Shown: positions 1 to 48,827 of the stretch, in pieces | Layout: each line of letters starts with the position of its first letter | Position numbering within the stretch: the first letter of the stretch is position 1 | Source of the DNA: Syntrophobacterales bacterium | Lineage (GTDB): Bacteria; Desulfobacterota; Desulfobaccia; Desulfobaccales; 0-14-0-80-60-11 | Direction of reading: 5' to 3' | NCBI GenBank assembly: GCA_023512475.1 | Contig: JAILZL010000022.1 | Span: 1-48,827 of the forward strand | Length of the DNA stretch: 48,827 nucleotides | Notes under the pieces: generated by a model | Databases searched by the model: none | The model's input: the letters and a program-made list of their open reading frames with translations, nothing else | Told to the model about the DNA's origin: nothing | Translations under genes and position numbers: made by a program

Positions 1-815
1 GCCTGAGCCTTGGTAAGGAGAGCGCTCAGATCGATGAATTTTTTGACTACGACGTTGTCTTGGTCCTCCAGCATGTAAATATCGGTTTTCCAGCCGAATT
101 CATAAAGTTTTTTCTGGGTCTCCTGCACCTTGGCCGCCATCTCCTGGAGTTGTTTATCAAGCCATTTTTTGACAAGAGCAAAGGATTCATTGCGCCGGTC
201 GATGGACAGGTACATATATTCATCCGCGATGGCATTGACCACCTTTTGTGCCATTACCTTGTCCGGTGATTGAAAGGATATTTCCACCAGGTTGGACTTC
301 CTAATCGGTTTTACCTCTAAATTCTTCAAAAAGAGATCTTTCATGTCATTTTCAATTTCGGCTTCACTCTTCTCCGGGTTTTCATCCCGGATAATCCTGA
401 AGTCAGGGTGGTTCTCCAGATTTAAGGCTTTGATGACCCGCCAGGCCAGAGAGCGGCTCTCCAATATCTTATATTGGGTTTGTTTGAACTCATTCAAAGA
501 GTCTCCGCCGGCGAGCCAGGACATCTTATCATCCAGGCTCACCTGGGAACCTGGGTTATCCGGGGTTATCTGCAGGAGGCCTGTGCTGCGGAAGATGGGC
601 GTCCGAAGAAAGGTATAGAGGGCCGCAGCCAGGAATATGGTGAGGAAGGCGGCAATAACCCACCTTTTGCGCCTCCACAGAATCTGAACGAAATCTTTCA
701 GCCGGGTTTCCTGTTCTATCTCCACAAAATAGTCCCCAGGGCCGAGCCAGAGCGGCGATGGCTGGGGAGGAGAAGGGGGGATTGGTGCCACGGAAGGCGG
801 GTCATGTTGTGTCAT
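1..815 (-). CDS. Wzz-type polysaccharide chain-length / co-polymerase protein (3' end outside window)
   Basis: The frame runs open from an ATG at 815 to the window edge, so at least 271 residues of the N-terminal part are seen. A proline-rich cytoplasmic segment (about residues 5-25) is followed by one transmembrane helix (about 51-70), then a periplasmic region beginning with the RTPIFRSTGLLQI pattern of Wzz/GNVR proteins, then helical, charged sequence typical of the coiled-coil part. Family members sit in the inner membrane and set polymer length during Wzy-dependent polysaccharide synthesis. A GGAGGG ribosome site lies about 8 bases upstream of the ATG. It follows the Wza-like gene after 44 bases, so the two should be co-transcribed. 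A C-terminal tyrosine-kinase domain (Wzc type) cannot be excluded because the 3' end is missing. Confidence 0.85.
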   Translation of the reverse strand, partial: MTQHDPPSVAPIPPSPPQPSPLWLGPGDYFVEIEQETRLKDFVQILWRRKRWVIAAFLTIFLAAALYTFLRTPIFRSTGLLQITPDNPGSQVSLDDKMSWLAGGDSLNEFKQTQYKILESRSLAWRVIKALNLENHPDFRIIRDENPEKSEAEIENDMKDLFLKNLEVKPIRKSNLVEISFQSPDKVMAQKVVNAIADEYMYLSIDRRNESFALVKKWLDKQLQEMAAKVQETQKKLYEFGWKTDIYMLEDQDNVVVKKFIDLSALLTKAQ

Positions 816-859
816 TTACATATCCCTCCGATTTGCTGGCGCCGACATCATGGTTTTCT

Positions 860-1975
860 TTAGAAGGCGCCTAAAGTATATCCGCCACGGGGGATGGGTA
901 ATATTTGTAAGAGAGTCCACAATGTCTTTTTTAGTTCCCCTACTTTGACCACTATCACGTCGCTGCTCTTCACAGGCACATCAGGGTCTTTTCCGGCAAC
1001 GATGCTTTTCAGATTGGCCTTAATCCTCACCAGCCGGCCCTGTGGATCGAAGCGCATGATGGTGATGTCGTTGGTGCCGAACAACGGGTCGATGCCGCCG
1101 GCCATGGCCAACGCCTGGGATACGGTAAGGTTTTGCCTAACCGTGACTTGCCCCGGTTTTTGCACCCCTCCCAACACGTAGGCAGTAGCCGCGAAGGGCA
1201 CATGGATGACGTCCCCGCTTTGGACTGTAATGTTCAGCTCCGGGGCCTGGCCGCTGACCAACTGCCTGAGATCGATGACTGTGGTGGTAGTGTGGGGGGC
1301 GAATGGCCGGGTCGTATCCATTTTCACGGTCCGGGCCACATCTGGGGCATTCTGATGGCGAATAACGTGGATGACGTCCCCGGCCTCGGCTTTGGGTTTG
1401 CTGGAGAACCCCCCGGCCATGGCTAACACCTCCAAAAGGGTGCGGGGACCAATGATTTCATAAAGACCCGGTTTGTCCACAGCCCCGGTGACCGCCACCT
1501 GCTGATGGCGGAATTCCTTGACCGACACAGTAATTTGCGGATTTACCAAATACTTGGCGTCGTACAATTCCATCAGACGCTTCTCGATCTCCTGCGTGGT
1601 TAAGCCGGCGACCTTGACTACGCCCACCAATGGCATGGTGATTTCCCCTTGGCCGTTGACCCGGAGCTCCCGTTTCAGATCATCATGGCCATAAATCGCG
1701 ATGACCAGCAGGTCTTCCGGCCCCACTTGGTAGTCTTTATAATTGACCAACGAAGAGCGGGCGGCTTGGACCATGAGCTGCTGGTGCAAATCCTTGTTGG
1801 GGTTGGGAGGGGGCATCTGCATCAAGACTTGGGACGGCATGACTCGCTGGGAGGAACTCCCACAGCCCCCCAGAAATCCCAGTCCTAGGAATATGGCAAT
1901 CACCCAGCATCCCCCAAGACTTCGGAACCACCCGAGGAAAGTCGCAATCCGTGTGCTTCTCAGTTTATGTGGCAT
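860..1975 (-). CDS. Wza-like polysaccharide export outer-membrane lipoprotein
   Basis: 371 residues. The start at 1975 is preferred over an upstream ATG at 2107 because GGGAGG precedes it at proper spacing and it places a lipoprotein signal at the N-terminus: basic start, hydrophobic stretch, and lipobox ending at Cys38 (FLGGC). After the signal comes a Poly_export domain (YQVGPEDLLVIAIYG onward), then two SLBB-type segments (VAVTGAVDKPGLYEI and AYVLGGVQKPGQVTV). These proteins form the outer-membrane channel for capsule or exopolysaccharide export. It lies between the NusG-like regulator and the Wzz-type gene in one leftward unit. Base composition is lower in GC than in the genes right of 4436. 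Family assignment is firm; the exact polysaccharide is unknown. Confidence 0.9.
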   Translation of the reverse strand: MPHKLRSTRIATFLGWFRSLGGCWVIAIFLGLGFLGGCGSSSQRVMPSQVLMQMPPPNPNKDLHQQLMVQAARSSLVNYKDYQVGPEDLLVIAIYGHDDLKRELRVNGQGEITMPLVGVVKVAGLTTQEIEKRLMELYDAKYLVNPQITVSVKEFRHQQVAVTGAVDKPGLYEIIGPRTLLEVLAMAGGFSSKPKAEAGDVIHVIRHQNAPDVARTVKMDTTRPFAPHTTTTVIDLRQLVSGQAPELNITVQSGDVIHVPFAATAYVLGGVQKPGQVTVRQNLTVSQALAMAGGIDPLFGTNDITIMRFDPQGRLVRIKANLKSIVAGKDPDVPVKSSDVIVVKVGELKKTLWTLLQILPIPRGGYTLGAF

Positions 1976-2340
1976 TTCTGCCTCCCGGACATATGTCCTG
2001 ACAATATTCCTCAAGGAGAAAAGAAGCCTTGAGCAGTTCCTGTATTCTGAGAATCGCGCTGTATGTCTTAGCAAAGACACCATGATCCGATCAGGCCTGG
2101 ACGGCATACTACAGTGAGGGGGGCTTCTCGACCCGCATGGGGCCTCCAGGATCTCCAGGTTGCAGCCTTGTCATAGCCCATAATGATCCCGCACTTGCCT
2201 TCACTGGTTCCTGCTGGGAATGCGATGCTCAACACGTCTTCCTCCGGATCGTGCTTTCTCTCCCTACGAACTGGCCCTGTTTGCGGTTCCCGGCAATCTC
2301 ATGGATGTTGAGGTTCGTTGGATCAGAGGCGAAACGTCTC

Positions 2341-2406
2341 TCACCGCCAGAGTTCCACCGCCAAGGCCCGGCGGAAGAGCTCTACCTCTATGACCACTTT
2401 CCGAAG
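2341..2406 (-). pseudogene. Remnant of a second NusG-like gene (3' end only)
   Basis: Read leftward, this stretch encodes RKVVIEVELFRRALAVELWR followed by a stop. The intact NusG-like protein encoded at 2639-3199 has IVVAVELFRRAVAVEL at the corresponding place near its C-terminus. The match covers about 17 residues and includes identical DNA runs such as TTCCGCCGGGC. Upstream of it the frame breaks and no NGN domain is recognisable. It is best read as the tail left from a duplicated or replaced nusG paralogue. Confidence 0.6.
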
Positions 2407-2441
2407 CCGGGCGCAAGGCCGTTTTCCTTTCGGTGGCCTAC

Positions 2442-2476
2442 GTGGGTGAAGGCTTTTAGCCCATGAACTTACCCAC
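2442..2476 (-). promoter_or_regulatory. Nested stem-loop in exopolysaccharide operon leader
   Basis: On the transcribed (leftward) strand the outer arms GTGGGT and ACCCAC enclose an inner hairpin GGCT-AAA-AGCC. Outer and inner stems are perfect. No T-tract follows, so it does not look like a simple terminator. Its place in the leader behind a NusG paralogue makes it a candidate recruitment or pausing element; that role is inferred. Confidence 0.35.
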
Positions 2477-2638
2477 TTCAGGCTGTGTCCGGTTTTCCCT
2501 ACTCCGCCCCCGACTCACCTTCAGGGGAGTTGGGCAAGATACGTGGAGATCCATTTGAATTTTTTGTCCCGGTGATTTGTCCGTAAAAAAACTGGGAATA
2601 TCCAGCATCCCAGGCTGTGGCACCTTTCCTTGGTTAAG

Positions 2639-3199
2639 CTAACGACAGGGTTCTATGGCCTCGTTCTCTAATTCCACCGCCACTGCCCGGCGGAACAGTT
2701 CCACTGCCACCACTATACGCTTCCTTTTGGGATTTTTGCCCACCACGATGCCTTCCACTCCAGCCAAGGGCCCTTCCACCACCCGCACCCTCTGACCTCT
2801 CTCCAAATAGCGGCAAGGGGCATAGAGGTGGCCGCTGGCCACAATGGCCTTGATGGACTGCACCACCTCGTCGGGCACCGGCTCAAAGCGGCCGTTCCTC
2901 CCTAAAATTCTCACCACCTTTCTCTGTTTGATGATGTCGTAATAGGCATCCGTCTCCAAGTCGGCGTGCACAAAGAGATACCCCGAAAACAGAGGGCGGT
3001 TTAAAAGGATTCTGCGGTTGCGGCGGCTGGGAACCGGCAGTCGTGGCAGGAAGACTTCCAGATTTTTTCGCTGGAGGGCGGCTTCGACTAAAGCCTCACA
3101 GTTGCTGCGGGTGTGAATGACATACCAAGCAATCCCGCTGGCTTGCCTAGTAGGCGAAGGGCTACCCTCAATGGCAATCTGCTGAGAACAGCTTCCCAT
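2639..3199 (-). CDS. NusG-like specialised transcription elongation/antitermination factor
   Basis: 186 residues, of the RfaH/UpxY/LoaP type. An NGN domain runs from about residue 24 (AWYVIHTRSNCEALVEAALQ) to about 120, with the LFSGYLFVHAD segment typical of NusG paralogues. A KOW domain follows (GQRVRVVEGPLAGVEGIVVG). The protein should bind RNA polymerase and help it through the long downstream polysaccharide operon. It is the first gene of the leftward unit, about 100 bases from a good sigma-70-type promoter at 3311-3340. The ribosome site before the ATG at 3199 is weak (GAGAG). The first 22 residues are not conserved in the family, so the true start could be slightly internal. The housekeeping nusG is not in this window. 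Confidence 0.85.
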   Translation of the reverse strand: MGSCSQQIAIEGSPSPTRQASGIAWYVIHTRSNCEALVEAALQRKNLEVFLPRLPVPSRRNRRILLNRPLFSGYLFVHADLETDAYYDIIKQRKVVRILGRNGRFEPVPDEVVQSIKAIVASGHLYAPCRYLERGQRVRVVEGPLAGVEGIVVGKNPKRKRIVVAVELFRRAVAVELENEAIEPCR

Positions 3200-3310
3200 T
3201 TGGAACTCTCACTGATTCCATTGCTCAAGACGCCAGACAGCTTAAAGGCAGGCTCCGCCTCCTTAATTTACCGCGCTACTTTCCTCTTTTTGCTATAATA
3301 TCAGCTAGTT

Positions 3311-3340
3311 ATGATAGCTTTCTCTTTAAGCCCGAGTCAA
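3311..3340 (-). promoter_or_regulatory. Sigma-70-type promoter of exopolysaccharide operon
   Basis: On the minus strand TTGACT (3340-3335) and TATCAT (3316-3311) are separated by 18 bases. Transcription would start near 3304, giving a leader of about 105 bases before the NusG-like gene. A perfect TATAAT also occurs nearby on the plus strand but has no gene to serve. Confidence 0.5.
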
Positions 3341-3856
3341 AAAAGGAACTTGATCACAAAGATTGTGTCAACCAATTTTTGGGCTTTCTAATTCCTGCTT
3401 TGACGCCCCTAAAGAGGGGGTTAATTCCGGAAATCATGGCAAAAGGAGTGACATCGCCTTAAAGGGAAATAGCCTTACCCAAGAAAACCCCACGTGACCC
3501 CACATCCCCCCACATTTGGCTTGAGAAGCTCGTTTCTGCGAAGGAAATATTAAGACAAGATGTTCACACTTGTCAATTTTTTTTTGGTTCCTTGGCCTCA
3601 GAACACGCGGGGCCTGATACGAATTGCACCATGGTTCAAAAAGCCCCATTCCTGCCAGCCCGGAGCGGAATCGGCCCAAGGAATCCGAAGAAAAACGGCC
3701 TTTTGGGGCGAACGAGGCTCCGGCCAATTGGCCCGAAGGCGACTGCGCAAGCGCACAATCCCCTCTGATTTACCCCGATTTTCCGCATTCATGCACAGGA
3801 CGTGCACAGGCAAAAAAAGAAAGGTTAGACCATGTGGCCTAACCCCTTGAAATTAT
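3341..3856. other. Non-coding stretch between promoter and tRNA-Arg
   Basis: About 515 bases, AT-richer than the region to the right. Short open frames on both strands have no recognisable domains, ribosome sites or codon bias, and I call none. It lies directly beyond the 3' end of the tRNA gene, the position where integrating elements usually join a chromosome. Confidence 0.5.
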
Positions 3857-3935
3857 TGGTGCCCCCGCCGGGATTCGAACCCGGGACACACGGATTAGGA
3901 ATCCGTTGCTCTGTCCATTTCTGAGCTACGGGGGC
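3857..3935 (-). tRNA. tRNA-Arg (anticodon CCT), CCA encoded
   Basis: The minus strand folds as a complete cloverleaf: acceptor GCCCCCG / CGGGGGC, D-arm GCTC/GAGC, anticodon stem ACGGA/TCCGT with loop TTCCTAA (anticodon CCT, reading AGG), T-arm CCGGG-TTCGAAT-CCCGG, discriminator A, and an encoded CCA at 3859-3857. Length is 76 bases without CCA. It sits where GC-poorer sequence (left) meets the GC-rich backbone (right). Confidence 0.95.
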
Positions 3936-4435
3936 CGGATACCATGGACACTCTCAAAACCCGCTTTCCCAGGGCCCCTCTGAGGCCCTCTCAGGAGGGG
4001 GAGCCTACACCTTCTCAGCCGCCCTGGGCTGATGAACCTGCATGGGGCCCTCTCCAGGAAGGGGTGCACCTCAGGCAGGAACCTGTCGGCGCCGCCTGAA
4101 CCCCGGGGCCCTCTCCTTAAGAGCCCTCGGCGCCCCCAAGGTGCGCCCCCGCTGAGGACGCCCGGGCCGCCAGGAGAAGCATCGCCGGGCCGGAGGCGGA
4201 GGCGGGATCGTTCCCCTGATAAGGGGAAGGGCCGGGGTTAGGCGACCCCTCACGTGCCAGGTTCCTCACCCGGGAAACGGGGACGGGGGGTCTGCCCTTC
4301 CTCCCCGGCTCCCCCGGACCCGAGTTTTTTTACCCTGCTTCCCGCCATTATATGCCGGAGAGCCAGGGGCCGCAACTTCGTGCCCCGGGAGCCTCCCTTA
4401 GCCTCCCTGCCGGGCCGCCGGCCCCCGGTACTCCC
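3936..4435. other. 500-bp non-coding region with a spaced repeated motif
   Basis: No gene is supported. GGCCCTCTC occurs at 3984, 4046 and 4107, that is at 62- and 61-base steps. The first copy lies in a hairpin (CCCCTCTGAG at 3975-3984 pairing with CTCAGGAGGGG at 3990-4000, one bulge) that could end leftward transcripts of the dehydrogenase gene before the tRNA, although no T-tract follows. Confidence 0.4.
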
Positions 4436-5746
4436 TCAGGCCCGATGGATATGCTCCCCCGGGATGCCCCGGAAGGCGTTGCGGGTATCCACAATCAGGC
4501 GGGCGTGCCGGGCGATCCAGGGGTAATCGTAGGCGCTGTGGTCCGTGACCAGGACCACGCAGTCATAACTCCTGAGCGTCTCGGGGGTGAGGGGGACGGA
4601 GGCCAGGTCCAGATGGGGATAGTGGCGCATCCCCCGGCAGTGGGGGATGTGGGGATCGTGGTAATCCACCCAGGCGCCCCGCTGCAGCAGCAGGTCCAGG
4701 ATCTTCACCCCCGGGGACTCCCGATTGTCATCAATATCCTTTTTATAGGCGATGCCCAGCACCAGGACCCGGGCCCCCTTGAGAGCCCGGCCGGCCTGGT
4801 TGAGCACCTCCACGATGCGCTCCAGCACGAAATAGGGCATGGAGGTGTTGACCTCCCCGGCCAGCTCGATGAAGCGGGTGGGGCAGTCATACTCCCGGGC
4901 CTTCCAGGTGAGATAGAAGGGATCGATGGGGATGCAGTGGCCTCCCAGACCCGGGCCGGGATAGAAGGCCTGAAAACCGAAGGGCTTGGTTTTGGCCGCC
5001 TCGATGACCTCGAAAATATCGATGCCCAGACGGAGACACAGGATCTTCAGTTCGTTCACCAGGGCGATGTTCACCGCCCGGTAGATGTTTTCCAGAAGCT
5101 TGCTCATCTCCGCCGCCTTGGGGGAGGAGACGGGCACCACCCGGTCCACGATGCTCTTATACAGGGCCACCCCATGCTCCAGACAGGCGGGGGTGACGCC
5201 CCCCACCACCTTGGGGATGTTCTTGACCCCGAAGGTGGGGTTGCCGGGATCCTCCCGTTCGGGGGAGAAGACGAGGAAGAAATCCCGGCCCACACTGCCC
5301 CGGGCGGAGAGCAGGGGCAACAGCACCTCCTCGGTGGTGCCGGGGTAGGTGGTGGACTCCAAAGACACGAGCTGGCCCGGCCTTAGGACCTGGGCGATGG
5401 CCCGGGTGGTGGCCTCCACGTAGCGCAGGTCGGGTTCCCGGTGCGGGGTGAGGGGGGTGGGCACGCAGATGAGGAGGGCGTCGGGCTCTTGAAGGCGGCT
5501 TAGGTCGGTGGTGGCCGCAAAGCGGGGCGCGGGGGCCGCAACCCACTCCTTCAGCCGGTGGGCGGCAATGTGCTTGATGTAGGACTCCCCCCGGTTGAGC
5601 TTCTCCACCTTGGCGGGGTCGGTGTCAAAGCCGAGGACGGCAAAGCCCTCCTCCAAAAAGCGCAGCACCAGGGGCAGGCCCACATAGCCCAGGCCGATGA
5701 CCCCCACCAGGGCCTGGCGTTGCCGTAATTTGTCCAGCAGAGTCAT
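4436..5746 (-). CDS. wbpA: UDP-N-acetylglucosamine 6-dehydrogenase type nucleotide-sugar dehydrogenase
   Basis: 436 residues. The start at 5746 is preferred because GGAG precedes it and the protein then begins just before the NAD-binding motif ([13 protein letters not shown]). The central part carries SPEREDPGN, seen in WbpA/Tvi-type enzymes rather than in UDP-glucose dehydrogenases. The catalytic cysteine lies in [12 protein letters not shown], and the C-terminal domain starts with [20 protein letters not shown]. Known enzymes oxidise C6 of UDP-HexNAc twice with NAD to give a UDP-uronic acid for O-antigen or capsule. It is transcribed divergently from lptD. Exact substrate (GlcNAc, GalNAc or ManNAc) cannot be set from sequence alone. 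Confidence 0.88.
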
Positions 5747-6083
5747 GTGCCGCTCCTTCGCAGGGCTGCCGGGAGGGGGCCAGGGAAGGGGAGCGCCTGG
5801 CCCCTCTTCCGGACCCTCTCCTCCATGGCTGATTCTTACCCGAAAAGCCGGCGCTCCCGGGGGCCTCCTCCCTGCCGCCGGGGACGGCGCCGGCCTCATC
5901 CAAGCCAGAGCCTATCGGAAGCAGCCGGGGATTGCAAGGACTCCGGTCCCGGAGGGGCGGAGGGAAAGAAACCGATTACGGCCGGGGGCCTATCTGACCG
6001 GTCCGGCGGCCAAGACACCTTGAAGACTCGGAGGCGCCATGCTACCATACACACGTTTTTCTGGCCAACACGGGTGAGGACGG
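5747..6083. other. Divergent intergenic region between dehydrogenase and lptD
   Basis: 337 bases without a supported gene. It must hold the promoters of both divergent genes. Only the rightward one, at 6020-6048, could be made out. Confidence 0.45.
6020..6048 (+). promoter_or_regulatory. Candidate promoter of lptD
   Basis: TTGAAG and TACCAT separated by 17 bases, ending 35 bases before the lptD start codon. It is the best sigma-70-like match in this GC-rich intergenic region. Confidence 0.4.
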
Positions 6084-8324
6084 ATGAGGACCCCAGCGCG
6101 CACCTGGATCCTGGCCCTGCTGGTCCTGGCGACGGCCCTGTCCGGACCGGCTGCCGGCCAGGAGCTGGAGCTCTTCGGCGGCCAGCGCTTCCAGGGCCTG
6201 CCCTGGCGCCTCCGGGCCGAAAAGGTGAGTTACGATGCCGCCCGACGCCTCTATGTGGCGGAGGGCCGGGTGGAACTCTCCCAGGGGGACCGCCGCCTCA
6301 CCGCCCAGCGCCTGGAGCTGGAGGAGCAGACCAAAGTGGCCCGGCTCTTCGGAGAGGTGGTCCTGGTCTCCGGGGAGGACGTGCTGAGCGGCCGGGAGGG
6401 CGTCGTCAATCTGGCCACCCAGGCGGGGGAGCTCCAGGACGCCCGCCTCTTCCTCAAGCGCAACCATTTCCACCTGGCCGCCGGGGTCATCCGCAAAACC
6501 GGGGAAAAGACCTACTATGCCGAGGATGCCCGGGTCACCACCTGCGACGCCGACCGGCCGGCCTGGAGCTTTGAGGTGCGCCGGGTGACGGTGCAGCTGG
6601 AGGGCTATGCCTCCACCCAGGGCAACGTCCTGCGCCTGGCCGGGGTGCCGGTGCTCTACTCCCCTGTGGCGGTCCTGCCGGTGCTCACCGAGCGCCAGTC
6701 CGGCCTCCTGCAGCCCTTCTTCTCCCGGCAGAAACAGGCGGGGTGGGTTCTGGAGGTCCCCCTATACTGGGCCATCAGCCGGCAGGCGGACGCCACCTTC
6801 TACCAGAATTACCTGTCGGAGCGGGGCTATCAGCAGGGGCTGGAGGTGCGCTGGCGGGGACCCGGCGGCGCCGCCCTGACCCTCCAGGGGGCCTACCTGG
6901 ATGACGGCAAAGCGGGCGTGCGCACCCCCCATCGCTACTGGCTGGCGGGCATGGCTACCTATCCCCTGAGCCAGCGCTGGGAGGCGCGGCTCACGTTGGA
7001 CCGGGTCAGTGATTTCTCCTACCTGAAGGATTTCAATTACGGCCACCTGGGGCTGTCCGGCTTTTCCCGGGACCTGGCGGCGGACTTCGGCCGCAACCTG
7101 GAGGCCCAGGAGGTGCAGAACCGGGTCTCCAGCGGGCTGTTGGCCGGCAGCCTCCCCTGGGGGAGCCTCACCACCTATATCCGCTACTACCAGATTCTGA
7201 ACCAGGATCTGCCCCGGCCCTACCACCGCCTGCCCGGGGTGGCCCTGGACACCCTCCATTTTCCGGTGGGCGCCTGGCCCCTGTTTTTCGGCCTGCAGGG
7301 CTCCTACACCCATTTCTATCAGGAGCGCACCCAGACCGGCCAGAAGCTGGAGCTCAGGCCCACCCTCCTGTGGCAGGCCCAGCCGCTCCCCGGGGTGATG
7401 TGGAACTCCCAGGTGGGCCTGCGGGAGACCGTCTTCCGCCTGGACCGCCACGTCCCCGGCGGGGTGACCGGAGACCACCTCTTCCGCACCCTGTACGACG
7501 TCAAGCTCTCCCTGGCGGGGCTCCTGTATCGGGACTACGGCCGGGAGGAGGGAGCGGCCTCCTATTACCGTCACTTCCTGCGGCCGGAGATCACCTACTG
7601 GAACATGCCCCGCTATCAGGCCCGGCGCTACCCGGACTTCGATCCCTTCGATCAGGGCTGGGTGGTGAACGTCACCCGGAACCTGCCGGTGAGGGAAGGG
7701 GATACCCCCCTGGGGGGGGTCAACGCCCTCACCTACGGCTTCAGCAGCACCCTGCTCAGCCGTCGGGCCGGCGGTGACGGCCGGGTGCGGGTGGAGGACC
7801 TCTTCTGGTTCCGGCTGACCCACGGCGTCTTTTTCACCTCCAGCAGCATGGGGATGGACGGCACCGACTTCCGGCACCGCCGCTTCGCGGATTTGTACGC
7901 CGAATCCGAGATCTATCCCCTCAAGCACCTGGCCCTGGGTTTCAACCTGGGTTTTTCCCCTTATTCGGAGGGCTTCAACCGGGCCAACGTCAAGCTGGTT
8001 TTTTATGACCAGAACCGTCATAATTACCTCAACGTGGGGTATCTGTATCTCAAGGATTTCGCCAACCAGATCAACGTGGCCACGCACCTGGGCCTCCTGC
8101 CGGCGGTGAAGGTCACCCTCAAGGCCAGCCATACCTTTCTCACCGGCAAAAAGCTGGAGCAGTCCTACGGCCTGGTCCTGCAGCGCCAGTGCTGGGGGGT
8201 GGCCTTGTCCTATGCCACCCTGCCCGGCGATCAGCGCCTCGGTTTTTCGATTATTCTTCCGGGACTGTTGGAGAAATTTCAAAAAGCGCCGATACAGGTT
8301 CCCGAGGAGCTCAGACCTCATTAA
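6084..8324 (+). CDS. lptD: LPS-assembly outer-membrane protein LptD
   Basis: 746 residues. A signal peptide (about 1-25, cleavage near AAGQE) is followed by the OstA/LptA-like jellyroll domain (about 26-180, including YDAARRLYVAEGRVEL and ARLFGEVVLVSGEDVLSG). A C-terminal beta-barrel follows, rich in alternating aromatic strands. LptD with LptE inserts LPS into the outer leaflet. I see only two cysteines, C154 in the N-terminal domain and C703 near the end of the barrel, a layout consistent with one inter-domain disulfide rather than the two of E. coli. The start is ATG after a weak GAGGA site. It lies beside ugd and hldE, in keeping with a surface-polysaccharide cluster. The presence of lptD shows a diderm, LPS-bearing cell. 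Confidence 0.93.
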   Translation: MRTPARTWILALLVLATALSGPAAGQELELFGGQRFQGLPWRLRAEKVSYDAARRLYVAEGRVELSQGDRRLTAQRLELEEQTKVARLFGEVVLVSGEDVLSGREGVVNLATQAGELQDARLFLKRNHFHLAAGVIRKTGEKTYYAEDARVTTCDADRPAWSFEVRRVTVQLEGYASTQGNVLRLAGVPVLYSPVAVLPVLTERQSGLLQPFFSRQKQAGWVLEVPLYWAISRQADATFYQNYLSERGYQQGLEVRWRGPGGAALTLQGAYLDDGKAGVRTPHRYWLAGMATYPLSQRWEARLTLDRVSDFSYLKDFNYGHLGLSGFSRDLAADFGRNLEAQEVQNRVSSGLLAGSLPWGSLTTYIRYYQILNQDLPRPYHRLPGVALDTLHFPVGAWPLFFGLQGSYTHFYQERTQTGQKLELRPTLLWQAQPLPGVMWNSQVGLRETVFRLDRHVPGGVTGDHLFRTLYDVKLSLAGLLYRDYGREEGAASYYRHFLRPEITYWNMPRYQARRYPDFDPFDQGWVVNVTRNLPVREGDTPLGGVNALTYGFSSTLLSRRAGGDGRVRVEDLFWFRLTHGVFFTSSSMGMDGTDFRHRRFADLYAESEIYPLKHLALGFNLGFSPYSEGFNRANVKLVFYDQNRHNYLNVGYLYLKDFANQINVATHLGLLPAVKVTLKASHTFLTGKKLEQSYGLVLQRQCWGVALSYATLPGDQRLGFSIILPGLLEKFQKAPIQVPEELRPH

Positions 8325-8393
8325 CCATGTCTTTCGGCCGGCGGTCCAAAGGGCTGGCAGACATGCAATCCCCTGAGGAGGTAAAATTCGTCT

Positions 8394-9725
8394 ATGAAAC
8401 TGGCCATCATCGGCACCGGCTATGTGGGGCTGGTCACCGGCACCTGCTTTGCGGAAATGGGCAACGAGGTCATCTGCGTGGACGCCGACGCCGCCAAGAT
8501 CCAGGCCCTGGAGGCGGGGCGCATGCCCATCTATGAGCCCGGGCTGGAGGATTACGTCAAGCGCAACGTGGCCGAGGGCCGCCTCTTTTTCACCACCGAC
8601 CTGGCCCAGGCGGTGCAAAAGAGCCTCATCATCTTCATCGCCGTGGGCACCCCCCAGGACACCGACGGCTCCGCCGACCTGTCCGCGGTGGTGGCCGTGG
8701 CCCATGAGATCGGCAAGGCCATGAACGGCTACAAGGTGGTGGTGGAAAAATCCACCGTGCCGGTGGGCACCGCCCGGCTGGTGCGCCAGGCCATCCGCGA
8801 AGAGCTGACAGCCCGGGGGGTGGATTATGAGTTCGATGTAGTCTCCAACCCGGAATTCCTGAAAGAGGGGACCGCCATCGACGACTTCATGAAGCCGGAC
8901 CGCATCGTGGTGGGGGCCGACGACGTGCGGGTGGCGGAGCTCATGAAGGAGCTTTATGCCCCCTTTGTGCGCACCAACCACCCCATCATCGTCATGAACG
9001 TGGTCTCCGCCGAGCTCACCAAGTATGCCGCCAACGCCTTTTTGGCCTGCAAGATCTCCTTCATCAACGAGATCGCCAATATCTGCGCCCTCACCGGCGC
9101 GGATATCAGCATGGTGCGGGCCGGGATCGGCTCCGACCCCCGCATCGGCAACCTCTTCCTCTTTCCGGGGCTGGGCTATGGCGGCTCCTGCTTTCCCAAG
9201 GACATGCAGGCCCTCATCCACACCGCCCGCTCCCGGGGCTACACCCCCCGGCTCCTGGAGGCGGCGGAGGCCATCAACCGGGATCAGCGCCGCCTGTTTG
9301 TGGACCGGGTGGTGAGCCATTTCCAGCACGATCTCAGCGGCCGGACCCTGGCGGTCTGGGGGCTGTCTTTCAAACCCGGCACCGACGACATGCGGGAGGC
9401 CCCCAGCCTGACGGTGATTTCCGAGCTGGGTAAACGGGGGGCCAGATTCCAGGCCTATGATCCCAAAGCCATGGACGAGGCCCGCCACCTGTTGGGGGAC
9501 AATCCCCACGTGACCTTCGCCGGCTCCAGTTACGAGGCCCTGGAGGGCGCCGACGCCCTCCTGATCCACACCGAGTGGCCGCTGTTCCGGGAGCCGGACT
9601 TCGAGCGCATGAAGGCCCTGATGAAGACCCCGGTGATCTTCGACGGCCGTAACCTCTACAAGCCGGACAAGATGGCCCGCCTGGGCTTCCAGTATTTCTA
9701 TATCGGCCAGCCCCAGGAGGGCTGA
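8394..9725 (+). CDS. ugd: UDP-glucose 6-dehydrogenase
   Basis: 443 residues, normal for the family. The N-terminal NAD-binding motif is [23 protein letters not shown] and [10 protein letters not shown] match the conserved UDP-glucose dehydrogenase segments, and the catalytic cysteine is C266 in [11 protein letters not shown]. The C-terminal UDP-binding domain begins near [20 protein letters not shown]. It oxidises UDP-glucose to UDP-glucuronate with two NAD. A strong GAGGAGG site precedes the ATG. It lies 69 bases after lptD and probably shares its transcript. Together with the WbpA-type enzyme at 4436-5746, the window encodes two different nucleotide-sugar dehydrogenases. Confidence 0.95.
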
Positions 9726-10134
9726 AGGCCAAGGGAGGCCGGGAACCTCACACTGAGGGGGGAAATGACCCGGGTGAGGGGGGCTCAGGGCCATCCCCCC
9801 TTCCCCTCGGGGACTCCCCTAACGGTCCCCTCCCCGGGGCAGCCGGGATCGTTCCCAGTAAGGGAGGGGAAAGAGAGAAGGCCGGAAACTCCGAGCCCTG
9901 GAACCCCGTCCCAGGGGCTGTCCCCCCGTCCGGGCCCAGGGGTTCCGGGACCGTCGGCCGTTCCGGAACCCTTGGGAGTTGCTGAAAAGGCTTATTCGGG
10001 GAAGGGGCCAGGAGGCACGGACCCTGCCCTTCCCCCGAGTCCCCTCTGGATGTGCTTCGCCGAACTGGTAAAATCGGCCGGCCCCATGCCATCGGATTTC
10101 GGGGAGGGGGTTTCCCAAGCCTGTTTAGGTGATC
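9726..10134. other. 409-bp intergenic region upstream of hldE
   Basis: No gene is supported. The notable content is a 14-bp near-perfect inverted repeat at 9935-9976, listed separately. No clear promoter was found. Confidence 0.4.
9935..9976. repeat. 14-bp inverted repeat upstream of hldE
   Basis: CCCAGGGGTTCCGG at 9935-9948 pairs with CCGGAACCCTTGGG at 9963-9976 with one mismatch (G-T in RNA); the loop is 14 bases. No T-tract follows. It lies about 160 bases before hldE and could be an RNA hairpin or a protein site. Confidence 0.5.
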
Positions 10135-11607
10135 ATGACCACGGAAGCCTTTACCGACCCCCTGCGCCGCCTGGACCTCACCCGCTTTGGGGAGGTGAGC
10201 CTCCTGGTGGCCGGGGACTTCATGCTGGATGAATACATCTGGGGCCGGGTGGGCCGCATCTCCCCGGAGGCGCCGGTGGTGGTGGTGCGGGTGGAGCGGG
10301 AGACCCGCACCTTGGGGGGCGCGGGCAATGTGGTGCATAACCTGGCCGCCCTGGGGGCCCGGGTGGAGGTGCTGGGCCTCACCGGCCGGGACCGGCCCGG
10401 GGAGCTCCTGCGCCAGGAGCTGGCCGCCCTGGGGGTGGCACCGGAGGGCCTCTTTGCCGACCCCGGCCGCCAGACCACCCGCAAGACCCGGGTGGTGGGG
10501 GAGCAGCAGCAGGTGGTGCGCATCGACCGGGAGACCCCCCACCCCGGGGGCCCGGAGTACGTGCGCTTTGCCCTGGACGTGGCCCGGGCCCGCCTGCCGG
10601 AGGTCCGGGGCCTGATTCTCTCAGACTACGCCAAGGGGGCCCTGCCCCCGGACCTGACGCCGGAGCTCATCCGCCTGGCCCGGGAGCTGGGCCTGCCGGT
10701 GGTGGTGGACCCCAAGGGCCGCACCTGGCGCCGCTACGCCGGGGCCACCGTCCTCACCCCCAACCAGAAGGAGCTGGAGGAGGTCCTGGGCCGGCCTCTG
10801 AGGGAGGAGGCGGAGCTGACGGCCCGGGGGCAGGAGCTCAGGGAGCGCCTGGGGATCGGCTGCCTGCTGGTCACCCAGGGGGCCCGGGGCATGACCCTGT
10901 TGGACGGGCAGGGCGCCCTGAGCCTGCCGGCCCGCACCCCCCGGGAGGTCTTCGATGTCTCCGGCGCCGGGGACACGGTGGTGGCGGTGCTCACCCTGGG
11001 GCTGGCCCTGGGCCTCCCCCTGCCCCAGGCCGCCGCCCTGGCCAACACCGCCGCCGGGGTGGTGGTCACCAAACGGGGCACCGCCCCCATCCTTCCCGGC
11101 GAACTGGAGCAGGAGCTCAAAGGCCAGGGGCAGCGGCAGGAGAAGGTGGTGAGCCTCCGGGATCTGCGCTTCATCCTGGCCCACCTGAAGGCCCAGGGCA
11201 AGCGGGTGGTGTTCACCAACGGCTGCTTCGATCTTTTGCACGTGGGCCACGTCAAATTCCTGGAGGATGCCCGCCGCCTGGGGGACGTCCTGGTGGTGGC
11301 CCTGGACTCCGACGCCTCGGTGCGCCAGGTGAAGGGGGAAGGGCGGCCGGTTCTGGATGAGGGGCAGCGCCAGCGCCTGCTGGCCGCCCTGGCCGCCGTG
11401 GACTTTGTCACCCTCTTCGATTCCGCCGACCTCCCCCGGATTCTGGCGGAGCTCCAGCCCGATGTCCTGGCCAAAGGGAGCAACTACCCCGAAGAGCAGG
11501 TGGCGGGCCGGGAGGTGGTGGAGGCCTACGGCGGGGAGGTGCGCCTGGTGCCCATCCGGGAGGACATCTCGATCTCCGGCATCATCCACCAGATCCGAAA
11601 CGGCTGA
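10135..11607 (+). CDS. hldE: Bifunctional heptose 7-phosphate kinase / heptose 1-phosphate adenylyltransferase
   Basis: 490 residues from the ATG at 10135, chosen because AGGTGA lies just upstream; a GTG at 10129 has no ribosome site. The first about 315 residues are a PfkB/ribokinase-type kinase with the catalytic FDVSGAGDT segment and an anion hole. From about 340 a cytidylyltransferase-like domain carries TNGCFDLLHVGHV (HxGH-type motif), and the protein ends with the ISISGIIHQIRNG pattern of HldE. It phosphorylates D-glycero-D-manno-heptose 7-phosphate and later adenylates the 1-phosphate, supplying ADP-heptose for LPS inner core. Domain order and length match E. coli HldE. It converges with the DHH gene on its right. 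Confidence 0.95.
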   Translation: MTTEAFTDPLRRLDLTRFGEVSLLVAGDFMLDEYIWGRVGRISPEAPVVVVRVERETRTLGGAGNVVHNLAALGARVEVLGLTGRDRPGELLRQELAALGVAPEGLFADPGRQTTRKTRVVGEQQQVVRIDRETPHPGGPEYVRFALDVARARLPEVRGLILSDYAKGALPPDLTPELIRLARELGLPVVVDPKGRTWRRYAGATVLTPNQKELEEVLGRPLREEAELTARGQELRERLGIGCLLVTQGARGMTLLDGQGALSLPARTPREVFDVSGAGDTVVAVLTLGLALGLPLPQAAALANTAAGVVVTKRGTAPILPGELEQELKGQGQRQEKVVSLRDLRFILAHLKAQGKRVVFTNGCFDLLHVGHVKFLEDARRLGDVLVVALDSDASVRQVKGEGRPVLDEGQRQRLLAALAAVDFVTLFDSADLPRILAELQPDVLAKGSNYPEEQVAGREVVEAYGGEVRLVPIREDISISGIIHQIRNG

Positions 11608-11692
11608 GCCGGGACAGGATGCACCGGAGAGGGTCTGGGGGCCGGTCCCCGGCGCTCTTTCCCGGTCCTGCCCGCAACCATCCTCCGTCTCC

Positions 11693-12721
11693 TCAGGGAC
11701 CCGCCGCCGGGGGCGGGGCCACCTCCTTGGTGCGCCGGGTCAGCCGGCCCGCCTTTTCCACCCGCTCCATGAGAAAATCCAGCCACTCTTGCCACTGCCC
11801 GGACCAGGGCGGCAGGTATTTCTCCAGCCGGGGCAGGGGCACCTCGGCCCGGGCGCTGGTGGCGTGGCCCCCCGCCTTGCCCAGCTTGCCGAAGGCGGCC
11901 TGGGCCAGTCGCCCGGCGTTCTTGCGCAGGCCGTCGTTGCGGAAGATGACGACGAGCTGATCCTGATAGATCCCCCCCACGATGGTCCAGGAGATCTCCT
12001 CCACCCGCAGGAAGGAATCGGCGATGATCACCAGGATGTCCGGCGTGTTCAGCGGGCCCAGGAAGGTGTAGAGGCGGTTGCCTTTCACCCGGTAGCGCCT
12101 GAGGGCCTGCCCGTAATACTGCAGCATCCCCAGGGTAAGCTCGGCGAACTCCAGGCGGCGCACCAGGGCCAGGCGGGTATAGCGGAACAGGAAGTGGAAG
12201 GCCCGGATGTCGGCTTCGCAGGCCGGGCGCTCAAAATTGGAGGTGTCCGTCTTGATGCCGTAGTACAGGGCGGTGGCCAGCTGCAGGGAGGGCTTGATGC
12301 GGGCGGCCCGCAGATACTCCGTCAGGATGGTGGCGGTGGCGCCGTAGGTGGGCCGGATGTCCATCAGCCGGGCGGTGCTGTCCGGATGGCGGGGGTGATG
12401 GTCGATGATGAGGTCATAGCGGTGCCGGGCGAAGAGCTCGTGGTGGGGCGGCTGGGAATCCACCAGGGCAAAGCGGGTGAAATGGGCCGGGTCCACCTCC
12501 GCATAGGGCACCAGGGGGATATTGAGCAGGCGCACCATGCGCCGGTTCTGGGGCCGGGTGATGGGCCGGACGGGGGAGATGACGCAGCCGGAGATGCGGT
12601 GCCACAACAGGCGCTTCAGGGCCAGGGCGCTGGCGATGGAATCCGGGTCGGCGTCGATGAGGATGAGGAGATGGTCCTCATGGTGAAACAACTGATACAG
12701 GCGGGCAAGCTGGGATTTCAT
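11693..12721 (-). CDS. DHH-family phosphoesterase (NrnA-like)
   Basis: 342 residues from the ATG at 12721. Metal-binding motifs are visible in order: LILIDADPDSIASALAL near the N-terminus, DSQPPHH about 95 residues in, and IIDHHPRH (the DHH signature). The C-terminal DHHA1 domain has the GGHA element (KAGGHATSARAEVPL). Relatives degrade short oligoribonucleotides or 3'-phosphoadenosine 5'-phosphate, but some members act on cyclic dinucleotides, so the substrate is open. The ribosome site is weak; a GTG at 12730 in the same frame is an alternative start. It is divergent from the flagellin gene; the open frame extends to 12988, but that part would overlap the flagellin promoter and is not used. 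Confidence 0.85.
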   Translation of the reverse strand: MKSQLARLYQLFHHEDHLLILIDADPDSIASALALKRLLWHRISGCVISPVRPITRPQNRRMVRLLNIPLVPYAEVDPAHFTRFALVDSQPPHHELFARHRYDLIIDHHPRHPDSTARLMDIRPTYGATATILTEYLRAARIKPSLQLATALYYGIKTDTSNFERPACEADIRAFHFLFRYTRLALVRRLEFAELTLGMLQYYGQALRRYRVKGNRLYTFLGPLNTPDILVIIADSFLRVEEISWTIVGGIYQDQLVVIFRNDGLRKNAGRLAQAAFGKLGKAGGHATSARAEVPLPRLEKYLPPWSGQWQEWLDFLMERVEKAGRLTRRTKEVAPPPAAGP

Positions 12722-12861
12722 TTTGGTCACAGTACGGAATAATTTTACCCGAATTCGGGCTCCGGAGGGGGGAAAAATCCGCAGGTGCGCAGGAAAATGG
12801 CAGAACCCGCCAACCAGATGAGGCAGCCGTCCGGCAAAAATCCCGGCAAAACGCAGGAAGT

Positions 12862-12888
12862 TAAAGTTTTGCCGGCCTGAGCCGATGA
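12862..12888 (+). promoter_or_regulatory. Sigma-28 (FliA) promoter of flagellin gene
   Basis: TAAAGTTT at 12862-12869, 11 bases, then GCCGATGA at 12881-12888. This differs from the E. coli FliA consensus (TAAAGTTT-N11-GCCGATAA) at one base. The start would lie near 12895, about 105 bases before the flagellin ATG. Confidence 0.85.
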
Positions 12889-13002
12889 AGTGAGCGACAC
12901 CGGGAGGTCCCCGAAATTCGGGAGAAAGGGGGGCGCACCACAGAAGAGGGGGAACTCCCGGCCGCATGGATGCCAACGGCCTTTTCAAGGAGGAAAGCCC
13001 AC

Positions 13003-13887
13003 ATGAGTCTGGTCATCAACCACAACCTCATGGCGATGACCGCGTCACGCCATCTCACCGCCACCTATGGCCGCCTGTCCCAGTCGGTGGCCCGCCTGGC
13101 GTCGGGTCTGCGCATCAATTCCGCCGCGGATGACGCCGCCGGTCTGGCCATCCGGGAGATGATGCGCACCGACATCCGGGTGCTCAACCAGGGGGTGCGC
13201 AATGCCAACGACGCCCTCTCCCTTATCCAGACGGCGGACGGGGCCCTGTCGGTCATTGACGAAAAACTCACCCGCATGAAGGAGCTGGCGGAGCAGGCCG
13301 CCACCGGCACCTATACCGATGTCCAGCGCCTCATCATGGACAGCGAGTATCAGGCCATGGCCTCGGAGATCACCCGGATCGCCAACGCCACGGACTTCAA
13401 CGGGGTCAAGCTCCTGGACGGCAGCCTCTCGGGCAGCGGCACGGACGGCACCGCGGGCAACCAGATGAAGATCCACTTCGGCACCGGCAACAGCTCCGCC
13501 GAGGACTACTACTACATCCGCATCAACGCCGCCACCGCCTCGGCCCTGGGAGTGGGCAACGCCATCGACGCCACCCGGGCGGGGTACACCATCAGCACCC
13601 AGAACGCGGCCCAGGCCGCCCTGGAGGCCATCGACGCGGCCATCACCTCCAAGGACAACATCCGGGCCAGCCTGGGAGCCCTGGCCAACCGCCTGGCCAA
13701 CACCATCACCAACCTCACCATCCAGGCGGAGAACCTGCAGGCGGCGGAATCCCGCATCTCCGACGTCAATGTGGCCACGGAGATGACGGAGTTCGTGCGC
13801 AACCAGATCCTCACCCAGGCGGCGGTGGCCATGCTGGCCCAGGCCAACGCCCTGCCGCAACTGGCCCTGCAGCTCATCCGCGGTTAA
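13003..13887 (+). CDS. fliC: Flagellin
   Basis: 294 residues. The start at 13003 is chosen for its AAGGAGG site and because MSLVINHNL is the standard flagellin N-terminus. The N-terminal D0/D1 region (about 1-140) contains LASGLRINSAADDAAGLAI, and the C-terminal helices contain AESRISDVNVATEM and end in ALQLIRG. Only about 70 residues separate the two halves, so the exposed D2/D3 domains are essentially absent and the filament surface should be smooth. It is driven by the sigma-28 promoter at 12862-12888 and ends before a strong terminator at 13903, so it is probably monocistronic. fliD and fliS follow. Confidence 0.96.
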   Translation: MSLVINHNLMAMTASRHLTATYGRLSQSVARLASGLRINSAADDAAGLAIREMMRTDIRVLNQGVRNANDALSLIQTADGALSVIDEKLTRMKELAEQAATGTYTDVQRLIMDSEYQAMASEITRIANATDFNGVKLLDGSLSGSGTDGTAGNQMKIHFGTGNSSAEDYYYIRINAATASALGVGNAIDATRAGYTISTQNAAQAALEAIDAAITSKDNIRASLGALANRLANTITNLTIQAENLQAAESRISDVNVATEMTEFVRNQILTQAAVAMLAQANALPQLALQLIRG

Positions 13888-13902
13888 CCGGACCTCCTTG
13901 CC

Positions 13903-13935
13903 GGGGCAGGGAGGCAAAATCTTCCCTGCCCCTTT
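13903..13935 (+). terminator. Intrinsic terminator after flagellin gene
   Basis: A perfect 10-bp stem, GGGGCAGGGA (13903-13912) with TCCCTGCCCC (13923-13932), with a 10-base loop, is followed by TTT and begins 16 bases after the flagellin stop. Confidence 0.7.
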
Positions 13936-14031
13936 CCGCCGCCCCCCGTTTCGCTGGGCTCCATCTGAGCCCCGCCCCTGGCACGGGCCTTGCTTTGCCG
14001 GGGGGAAAACCCACACCGCAGATCCGGCGCC

Positions 14032-15762
14032 ATGGCAGACACCACCGTCACCGCTTTCACCACCGGCCTCTTCTACCAGCCGGCCATCACCTTCACCGGC
14101 CTGGGCTCCGGCATTGACAGCCAGACCATGATCAACCGGCTGGTGGAGGTGGAAGGCCGCCAGCTCCGCCGATTCAGCGCCTGGAAGGAGGAATGGCTGG
14201 CCAAGATCGAGGCGCTGTCCGCCCTGCAGGAGAAACTCCGGGCCTTCCGCACTGTGGCCGCCGGCATGGACAGCCCCGGGGAATTCCAGGTCCGGCAGGT
14301 GAGCGTGAGCGCCCCCGGGGTTCTCCAGGCCAGCGCCGCCCCCGGCGCCGCTCTGGGAACCCACCAGCTCCTCATTCAGCAGCTGGCCCAGAATGAGGTG
14401 GAGGTGCATCAGGGCCTGCCCGGCGCCGACACGGTGGTGAACGGCAGCGGCAGCCCCCGGACCCTGGCCCTCACCTACGCCGGCACCACCTTCACCGTGA
14501 CCGTCCCTGCCGGGGCCACCCTCACGGATCTGGCCGCGGCCATCAACGCCAGCAGCGCCAATCCGGGGGTCAAGGCCCTGGTGCTGGATCTGGGCCCGGC
14601 CGCCGGAGAGACGCGCTTTCGCCTCATGCTCCAGGGGCGGGACACCGGCGCCGCCAGCACCATCGCCGTGGATGATGCCCTCACCACCTTAAACGGCGCC
14701 GACGGCACCCTGGATTTCACCGCCGCCGCCTTCACCGAAACCCAAAGCGCCGCCAACGCCCAGCTGCGCCTGAACGGCTACCCTCCCGAGGGCTGGATCG
14801 AGCGCCCCGCCAACCTCATCACCGACCTGATTCCCGGGGTGAGCCTCACCCTCACCGCGGTCTCCGCCACCCCGGTCACCCTCACGGTGGCCCCGGATAC
14901 CGCGGCCATGCAGGAGAAGATCACCACCCTGGTGGAGAAATATAATGAAGTGGCGGCCTACATCCGGGAGCTCACCCGCTTCGACCCGGTGAGCAAGAAG
15001 GCCGGCCTGCTCCTGGGCAATTATGTGGTGCAGATAGTGAAAAGCGGCCTCACCCAGGCGGCCACCGGCAACGCCCCGGGGTTCGCCTCCCCCCCCGACC
15101 GGTTCCTCAATTTGGCCCAGGTGGGCATCACCACCGATGCCGACCCCGCCTCCCCCACCTTCGGGCAGCTGAAGCTGGATGAGGCCGCCCTCAGCCTCGC
15201 CCTGCGGGAGCAGCCCGAAGCGGTGGGCGAGCTCTTCGGCGCCGCCCTGAGCGGCGTGAGCGACGATGCCACAGGCACCATCAGCTATATCAGCGCCCTG
15301 CCGGGCATCACCCGGCCCGGCATTTATCGCGTCACCGCCACCGTGCAGGGCGGCATCCTCACCGGCGGCACCATTAACGGCCATCCGGCCCTCGTCTCCG
15401 GCGACACCCTCACCGGCGCCGCCGGCTATCCGGAATACGGCCTGGCGGTGCGGGTGGCCCTCACCGACGGCGACCACGACGGTGTGGTGCGCCTCAAATC
15501 CGGCCTGAGCCGCACCCTGGGGGACAGACTGGATGGCCTCCTGAGCCTGGCCACCGGCCCGGTCCACATCCTCATCAAAAACTACCAGGACATCATCAAC
15601 GGCATTGACGACAAGATCGAGCTGGAAACCCGGCGCCTGGAGGCCTACCGCCAGCGCCTGACGGAGCAGTTCGCCCGCCTGGAGGCGGTCCTGGGCCAAC
15701 TCAATGACCAGGCCAACTATCTGGCCGGCCAGATCCAGAAAATGAACAACACCAAGTCCTGA
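14032..15762 (+). CDS. fliD: Flagellar hook-associated protein 2 (filament cap)
   Basis: 576 residues from the ATG at 14032. The N-terminal FliD_N segment includes GLGSGIDSQTMINRLVEVE (about residues 25-43). The C-terminal domain (about 300-560) ends in a heptad-rich helix (LETRRLEAYRQRLTEQFARL). FliD forms the cap that folds flagellin at the filament tip. The ribosome site is poor, so the true start could differ by a few codons; an ATG at 13990 has no better site. The protein has an about 20-residue N-terminal extension before the usual GLGSG motif. A promoter of its own is needed because a terminator follows the flagellin gene, but no FliA-type site was found in the 140-bp gap. Confidence 0.92.
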   Translation: MADTTVTAFTTGLFYQPAITFTGLGSGIDSQTMINRLVEVEGRQLRRFSAWKEEWLAKIEALSALQEKLRAFRTVAAGMDSPGEFQVRQVSVSAPGVLQASAAPGAALGTHQLLIQQLAQNEVEVHQGLPGADTVVNGSGSPRTLALTYAGTTFTVTVPAGATLTDLAAAINASSANPGVKALVLDLGPAAGETRFRLMLQGRDTGAASTIAVDDALTTLNGADGTLDFTAAAFTETQSAANAQLRLNGYPPEGWIERPANLITDLIPGVSLTLTAVSATPVTLTVAPDTAAMQEKITTLVEKYNEVAAYIRELTRFDPVSKKAGLLLGNYVVQIVKSGLTQAATGNAPGFASPPDRFLNLAQVGITTDADPASPTFGQLKLDEAALSLALREQPEAVGELFGAALSGVSDDATGTISYISALPGITRPGIYRVTATVQGGILTGGTINGHPALVSGDTLTGAAGYPEYGLAVRVALTDGDHDGVVRLKSGLSRTLGDRLDGLLSLATGPVHILIKNYQDIINGIDDKIELETRRLEAYRQRLTEQFARLEAVLGQLNDQANYLAGQIQKMNNTKS

Positions 15763-16374
15763 ACGCCTGCCAGGGCGGCTGCTGACCGGAAGCGGGAACC
15801 AGGGGATCAGGAGGCGGTAGCCCAGGGGAACAGAAGGCAGCGGTAAATGGGGCAGGAGGCGGCAGGAGGGCAGAAGCGGCAGGGACGGGGGGCGGTAGGA
15901 GGGCAGAGGCGGCAGGGGCGGGGGGCGGCAGGAGCCACAGGAAGGGGCAGGGGGCGGCGGGAGGCGGTATCCGGGAGGGCAGGGCCCATGGTAAAGGGGA
16001 GGCGCCGGGACGAGGCCGGCGGACGGTGGCAGGGGGGTGCAAAGGAGATCACGAGCGAAAACGGAAGGGCCGTCCCCGGGGTGGCGGCTGAGGCCCTGAG
16101 CCGGAAACGCCGCAGGAGGGTTTGCCGCAGGATATCAGGGCGGAAGGCCTTGGCGACTGCCGCACGTGCCTGAAAGGGACCTGAGCGCGAGAAGTCATCA
16201 GGAGAAGCAGGAGGGTCCGGCAGGGCCCGTCAGCACGACCCCCAGGCCTCCGGGCTGAGCAGGGGCGGAATAGAGAGGCAAGCGCCCCGCCGGCGGAGAA
16301 ATGCCAGGCCTGCCGCAGCTTCCGGCCCGGAACCCCGGGACACCTGTGAAGCACTACGAGGATGGAGAGGAACG
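15763..16374. other. 612-bp non-coding gap between fliD and fliS
   Basis: Normally fliD and fliS abut. Here they are separated by purine-rich, very GC-rich sequence holding the 33-bp tandem repeat at 15858-15956. Open frames exist on both strands only because the repeat unit is a multiple of three; none has a ribosome site or recognisable product. Confidence 0.5.
15858..15956. repeat. 33-bp G-rich tandem repeat
   Basis: Units start at 15858, 15891 and 15924. The first two are identical at 30 of 33 positions; the third matches for 11 bases and then diverges. The unit start GGCGG(C/T)A also appears at 15813 and 15963. Runs such as GGGACGGGGGGCGG could form G-quadruplexes. No spacer structure of a CRISPR is present. 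Confidence 0.7.
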
Positions 16375-16821
16375 ATGAAAACCCAGGTTGTCCATCAGCA
16401 GTATCTGGCCACCCAGGTGACCACCGCCGACCGCTTGCAACTGGTGGTGATGCTTTACGAAGGGGCCCTCGGTTTCCTGCGCCAGGCCAGGGAACATATG
16501 GAGGTCAAGGACGCCCCCGCTAAAGGGCGCTGTCTGGGCAGGGCCCTGGACATCATCGCCGAGCTGAACGCCTCCCTCAATTTCCAGGAGGGCGGCGAGC
16601 TGGCCGCCAACCTGTCCCGCCTCTATCACTTCATGACCCAGCACCTCACCCGGGCCAACCTCACCTGGAATGTCCAGGCCGTGGAGGAGGTCATGGCCAT
16701 GCTGACGGACCTTAAACAGGCCTGGGAACAGATCTGCCGGCAGGCCCGGAGCGCCCAGGTCAGCGAGCCGCCCGCCGCCCCGGCGGGCCTCACCTCCGGA
16801 CTGGGGTCCCTGGTGGTCTGA
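16375..16821 (+). CDS. fliS: Flagellin-specific chaperone FliS
   Basis: 148 residues. It begins with the FliS pattern QQYLATQVTTADRLQLVVMLYEGAL and is a predicted four-helix protein. FliS binds the C-terminus of flagellin in the cytoplasm and prevents early polymerisation before export. GGAGAGGA precedes the ATG at 16375. The last about 25 residues are a proline/glycine-rich tail beyond the usual length of about 125-135. It is the third flagellar gene of the cluster, unusually far (612 bp) from fliD. Confidence 0.93.
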   Translation: MKTQVVHQQYLATQVTTADRLQLVVMLYEGALGFLRQAREHMEVKDAPAKGRCLGRALDIIAELNASLNFQEGGELAANLSRLYHFMTQHLTRANLTWNVQAVEEVMAMLTDLKQAWEQICRQARSAQVSEPPAAPAGLTSGLGSLVV

Positions 16822-16867
16822 GGCCACCCGGGGGCTTTCCCCGCTGACATAAGCAGCCTGGAGGCAA

Positions 16868-16888
16868 GGCGCCGGGGTGACCGGCGCC
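16868..16888. terminator. Hairpin between convergent fliS and SDR gene
   Basis: GGCGCCGG (16868-16875) and CCGGCGCC (16881-16888) form a perfect 8-bp stem with a 5-base loop in the 114-bp gap between two convergent genes. No T-tract is present on either side, so termination is inferred only from position. Confidence 0.4.
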
Positions 16889-16935
16889 AGCGGGGCTACT
16901 GGGCCGGCCTGCCCCGGGAATGCGCCCGGCAGGGC

Positions 16936-18498
16936 TCAGTCGGCTTTCCGGACCCCCCTCTTCTCCGGCAGGCGCTCGGGCCCGGCCAGGACGGTCTTTC
17001 CCGTGGCCCGGGCGATGGCCTTGAGCATCCCCCCATACACCACCCGGTGCAGGGGGTCCAGGGCGTGCCAATAGAGCAGCCCCCCCAGGCCCTTGGGGAG
17101 GAAGCGGGCCCGCTGCACCAGGCGGCAGCGGCCTTCGCCCAGGGGCTGGACGTCAAATTCCAGGATGGCCTCCCCGGGGAGCTTCATCTCCGCCAGCAAC
17201 ACCAGCCTCAGAGGCGGCTGGACTTCCAGGACCCGCCAGAAATCCAAAGCGTCGCCCACCCGGATCTCCGTGGGGTGGCGCCGGCCGGCCCGGAATCCCA
17301 CCCCGCCCAGCAACCGGTCCGCCCAGCCCCGGAGCTTCCAGAGCCCGGTGCCGAAATACCAGCCGGTGCGGCCGCCGATGCGGGCCAGCGGTTCCCAGAC
17401 CTCCTCGGGGGTGGCCGCCAGGGTGATGCCGTAGGCCAGCTCCCGGACCGTGCCCCCGGCATACTCCGGATCGCCACAGTAGAGCCATTCCGGGGGCACC
17501 GTGCGCCCGGCGTCCATCCAGCAGGTGTCCACCAGCTGCTGGCGGACCTGCTCCAGGGCCAGGCGGATGGTGGTGCGGCAGTCCAGAAGTTCCTGGGGGA
17601 TGATCTCCCGGATGCGGTTCTCCCGGCAGATCACCGGGTTGCGCAGGCCCTCGGCCAGGGGCCGGGCGATGGCCGCGGGCACCGGGGTCACCAGGTGGAT
17701 CCAGTAGGAACTCAGGCGGGGGGTGAGCACGGGCACCGGAATGATGATCCGCTTGCGCAGGCCCGCCTCCTCGGCGTAGATGTCGAAGAGCTGGCGGTAG
17801 GTGGTGATCTCCGGCCCGCCGATGTCAAAGGTCTGCCCCTTGGTCTCATCATGACTGAGGCACCCCGCCAGATACCCCAGAACGTTGCGGATGGCGATGG
17901 GCTGCACCGGATTGTGCACCCATTTGGGGGTGATCATGATCGGCAGGCGCTCCACCAGATAGCGCAGGATCTCAAAGGAGGCGCTCCCCGACCCCAGAAT
18001 CATGGCGGCCCGCAGGAAAGTGGTGGGCACCGGACCGGACTGCAGGATCTGGGCCACTTCATGGCGGGAGCGCAGGTGCCGGCTGAGGTGGGGGTCGTCC
18101 ACCCCCCCCAACCCCCCGAGGTAAATGATGCGGTCCAGCCCGGCTGCGGATGCGGCCTGCACCATGTTGCGGGCGGCCTGGCGGTCCGCCTCCTGGTAGT
18201 GCTCCGGGGCCGCCAGCATGGAGTGCACCAGATAAAAGGCGGCCCAACAGCCCTGGGCGGCCCGGGTCAGGGAGTCCAGGTCCAGGACGTCCCCCTGGGC
18301 CAGCTCCACCTGGGGGTGACCGGCCCAGGGCCGGGCCTGGAGTTTGGCCACCGAGCGGCCCAGGGCCCGCACCCGCCAGCCCTCCTCCAGGAGCCGGGGA
18401 ATCAGCCGCCCGCCTACATAGCCGGTGGAGCCGGTGACCAGGACCGGCCGGGCCCGCCGGTCCGTCATCGGGGTGCCGAACTGCTCTGCCAGAACCAT
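16936..18498 (-). CDS. SDR-type NAD(P)-binding protein fused to a DUF2867 domain
   Basis: 520 residues from the ATG at 18498, chosen for its AGGGGG site; two upstream ATGs lack one. The N-terminal half is an atypical short-chain dehydrogenase/NmrA-like fold: VLVTGSTGYVGGRLIPRLLEEG is the dinucleotide motif, and AAFYLVHSM and RIIYLGGLGG follow. The C-terminal part (about 340 on: AGGTVRELAYGITLAATPEEVWEPLARIGG) resembles DUF2867, a SRPBCC-like ligand-binding domain. Proteins with this architecture are common in bacteria but have no established reaction; they may act on a quinone or lipid-like ligand. It is convergent with fliS and divergent from the TPR gene. Confidence 0.8.
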   Translation of the reverse strand: MVLAEQFGTPMTDRRARPVLVTGSTGYVGGRLIPRLLEEGWRVRALGRSVAKLQARPWAGHPQVELAQGDVLDLDSLTRAAQGCWAAFYLVHSMLAAPEHYQEADRQAARNMVQAASAAGLDRIIYLGGLGGVDDPHLSRHLRSRHEVAQILQSGPVPTTFLRAAMILGSGSASFEILRYLVERLPIMITPKWVHNPVQPIAIRNVLGYLAGCLSHDETKGQTFDIGGPEITTYRQLFDIYAEEAGLRKRIIIPVPVLTPRLSSYWIHLVTPVPAAIARPLAEGLRNPVICRENRIREIIPQELLDCRTTIRLALEQVRQQLVDTCWMDAGRTVPPEWLYCGDPEYAGGTVRELAYGITLAATPEEVWEPLARIGGRTGWYFGTGLWKLRGWADRLLGGVGFRAGRRHPTEIRVGDALDFWRVLEVQPPLRLVLLAEMKLPGEAILEFDVQPLGEGRCRLVQRARFLPKGLGGLLYWHALDPLHRVVYGGMLKAIARATGKTVLAGPERLPEKRGVRKAD

Positions 18499-18733
18499 CA
18501 GATCCCCCTGACGCCACGCTTTTGGCTTCATTCTACCGTATAAGTTCCGGAGGACAGAGGGAGAAAATTCTTTTCCCGGATGAGCCCGCACACCCCGGTC
18601 CTTGCCAAGTCAGCCGGGGGGCGCTATGATGTGTCCAAAGGGCGTTCCGAGGCCGAGGGCCGGGGAGCGGGCTGCCTGCCCCGCCCCCAAGCCCCCGGGG
18701 TCCTCGCCAGGCGCCCGGACGGAGGTGACCGTC

Positions 18734-19606
18734 ATGAGACCAGGCTGGCGGGCCATGTTGTTCCTGACCGTGGTGGCGGCCATGTTACCGGCTCCTGCCC
18801 TGCCGGGCACGGGCCGGCCCACCTTGCGGGAACTGGAGCAGGCGGTGGCGGCGGAGCCCCAAAACCCCCAGGCCCGCTACATGCTGGGGCTGAAGTACGA
18901 AATTGAGGGCCGGCCGCAGCTGGCCCTGAAGGAATATGCCCAGGCCCTGAAGCTCAAGCCCGACTACGAGGAGGTGCTCCTGCGCTCCGGGGAAGTGAAG
19001 TTCATGCAGGGAGATGCGGCCGCCGGCATCCGGGAAATGGAAAAGGCCTTCCAGCTCAATCCGCAAAGCCCCCGGGCCCGGGAGGCCCTGGCCTTCATGC
19101 ACGGCCGCCAGGGGCTGACTTATCTGGAGCAGGGCCGCCTTCAGGAAGCGGCGGCGTCCTTTGAGACCGCCTTGCGGTATCGGCCCCAGGACGACGGCGC
19201 CCTGAACAACCTGGGGGTGGTGCTGAGCCAAATGGGCCGCCTCCGCGAAGCCCGGGAGGCCTTCCAGGCCGCGGCCCAGGCCAATCCCAACAATCCCCAG
19301 GCCCAGTTCAACCTGGGGGTGGCCTACCTCCTGGAGGGCAACAAGGAGGGCGCCCTGCAGCAGTACGCCATCCTGGGCCTCACCCGGCCCCAGGAAGCGG
19401 CGGAGCTCTTTTATCTCATCTCCTTCCCGGACCGCTCCGGCATGGACCCCTCGTACGGCAAATTCCGCAGCGCCGTGCCCGACCGCTACCCCGAGAGCTT
19501 CCGCACCCCCCCCACCCCCGATTATCCCAGCCCGCTGCAGACCGCCCCCGGCCTGGACACCACCGGCCGCTACCCCGGCCGTCTGCCCGGCAGCCAATTG
19601 AGGTGA
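18734..19606 (+). CDS. Secreted or periplasmic TPR-repeat protein
   Basis: 290 residues from the ATG at 18734, selected because GGAGGTGA lies just upstream and the protein then starts with a signal peptide (about 1-25, ending APALPG). Several tetratricopeptide units follow, for example ARYMLGLKYEIEGRPQLALK, GALNNLGVVLSQMGRLREAR and QFNLGVAYLLEGNKEGALQQ. The C-terminal about 60 residues are proline-rich and low in predicted structure. TPR proteins act as binding scaffolds; no specific partner can be read from the neighbours. A candidate terminator at 19635 separates it from the sensor kinase gene. Confidence 0.8.
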   Translation: MRPGWRAMLFLTVVAAMLPAPALPGTGRPTLRELEQAVAAEPQNPQARYMLGLKYEIEGRPQLALKEYAQALKLKPDYEEVLLRSGEVKFMQGDAAAGIREMEKAFQLNPQSPRAREALAFMHGRQGLTYLEQGRLQEAAASFETALRYRPQDDGALNNLGVVLSQMGRLREAREAFQAAAQANPNNPQAQFNLGVAYLLEGNKEGALQQYAILGLTRPQEAAELFYLISFPDRSGMDPSYGKFRSAVPDRYPESFRTPPTPDYPSPLQTAPGLDTTGRYPGRLPGSQLR

Positions 19607-19634
19607 GACCCCCGGCCCTTCATCCCGGCGCCCC

Positions 19635-19659
19635 GGGCCGGCGGCGGCCCGCCCCTTTT
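19635..19659 (+). terminator. Candidate terminator after TPR gene
   Basis: GGGCCG (19635-19640), loop GCGG, CGGCCC (19645-19650), then GCCCCTTTT. A short GC stem with a four-T tail 29 bases after the stop codon. Confidence 0.4.
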
Positions 19660-19842
19660 CCCCCGGGGGGTAAATATCTTATAATGCTAATGGACACGGA
19701 ATCTTAAGAGAAGGGCGGCCTGGGGTCGAACCTCCCCCCTCCCCCTCGCCCCCGGGGCGGTGGCGGGCGGGAGGCCGGGCCCCGGCTCCGCCGCGGAATA
19801 TCTTCCGAGGAACCCCTGGGACCCTCTTTCGGTCGGCTCAGC

Positions 19843-21315
19843 ATGTGGCAGCGCTTCAGCCTGCGCACCCGCATCCTCCTTTTGTTGGCCGCCCTGGTGC
19901 TCACCACCCTGGCGGGGGGGCTGGTGAGTTTCTGGCACAATGAAGCCACCGAGCAGGTCTTCACCAGCCTGGTGGACCGCCACCTGGCCGCCTTCCAGGC
20001 CGCCGAGGAGCTGGAAAACGCCCTGTTGCGCCAGAAGGGCTATCTCACCTACTTCTTCATCGACGGGGAGCCCCGCTGGCTGGAGGAACTGGACCGGTAC
20101 CACCAGGCTTTTCTCCGGGCTCTGGACAAGGCCCGGGCCACCGCCCACACCCCGCCCATGGCCGATGTCATCCACCAGATCCAGCAGCATTATCAGGACT
20201 ACCACCACAGCCGCTCCGGGGTGATCGAGCTGTACCGCCAGGGGCGCAAGGAGGAAGGCTGGCGGCGCCATCAGGAGGCCCGGGGGCAGTACGCCGCCAT
20301 CATTGACCTGTGCGAGCGTCTGAAACTCACCCACGATTACGCCATCAGCCGCACCCTAAGTGAAAACCGCCAGCGCGTCCGGCTGATCAACACCCTGACC
20401 ACCGGCGCCCTCATCACCGTAGTGGGGCTGGGGGCCCTGCTGTTGTATGTCCTCTTCCGGCAGATCCTGGAACCGCTCCGCCAGCTGGCCCAGGATGCCA
20501 ACCCCGCCGACGAGGTCACGGCCGTCAGTCGGCGGATGCAGACCCTCAAGGAGGATATTGACCAGGCCCAGAGCCAGCTGGAGAAGAGCCAGGAGAGCCT
20601 GCTGCAGGCGGAAAAGCTGGCCCTGGTGGGCAAGCTGGCCGCCGGGGTGGCCCACAGCATCCGCAATCCCCTCACCTCGGTGAAGATGCGCCTCTTTTCC
20701 CTGGGCCGCCACCTCCATCTCACCCCCACCCAGAAGGAGGACCTGGAGGTCATCTCCCAGGAGATCCGCCATATCGATACCATCGTGCGCTCCTTTCTGG
20801 AATTCTCCCGGCCCCCGAAACTGAAGATGCAGCCGCTCAGCCTCTCGGAGGTGGTGGACAGCACCCTCACCCTCCTGCGCCAGCGGCTGGAATCCTATGG
20901 GGTGAGGGTGGAGGTGCAGCGGGGGGATCGCCTGCCGGTCACCCGGGGCGACCCGGAGCAGCTCAAGGAGATGCTGGTGAATCTCCTCCTCAATGCCTGT
21001 GAAGCCATGCCCCACGGGGGGCACATCATCATCCGAGAAGGGCAGGGGCACAGGGAGGATCTGGGCCCGGTGGTGACCCTCACAGTCCAGGACAGCGGCC
21101 CGGGCATCCCCGCCTCCATCCGGGAGAAGATCTTTCAGCCCTTCTTCAGCACCAAGGAGGAGGGCACCGGGCTGGGACTCTCCATTGTGCAGCGAATCGT
21201 GAGCGAGCACGGCGGCCTCATCCAGGTCTCCTCCCCCGAGGGGCAGGGGGCCGCCTTTGTCATCACGCTGCCGCTGAGGGAGGATGCGGCGGTGCTCCCG
21301 GCCGCCGCAGGCTGA
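19843..21315 (+). CDS. Membrane sensor histidine kinase (NtrB-like core)
   Basis: 490 residues. A transmembrane helix near residues 9-29, a helical periplasmic region of about 150 residues resembling four-helix-bundle sensor domains, and a second transmembrane helix near 188-207 are followed by a coiled-coil linker. The phosphoacceptor is H271 in AHSIRNPLTSV. The ATPase domain shows LLNACEAMP (N box), DSGPGIP (G1), PFFSTKEEGTGLGL (F and G2). It should phosphorylate the response regulator encoded 60 bases downstream. The ligand is unknown. A TATAAT at 19680 lacks a matching -35, so the promoter is uncertain. The start codon has a weak ribosome site. Confidence 0.9.
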   Translation: MWQRFSLRTRILLLLAALVLTTLAGGLVSFWHNEATEQVFTSLVDRHLAAFQAAEELENALLRQKGYLTYFFIDGEPRWLEELDRYHQAFLRALDKARATAHTPPMADVIHQIQQHYQDYHHSRSGVIELYRQGRKEEGWRRHQEARGQYAAIIDLCERLKLTHDYAISRTLSENRQRVRLINTLTTGALITVVGLGALLLYVLFRQILEPLRQLAQDANPADEVTAVSRRMQTLKEDIDQAQSQLEKSQESLLQAEKLALVGKLAAGVAHSIRNPLTSVKMRLFSLGRHLHLTPTQKEDLEVISQEIRHIDTIVRSFLEFSRPPKLKMQPLSLSEVVDSTLTLLRQRLESYGVRVEVQRGDRLPVTRGDPEQLKEMLVNLLLNACEAMPHGGHIIIREGQGHREDLGPVVTLTVQDSGPGIPASIREKIFQPFFSTKEEGTGLGLSIVQRIVSEHGGLIQVSSPEGQGAAFVITLPLREDAAVLPAAAG

Positions 21316-21375
21316 GCCGGGAGTCAGGTCGGCAGTTCGGGCGGGGGGCCGGACCCCCGGTGAGCCAGGAGCGTT

Positions 21376-22818
21376 ATGGGCGTCATTCTGGTCGTGGACG
21401 ATGATCCGCAGCTGCGGCTGAGCTTTGAGAAGCTCCTCACCGAGGAGGGGCATACCGTCCTGACCGCCGCCAGCGGCGAAGCGGCCGTGGCCCTGGTGCA
21501 GGAGAAGGCCCCGGATCTGGTGATCATGGATGTGCGCATGGCCGGCATGAGCGGGCTGGAGGCCTTTGCCGCCATCCACGCCCGGGAGCCCCACCTGCCG
21601 GTGATCATCATGACCGCCTACGGCACCACGGAAACCGCCATCGAGGCCACCCGCCTGGGGGCCTTTGACTACGTCCTCAAGCCCTTTGAGATCCCGGACA
21701 TCCTCGCCCTCATCGACCAGGCCCTGGAGGCGGGGCGCTGCATGCGCTCCCGAGTGGAGGTGGACGTGCCCCCCCAGGCCGCCGCGGGGGAGGCCCTCAT
21801 CGGCAAAAGCCGGCCCATGCAGGAGGTCTACAAGGCCATCGGCCGGGTGGCCCCCACCGACGCCACCGTGCTCATCCGGGGGGAATCGGGCACGGGCAAG
21901 GAGCTGGTGGCCCGGGCCATCTACCAGTACAGCCTGCGGGCCCGGAAAGCCTTCCTGGTGATCAACTGCGTGGCTATCCCCGAAACGCTTCTGGAGAGCG
22001 AGCTCTTCGGCTATGAAAAGGGGGCCTTCACCGGTGCGGTGCATCGCCGGGTGGGGAAATTCGAACAGGCGGAGGGCGGCACCGTCTTTCTGGATGAAAT
22101 CGGCGACATGCCCGTGTCCATCCAGGCCAAGATATTGCGGCTGCTGCAGGAAAAGAAGCTGGAACGCCTGGGCGGCCGGGAGACCATCCCCGTGGATGTG
22201 CGCATCCTGGCCGCCACCAACCGGGATCTGGAGGCCGCCCTGGCGGACGGGCGCTTCCGGGAAGACCTCTACTTCCGCCTCAATGTGGTGACCATCTGGC
22301 TCCCCCCCTTACGGGAGCGGGCCGACGACATCCCCCTGCTGGCCGACTATTTCCTGGCCCGCTTCTCCCGGGAGATGGGCCTCAACAACCCCGGTCTGGC
22401 CCCGGAAGCCATGCATCTCCTGCAGCGCCACCATTGGCCGGGCAACGTCCGGGAGCTGGCCAATGTCCTGCAGAAGGCCCTCATCTTCAGCCGGGGCTAC
22501 CCCATCCGCCCCCAGGATATTGTCCAGGCCCTGGGGGGCGACGCCGAAGCCCGAGGGGAGGAACCCCCCGGCGAGGAGGCCCTGCGGCGCTGGGTCCGCC
22601 ACCTGCTCCTGGCCAAGGGGGACCGCAGTCCCCATCTCTTCGACGGCGCCCTGGAGGTGGTGGGCCGCCTCCTGGTGAGCGAAGCCCTGGAGCTCACCGG
22701 GGGCAACCGCAGTCAGGCGGCCCGGCTCCTGGGGCTCTCCCGGCCGACGCTTCTGGCCAAGATGGACCGGTATCAGCTGAAGATCGCCACCAGCGTGAAG
22801 AGCGACTCCGCCACATGA
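21376..22818 (+). CDS. NtrC-family sigma-54-dependent response regulator
   Basis: 480 residues. The receiver domain (1-115) has the acidic pocket D8-D10 and phosphoacceptor D52 in VIMDVRM. The AAA+ domain (about 140-380) has Walker A GESGTGKE at 169-176, the sigma-54-contacting GAFTGA loop at 216-221, and later HHWPGNVREL. A Fis-type helix-turn-helix ends the protein (GGNRSQAARLLGLSRPTLLAK). It activates sigma-54 promoters when phosphorylated by the kinase encoded just upstream. A CAGGAG site precedes the ATG. No sigma-54 site (GG-N10-GC) was recognised in the window with confidence, so the target genes remain unknown. Confidence 0.94.
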   Translation: MGVILVVDDDPQLRLSFEKLLTEEGHTVLTAASGEAAVALVQEKAPDLVIMDVRMAGMSGLEAFAAIHAREPHLPVIIMTAYGTTETAIEATRLGAFDYVLKPFEIPDILALIDQALEAGRCMRSRVEVDVPPQAAAGEALIGKSRPMQEVYKAIGRVAPTDATVLIRGESGTGKELVARAIYQYSLRARKAFLVINCVAIPETLLESELFGYEKGAFTGAVHRRVGKFEQAEGGTVFLDEIGDMPVSIQAKILRLLQEKKLERLGGRETIPVDVRILAATNRDLEAALADGRFREDLYFRLNVVTIWLPPLRERADDIPLLADYFLARFSREMGLNNPGLAPEAMHLLQRHHWPGNVRELANVLQKALIFSRGYPIRPQDIVQALGGDAEARGEEPPGEEALRRWVRHLLLAKGDRSPHLFDGALEVVGRLLVSEALELTGGNRSQAARLLGLSRPTLLAKMDRYQLKIATSVKSDSAT

Positions 22819-22852
22819 AACCATCAGCAGACGGCCTAAAGGGGGAGGGATC

Positions 22853-23992
22853 ATGGCGGTGACCATACAGCCGGTGACCGACCGCAGGGCCCTGGAGGAA
22901 TTTCTCCGCCTTCCCTGGGAGATTTACCGCCAAGATCCCTTATGGGTGCCGCCCCTCCTTCCGGAACAGCGGCGCTTCCTGGACCCGAAACGGGGGCCCT
23001 TCTTTGAGATCGGGGAGGCCCGGTATTTCCTGGCCTATCGGAACGGCCGCCCGGTGGGGCGCATCACCGCCCAGGTCAACCACGCCTACGAGCAGCATCA
23101 CGACCGGGAGACCGGGTTTTTCGGCTTCTTTGAGTGCCAGCCGGACGCCGAGGCCGCGGCCGCCCTCTGCCAGGCCGCGGCGGAGTGGCTGGCCGGGCGG
23201 GGCAAGACCCGCCTGGTGGGGCCCCTCAACTTCTCCGTCTATGATGAGATGGGCCTCCTGGTGGAGGGCTTTGACAGCCCGCCGGCCATCCTGCAGACGC
23301 ACAACCCGCCGTATTATCTGGACCTCCTCACGGAGCTGGGTTTCACCAAGGTGATGGACTGGCTGGCCCTGCGCATCACCGACCGCCAGGTGGATCAGGC
23401 CGCCATGGAGCGCACCCTCAGCAAAATCCTCCAGGGCCAGCCCCTGGTGCTGCGCACCCTGAGGCGGGGGGAGATGCGGCGCCGGGCCCAGGAGGTGTAC
23501 GAGCTCTTCAATGAGGCCTGGGAGCCCAACTGGGGGCATGTGCCCCTGTCCCGGCGGCAGTTCGACAATCTTTTCCGGGAGCTCGCGCCCCTCATCCGGC
23601 CGGAGCTGGTGAATCTCATCCTCCATGACGACCGGGTGGTGGCCTTCAGCATCACCGTGCCGGACCTCAACCCGGTGGTGCAGGAGCTCAACGGCCGCCT
23701 CACCCCCTGGGGCCGGCTGCGGCTGTGGTATGCCGCCCGCTTTGCGCCCCTGCGCAAGGTCCGGGCTTTGGTCCTGGGGGTGCATCAGCCCTACCAGGGC
23801 AAGCGCCTCCACTACGCCCTGGTCCTGAACACCTATCTCCACCTCGTCCGGCACACCCCCTGTGAGGCCTGTGACCTCTCCCTCATCCCGGAGAACCTGA
23901 CCTCCTATCTCAAGGCCCTGAGGAGCCTGGGGGCCAAACACTACAAAACCTTCCGGGTGGTGGGCCGGGAGATCCGCGCCGGGATAGTTTAG
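22853..23992 (+). CDS. GNAT-like acyltransferase-fold protein of unknown function
   Basis: 379 residues with a good GGGAGGG site. The N-terminal part (WEIYRQDPLWVPPLLPEQRR, then FLAYRNGRPVGRITAQVNH) and the middle (LVGPLNFSVYDEMGLLVEGF, PPYYLDLLTELGF) are those of a widespread uncharacterised protein family with two acyl-CoA N-acyltransferase-like folds. No biochemical activity is established that I can name. It lies 34 bases after the response-regulator gene and is probably in its transcript, which may hint at a role in the same response. It converges with rimO across a GC hairpin at 24004-24024. Confidence 0.65.
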   Translation: MAVTIQPVTDRRALEEFLRLPWEIYRQDPLWVPPLLPEQRRFLDPKRGPFFEIGEARYFLAYRNGRPVGRITAQVNHAYEQHHDRETGFFGFFECQPDAEAAAALCQAAAEWLAGRGKTRLVGPLNFSVYDEMGLLVEGFDSPPAILQTHNPPYYLDLLTELGFTKVMDWLALRITDRQVDQAAMERTLSKILQGQPLVLRTLRRGEMRRRAQEVYELFNEAWEPNWGHVPLSRRQFDNLFRELAPLIRPELVNLILHDDRVVAFSITVPDLNPVVQELNGRLTPWGRLRLWYAARFAPLRKVRALVLGVHQPYQGKRLHYALVLNTYLHLVRHTPCEACDLSLIPENLTSYLKALRSLGAKHYKTFRVVGREIRAGIV

Positions 23993-24003
23993 GGCAGGGG
24001 GCC

Positions 24004-24024
24004 GGGGGCAGCAGCCCTGCCCCC
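24004..24024. terminator. Hairpin between convergent GNAT-like gene and rimO
   Basis: GGGGGCAG (24004-24011) and CTGCCCCC (24017-24024) form a perfect 8-bp stem with a 5-base loop. No T-tract follows. Position between two converging stop codons suggests a bidirectional transcript end. Confidence 0.4.
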
Positions 24025-24106
24025 TCTCCCCGATCTGAAATGGGCCGCTCGCCCCGCCCCCCCTCAGGATCAGGCCGTATCGGTCACCTTTGGCCGGGAT
24101 CGCCCC

Positions 24107-25447
24107 TCACTCCACGATCTCCCCCAGCAGGTCCGGGGCCACCACCCGGGTGAGGCGCACCCGCTGCAGGGTGCCCGGGTGTCCCCGGCCGGCGGTGATG
24201 AGCACCCGGCCGTCAATCTCCGGGGCCTGGATGCTCAGGCGGCCGCTGAGGAGATACTCGCTCTCCTGGCTCACCCCCTCCACCAGCACCTCCTCCACCG
24301 TGCCCACCAGGCGCTTGAGCTCCTCTTGAACGATGCGGCTCTGCAGGGCCTTGAGGCGCCGGGCCCGGGCCTGGGCAGTGCGCCGGGGCACCGGCGGCCC
24401 CAGCCGGGCGGCGGGGGTGCCTTCCTCGGGTTCATAGACAAACACCCCCAGATGCAGGAACCGCACCTCGGCGGCCAAATCCAGCAGGGCGGCGAACTCC
24501 TCCTCGGTCTCGCCCGGGAAGCCTACCATCACCGTGGTGCGCAGGGCCGCCTGGGGGAGGATCTCCCGGATGCGGCTAAAGAGGGTCACCAGGTCGGCCC
24601 GGGTATAGCGCCGGCCCATGCGCTGGAGCACCGCGTCGTGGGCGTGCTGGATGGGCAGATCGAGATAGGGGCAGATCTGGGGGTGGGCGGCCATGACCTC
24701 CAGCAACCGCCTGGTCACCCGGGAGGGGTGGCCGTAGAGGAGGCGCAGCCAGACCAGACCGGGGAGGCGGGCCAGCTCGGTGAGCAGCTCCGGCAGGCCC
24801 GGCTGATAGCCCCATTCCCGGCCGTAGGCGGTGGTGTCCTGGGCCACCAGGATGAGCTCCCGGACCCCCGCCGCCGCCAGCTCCCGGGCCTCGGCGAGCA
24901 GGGTGTCCAGGGGCCGGCTGCGGTAGGGGCCCCGGATGCGGGGGATGGTGCAGAAGGTGCAGGCGTGGCTGCAGCCCTCGGCGATCTTGAGATAGGCCAG
25001 GTGCGGCGGGGTGGCGGGCAGCCGGGGTTGCGGCGCGGTGTAATCGAAGCGGGGGGCCTGCACGTGCAGCCGGGGGCCGGGATCCGCCTCCAGGAGCCGG
25101 GCCAGCCGGGGGAAGTCATTCACTCCCACGAAGAGGTCCACCTCCGGCAGCAGCTCCGAGAGCTCCCGGCCATAGCGCTGGGGCAGGCAGCCCGCCACCA
25201 CCAGGCGCTTTTCCGGCTCCCGGGCCTTGTGCTGCGCCAGCTCCAGGATGGTGTCCACCGCCTCCTGGGCCGCGGGGGCGATGAAGGCGCAGGTGTTCAC
25301 CAGAAGCACCTCCGCCTCCTCGGGACGCCCCACCACCTGCCAGCCGTGCCGGGCCAGCTCCCCCAGCATGATCTCGGTGTCCACCAGGTTCTTGGGACAG
25401 CCCAGGGACACGGTGAAGACGGTTTTGGAGGTGCGGCTCGGGGTCAG
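24107..25447 (-). CDS. rimO: Ribosomal protein S12 methylthiotransferase RimO
   Basis: About 446 residues with the start placed at CTG 25447. The order is as in RimO: an MTTase N-terminal domain (VSLGCPKNLVDTE, LLVNTCAFI, VVAGCLPQR supply three cluster cysteines), the radical-SAM core with CSHACTFCTIP (CxxxCxxC), and a C-terminal TRAM domain. It adds a methylthio group to an aspartate of ribosomal protein S12. The first residues of the core strand need codons upstream of the in-frame GTG at 25411, yet no ATG, GTG or TTG lies between that GTG and the stop codon of the preceding gene. CTG 25447 has GAGG nine bases upstream; ATT further up is another possibility. It follows the membrane-protein gene by about 50 bases. 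Confidence 0.88.
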   Translation of the reverse strand: MTPSRTSKTVFTVSLGCPKNLVDTEIMLGELARHGWQVVGRPEEAEVLLVNTCAFIAPAAQEAVDTILELAQHKAREPEKRLVVAGCLPQRYGRELSELLPEVDLFVGVNDFPRLARLLEADPGPRLHVQAPRFDYTAPQPRLPATPPHLAYLKIAEGCSHACTFCTIPRIRGPYRSRPLDTLLAEARELAAAGVRELILVAQDTTAYGREWGYQPGLPELLTELARLPGLVWLRLLYGHPSRVTRRLLEVMAAHPQICPYLDLPIQHAHDAVLQRMGRRYTRADLVTLFSRIREILPQAALRTTVMVGFPGETEEEFAALLDLAAEVRFLHLGVFVYEPEEGTPAARLGPPVPRRTAQARARRLKALQSRIVQEELKRLVGTVEEVLVEGVSQESEYLLSGRLSIQAPEIDGRVLITAGRGHPGTLQRVRLTRVVAPDLLGEIVE

Positions 25448-25497
25448 GGCCGATGGCCTCGCAATTTGGGGTTCCGGCGGGCTGGCCGGCGGCTCCC

Positions 25498-26442
25498 TTA
25501 CGGGGAGGCGAAGGACAGCACGGTGCGGGCGTCGATGGCGGCCAACATCACCAGCCACCACACTCCCTGGGCCAGCCAGAAGAGGCGCCGCCCCCGGGAG
25601 GTGCCCCCCAGACGGGCGTGCAGCTCTTCCAGAAAAGTGTACAGGATGGCGCATTCCAGCGCAAAGGGCGGGAACCCCAGGTACCCGAGGACGGGCATCT
25701 CAAAGATCCTGCCGAAGTTAAAGAGGGGCAAGGTGTAGATCCAGCGGGAGGTGGCGGGATAATTCCACATCTCCCACCAGAACCCCAGCGCCAGTCCGGC
25801 CACAAGGAGGGCCAGGACCTCCCGGCGATCCCCCGCCAGCCAGCGGGCGGTATAGGCAGGCCGCCCCACCAGGGGCAGGAGGGGATCCCCCAGAAAGATC
25901 ACCCCCAGCCAGAGGAGGGGGAAGGCATAAGTGGGAAGGATGAAGGGCAGGGTGAGGCAGACGGTTCCCAAAATGAGAAAGGCGGGCTGCCAGCCCGGCC
26001 AGGTGCGGGGGGTGCCCTTAAGCTCCTGGAACCCCCGCCAGCCCGCCGTCACCCGGGCCGTCAATAAAATGGCGGGCACCACAGTGGCAAAGGCCAGGAC
26101 GTAGCCGGGCCAGCGCCTCCAGAGGCGGGGCTCCAGTCCCACATAGCGCCAGTTGAGGAGATATAGATTGAAGAGCTCAAAGAAGAGCCAGATGGTGACG
26201 GAGAAGGCAGCCGCCCGGACAAACTCCCGGGGCCGGCCCCAGAGCCAGGATTCCCCGGTTTTCAGGAGGAGGAGGCCGTCCAGAAACAGGAGGAGGGGCC
26301 ACCAGGCCAGGTGGTAGAGCCACTGGCGGACCGGCGGCATGTCCAGGATCACGCCGGCCAGGGCGCCAAGCCAGATCAGGAGGGCGGTGATCATCTGGGC
26401 CCGCCCCAGGGAGGCGGGATTGCGGCTATTCCTGGCATTCAT
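25498..26442 (-). CDS. Multi-pass membrane protein of unknown function
   Basis: 314 residues. The ATG at 26442 is chosen because GGGAG lies six bases upstream; an ATG at 26460 has none. Around eight hydrophobic segments span most of the length, starting with ITALLIWLGALAGVILD. Distinctive aromatic-rich stretches are FFELFNLYLLNWRYVG and FWWEMWNYPATSRWIYTLP, which contain conserved-looking charged residues (E in FFELF, E in WWEMW) inside or next to membrane segments. I do not recognise a characterised family. It is probably translated from the same mRNA as rimO, which starts about 50 bases after its stop, but no functional link is known. Confidence 0.75.
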   Translation of the reverse strand: MNARNSRNPASLGRAQMITALLIWLGALAGVILDMPPVRQWLYHLAWWPLLLFLDGLLLLKTGESWLWGRPREFVRAAAFSVTIWLFFELFNLYLLNWRYVGLEPRLWRRWPGYVLAFATVVPAILLTARVTAGWRGFQELKGTPRTWPGWQPAFLILGTVCLTLPFILPTYAFPLLWLGVIFLGDPLLPLVGRPAYTARWLAGDRREVLALLVAGLALGFWWEMWNYPATSRWIYTLPLFNFGRIFEMPVLGYLGFPPFALECAILYTFLEELHARLGGTSRGRRLFWLAQGVWWLVMLAAIDARTVLSFASP

Positions 26443-26615
26443 CTTGCACTCCCACGCCATCAGCGCGGTGATCGGCCTGTGGCCCCGGGACGGCCGGGGG
26501 GTGAATTCCGGGAGCCTGTGCCCGGAGGGCGGGCCACCTGTAAATTATTTTAGCAGGAAATTCAACGACCTTGGCGGCCCGTACCCAAAAAGTGCAGCCC
26601 CGGTGCGTTTTTTCC

Positions 26616-26645
26616 TTGATTGCGCCGGACATTCTCTGCTAATGA
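26616..26645 (+). promoter_or_regulatory. Candidate promoter of mltD-like gene
   Basis: TTGATT and TAATGA with an 18-base spacer, in a locally AT-rich part of the divergent 300-bp region. The start would lie about 93 bases before the ATG at 26745. Confidence 0.35.
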
Positions 26646-26744
26646 TGGGGATACCGCACGCAGCAGGGGAGACCCGTCTCATGGGGGAGGCGGGACACGC
26701 GTCCCGGAGATTCCGACCGTTCACCCACAACATGGGGGTTTGAC

Positions 26745-28211
26745 ATGCTATCCTGGTGGATGGCCATCATCCTGACTTCCGCCCTGGCCCTGGGGTGTGG
26801 CGGCGGCAACGCCCGCCATGCCGCCCTCAAACCGGAGGCTCCGCCTCCTGACCTGGCCACGCCAGAACCCGACCTCGACCTGGCCGAGCGGGAAGAGTCC
26901 CTGGGGGGGGAACTGAGCGCCAAGCGCATGGAGGAGCTCCTGGCCAAAAGCGGTCTCACCTCTCTGGACCCGGCCGTGGAGGAGGAGCTCAAGAAATGGG
27001 ACCAGAAGATCAAGTTTGACATGCCGGTGGACGTCAACCGGCAGGTCAAAGCCTATCTCATCTATTTCTCCACCGAGCGCAAGGAGATCATCCGCCGGTA
27101 TCTGGCCCGCTCCACCCGCTATCTGCCCATGATCCACGAGATCTTTCACGAGCACGGCCTGCCCGAGGATCTGGCCTATCTGGCCATGGTGGAGAGCGGC
27201 TTCAATCCCCACGCCTACTCCCATGCCCACGCCTGCGGCATGTGGCAGTTCATCCGGGGCACCGGGGTGCGCTACGGCCTGGCCATCAACAATTACGTGG
27301 ATGAGCGCCGGGACCCGGAAAAATCCACGGTGGCGGCGGCCAAGTACCTCACCGATCTCTACAAGCGCTTCGGCTCCTGGTATCTGGCCGCGGCCAGCTA
27401 CAACTGCGGCGAGGGCCGGGTGCAGAGGGAGATTGACGCCGGCACCCACAAGAACTTCTGGGAACTCTCCGCCAACGAGCGCCTGCCCACCGAAACCAAA
27501 AACTATGTCCCCCAGATGATCGCCGCCATGATCATCGCCAAAAACCCCGAAAAGTTCGGCTTCCGCAACGTCCCGTATCTGCCGCCCCTGAAGTACGACA
27601 CCGTCAAGGTGAATGAGCCCACCTCCCTCAAAGCCGCGGCGCTGGCCAGCGGCGCCTCGGTGGAAGAGATCCAGATGCTCAATCCGGAGCTGCGCAAAGG
27701 GGTGACGCCCCCGGACGCACCGGTCTATGCCCTGCGCATTCCCAAAAACGCGGCGGACAAATTCCATCGCAACATCATGATGGCCCGGGCGGAGTTTCCC
27801 GCCTTCGCCAGTGAGCCCGTCAGGGCCGACACCGGCGGCCGCAGCGTGAGGCGCAGCGGCGGCAGCTCCCGGAAGGTGGCCAAGTCTCAGGGCAAGGCCG
27901 CCGCCGGGGCCAAGAAGGGTGGCGGTCCGGCCTCTGCCCAGGTGGCCGCGGCCAAGAAGGACAAATCCGGCAAGGGGTCGGCGGCCAAGCCCGCCGCCAC
28001 GGTGCATACCGCTTCCATCCTCGGGGGCGGCAAGGCCCCGGCCGGTGCCAAGGCCAGCGCCAAACCGGCGGTGAAGGGCAATGCCACGGTGGCCAAGAAA
28101 AACACCTCCTCCGGCGGCTCTGCCAAGAAGAACAGCGCCACCACCGGCAGCAAGAAGAAGTCGAAACAGACCGCAGGCGCCCCGGTCAGGATGGCCAAAC
28201 GGGGCGGGTGA
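26745..28211 (+). CDS. mltD: MltD-like lytic murein transglycosylase with Lys/Ala-rich tail
   Basis: 488 residues. A lipoprotein-type signal ends at Cys18 (LALGC). A linker (about 20-100) precedes the SLT domain (about 120-270). The catalytic glutamate is in YLAMVESGFNPHAYS, followed by GMWQFIRGTG and YNCGEGRV. The enzyme cleaves peptidoglycan with formation of 1,6-anhydro ends. One degenerate LysM-like segment follows (YDTVKVNEPTSLKAAALASG to about 340). Where MltD proteins usually have further LysM repeats, this one has about 130 residues dominated by Lys, Ala, Gly and Ser (for example KKDKSGKGSAAKPAA), strongly basic and probably disordered. Catalytic assignment is firm; the role of the tail is not known. 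Confidence 0.88.
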   Translation: MLSWWMAIILTSALALGCGGGNARHAALKPEAPPPDLATPEPDLDLAEREESLGGELSAKRMEELLAKSGLTSLDPAVEEELKKWDQKIKFDMPVDVNRQVKAYLIYFSTERKEIIRRYLARSTRYLPMIHEIFHEHGLPEDLAYLAMVESGFNPHAYSHAHACGMWQFIRGTGVRYGLAINNYVDERRDPEKSTVAAAKYLTDLYKRFGSWYLAAASYNCGEGRVQREIDAGTHKNFWELSANERLPTETKNYVPQMIAAMIIAKNPEKFGFRNVPYLPPLKYDTVKVNEPTSLKAAALASGASVEEIQMLNPELRKGVTPPDAPVYALRIPKNAADKFHRNIMMARAEFPAFASEPVRADTGGRSVRRSGGSSRKVAKSQGKAAAGAKKGGGPASAQVAAAKKDKSGKGSAAKPAATVHTASILGGGKAPAGAKASAKPAVKGNATVAKKNTSSGGSAKKNSATTGSKKKSKQTAGAPVRMAKRGG

Positions 28212-28490
28212 GCCTCCAGGCGGGGGTGACCACGGGACAGGCGGGAAGAGGCGGGGCGCACGGGTGCGAGGGGGCGCAAGAGGCGGCCCCCCTGAACCGC
28301 AGAGCGCCCCAAAGACAGGGGGGCGGGGTTCAGCCCGTCCCCTTCCTGTTTTTGGGGGCGGCCGGGGTGAGAGCCCCGGGCCCCGGCGGCCCCCCGGGGC
28401 GATAGCCTCTGCCGGATTTCCGGCGGGGGTCATTTTTTTTCGGCAAAAATGGTCCTGCCCCCTTGATTTTCCCGCCGGCCTGATTAATCA
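28212..28490. other. Non-coding region between mltD-like gene and groES promoter
   Basis: GC-rich and without a supported gene. No strong terminator was found. Together with 28491-28605 it makes a 394-bp gap, whose right-hand end carries the groES regulatory palindromes. Confidence 0.4.
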
Positions 28491-28492
28491 TC

Positions 28493-28498
28493 TATTAT
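28493..28498 (+). promoter_or_regulatory. Candidate -10 box of groES-groEL promoter
   Basis: TATTAT in an AT-rich island. The TTGATT at 28463-28468 is too far (24 bases) to be its ideal -35 partner, so sigma-factor type is left open. A start near 28505 would put both palindromes inside the 5' leader. Confidence 0.35.
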
Positions 28499-28512
28499 CA
28501 CTCCATGGCGGT

Positions 28513-28529
28513 GAGTGCTAACAGCACTC
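28513..28529. promoter_or_regulatory. Palindrome GAGTGCT-AAC-AGCACTC upstream of groES
   Basis: Perfect 7-bp arms with a 3-base centre. The arms are the core halves of the HrcA-binding CIRCE element but in the reverse order (CIRCE is TTAGCACTC-N9-GAGTGCTAA). A further GGCG/CGCC pair at 28507-28510 and 28532-28535 extends the dyad. Confidence 0.7.
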
Positions 28530-28543
28530 GGCGCCGTCCCCGA

Positions 28544-28560
28544 ACTTACATTCTGTAAGT
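28544..28560. promoter_or_regulatory. Palindrome ACTTACA-TTC-TGTAAGT upstream of groES
   Basis: Perfect 7-bp arms with a 3-base centre, the same geometry as the preceding palindrome, centred 31 bases from it (about three helical turns). The sequence is unrelated to the first. It ends about 45 bases before the groES ATG. Confidence 0.7.
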
Positions 28561-28605
28561 GTCTTAAAATTCTTAGTTTTTTCACTTCCAAAAGGAGGAG
28601 GGTCC

Positions 28606-28896
28606 ATGAAGGTCAAACCCCTGAATGATCGCGTGCTGGTCAAGCGCACCGAAGAGATGCAGATGACCAAGGGCGGCATCTACATCCCCGACACCGCCAA
28701 GGAAAAGCCCATCGAAGGCAGGATCATCGCGGTGGGCCCCGGCAAGATGAGTGACCAGGGTCAGCGCATGACCCTGCAGGTGAAGGAAGGGGACCGGGTG
28801 CTGTTCAGCAAGTACGCGGGCACCGAGATCAAGATCGAAGGCGAAGAATACCTCATGATGCGGGAAGACGACATCCTGGCCATCATCGAAGAGTAA
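28606..28896 (+). CDS. groS: Co-chaperonin GroES
   Basis: 96 residues. It starts [14 protein letters not shown] and contains the mobile loop ([18 protein letters not shown], about 18-35), the GRIIAVGPG segment and the [17 protein letters not shown] segment, and ends DILAIIEE, all standard for GroES. It caps GroEL and assists ATP-driven folding. AAGGAGGAGG precedes the ATG. groEL follows after 57 bases, forming the usual two-gene operon. Regulation probably involves the palindromes at 28513-28560. Confidence 0.98.
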
Positions 28897-30585
<1,689 letters not shown>

Positions 30586-30660
30586 TCAGGGGGGAGGGGC
30601 TCAGGGCCAGCGGCCTTAAGCCCCGCCCCACACCCATCCTGCCATCCCGAGGGAAAAACC

Positions 30661-30700
30661 ACGCGGGGTGGGCCTGGCCGGCCTACCCCGCGTTATTTTT
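30661..30700 (+). terminator. Intrinsic terminator after groEL
   Basis: ACGCGGGGTGGGCC (30661-30674) pairs with GGCCTACCCCGCGT (30680-30693) over 14 bp with one G-T pair and a 5-base loop, followed by TATTTTT. Confidence 0.85.
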
Positions 30701-30763
30701 CCCCAATTCCTTTTCTGGGGGGATGGGAGATCAGGTCCTTGGCCCTCCCCCACCCCTTTCCCC

Positions 30764-31603
30764 TCATTCCGCCCAGATGACCCCGGCGTAGCCCACGAAG
30801 GAGTCCCCCGGCAGGACGTCGTAGCTGGTGTAGTACTCCACCAGCACCCCCCGGGTGGCGCCCAGCTTTTTGGCCCCGGCCAGAGCCGCGGCGGGCGCGC
30901 CGGCGGAGCAGGAGCTCAGGTCCCGGTCTGCCAGGGAGAGAGCCGCCAGGGGGTCCAGTCTCAGGAGCGCCTCCAGGAAGCGCCGGTCATTCACCTCCTT
31001 CACCCACTTTACCGCGGCCGGACCATAGCCCTGGGGGGCGAAGCCGTAGTTGAGCCCGTAGTGGGTGAGGTCGGCGGAGCCGATGAGAAGCAGGCTCTGC
31101 CCCAGTTCCTGGGCCACCTCCACCACCGCCTCCCCCAGGCGCACCGCCTCCGGGGTCTGGGGGGCGCGCACGGCCAGGAGCCGGGACCGGGGGAAGAAGT
31201 ATTTCACGAAGGGCAGGTTGACCTCAATGGTGTTATCGCCGGGGTATTCCGGCTTCAGGGGGAGCCGCCGCCTGAGGGGGTCGTAGAAGTCGGTGGCCAG
31301 GGGGATGTCCCCCAAAGGGGTCTCCCAGGCGTCCTCGGTGACCAGCAGGGGCGGGCCCCCGGCCAGATGCCCCCCGAAAAGGGCCACCACCTCGGGCTGG
31401 CCGGCCTGGGCGCAGAGAGAGAAGACCCGGGCGGCCAGCTTGCCGGAGAAATACCAGCCGGCATGGGGCACCAAGCCCCCCTGGGGCTGAAGGCCGGGCT
31501 CCAGGGGCTGCAGCCCGGCGATGAATTTCTCGATTTCCGCCCGGCAGGCCGCGCCGCTGCCGGGGTACCAGCCGGATGACAACATGCGGGGGCGCACCGC
31601 CAT
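30764..31603 (-). CDS. amrB: AmmeMemoRadiSam system protein B (Memo-like)
   Basis: 279 residues with an AGGAGG site before the ATG. It begins MAVRPRMLSSGWYPG and has GLVPHAGWYFSGKLAARVF, HLAGG, and GSADLTHYG, the histidine-bearing segments of Memo/AmmB proteins, which resemble class III extradiol dioxygenases in fold. AmmeMemoRadiSam proteins occur as sets of a Memo-like protein, an AMMECR1 domain and a radical-SAM protein. The other members are not in this window. The reaction is not well defined in bacteria. It lies 126 bases after the carboxyltransferase-like gene and may be part of that leftward transcript. Confidence 0.85.
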   Translation of the reverse strand: MAVRPRMLSSGWYPGSGAACRAEIEKFIAGLQPLEPGLQPQGGLVPHAGWYFSGKLAARVFSLCAQAGQPEVVALFGGHLAGGPPLLVTEDAWETPLGDIPLATDFYDPLRRRLPLKPEYPGDNTIEVNLPFVKYFFPRSRLLAVRAPQTPEAVRLGEAVVEVAQELGQSLLLIGSADLTHYGLNYGFAPQGYGPAAVKWVKEVNDRRFLEALLRLDPLAALSLADRDLSSCSAGAPAAALAGAKKLGATRGVLVEYYTSYDVLPGDSFVGYAGVIWAE

Positions 31604-31729
31604 GGCCTCCTCCTGGTCCTCCGGGCCGGGACCGGCGCCCCGGCGCCGGGTGGGGCGTGATCAAAGCGGGGCTGGGCCCTTGCTCCGACAGGGGCCGGGA
31701 AAGCCCCGCCTCCCCCGGCCGGCGGCGCC

Positions 31730-33397
31730 TCAGCCCTTGCCGGTCTTGAGGAGAAATTCCTCCACTTGGCCGTTGATGGTGAGGAACACCGGGGTGAACT
31801 CCTCATCCCGGGGGAAGGTCTTGCCCACCCGGATGCGATAGGTGTCGCCATGCAGGGTGACGAGGTATTCCGGCGCCTCCCCGGTGCCGGGGGCCAACTG
31901 CACCAGGATCTCCTCGGTATTGTCATGGATGTTGATGAAGAGCACCTGCTTGCCGTGGCGCTCGCCCCCCACCCCCTCCAGCCGGGCCGCCACCTCGTCC
32001 CCCCGGTGAGCCAGCACCAGAGAGGAGGTGCTGATGGAGATGGGGTAGGGCTGCGGGGGCCGGGGGGCCCGGGGCGGGGCCGCGCCGGCGCTGCGGGCGT
32101 AAAAGAGCTCCTCTGCCTCCGCCGGGAAGAGGGAGTAGGTGAGAAGATCCTCCTCCGTGTCCAGATCCGGCCGGTGGAGCAGGGGCGCCTCTTCCTCCAG
32201 TTCCTCCTCCACGCCCTCCACCCAGCCCAGGACCCGCTGCTGCAACTCCAGGCTCACCGGGGTGTGGAGCCGGCCGTAGCGGCCCTTGAGGAGGTCCACC
32301 AGGCTGGGGACCAGGGTGTCGTAGCGCCGGGGGGCCAGAATGTTCTCCACCGCCTGCAGGCCCACGATCTCCAGGATGCGGCCCTTGAGGGCCGGATAGC
32401 CCAGGTCGGCCCAGACCTGGTGGGCCTCCTTGTAGGCCTGGCTCTGCCGGTCCCGGGCATCCCGACGCAACAGCTCCTCCCGGACGAAGTCCTTCAGCAG
32501 GCCGGGGATGGAGGCAGGCCCCGGCAGATCATCGGGCCGCCTCAGGGCCGGCTCCTGGTAGTGGTATTGCTCTTTCAGGTAATCGATGAATTCCGTCGCC
32601 TCGCCCAAGGCGTCCATGTCCAGCTGCGGATCATGGCGGGTGCCCCCCAAAGACAGCATCAGGGACTGGACCGGGGGCGGCCCGTACGGCCAGGAGAGGG
32701 CTGCCAGGGTGGTGTCCACCAGCTCCGCCCCCCGGCGGACCCCCTCCTGATAGCAGGCCACCGCAGTCTGGAGGTTGTCGTGCAGATGCAGCCGCACCGG
32801 CTGGGAGTAGTAGCGCTTGAAGGCCGCCACCAGGGTCCCCACCTGCAGAGGGGCCAGCATCCCGAAGGAATCGTTGAAGCAGATGACGTCCGCGCCCAGA
32901 TTCACCAGGCGGCCGGCCAGGTTGAGGTAATCCTCCAGGGTGATGTGGGGGTTCTGGCTGATGAGCACGGTGGCTTCCACCTGCTTGCGCAGCTCCTTGC
33001 CGGTGGACACCGCCACCGCCATGTTGTCCGGGTCGTTGAGGTTGTCATAGACCCGGATGATATCCACCCCGAAGTGGGCCGCCCGGGTGACGAAGCGGCG
33101 GATGAGCTCGGGCTCGTAGGGCTTGAAGCCCACCAGCATGCGCCCCCGGATGATCATCTGCAACGGGGTGTTGGCCAGGGCCCGGCGCAGGCGCCGCAGG
33201 CGCTGCCAGGGGTCCTCCTTCATCTCGGTGAGGGTGGCGTAAAAGGTGGTGCCGCCCCAGCAATCCAGGGAATAGAAACCCACCCGGTCCAGGAGGGCGG
33301 CCAGACGCACCAGATCCTCCTGCACCAGGAAGCGGTGGACAAAGTCCTCCTGGCCATCCCGCAAGGTGACGTCGCTGACTTTGGCCGGATTAAACAT
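31730..33397 (-). CDS. Carboxyltransferase-fold (PycB/OadA-like) protein lacking key catalytic residues
   Basis: 555 residues. The first about 300 match the TIM-barrel carboxyltransferase domain of pyruvate carboxylase or oxaloacetate decarboxylase: LRDGQED (12-18), SLDCWGGTTF, QMIIRGRMLVGF, DIIRVYDNLND, metal-site HLHDN (H204, H206). Two residues central to the known chemistry differ. The lysine that is carbamylated in the usual CIKDMAG motif is N175 here (CFNDSFG), and the threonine after the HxHD motif is N208. A PYC/OADA-type helical domain follows, then about 100 residues that end TINGQVEEFLLKTGKG where a biotinyl domain would begin; no MKM biotin site exists. Its ATG overlaps the stop of the biotin carboxylase gene by 8 bases. 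It may use another acceptor or have a non-carboxylating role. Confidence 0.8.
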   Translation of the reverse strand: MFNPAKVSDVTLRDGQEDFVHRFLVQEDLVRLAALLDRVGFYSLDCWGGTTFYATLTEMKEDPWQRLRRLRRALANTPLQMIIRGRMLVGFKPYEPELIRRFVTRAAHFGVDIIRVYDNLNDPDNMAVAVSTGKELRKQVEATVLISQNPHITLEDYLNLAGRLVNLGADVICFNDSFGMLAPLQVGTLVAAFKRYYSQPVRLHLHDNLQTAVACYQEGVRRGAELVDTTLAALSWPYGPPPVQSLMLSLGGTRHDPQLDMDALGEATEFIDYLKEQYHYQEPALRRPDDLPGPASIPGLLKDFVREELLRRDARDRQSQAYKEAHQVWADLGYPALKGRILEIVGLQAVENILAPRRYDTLVPSLVDLLKGRYGRLHTPVSLELQQRVLGWVEGVEEELEEEAPLLHRPDLDTEEDLLTYSLFPAEAEELFYARSAGAAPPRAPRPPQPYPISISTSSLVLAHRGDEVAARLEGVGGERHGKQVLFINIHDNTEEILVQLAPGTGEAPEYLVTLHGDTYRIRVGKTFPRDEEFTPVFLTINGQVEEFLLKTGKG

Positions 33398-34838
33398 GGC
33401 TGCCGCTCTTTTTGGCGATCTGATTCAGGTGGCAGAACAGGGCCGCACTGGCCACATAGAAGCGGTCCCAGGGTTCCACCACCTCCTCATAGGTGAGTTC
33501 CGGCAGCTTGCGCTCCAGAAAATCGGTGGTGAAGGTGCCGGCCCGGAACTCCTCGTCCTTAAGCAGACGGCGATAAAAGGGGATGGTGGTCTTGATGCCC
33601 CGGATGACATACTCCCCCAGGGCCCGGTCCATGCGGGCCAATGCCTCCTCCCAGGTGCGCCCCCAGACGCAGAGTTTGGAGAGCAGAGGATCAAAGTAGG
33701 GGGGCACCTCATAACCGCCGAAGACGCAGCCGTCCAGACGGACCCCCACCCCCCCGGGGGAATAGTAGCGGGTGATGCGTCCCGGCGAGGGGAAGAAGTT
33801 GTTCCGGGGATCCTCGGCGTTGATGCGGCATTCGATGGCATAACCCCGGAGCATCACCTCCTCCTGGGTGAAGGACAGGGGTTCCCCGGCGGCCACCCGG
33901 ATCTGCTCTTTCACCAGGTCGATGCCGGTGATGAGCTCGGTGATGGGGTGCTCCACCTGCACCCGGGTGTTCATCTCCAGGAAGTAGAAATTGAGATGCT
34001 TGTCCACCAGAAATTCCATGGTGCCCAGGGAATGGTAGCTCAGGGAGGCGGCCGCCTTTTTGGCCACCTCCCCCATCTCCTGGCGCTTTTCCGGGGTCAG
34101 CACCAGGGAGGGGGCGATTTCGATGAGCTTCTGGTGCCGCCGCTGGATGGAGCAGTCCCGTTCCCCCAGGTGCACCAGGCGGCCCTGAGTGTCCCCCACA
34201 ATCTGGATCTCGATGTGTTTGGGCTCCTCGATGAACTTTTCCAGATAAATGCCTTCATCGCCGAAGGCGCGGCCGGCCTCCCGGCGGGCCCCCTCCAGGC
34301 TGTCCAGCATCTCCTCTTCGGTCCACACGAGGCGCATGCCCCGGCCGCCGCCGCCGCCCTTGGCCTTCACCAGCAAGGGGAAGCCGATGCGGGCGGCGTG
34401 CTCCCGGGCCTCCTCCGGGGCCGTGATCACGGGCGACCCGGGAATGATGGGCACCCCGGCCGCCGCCATGAGCTGCCGGGCCAGAACCTTGTCCCCCATC
34501 TGCCGGATGGCCTCCGGGGGCGGGCCGATGAAGGTGAGCCCGGCCTCAACGCAGGCCTGGGCGAACTGCCAGTTCTCCGCCCCGAAGCCGTAGCCGGGGT
34601 GAATGGCGTCGGCCCCGGCCCACTTGGCCACCTCAATGATCTGGGGGAAATCCAGATACCCCGCCAGGGGCCCCGGACTCACGGAGATGGCCTGATCCGC
34701 CTTGACGATATGGAGGGCGTTGGCATCATGTTCGGTGTAAATGGCCACCGTGGGGATGCCCAGCTCCTTGCAGGCCCGGATGATGCGGATGGCGATCTCA
34801 CCGCGGTTGGCAATCAGGACTTTGCGAAACAGAGGCAT
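33390..34838 (-). CDS. Biotin carboxylase subunit (PycA/AccC type)
   Basis: 482 residues from the ATG at 34838; the open frame extends 5 codons to a TTG. N-terminal FRKVLIANRGEIAIRIIRACKE, the ATP-grasp glycine loop KAKGGGGGRGMR, CSIQRRHQKLIEIAPS, and the catalytic EMNTRVQVEHP are all present. The C-terminal about 45 residues past the usual AccC end (YEEVVEPWDRFYVASAALFC) resemble stand-alone pyruvate carboxylase A subunits. It carboxylates biotin on a carrier using ATP and bicarbonate. The carrier is not encoded here, as the coupled downstream protein lacks a biotin domain. A good promoter lies at 34886-34914. The ribosome site is weak. Confidence 0.9.
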   Translation of the reverse strand: MPLFRKVLIANRGEIAIRIIRACKELGIPTVAIYTEHDANALHIVKADQAISVSPGPLAGYLDFPQIIEVAKWAGADAIHPGYGFGAENWQFAQACVEAGLTFIGPPPEAIRQMGDKVLARQLMAAAGVPIIPGSPVITAPEEAREHAARIGFPLLVKAKGGGGGRGMRLVWTEEEMLDSLEGARREAGRAFGDEGIYLEKFIEEPKHIEIQIVGDTQGRLVHLGERDCSIQRRHQKLIEIAPSLVLTPEKRQEMGEVAKKAAASLSYHSLGTMEFLVDKHLNFYFLEMNTRVQVEHPITELITGIDLVKEQIRVAAGEPLSFTQEEVMLRGYAIECRINAEDPRNNFFPSPGRITRYYSPGGVGVRLDGCVFGGYEVPPYFDPLLSKLCVWGRTWEEALARMDRALGEYVIRGIKTTIPFYRRLLKDEEFRAGTFTTDFLERKLPELTYEEVVEPWDRFYVASAALFCHLNQIAKKSGSHV

Positions 34839-34885
34839 GGTCAAGGAAACCAAGATAATTATTTTTTCTTTAAAATCCTAAGATT

Positions 34886-34914
34886 ATTAAACGTGAGGGA
34901 CACCCCTTTGTCAA
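34886..34914 (-). promoter_or_regulatory. Sigma-70-type promoter of biotin carboxylase operon
   Basis: On the minus strand TTGACA (34914-34909) and TTTAAT (34891-34886) are 17 bases apart. The -35 box overlaps the stop codon of the upstream MFS gene (34913-34911). The start lies near 34879, about 40 bases before the ATG. Confidence 0.7.
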
Positions 34915-36113
34915 GGTCGCTCACGGCGCCGGCGGGCCGCGCTCAGGTGCCGGGAGACCGCCACCAAAAGGGGCAGGGCGCTCAGCTGCAGAAGGCAGGA
35001 AAACAGGATCAGGGCCCACAGCGCCTGCCCATACAGCAGACCCATGACCGCGCTCCCCAGAAACCAGCACAGGCCGAAGCCGGCATGGAAGATGCCGAAG
35101 GCCGTGGCCCGCCGGTTAAGGGGGACCAGCTCCGCCAGGACCGCCTTGACCACGGATTCCTGGGCCCCCATGCCGATACCCCACAGCACCATGCCGGCCA
35201 GGGCCACGTAAAAGCCCCCCCAGAAGACGAGGGGGGCAAAGAGCGCCGCCAGCAGCACCGCGGTCAAAAGGACCGGCATCCCCAGGCGGTCAAAGAGCCG
35301 CCCCAGGATCAGGGCGGCCACGGCATCCACCCCCATGGCCGCGGCATAAAACAGGGGGATCCAGGCCGGGCTCAGGACCTGGGTGGCACCCAGATGATAG
35401 GCGATGAGGGGGAAGTCGGCATAGCCCGCGGCAATGAGCCCCAAAGCCCCCACATAGAGCCAGAAAGGGCGACTCAGGCCGTGGGTCTCCAGCTCCGGCA
35501 CCCTCACCTCCAGGTCCCGGGGCTGGGGATAAAGCCGGGAGGCCACCCCGATCACCACCAGGGCCGAAAGAGCCGGCACCAGGAGCCCGGCGAACCCGGC
35601 CCGGTAGCTGTCCTGCCAGGCCAGCAGGCCCGCCACCATCAGGGGCCCCGCCACCGCCCCCAGCTGATCCATGGCCTCATGGAAGCCGAAGCCCCAGCCC
35701 CGGCCTACCCGGCTGACCGCATGGGAGAGCATGGCATCCCGGGCGGGGGTGCGCACCGCCTTGCCCAGGCGCTCCAGGAGCATGAGCCCGGCGGCCACCG
35801 GCCAGGAGCCCGCCAAAGCCAGGAGGGGCACCGCCAGCAGATTGCAGGCATACCCCGCCCAGGTGATGCCCCAGTAGCGGCCCAGGCGGTCGGTGAGGTA
35901 GCCGGAGGCCAGCCTCAGGGCGTAGCCCAGAAACTCCCCCAGCCCCGCCACCGTGGCCACCACCAGGGCGCCGGCCCCCAGGGTCCCCAAAAAGGGCCCG
36001 GTGATGCTCCGGGCCCCCTCATAGGTCAGATCGCTGAAGAGGCTGACCACCCCCACCAGAACGATGAAATTCCAGGCACTCCGGTGGGGGGACGGTCCGG
36101 AGGGCGGTTTCAT
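34911..36113 (-). CDS. MFS transporter
   Basis: 400 residues from the ATG at 36113, preceded by GGAGAGAA. About 12 hydrophobic segments; the first half has SDLTYEGARSITGPFLGTLG and the loop motif GYLTDRLGRYWG between helices 2 and 3, then RLGKAVRTPARDAMLSHA, a signature of a bacterial MFS subfamily of unassigned substrate. It is translationally coupled to the M23-type gene: its ATG overlaps that gene's TGA as ATGA. The substrate is unknown; relatives are annotated only as permeases. Confidence 0.88.
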   Translation of the reverse strand: MKPPSGPSPHRSAWNFIVLVGVVSLFSDLTYEGARSITGPFLGTLGAGALVVATVAGLGEFLGYALRLASGYLTDRLGRYWGITWAGYACNLLAVPLLALAGSWPVAAGLMLLERLGKAVRTPARDAMLSHAVSRVGRGWGFGFHEAMDQLGAVAGPLMVAGLLAWQDSYRAGFAGLLVPALSALVVIGVASRLYPQPRDLEVRVPELETHGLSRPFWLYVGALGLIAAGYADFPLIAYHLGATQVLSPAWIPLFYAAAMGVDAVAALILGRLFDRLGMPVLLTAVLLAALFAPLVFWGGFYVALAGMVLWGIGMGAQESVVKAVLAELVPLNRRATAFGIFHAGFGLCWFLGSAVMGLLYGQALWALILFSCLLQLSALPLLVAVSRHLSAARRRRERP

Positions 36114-36778
36114 GGTTCTCTCCCCGGGCCGGCCAGGAGGCGAAGGGCCCGGCTGACCCGGTAAGGCAGCCCCAGTACGGGAAGAGGGTCCGCCAGGCGC
36201 ACTCCGGGATGCCGGCCGAGAACCTCCCAATTCAGGCACTCCGCCTCCGCCTCCGGGGAAATCCAGGCCAAGGTGAGATGCAGGTGGGGGGGCACCCGGG
36301 TGGGTTTGGCCGGGGCCGCCAGGGTGCCCAGGATCTCTCCTGCCGCCACCGCCGTTCCCGCGCCCAGGCCGGGCCGCGGCCGGAGATGGCCCAGGAGGCT
36401 GTACAGGCAGGCTCCCTCCTCCCTCCTCCCATGGCGCAGACAGACGGTCAGGCCCAGAAAATCCGGGAGCAGCCGCACCACCACCCCGGGGAAGGGCGCG
36501 GGCACCCGGAAGGTGGGGGGAAGCGAGTGCTCCCTGCCGGCGGCATCGGCGATGCACCACAGGTCCAGGCCCTCATGGGGCGTGGGCCGGGGCCGGGGGT
36601 TGCCCCACCAGCGCTCCCGGGAGCCGAAGAGCATGCCGGGATGGAAAACCAAGAAGCTGTCCGCCCCCAAAAGCTCCGGGTTGGCGGCCCGAAGCCGGGG
36701 GAAATAACCGGCCTCCTCTCCGGCCCGCAGTTCTCTCCCCAGGCTCAGGAGAGATGGCTCGGGACGGCGATGAGTCAT
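36110..36778 (-). CDS. M23 (LytM)-type peptidase-like protein without signal peptide
   Basis: 222 residues. The zinc-binding pattern of M23 endopeptidases is visible: HEGLDLW (HxxxD) near residue 68 and HLHLTLAW (HxH) near 165, with the expected intervening glycine-rich strands (PFPGVVVRLLPDFLGLTVCL, GTAVAAGEILGTL). M23 enzymes cleave peptidoglycan cross-bridges, normally outside the cytoplasm. The N-terminus (MTHRRPEPSLLSLGREL) is not a signal peptide, so either the start is wrong or the protein is cytoplasmic. Upstream in-frame extension offers no better candidate. The stop overlaps the MFS start, a coupling that implies linked function. Confidence 0.75.
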   Translation of the reverse strand: MTHRRPEPSLLSLGRELRAGEEAGYFPRLRAANPELLGADSFLVFHPGMLFGSRERWWGNPRPRPTPHEGLDLWCIADAAGREHSLPPTFRVPAPFPGVVVRLLPDFLGLTVCLRHGRREEGACLYSLLGHLRPRPGLGAGTAVAAGEILGTLAAPAKPTRVPPHLHLTLAWISPEAEAECLNWEVLGRHPGVRLADPLPVLGLPYRVSRALRLLAGPGREP

Positions 36779-36867
36779 GGGGACAACCTATCACCTGGCC
36801 GCGAGGCTGTAAAGTCCCCGGGCTGGGGGCGGCTCCGGAGGGGGTCTGGGGGGCGGACATTTTTTTC

Positions 36868-36896
36868 TTTACGGCCCAACTCATTTTTTTTATTAT
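36868..36896 (+). promoter_or_regulatory. Promoter of HU/IHF-like gene
   Basis: TTTACG and TATTAT with a 17-base spacer in an AT-rich patch with a T-run. The start lies near 36903, about 67 bases before the ATG at 36970. Confidence 0.55.
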
Positions 36897-36969
36897 GTAA
36901 ATCAATTAGCCCCCGGCCTGCCGGGCGCGGTGCGGGCCTCCCGACATCCCTCCCAAGGAGCGGTGTTGC

Positions 36970-37248
36970 ATGAACAAGTCGCAACTCATCGAGGCCCTGG
37001 CCAAGGCTGAGAACCTCACCCTGAAAAAAGCGGAGCTGGTGGTCAACGCGATCTTTGAGAATATGGCGGAGGCCCTGGTGCGCAATGAACGCATCGAAAT
37101 CCGGGGCTTCGGCAGCTTCAAGGTGAAATACTACAACGGCTATAAAGGCCGCAATCCCAAAACCGGAGATGTCATCGAGGTGGGGGGCAAAAAGCTCCCC
37201 TTCTTCAAGGTGGGCAAGGAACTGAGCGAACTGGTGGACCGGTCATAA
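36970..37248 (+). CDS. HU/IHF-family DNA-binding protein
   Basis: 92 residues, start MNKSQLIEALAKAENLTLKKAE. The DNA-binding beta-arm region carries IEIRGFGSFKVKYYNGYKGRNPKTGDVIEV, with the proline at the arm tip, and the C-terminus is LPFFKVGKELSELV. The family wraps and bends DNA. The RGFGSF and GRNPKTG motifs are common to HU and IHF; the sequence leans to IHF-beta but a partner subunit was not seen, so HU/IHF is the safe call. AAGGAG precedes the ATG. The SRP RNA gene follows immediately. Confidence 0.93.
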   Translation: MNKSQLIEALAKAENLTLKKAELVVNAIFENMAEALVRNERIEIRGFGSFKVKYYNGYKGRNPKTGDVIEVGGKKLPFFKVGKELSELVDRS

Positions 37249-37256
37249 GATTCCTG

Positions 37257-37463
37257 GCCGTGCTAGACGGGGAGCTAGCGGTGCCCTGTAACCCGAAAGC
37301 CGCTTATGCGGGGTTGAACCCCCTCCCAGAGCCTCGCAGCGCCGCCCGGGCGGCGGCCCGCCGGGCGGATTGGACCCCACGCAACAGACGCCGGTGAACC
37401 CCGTCAGGTCCGGAAGGAAGCAGCGGTAAGCCGGGCCGGCTGTGTCGTGGCGGCAGCTAATCC
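37257..37463 (+). ncRNA. ffs: Signal recognition particle RNA, about 205-base form
   Basis: The core GTCAGGTCCGGAAGGAAGC (from 37403) is the domain IV Ffh-binding hairpin with GGAA tetraloop. About 145 bases precede it, beginning CCGTGCTAGACGGGGAGCTA, followed by GCGGTGCCCTGTAACCCG and a closing GCGGGGTTGAA. This layout resembles the longer RNAs known from actinobacteria and other groups rather than the 114-base 4.5S RNA of E. coli. Ends are placed by eye and may be off by 5-10 bases. Confidence 0.88.
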
Positions 37464-37753
37464 TACACCCCCGGGCCTAAAACCCAGGCGGTGGCGGAGG
37501 CGAAGGAGGGTGCACGGCCAGGGTGGCTTTGCCGCCGGCGGGGGGCGGAAGTAATCCCCCGACCTCCCCCGGCGCCTCTTCCCCCCTCGCCCGGGGCACG
37601 GTCCCGGGCCCTTCCCCTGTCCCCTTTCCCGACGATTCTTCCAGGGGCGCCTTTTTTTCCTTTGTCCCCCCTACCGAGCTTGTGCTAAGATGGACATGCT
37701 GTGGCCCGGCCCAGCCACGGCGAGCGCTTACCCTTGAGGGAGGAAGCACGCGC
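37464..37753. other. Leader region of the formate dehydrogenase operon
   Basis: 290 bases without a supported gene. The fdhA frame stays open upstream to 37523, but that part lacks family similarity and a ribosome site. A candidate promoter lies at 37662-37691. Confidence 0.4.
37662..37691 (+). promoter_or_regulatory. Candidate promoter of fdhA
   Basis: TTGTCC and TAAGAT with an 18-base spacer. The start would fall near 37698, about 55 bases before the fdhA ATG. Confidence 0.4.
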
Positions 37754-40444
37754 ATGGCCGAACCCACTCTGACCCTCAATGGGAGGACCGTGGCCTTTCA
37801 GCCCGGTCAGACCATCCTTGAGGTGGCCCAAGGGGCCGGGGTCTATATCCCCACCCTCTGTTACATGAAGGACACCCTGCCCACCGGTTCCTGTCGCGTC
37901 TGCGTGGTGGAGGTGGAGGGGGCCCGCACCCTTCTCCCTGCCTGCGCCACCCAGGCCGCGGCCAATCAGGTGATCCAGACGGAGAGCCCCCGGGTGGCCG
38001 CCGCCCGGCGCATGGTGCTGGAGCTGGCCCTGGCCAGCGGCAACCACAACTGCCTCATCTGCGAGGCCAACGGCGAATGTGAGCTCCAGGCCCTGGCCTA
38101 CCGCTACCAGGTGCCCACCCCCGCCTTCGCCGCCCCCCCGGACACCCCCTATTATTTCGAAGACAACAACAGCATGATCGTCCGGGATTTCTCCAAGTGC
38201 ATCATGTGCGGCCGCTGTGTCCGGGGCTGCACCGAGCGCCAGGTGAACGACGCCATCGCCATCGGCTACCGGGGCTCCCACAACAAGATCGTGGCCAAGG
38301 CGGACAAGACCTATATCGAGTCCGACTGCGTCTTCTGCGGCGAATGCGTCCAGTCCTGCCCGGTGGGGGCGCTGCTGGACAAAAACGCCATCGGTCAGGG
38401 CCGCTCCTGGGAACGCACCACGGTGCGCACCGTCTGCCCCTATTGCGGCGTGGGCTGCCAGCTGGAGGTACACGTCAAGGACGACCGCATCCTCAAGGTG
38501 ACCGGGGCCGACGCCGTCCCCAATGAGGGCCGTCTGTGCGTCAAAGGCCGCTTCGGCTGGCACTTCGTGCACCATCCCGACCGCCTCACCACCCCCCTGC
38601 TCCGGAAAAACGGGGAGCTTACCCCCGTGAGCTGGGACGAGGCCCTGGACTATGTGGCGGCCCGGCTCACGGAGATCAAGGCGAAATACGGTCCCGGGCA
38701 GATCGGCGGCTGGTGCTCCGCCCGCATCACCAACGAAGAGAATTACCTCATGCAGAAGTTCATGCGGGCGGTCCTGGGCACCAACCACGTGGACCACTGC
38801 GCCCGTCTCTGACACAGCGCCACCGTGGCCGGTCTGGCCGCTTCTTTCGGTTCCGGCGCCATGACCAACTCCATCGCCGAGTTGGAGGACGCCAACTGCA
38901 TCCTGGTGATCGGCTCCAACACCAATGAGAACCACCCGGTCATCGCCGCCCGCATCAAACGGGCGGTGCGCTTCAGGGGTGCCGATCTCATCGTGGTGGA
39001 CCCCCGGCGCCAGGACCTGGTGAAGTTCGCCAAACTCTACCTCCGGCAGATCCCGGGTACCGACATCGCCCTCCTCAATGCCATGATGCACGTCATCATC
39101 CGGGACAACCTGTATGATGCGGCTTATGTGGCGGAGCGCACCGAAAACTTCGAGGCCCTGAAGGAGACGGTGGCGGCCTACACCCCGGAGCGGGCGGAGA
39201 GGATCACCGGCATCCCGGCCAGGGACATCGAGGCCGCGGCCCGGATGTACGCCCAGGCCAAAGTGGCCTCCATTGTCTATTGCATGGGCATCACCCAGCA
39301 CACCGTGGGCACCGACAACGTCAAGGCCCTGGCCAACCTCGCCATGCTCTGCGGCAATGTGGGGGTCTGGGGCGGCGGCGTCAACCCCCTCAGGGGCCAG
39401 AACAACGTCCAGGGCGCCTGCGACATGGGGGGCCTGCCCAACGTCTTTTCCGGCTACCAGCCGGTGACGGACGAGGCGGCCCGCAAAAAGATGGAGGCGG
39501 CCTGGGGGGTTTCGAACCTTCCCGCCTGGGTGGGGAAGACCATGACCGAGATGCTCCCCGCCATCCATGCCGGGGAGATGAAGGCCCTCTACATCATCGG
39601 GGAGAACCCGGCCCTGTCGGACGCCGATGCCCACCACGCCATCCAGGCCATGCAGAAGCTGGAGCTCCTGGTGGTGCAGGACATCTTCCTCACCGAGACG
39701 GGGAAGCTGGCCCACGTGGTCCTGCCCGCGGCCTCCTTTGCCGAAAAGGACGGCACCTTCAGCAACACCGAGCGCCGGGTGGCCCGGGTGCGCCGCTGCA
39801 TCCCGCCCCTGCCGGGCACCAAACCCGACTGGCAGATCATCTGCGAGCTCAGCACCCGCATGGGCTATCCCATGAGATACGCCTCCCCGGAGGAGATCTT
39901 CGAGGAGATCCGCACGGTCACCCCCTCCTACGCCGGCATCACCTATCAGCGCCTGGAGGCGGGGGGCATCCAGTGGCCCTGCCCCACCGAGGAGCATCCC
40001 GGCACCGTCTTTTTGCACAAGGACCGCTTCGCCCGGGGGCTGGGGATGTTCTTCCCCGTGGAGCACAAGGACCCGGCGGAGATGCCCGATGAGGAGTTCC
40101 CCCTGTATCTCACCACCGGGCGCCTCCTTTACCATTACCATACCGGCACCATGAGCCGCCGGGCCCCGGGGCTGGTGGAGAAGGCCCCGGAGTGCCGGGT
40201 GGAGCTGGCCGCGGCGGACGCCGCCCGGCTGGGGATCGCCGAGGGCGACACAGTGCGGGTGCGCTCCCGCCGGGGGGAAATCACCGCCCGGGCCACCATC
40301 TCCCCCAAGGCGGTGGCCGGTACGGTGTTCCTCCCCTTCCATTTCGCCGAGGCGGCGGCCAACAAGCTCACCAACGCCGCCCTGGACCCGGTCTGCAAGA
40401 TCCCGGAATTCAAGGTCTGCGCCGTGCAGGTCACGAAAGCGTAA
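37754..40444 (+). CDS. fdhA: NAD-linked formate dehydrogenase alpha subunit, selenocysteine-containing
   Basis: 896 residues if TGA at 38810-38812 is read as selenocysteine (residue 353, in DHCARL-U-HSATVAG). The frame continues past the TGA without shift, and the segment matches the active-site motif of molybdenum/tungsten formate dehydrogenases. N-terminal region: [2Fe-2S] domain (CYMKDTLPTGSCRVC), a His/Cys cluster (HNCLICEANGEC), two [4Fe-4S] sites (CIMCGRCVRGC, CVFCGECVQSC), then CPYCGVGC and the bis-molybdopterin guanine dinucleotide catalytic domain. This NuoG-like front end passes electrons to the NuoEF-type partner encoded next. GGGAGGA precedes the ATG at 37754. The protein oxidises formate to CO2 or does the reverse. 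Confidence 0.96.
38810..38850 (+). promoter_or_regulatory. Bacterial SECIS element in fdhA
   Basis: After the TGA, GGCC (38827-38830), loop GGTCT (38831-38835) and GGCC (38836-38839) form the apical stem-loop. The loop sequence GGTCT and its distance of 18 bases from the TGA are the same as I recall for E. coli fdhF. SelB should bind here to direct selenocysteine insertion. The lower stem is less certain. Confidence 0.85.
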
Positions 40445-40459
40445 AGGGAGGGCACAGAC

Positions 40460-42307
40460 ATGATCACATGCAGCTGCGCGGCCACCCCTCCGGCCCAGCT
40501 CACCCCGGCCCAGTGGGAGAAGATCGACGCCATCATCGCCAAATACAAGGACGTCCCCGGCAACCTCATGCCCGTCCTCCAGGAGGTGCAGGAAGCCATC
40601 GGCTATCTCCCCCCGGAGGTCCAGGACCGCCTGGCCGAGGGTCTCAATATCCCCGGCAGCCACATCTTCGGGGTCATGAGCTTCTACTCCATGTACACCT
40701 GGCGGCCCAAGGGGAAATACGTCATCCGCTTCTGCGAATCCCCCCCCTGCCATGTGCTGGGGGCCGAAAACCTTCTGCAGATGGCCCAGGAGGAGCTGGG
40801 CATCGGCCTCAACCAGACCACCCCGGACGGCCTCTTCACCCTGGAGACCAGCGCCTGCCTGGGGGTCTGTGAAGTGGCCCCGGCCATGCAGATCAACGAA
40901 GTGGTGCACGGCCACCTCACCCGGGAGCGCTTCCGGCAGATCATCGCCGACTACCGGGCGGGCATGGCGCCGGACTACACCACCCTGACGTGCACCACCT
41001 ATGAGATCAGCCGCTACAAGCAGCCCCCCACCGACCTGGTGCTCCTGAAAAACGTGGGGAAGATCGACCCGGAGAACATCGACGACTATCTGGCCGCGGG
41101 CGGCTGGCAGGCCCTGAAGAAGGCGGTGACCACCATGACCCCGGAGCAGGTGGTGGAGGAGGTGAAGACCTCCGGCATCCGGGGCCGGGGCGGTGCCGGC
41201 TTCCCCGCCGGGCTGAAGTGGTCCTTCACCCGCCCCCTCACCGTCACCCCCAAATACATCATCTGCAACGCCGATGAAGGGGAGCCGGGGACCATCAAGG
41301 ACCGCTACATCATGGAGGGCGACCCCCAGAAGATTCTGGAGGGCATGGCCATCGCCGGTTACGCCGTGGGCGCCTCCCAGGGCTACATCTATGTCCGGGG
41401 GGAGTATTACCTTTCCAAGCACCGCCTCGCCAAGGCCATCGAGCAGGCCCGGGCCAGAGGCTTTCTGGGAAAGAACCTCTTCGGCACCGACTTTTCCTTT
41501 GACATCGAGGTGCGCTCGGGCTTCGGCTGCTACATCTGCGGCGAGGAGACCGCGCTCATCGAATCCATCGAGGGCAAAAGGGGCTATCCCCGCATGAAGC
41601 CGCCCTTCCCGGGGGTCTCGGGCCTGTGGGGCAAGCCCACCATCGTCAACAACGTGGAGACCCTGGCCAGCGTCCCGGCCATCATCGAAAAGGGCGGCGC
41701 CTGGTACAAGAGCCTGGGCACCCCCGACACCACCGGCACCAAGATCTACCAGATCATCGGCCATGTGGCCACGCCCCAGATCGTGGAGGTGCCGGCAGGG
41801 ATCACCCTGAGGGAGCTCATCGACACCTACGGCGGCGGCATGCGGCCCGGGAGCACCTTCAAGTTCTGCCAGACCGGGGGCGCCTCCGCCGGCATCGTCA
41901 CCGCCGCGGCCCTGGACACGCCCCTGGATTTCGGCTCCCTGGCCCAGGTGGGGGGTGCTTTGGGCTCCGGCACCATGCTGGTGGCGGACCAGAGTGTCTG
42001 CGTGGTGGATTTCGTGCGGGCCGTGGCCAAGTTCTTCGCCCATGAATCCTGCGGCCAGTGCACTCCCTGCCGGGAGGGCACGCCCCTCATCCTCAGGACC
42101 GTCAACCGCATCTGCCGGGGCCAGGGCACCCTGGAGGATCTGGCCCTCCTGGAGCGCCTGGGCGCGGCCATGATCGACGCCTCCTTCTGTCCCCTGGGAC
42201 AGACCGCGCCGGCGCCCTTTTTGAGCGCCTACAAAAACTTCCGCCAGGAGTTCGAGGATCACATCACCAAAAAGGTCTGCGCCGCCGGCGTGTGCCGCCT
42301 GGGCTGA
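40460..42307 (+). CDS. NuoE-NuoF fusion, NADH-reacting subunit of formate dehydrogenase
   Basis: 615 residues. Residues about 15-165 are a NuoE-like thioredoxin-fold [2Fe-2S] domain (CESPPC and ACLGVC ligands). From about 185 a NuoF-like part has the FMN/NADH-binding GRGGAGFPAGLKW and NADEGEPGT, GCYICGEETALIESIEG, and the [4Fe-4S] ligands ESCGQCTPCREG near the C-terminus. The protein should accept electrons from FdhA and reduce NAD. The gene starts 15 bases after fdhA, with GGGAGG before its ATG. The two domains are usually separate in complex I and often separate in other Fdh or Hnd systems. A strong terminator follows at 42371. Confidence 0.93.
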   Translation: MITCSCAATPPAQLTPAQWEKIDAIIAKYKDVPGNLMPVLQEVQEAIGYLPPEVQDRLAEGLNIPGSHIFGVMSFYSMYTWRPKGKYVIRFCESPPCHVLGAENLLQMAQEELGIGLNQTTPDGLFTLETSACLGVCEVAPAMQINEVVHGHLTRERFRQIIADYRAGMAPDYTTLTCTTYEISRYKQPPTDLVLLKNVGKIDPENIDDYLAAGGWQALKKAVTTMTPEQVVEEVKTSGIRGRGGAGFPAGLKWSFTRPLTVTPKYIICNADEGEPGTIKDRYIMEGDPQKILEGMAIAGYAVGASQGYIYVRGEYYLSKHRLAKAIEQARARGFLGKNLFGTDFSFDIEVRSGFGCYICGEETALIESIEGKRGYPRMKPPFPGVSGLWGKPTIVNNVETLASVPAIIEKGGAWYKSLGTPDTTGTKIYQIIGHVATPQIVEVPAGITLRELIDTYGGGMRPGSTFKFCQTGGASAGIVTAAALDTPLDFGSLAQVGGALGSGTMLVADQSVCVVDFVRAVAKFFAHESCGQCTPCREGTPLILRTVNRICRGQGTLEDLALLERLGAAMIDASFCPLGQTAPAPFLSAYKNFRQEFEDHITKKVCAAGVCRLG

Positions 42308-42370
42308 CCTTCAAAGCCGGGGCGGGGACCTGAGGTTTCCTGCCCCCGGGGTCCTTCCCTGCCGGGAATT

Positions 42371-42409
42371 CCGGGAAGGCGGGCAAGAGCCTGCCTTCCC
42401 GGTTTTTTT
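42371..42409 (+). terminator. Intrinsic terminator after formate dehydrogenase operon
   Basis: CCGGGAAGGC (42371-42380) pairs perfectly with GCCTTCCCGG (42393-42402), with further GGC/GCC pairing inside, followed by TTTTTTT. Confidence 0.9.
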
Positions 42410-42480
42410 GGGGGAGTCTTTCCCCGCCGGCGCATCTCTTATCCCGGATGCCTACAGGGGAAGAGGGGGGCTGCGGGGCC

Positions 42481-43860
42481 TCAGGTGCCCGGCCTTTCCC
42501 CCATCTCCTTCACCCCCTCCCCCACCAGCAGGGCGGCCAGGGGGGCGATGTGCAGCAGGAGGCGGTCCAGGGTGGCCCGGACATAGAGGGGGAATTCCTC
42601 CGCGGAGGTGGGGGCCAGGGCGTAGCCCAGGAGGATGGCCAGGAGGTTGCCGGCCAGGGTGAGGGCCGGAAACAGGAGCGGGCTGCGCCACAGACGGCGG
42701 CCCAGGAGGAGGGCGGCGGCCAGGGTGGCCCACCACAGCACCCCGAAGGCGAAGGGCAATGCCAGGATTTTCAGCAGAGAGGGGATGGCCTGAAAGAACT
42801 GGTGGGGGAAGAAGCTCAGGATGTGGTCCGCCCCCACCTCGATATGCTGCTGCGCCATGAACCAGCGCCAGGGGAGGGTGCCCAGAAGGATCCCTCCCAC
42901 CGGCCAGGCCAGGGCCACCAGACGGGGGCCCAGGGTGGGGGGGCGGAGCCACAGCAGGGTGAGGGCGGCGGCCAGGATGAAGGTGGCGGCCAGGGGCGCA
43001 CCCTCAAACTTGGTCCAGGCCAGCCCGGCGCACATCAGGGCGATAAGGGGGAGGCTCCCGGGCGGGGCGGCGTCTTGCAGGGTCAGATAGAGGAGCCCGG
43101 CGGCTCCCACCGCATAGAAGGTGAGGGGCAGATCGGCGTAGGCGATGTAGAGGTGGGTGAGGAAGGTGACCCCGCTGGTGGCGAAAAACAGGGTGACCCC
43201 CAGGGCCTGGCCCCGGGTAAGCCCCCGGCGTCGCAGCAGGGCATACAGCCAGCCCAGGGTGAGGGCCCCCCACCAGGGGAAGAGCCCCTGGGCCAGGTGG
43301 TCCTGGACGCCCCCCAGGGTGAGGTAGAAGAAGGTGAGGAGCAGGGGCACATGGTTGGGGTAGTACGGGTGGGCCGTCAGGCCCTGAAGGTCCATACTCT
43401 GCCGGAGGTAAAAGATCTTGGCCTTGAAGCCCCAGGTGGCGATGCTGTCCCAGGCCCACATGGGGAAGAGGACGGCCCGGAGGAAGGCAAAGAGCAGCAC
43501 CAGGAGCAATCCGGCCAGGCAGAGCTTTTCCACCGGCGTCCAGGGGGGAGAGAAGGCGTGAGTAATCCTCGTCCCCAGGAAGGGGTGGCCCCGGACGCGG
43601 GTGGCCAGGAGGAGAGCGGCGGCCAGGCCGGCCAGGGGCAGGTGCACCGCCTCGAGGCGGAAGGGAATCCCCCAGGCACTCAGGGCCAGCATCCACCAGG
43701 TGACGGCCAGGGAGCCGACGCCGAAGCTGAGGGCCAGGATTTCGGTCCCGGCATAGTGGCCGGGGCGGGGGCACAGGAGGCGGAGCAGGGCGTAGCCGAT
43801 CAGATGGCAGAAGCCCAGGGCCGAAAGCCAGCGCAGCGCCACCAGCAGGCCCTCAATCAT
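42481..43860 (-). CDS. Multi-pass membrane protein, GT-C glycosyltransferase-like
   Basis: 459 residues with about 11-12 hydrophobic segments. After the third or fourth helix the loop AWDSIATWGFKAKIFYLRQ carries an acidic residue and KAK, similar to the first luminal loop of GT-C (family 39/83-like) enzymes, which transfer sugars from polyprenyl-phosphate donors on the outer face of the membrane. Further loop features are HPYYPNHVPLL and TKFEGAP. Such proteins often modify lipid A, O-antigen or proteins. Its ATG overlaps the stop of the preceding small gene by 8 bases. Substrates cannot be set; the family call is by pattern only. Confidence 0.65.
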   Translation of the reverse strand: MIEGLLVALRWLSALGFCHLIGYALLRLLCPRPGHYAGTEILALSFGVGSLAVTWWMLALSAWGIPFRLEAVHLPLAGLAAALLLATRVRGHPFLGTRITHAFSPPWTPVEKLCLAGLLLVLLFAFLRAVLFPMWAWDSIATWGFKAKIFYLRQSMDLQGLTAHPYYPNHVPLLLTFFYLTLGGVQDHLAQGLFPWWGALTLGWLYALLRRRGLTRGQALGVTLFFATSGVTFLTHLYIAYADLPLTFYAVGAAGLLYLTLQDAAPPGSLPLIALMCAGLAWTKFEGAPLAATFILAAALTLLWLRPPTLGPRLVALAWPVGGILLGTLPWRWFMAQQHIEVGADHILSFFPHQFFQAIPSLLKILALPFAFGVLWWATLAAALLLGRRLWRSPLLFPALTLAGNLLAILLGYALAPTSAEEFPLYVRATLDRLLLHIAPLAALLVGEGVKEMGERPGT

Positions 43861-44353
43861 AAAAGTCCCCCTGAAGGCGGCCCAGGTCCACCCGGAAGAG
43901 CAGGCCCCGTCCGGAGGGGGGACAGGCCGAAAAGGCCGGGGTGGCCACGGCTCGCGCCACCTCCGGGCTCAGGGGCTCCGGGGCGGTGTGGGCCACCAGA
44001 AAACCCGCCTGATGATGGCGCAGGAGATAGAAGAGATAGCTGGGCGGCAGGTTGGGGGCGCCCAGCACATGCCGCCGGGGAAAGAGGTGATAGCGGGCCT
44101 CGATCTCCTTGCCCCGCTCGTAGCGGTCCAGGAAGAGGTAGGCGCCGGAAGGGGGGATCTCCCGGGACAGCTCCAGGATCCAGAGGTAAAAGGGGTCCTC
44201 CAGGCGCACCGCGGCGCCCCGGGGGCCCCACAGGAGACGCCGGCCCGAATCCAGGACATCCGGCCCCAGCTCCCACAGAACCCAGAGGCCCTGCAAGGCC
44301 CACAGCAGCAGGAAGAGGCGCGTCAGCCAGATGAGACGGGCAGAGGTGGGCAT
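43853..44353 (-). CDS. Small membrane-anchored protein coupled to GT-C-like gene
   Basis: 166 residues. One N-terminal hydrophobic helix (about 7-28) precedes a soluble domain with no motif I recognise; SYLFYLLRHHQAGFLV and PSGAYLFLDRYERG are its most distinctive parts. The pattern of an anchor plus a small extracytoplasmic domain next to a GT-C-like enzyme suggests an accessory role. Its stop overlaps the next ATG (ATGATTGA), so translation is coupled. No clear ribosome site precedes the ATG at 44353; the start is uncertain. Confidence 0.6.
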   Translation of the reverse strand: MPTSARLIWLTRLFLLLWALQGLWVLWELGPDVLDSGRRLLWGPRGAAVRLEDPFYLWILELSREIPPSGAYLFLDRYERGKEIEARYHLFPRRHVLGAPNLPPSYLFYLLRHHQAGFLVAHTAPEPLSPEVARAVATPAFSACPPSGRGLLFRVDLGRLQGDFYD

Positions 44354-44512
44354 AGGAGCTGATCACACGGAGATGCGGGGGGAAAGCTTCCGGCGGAAGG
44401 GCCCCGAAGGCCGCGGCCCCTCCTCCCTTACCCACCCCTGGTTTGGCCTCTCCTGGCCTGGGTCTGGATTTTCCCGGCGCATCTCAAAAAAACCGGCTTC
44501 TCCGCGGCCCCT

Positions 44513-45469
44513 TCATCCGCGTCCGGCAATGATCGCCTCCCGGGCGGAGGCGGTTACCCGCACCCCCGGGCCCACCACGCAGCCCGAAAGGCACACCCCG
44601 GCGGCGAGGCGGGCGTCGTCCAGCACCACGGTCCGCTCCAGAAAAACCCCTTCCTCCACCCGCACCCGGTGCCCCAGCACCACCCCCGGCCCGAAGCGGA
44701 CCCCGGGAGCCAACCGGACGTCCGGGGCGAGAAGGGGATCGGACAGGGGCCCCAGCAGCCGGCCCAGGGCGGGGGACTCCCCGGCCAACAGCCTCAGGTG
44801 GGCCGCCAGATAGCTCTCCCGGTGGCCCAGGTCCTGCCAGAAGTGGCCTGCCACCTGAAGCGCCGCCAGCCGGATTCCGGCTTCGATGGCCCGGCGCCAG
44901 GCCGCCACCAGATCCAGGGGGCCCTCCCCGGGGAGCCAGGTGAGCATCCCGGGCTCCACCACCTGGATGCCGGTGTAGGCCAAAGGGGGCCCCACCGCCT
45001 GGGGCGGCCGGGGTCCGATGCCGCACACGTCTCCCGCCCCGTCCAGCCAGACGTTGTTGTGGGGCGGGTGGTCCTGCACCACCAGGGTGGTCACGGCTCC
45101 GGGATCCCGCCGGGCAAAAAGGGCGGCGAAGTCCAGGTCCGTGAGGATGTCGGCGTTCACCGCCAGGAAGGGGCCGGGCCCCAAAAGCCGGGCCAGGTTC
45201 CTGAGGCCGCCGCCGGTGCCCAGGATCTCCGGTTCATGGCTCACCTGCACCTGGAGGCCCCAAGGGCCCTCCCGCCCCAGAAAATGGAGGATTTCCTCCC
45301 CCAGGTGGTGGGTGTTCACCGCTGCCTGGACGCAGCCCGCCTCCGCCAGCTGCGAAAGGAGGAGCCCCAGGAGGGGCCGATGGCACACCGGCACCAGGGC
45401 CTTGGGGAGGACCTGGGTCAGGGGCAGGAGGCGGGTCCCCAGCCCGGCGGCCAGGATGGCAGCCTTCAT
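44513..45469 (-). CDS. Sugar-1-phosphate nucleotidyltransferase
   Basis: 318 residues. The N-terminal signature is AAGLGTRLLPLTQVLPKALVPV (GxGTRxxPxT...PK), followed by EPEILGTGGGLRN and the metal-binding NADILTD. The C-terminal about 80 residues show hexapeptide-like repeats (LAPDVRLAPGVRFGPGVVLG) of a left-handed beta-helix. The enzyme should join a sugar 1-phosphate to an NTP; similarity is to mannose-1-phosphate guanylyltransferase and glucose-1-phosphate thymidylyltransferase-like proteins, and the sugar is not determinable. No ribosome site is visible before the ATG. A T7 tract lies just beyond its stop. Confidence 0.85.
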   Translation of the reverse strand: MKAAILAAGLGTRLLPLTQVLPKALVPVCHRPLLGLLLSQLAEAGCVQAAVNTHHLGEEILHFLGREGPWGLQVQVSHEPEILGTGGGLRNLARLLGPGPFLAVNADILTDLDFAALFARRDPGAVTTLVVQDHPPHNNVWLDGAGDVCGIGPRPPQAVGPPLAYTGIQVVEPGMLTWLPGEGPLDLVAAWRRAIEAGIRLAALQVAGHFWQDLGHRESYLAAHLRLLAGESPALGRLLGPLSDPLLAPDVRLAPGVRFGPGVVLGHRVRVEEGVFLERTVVLDDARLAAGVCLSGCVVGPGVRVTASAREAIIAGRG

Positions 45470-45578
45470 GCGCCGGGGCCCGGGCCGCGGCCGGACGGCG
45501 GCGGCCCCCCGTCCGGCGGCCGCCCCCCTGGGGCCGGGGGGCCCTCACCAGGCCGGCCGGCCAGCTGCCCCGGGGGCC

Positions 45579-46061
45579 TCACTTTTTATACCCCAGCTTC
45601 CGGAGCAGGTCGTGGCGCCAGGCCCGGCCGTGCTCCGCCTCCACCCCCTTGGGGGAGAAGCCGTCCACCACCCCCAAAATCCCCCGGCCCTGCTCCGTCT
45701 GGGCCAGCACCACCTCCACCGGATTGGCGGTGGCGCAGAAGATGCGGCAGACCTCGGGGCAGAGCTTGATGGCGTTCAGCACGTTGATGGGGTAAGCCTG
45801 GCGGAGCAAAAGGACAAAGGTGTGGCCCGCGGCCAAGCGGCGGGCGTTTTCCGTGGCCGCGGCGATGAGCTCCGGGTCGTTGCCCTCGGTGCGGATGAGG
45901 CACTCCCCGGAGGCCTCCGAGAAGGCCAGGCCGAATTTGGCCCCCGGCACGGTGCCCACCATGATCTCGTACAGGTCTTCCACGGTTTTGATGAAATGGC
46001 TGTGTCCCAGAATCAGGTTGCAGCCCTCGGGAAGGAGGAGTTTTTCCGTCACCAGTTGCAT
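45579..46061 (-). CDS. Adenosine-specific kinase family (DUF355) protein
   Basis: 160 residues from the ATG at 46061 with AAGGAGG just upstream; the open frame extends to 46094 but without a site. The family motif [17 protein letters not shown] is present, with [14 protein letters not shown] and [22 protein letters not shown] later. Length equals that of the archaeal and bacterial family members, one of which was described as an adenosine-specific kinase from structure. The biological substrate in bacteria is not established. It is divergent from the ABC substrate-binding gene. Confidence 0.8.
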
Positions 46062-46175
46062 ACCGGGCCTCCTTGGGCGGGAAGCTGGGGCCATCGCCGG
46101 CCTTTCCGAAGCCGGATCATTGTGATATTATAAAAAAGTTTAAGAAGGGGGAAAACCCCGGATGCTGGAGTGGAG

Positions 46176-47294
46176 ATGGCGATGCGACGCTGGCTTGTCC
46201 CCCTGCTTCTGGCCCTCCTCAGCCCGGCCGGCCTGGCGGCGGCGGAGCCGGTGAAGATCGGACTCTATCTCCCCATGACCGGCCCGGCCGCGGCCATGGG
46301 CCAGATGGTGTGGGAAGGGGTGCAGACGGCCCACAAGCTCCGGCCCCGGATCCTCAACCGGGAAGTGAAGCTTATCCTCACGGACACCAAAAGCGACCGC
46401 ATCGAAGCGGCCAACGCCGTCAGCCGTCTCATCGAAAAGGAGAAGGTGCACGCCATCATCGGCGAGGTCATCAGCAGCGACACCCTGGCGGGGGTGCCCA
46501 TCGCCGAGCGGGCCCGGGTCCCCAATATCACCCCCACGGCCACCAATCCCCTGGTGACCCAGGGCCGCACCTTCGCCTTCCGGGCCTGTTTTGTGGATGA
46601 TTTGCAGGGCAAAGTTGCCGCCCGCTACGCCTATGAGCACCTGAAGGCCCGCCGGGCGGCGGTGCTCATCGATCAGGCCCAGGATTACTGCGTGGGCCTG
46701 GGGAACTATTTCATGCAGGAATTCAAGCGCTTGGGGGGAGAGATCGTGGCGGTGAGCTATCTCCAGACCGGGGACCAGGACTTCACCGCCCAGCTCTCCG
46801 GCTTTAAGGCCGCCCAGCCGGAGCTGCTCTACGCGCCCAACTACTATGCCGAAAACGCCCTGTTGGCCAAACAGATGCAGGGTCTGGGGATGAAGCTCCC
46901 CATCCTCACCGGCGACGGTGCCCAGGTGCCGGAATTGATCAGCATCGGCGGCCCGGCGATGGAGGGCATGGTCTTCACCGCCCACTTCCACCGCCAGGGC
47001 ATCCACACCGAGCTGGGGCGGCAATTCCTCACCGCCTATGAGGCAGCCCACCAAAAGGAGCTGGACGCCTTCGCCGCCCTGGGGGGGGAATGCTATTTCC
47101 TCCTGGCCCAGGCCATGGAGCGGGCGGGGACCACCCAGGGGGAGCAGGTGGCCCGGGCCCTGGCGGAGACCCGGGACTTCCCGGGCATCACCGGCCGCAT
47201 CACCATGGGCCCGGACCACAACCCCCTCAAGGAGGTAGTGATCATCCGAGTGGAGCAGGGGAAATTCGTCTACCAGACCACCATGGCGCCGTGA
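46176..47294 (+). CDS. ABC transporter substrate-binding protein, branched-chain amino acid type
   Basis: 372 residues from the ATG at 46176; the ATG at 46182 is equally good as both have a TGGAG site. A signal peptide (MRRWLVPLLLALLSPAGLAAA) precedes a Peripla_BP_6 domain: VKIGLYLPMTGPAAAMGQ, IIGEVISSDTLAGVPIAER, VPNITPTATNPLVT and a C-terminal lobe ending KFVYQTTMAP. The fold binds amino acids or small amides and acids. No permease or ATPase gene follows; the IS element begins 67 bases after the stop, and the gene stands alone within the window. Confidence 0.9.
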   Translation: MAMRRWLVPLLLALLSPAGLAAAEPVKIGLYLPMTGPAAAMGQMVWEGVQTAHKLRPRILNREVKLILTDTKSDRIEAANAVSRLIEKEKVHAIIGEVISSDTLAGVPIAERARVPNITPTATNPLVTQGRTFAFRACFVDDLQGKVAARYAYEHLKARRAAVLIDQAQDYCVGLGNYFMQEFKRLGGEIVAVSYLQTGDQDFTAQLSGFKAAQPELLYAPNYYAENALLAKQMQGLGMKLPILTGDGAQVPELISIGGPAMEGMVFTAHFHRQGIHTELGRQFLTAYEAAHQKELDAFAALGGECYFLLAQAMERAGTTQGEQVARALAETRDFPGITGRITMGPDHNPLKEVVIIRVEQGKFVYQTTMAP

Positions 47295-47361
47295 AACCGG
47301 GAAGGGCGGCTGAAATATCGGATGGGATAACGGGGCAATCATAAGAAATTATTATTTAACT

Positions 47362-48621
47362 CACTGCTGTCCGGTAGAAATTACTTTAGATAGCAAGTAA
47401 AACAGCCCCATGGGCGCCAATCAGTGCTATAATGTTTCAGCGAAAAATACAAGCATTGAAAGGAGTTATGGGGCTTATGGCACATTGTAGCACACTCATG
47501 GGGCAATTACTACAACTCATACCGAGACATGTTTTCGATCACCTGGTGGACACCCATGCCTGGCAGGGGCCGGACGCCAGGAAGTTCACTTATTGGTCGC
47601 ACCTGGTGACCATGCTCTTCGGCCAGTGGAGCGCCCGCAAAAGTCTCCGGGACGTGGTGTTCAGCGTCAACCGGCAAGGCCACAAGCTTTACCATCTGGG
47701 CCTTCCCGAGGTGAAGCGTTCCACCCTCTCTGACGCCAATAAGCTGCGCCCCGCGGTCATCTTCGAAAAGACTTATTATAAGCTGTATGAGCGGCTCTCC
47801 GCCGAGTTCGCGCCACAGCCTCAGAAGGCTACGCCGATCAAGATCATCGACGCCACCACCATTGACCTCTGCGCCGCTGTGTTTCCCTGGGCTAAGTTTC
47901 GGACCCGCAAGGGGGCCATTAAGCTGCACACCGTGCTTACCGGGTTGCTGCCCCAGTGCGTCCTGGTCACCGACGGCAAGACCCATGACCGCCAGGCCGT
48001 CCAAGACTTGCACTTCGAGCCGGGCGATCTGTTGATCTTTGACCGGGCCTACCTGGATTATGCCTGGCTGTACCGCTTGCACCAGGACGGCGTCTGGTTT
48101 GTGACCCGGCTCAAAAGCAACTCCTGTTATGAGGTTATCCAGGAGCAGACGGCTGCCGGGCCGGTCCTGGCCGACCAGGTTATCCGGTTGAGTTCCCCTC
48201 AGGGCCAGGCCTGCTACCCTGAGCTGCTGCGCCGGGTGCACTACCGGGACCCGGAGACCGGCCAGGAATATGTCTTTTTAACCAACCGTCTGGACCTCTC
48301 TGCCCTGGAGGTGGCCGAACTCTACCGCCGCCGCTGGCAGATCGAACTCTTTTTCAAGTGGATCAAGCAAAACCTGAAAATCAAGGCCTTTTACGGGACC
48401 TCCAAGAATGCCGTGTTGATCCAAATCTGGACTGCGTTGATCGCTTACCTGCTCCTGGTGTGGGTCAAGTTTAAGACCAAGGCGGGCTGGGGACTCCTGG
48501 AACTCACCCGCCTGGCCCAAACCATGCTCCTGGAACGCATGGACTTGTGGGCCTTGCTTGGGCTTCGACCACCAGACAACCGACAACCCTTGCTATTCAA
48601 TTAGCGTGCCGGACAGCAGTG
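47362..48621 (+). mobile_element. IS4-type insertion sequence, 1260 bp
   Basis: Perfect 13-bp terminal inverted repeats: CACTGCTGTCCGG at 47362-47374 and its complement CCGGACAGCAGTG at 48609-48621; weaker similarity continues inward to about 33 bp (ATAGCAA shared). One transposase gene fills the interior. The flanking bases show no target-site duplication that I can see. Confidence 0.9.
47432..48604 (+). CDS. IS4-family transposase
   Basis: 390 residues as given; an internal ATG at 47477 (MAHCSTLMGQLL) is an alternative start, and neither has a strong ribosome site. DDE motifs of the IS4 family are visible: IIDATTIDLC (first D), DGKTHDRQA and LLIFDRAYLDY (second D), and the Y-(2)-R-(3)-E-(6)-K signature as YRRRWQIELFFKWIKQNLK. 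It appears full length without internal stops, so the element could be active. Codon use is less GC-rich than in the chromosomal genes around it, consistent with recent arrival. Confidence 0.93.
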   Translation: MFQRKIQALKGVMGLMAHCSTLMGQLLQLIPRHVFDHLVDTHAWQGPDARKFTYWSHLVTMLFGQWSARKSLRDVVFSVNRQGHKLYHLGLPEVKRSTLSDANKLRPAVIFEKTYYKLYERLSAEFAPQPQKATPIKIIDATTIDLCAAVFPWAKFRTRKGAIKLHTVLTGLLPQCVLVTDGKTHDRQAVQDLHFEPGDLLIFDRAYLDYAWLYRLHQDGVWFVTRLKSNSCYEVIQEQTAAGPVLADQVIRLSSPQGQACYPELLRRVHYRDPETGQEYVFLTNRLDLSALEVAELYRRRWQIELFFKWIKQNLKIKAFYGTSKNAVLIQIWTALIAYLLLVWVKFKTKAGWGLLELTRLAQTMLLERMDLWALLGLRPPDNRQPLLFN

Positions 48622-48629
48622 TTTCTGAA

Positions 48630-48827
48630 TTAAACCTGGGCTCCTGGCACCGGTTCGCCTTCCTTCCTTTCCTCTGTGATCGTGGGGACCAGAAAGTCTA
48701 CACTTTGCTCCACCGCTTTTCTGAGAGTACTGGGAGAGAGATGGGCGTATCTCTGGGTGGTTTTAAAATCCTTATGGGTCAGGAGCGCCTGCACTGTGGC
48801 CAGATCCACTCCCTGACTCACCAGGGT
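48630..48827 (-). CDS. Tyrosine recombinase/integrase, C-terminal end (5' part outside window)
   Basis: 66 residues are seen, entering from the right edge. TLVSQGVDLATVQALLTHKD and KTTQRYAHLSP match the end of the tyrosine-recombinase catalytic domain, with the box-III histidine (LLTHKD) and the nucleophilic tyrosine (QRYAHL). A tail of about 30 residues follows to the stop at 48630. The IS element ends 8 bases beyond the stop. It cannot be told from this part whether it is a phage/island integrase or a XerC/D homologue. Confidence 0.85.
   Translation of the reverse strand, partial: TLVSQGVDLATVQALLTHKDFKTTQRYAHLSPSTLRKAVEQSVDFLVPTITEERKEGEPVPGAQV

Follow-up and report, generated by a model that had tools for sequence, protein, structure and literature searches.

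A carboxyltransferase homologue without the carbamylated lysine and the biotin domain is probably not an ordinary enzyme but a holder or regulator of a shared biotin carboxylase

In the window analysed here (the whole stretch of 48,827 nucleotides from a Syntrophobacterales bacterium), a biotin carboxylase (BC) gene is followed by the gene of a carboxyltransferase (CT) homologue, called CT-N below, in which an asparagine occupies the place of the lysine that bears the metal-bound carbamate. What does a biotin carboxylase do with a partner that seems unable to complete the usual reaction? A literature search, of partial coverage, returned no paper linking Desulfobacca to a BC/CT-N pair or describing a carboxyltransferase pseudoenzyme. 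The features of the locus are collected in Table 1.

Table 1 Features of the BC/CT-N locus (positions in the window)
Feature	Position	Strand	Basis
Memo-family AmmeMemoRadiSam system protein B, downstream neighbour	30764..31603	-	TIGR04336
CT-N, lysine-less and biotin-less carboxyltransferase homologue, 555 aa	31730..33397	-	ORF, PF00682 and PF02436, AlphaFold model
BT-like half-barrel copy 2 of CT-N, residues 508-551, at the place of the biotin-domain linker of PycB	31745..31876	-	Profile match E 8.3e-15, four strands in model (low pLDDT)
BT-like half-barrel copy 1 of CT-N, residues 455-503	31889..32035	-	Profile match E 1.8e-8, four strands in model
PYC_OADA-like helical domain of CT-N, residues 298-437	32087..32506	-	PF02436, helices in model
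CT-N TIM barrel, residues 1-280, with R13, D14, R84, N175, D176, R202, H204 and H206	32558..33397	-	PF00682, alignments, model
Asn175 codon, column of the carbamylated lysine	32873..32875	-	Lys in all 80 canonical homologues, Asn in the 17 complete type I proteins and Gln in the four distant ones
BC, PycA-type, 482 aa from ATG	33390..34838	-	ORF, Pfam BC domains, PDB match
BC C-terminal tail PWDRFYVASAALFCHLNQIAKK, hydrophobic and Ala-rich	33408..33473	-	Sequence, comparison of BC tails

The BC is complete, with the Biotin_carb_N, CPSase_L_D2 and Biotin_carb_C domains all present (Pfam), and among PDB entries it is best matched by 1ulz, the BC from the pyruvate carboxylase (PC) of Aquifex aeolicus (E 1.7e-171). 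Its ATG start codon is at 34838, with an in-frame TTG at 34853 as an alternative, and CT-N starts with an ATG at 33397. The end of the BC gene overlaps the start of the CT-N gene by 8 bp (33390-33397, minus strand). The initial annotation had described a complete BC translationally coupled to its partner, and the coordinates, the ATG starts, the overlap and the three Pfam domains all agree with this. In one genus the two genes are set apart by an insertion of about 1 to 3 kb with differing contents (L043:2319-5379; L007, L008, L009), thus the overlap is not kept everywhere.

CT-N contains an HMGL-like (PF00682) and a PYC_OADA (PF02436) domain, and the RD and HxH metal motifs of the HMGL-like/DRE-TIM proteins are found on its TIM barrel. 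By sequence, its closest relative of known structure is the beta subunit of the two-subunit PC of Methylobacillus flagellatus (MfPC; 5ks8_C, E 9.8e-75). Indeed, the AlphaFold model of CT-N (pLDDT 81) matches 5ks8_C with a Z-score of 47.0 over 480 residues, OadA with 46.6 and transcarboxylase 5S with 46.5, so the PC/OadA-type CT fold first recognised by eye is well founded. CT-N therefore resembles PycB in its CT TIM-barrel with a PYC_OADA domain and in being encoded with a PycA-type BC. However, Pfam gives no Biotin_lipoyl match in CT-N, unlike what is expected of PycB and OadA, and the scores against the NCBIfam model 'pyruvate carboxylase subunit B' (355 bits) and against TIGR01108 for OadA (333 bits) do not reach the respective cut-offs of 402 and 756.5. 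Matches to aldolases are weak (56.7 bits for 4-hydroxy-2-oxovalerate aldolase; Z 29.4 for 1nvm).

Orthologues of CT-N (type I below) were found in 18 genomes of the same order, Desulfobaccales, which comprises sulfate reducers and their relatives; these genomes are spread over two families, and 17 of them are complete in one frame. Four further members come from two other families of the phylum (G085, G283, G263 and G302). All 21 complete proteins fall into a single clade with 100/100 support, in a tree for which the program flags long branches. Position 175 is Asn in all 17 complete type I orthologues and Gln in the four distant members.

To place this residue we used as a control 80 canonical PycB/OadA-type homologues from many phyla, obtained by a profile search with the type I alignment. 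Every one of them, including a 2-oxoglutarate-carboxylase-like homologue, has Lys in the column of N175, and none has Asn; N175 also aligns with the lysine of 1rqb and 1s3h. In this residue CT-N departs from PycB, OadA and transcarboxylase 5S alike. The Thr found in 75 of the 80 homologues at the column of N208 is replaced as well, and the initial reading of the site (Asn for the carbamylated lysine, H204 and H206 kept, Asn for Thr) is upheld by the alignment. That reading had named two observations that would count against it. The first, Asn in canonical homologues, has a count of 0/80; the second, another lysine in the metal site, was looked for in the alignments and in the model and was not found. 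A substitute was rejected on the grounds that the only family-invariant lysines, K134 and K275, both lie in helices and none is at the barrel mouth.

The remainder of the site is partly kept and partly remodelled. Residues R13, R84, D176, H204 and H206 are present in all 21 complete members, and D14 is conserved except for a replacement by Glu in two of them. Moreover, an arginine two residues N-terminal of the first metal histidine, R202, is new and invariant (21/21); the seven PycB proteins compared have His there. W236 (20/21) and Y238 (17/21) stand for Ser and Thr. The substrate-site residues are not kept: CT-N has E17, Y53 and F91 where the canonical proteins have Q (80/80), D (80/80) and Y (79/80), columns that we take to be Q552, D590 and Y628 of the R. 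etli enzyme. Several substrate-site residues also differ between the Asn branch and the Gln branch.

The initial annotation further stated that the protein stops where the biotinyl domain should begin. The biotin domain is indeed absent, but CT-N is not truncated, as residues 508-551 make up a second half-barrel. In MfPC, a four-stranded sheet (residues 470-512) sits between the CT and biotin domains, and the sheets of two beta subunits enclose one hydrophobic C-terminal helix of BC to form an alpha1-beta2 'BT-like' domain (PMC5059739). An alpha2-beta4 build from the half-barrels of two subunits is thought to be common to bacterial two-subunit PCs (PMC5059739). CT-N contains this BT-like segment, from which binding to BC is predicted by sequence, and contains it twice. 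In profile comparisons, copy 1 matches the PycB segment with E 1.8e-8 and copy 2 with E 8.3e-15, and the two copies match each other with E 7.8e-6. Control windows elsewhere in CT-N have E-values no better than about 0.2, apart from one of 0.0025 that reaches into copy 1. In the AlphaFold model, runs of four strands are seen at residues 459-501 and 510-550, the second with low confidence, which could reflect the absence of the BC helix from the model. The C-terminal 111 residues folded alone give eight strands in the expected order (pLDDT 51).

The MfPC contact residues H476, G477, E478 and E507 correspond to H516, G517, D518 and E547 of CT-N. H516, G517 and E547 are invariant in the 21 family members. 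At position 518, the type I proteins carry Asp or Glu, and those with Gln175 carry Lys, Arg or His. On the side of BC, the tail PWDRFYVASAALFCHLNQIAKK is predicted to be the central helix of the BT-like barrel, and like the MfPC helix it is hydrophobic and Ala-rich (PMC5059739). With both half-barrels in one chain, CT-N could encircle the BC C-terminal helix alone, and the two proteins would then be bound 1:1. A profile of the doubled segment gives strong matches (E 1e-32 or better) in 17 of 395 genomes of the phylum, namely 13 sampled from the order and the four genomes with Gln members, and eight other genomes have a single copy, which scores no better than about 1e-7.

Family searches found one BC locus in every genome of the order searched, the window's genome included. 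The BC match of G011 is split in two pieces, and the other matches in these genomes are low-scoring ATP-grasp proteins, mostly of carbamoyl-phosphate-synthase size. A carrier in trans, which the initial annotation proposed to look for, is available: two biotin domains are encoded in the window's genome, on contigs other than the window's. One belongs to a canonical 655-aa PycB with the lysine, encoded beside a PccB/MmdA-type acyl-CoA subunit (L032), and this PycB matches the half-barrel only partially (26 columns, E 1.9e-4). The other is on a small protein, whose gene adjoins those of an OadB-type sodium pump and of methylmalonyl-CoA mutase (L031). Beside this biotin protein and the OadB-type genes, one gene (L031:3319-4995, minus strand) joins an HMGL-like (citrate/isopropylmalate-synthase-like) domain to a Cache-type sensor domain. 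AccA and a separate AccD were not found in the CT-N genomes tested. The absence of AccA is consistent with our model but not diagnostic, because a strong AccA match is missing in 263 of the 395 phylum genomes. Three genomes with ordinary PycAB (G143, G080 and G043) have AccA and AccD, and the first two encode a second BC as well.

Elsewhere in the window, on the plus strand, a formate-dehydrogenase-like molybdopterin protein (37523-40444) is split by an in-frame TGA (38810-38812, context VDHCARL-TGA-HSATVAG). This TGA looks like a selenocysteine codon, and the two ORFs listed are probably one selenoprotein. A bacterial large signal recognition particle RNA (RF01854, Rfam, 133 bits) lies at 37258-37517, and downstream of the formate dehydrogenase-like genes a 628-aa ORF (42448-44334) has no Pfam match at E 1e-5.

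CT-N is under purifying selection, with dN/dS of 0.06-0.09 within the genus and 0.16-0.21 in a sister genus; the BC values are 0.045-0.057. As to its origin, the gene immediately downstream of CT-N belongs to the Memo family in 18/18 type I loci, and weak Memo matches are found near ordinary PycAB genes in three other loci (L136, L139 and L140). Furthermore, the BCs of the Gln members are 53-63% identical to the window's BC, and the PycA proteins of G143 and G080 are 56-58% identical to it. Because of this shared neighbour and the relatedness of the BCs, our data suggest that PycB evolved into CT-N at its original place.

CT-N is missing from ten other genomes of the same family, which have instead a different biotin-less CT homologue, near BC in most loci, that keeps the lysine (ISIKNYAGLG). 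This protein is about 55% identical to biotin-bearing PycB-like proteins of G044 and G032. Homologues of this kind, 543-559 aa long and on a separate branch, are found at L033-L040 and L046 (G003, G004, G007, G009, G010, G011, G012, G014 and G017). No genome among those searched has CT-N together with it. The carrier arm thus seems to have been lost at the sole-BC locus at least twice.

Several functions can be weighed against these observations. CT-N could catalyse carboxyl transfer or decarboxylation by a new chemistry, in which Asp14, His204 and His206 hold the metal, Asn or Gln175 and Arg202 replace the carbamate-lysine, an unknown keto-acid is the substrate and the carrier comes in trans. 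The invariance of H204, H206, R13, R84, D176 and R202, the purifying selection and the presence of biotin carriers in trans all speak for this, but the lysine is universal in the active-type homologues, even the 2-oxoglutarate-carboxylase-like one, and the replacement is not uniform, with Asn in one branch, Gln in the other, Glu for Asp14 in two members and a substrate site that varies between branches. We regard such an enzyme as possible, though doubtful. Worded more broadly, as a lysine-free member of the CT lineage that handles carboxybiotin or a keto-acid through an Asn/Gln-Arg-metal centre, holds BC by a single chain and draws on carriers in trans, it is the main rival to an anchoring or regulatory role, and in this form we hold it to be rather doubtful. 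An ordinary PC pair in which Asn simply replaces the lysine and the biotin domain is supplied in trans would fit the operon layout and the overall similarity to PycA-PycB. It is very improbable given that Asn occurs in none of the canonical homologues, that several substrate-site residues are changed together and that the genome already has a canonical PycB with lysine and biotin.

CT-N might also be a biotin-independent lyase or aldolase, or a ligand sensor, of the HMGL-like (DRE-TIM) kind, sharing with BC only the operon and a complex. The carbamate-lysine is not known as part of this wider superfamily, and the Pfam HMGL-like match and the weak aldolase matches point the same way; however, CT-N is far closer to PycB/OadA (355 bits, Z 47), and it is bound up with BC through the BC-binding segment that it has twice, which makes this reading unlikely. 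Finally, a decaying gene could have lost a domain and a catalytic residue in this way, but the gene is intact in 18 genomes across two families and has gained new invariant residues and a duplicated segment, and dN/dS of 0.06-0.21 speaks so clearly against decay that we reject it as scarcely credible.

The initial annotation had left the choice between a carboxylase with altered chemistry and a structural or regulatory partner. The doubled segment, the losses in the pyruvate site, the Asn or Gln at position 175 and the change of D14 to Glu in two members favour the latter and make new carboxylase chemistry the less favoured of the two. CT-N is probably not an ordinary enzyme, but rather a holder or regulator of a shared carboxylase. 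In its specific form, in which a PycB was rebuilt at its own locus into an anchor or regulator of the cell's only BC that does not itself transfer CO2, we give this explanation an even chance. The protein no longer has the biotin domain and several pyruvate-site residues, and Asn or Gln has taken the place of the carbamyl-lysine. It has kept the CT fold, both metal histidines, Asp/Glu14, R13 and R84, and has gained a second BT-like half-barrel. With both half-barrels from one chain, a stable 1:1 BC:CT-N unit could form, as against the known alpha1-beta2 arrangement. As suggested by the gene content, this unit would carboxylate biotin in trans, on the canonical PycB and on the OadB-linked carrier, as AccC does with AccB, and the single BC could thereby serve several reactions. 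Conservation of the metal ligands, R13, R84 and the new R202 speaks against a scaffold, as a pure scaffold would not need them. Least certain of all, the remodelled barrel site may take up a metal together with a small ligand resembling a keto-acid, and adjust assembly or BC activity, with no CO2 transfer.

Transcarboxylase 5S (1rqh) and the CT domain of OadA (2nx9) have the CT fold in common with CT-N, and 5S, too, is not known to carry a biotin domain. Unlike CT-N, both use the lysine, work without a BC partner and have no doubled BC-binding segment; the use of the lysine by the OadA carboxyltransferase has been described (PMC2881705). The nearest known system is the two-subunit PC of PycA and PycB (5ks8, PMC5059739), which shares with the BC/CT-N pair a separate BC gene, overlapping or adjacent, a hydrophobic C-terminal helix of BC, the BT-like half-barrel and the closest fold. 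CT-N differs from it by the missing carbamyl-lysine and biotin domain, the altered substrate site, the half-barrel present twice and the predicted 1:1 instead of 1:2 stoichiometry. In plants, the BADC proteins are non-catalytic homologues that act as glue in the BC complex of heteromeric acetyl-CoA carboxylase (PMC11926652). They offer an analogy only: a homologue of a catalytic part that has lost its key residue and has a role in assembly (PMC11926652). BADC derives from the biotin carrier and not from a carboxyltransferase, and no homology to CT-N is claimed.

If our reading is right, the locus would be a natural case of a BC that is no longer tied to a transfer subunit of its own and that several reactions have in common. 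CT-N thus raises the questions of how one BC serves several carboxylases and of what role a CT barrel has without the carbamate. Genes like that of CT-N, which score as 'pyruvate carboxylase subunit B' below the cut-off, probably lack that activity.
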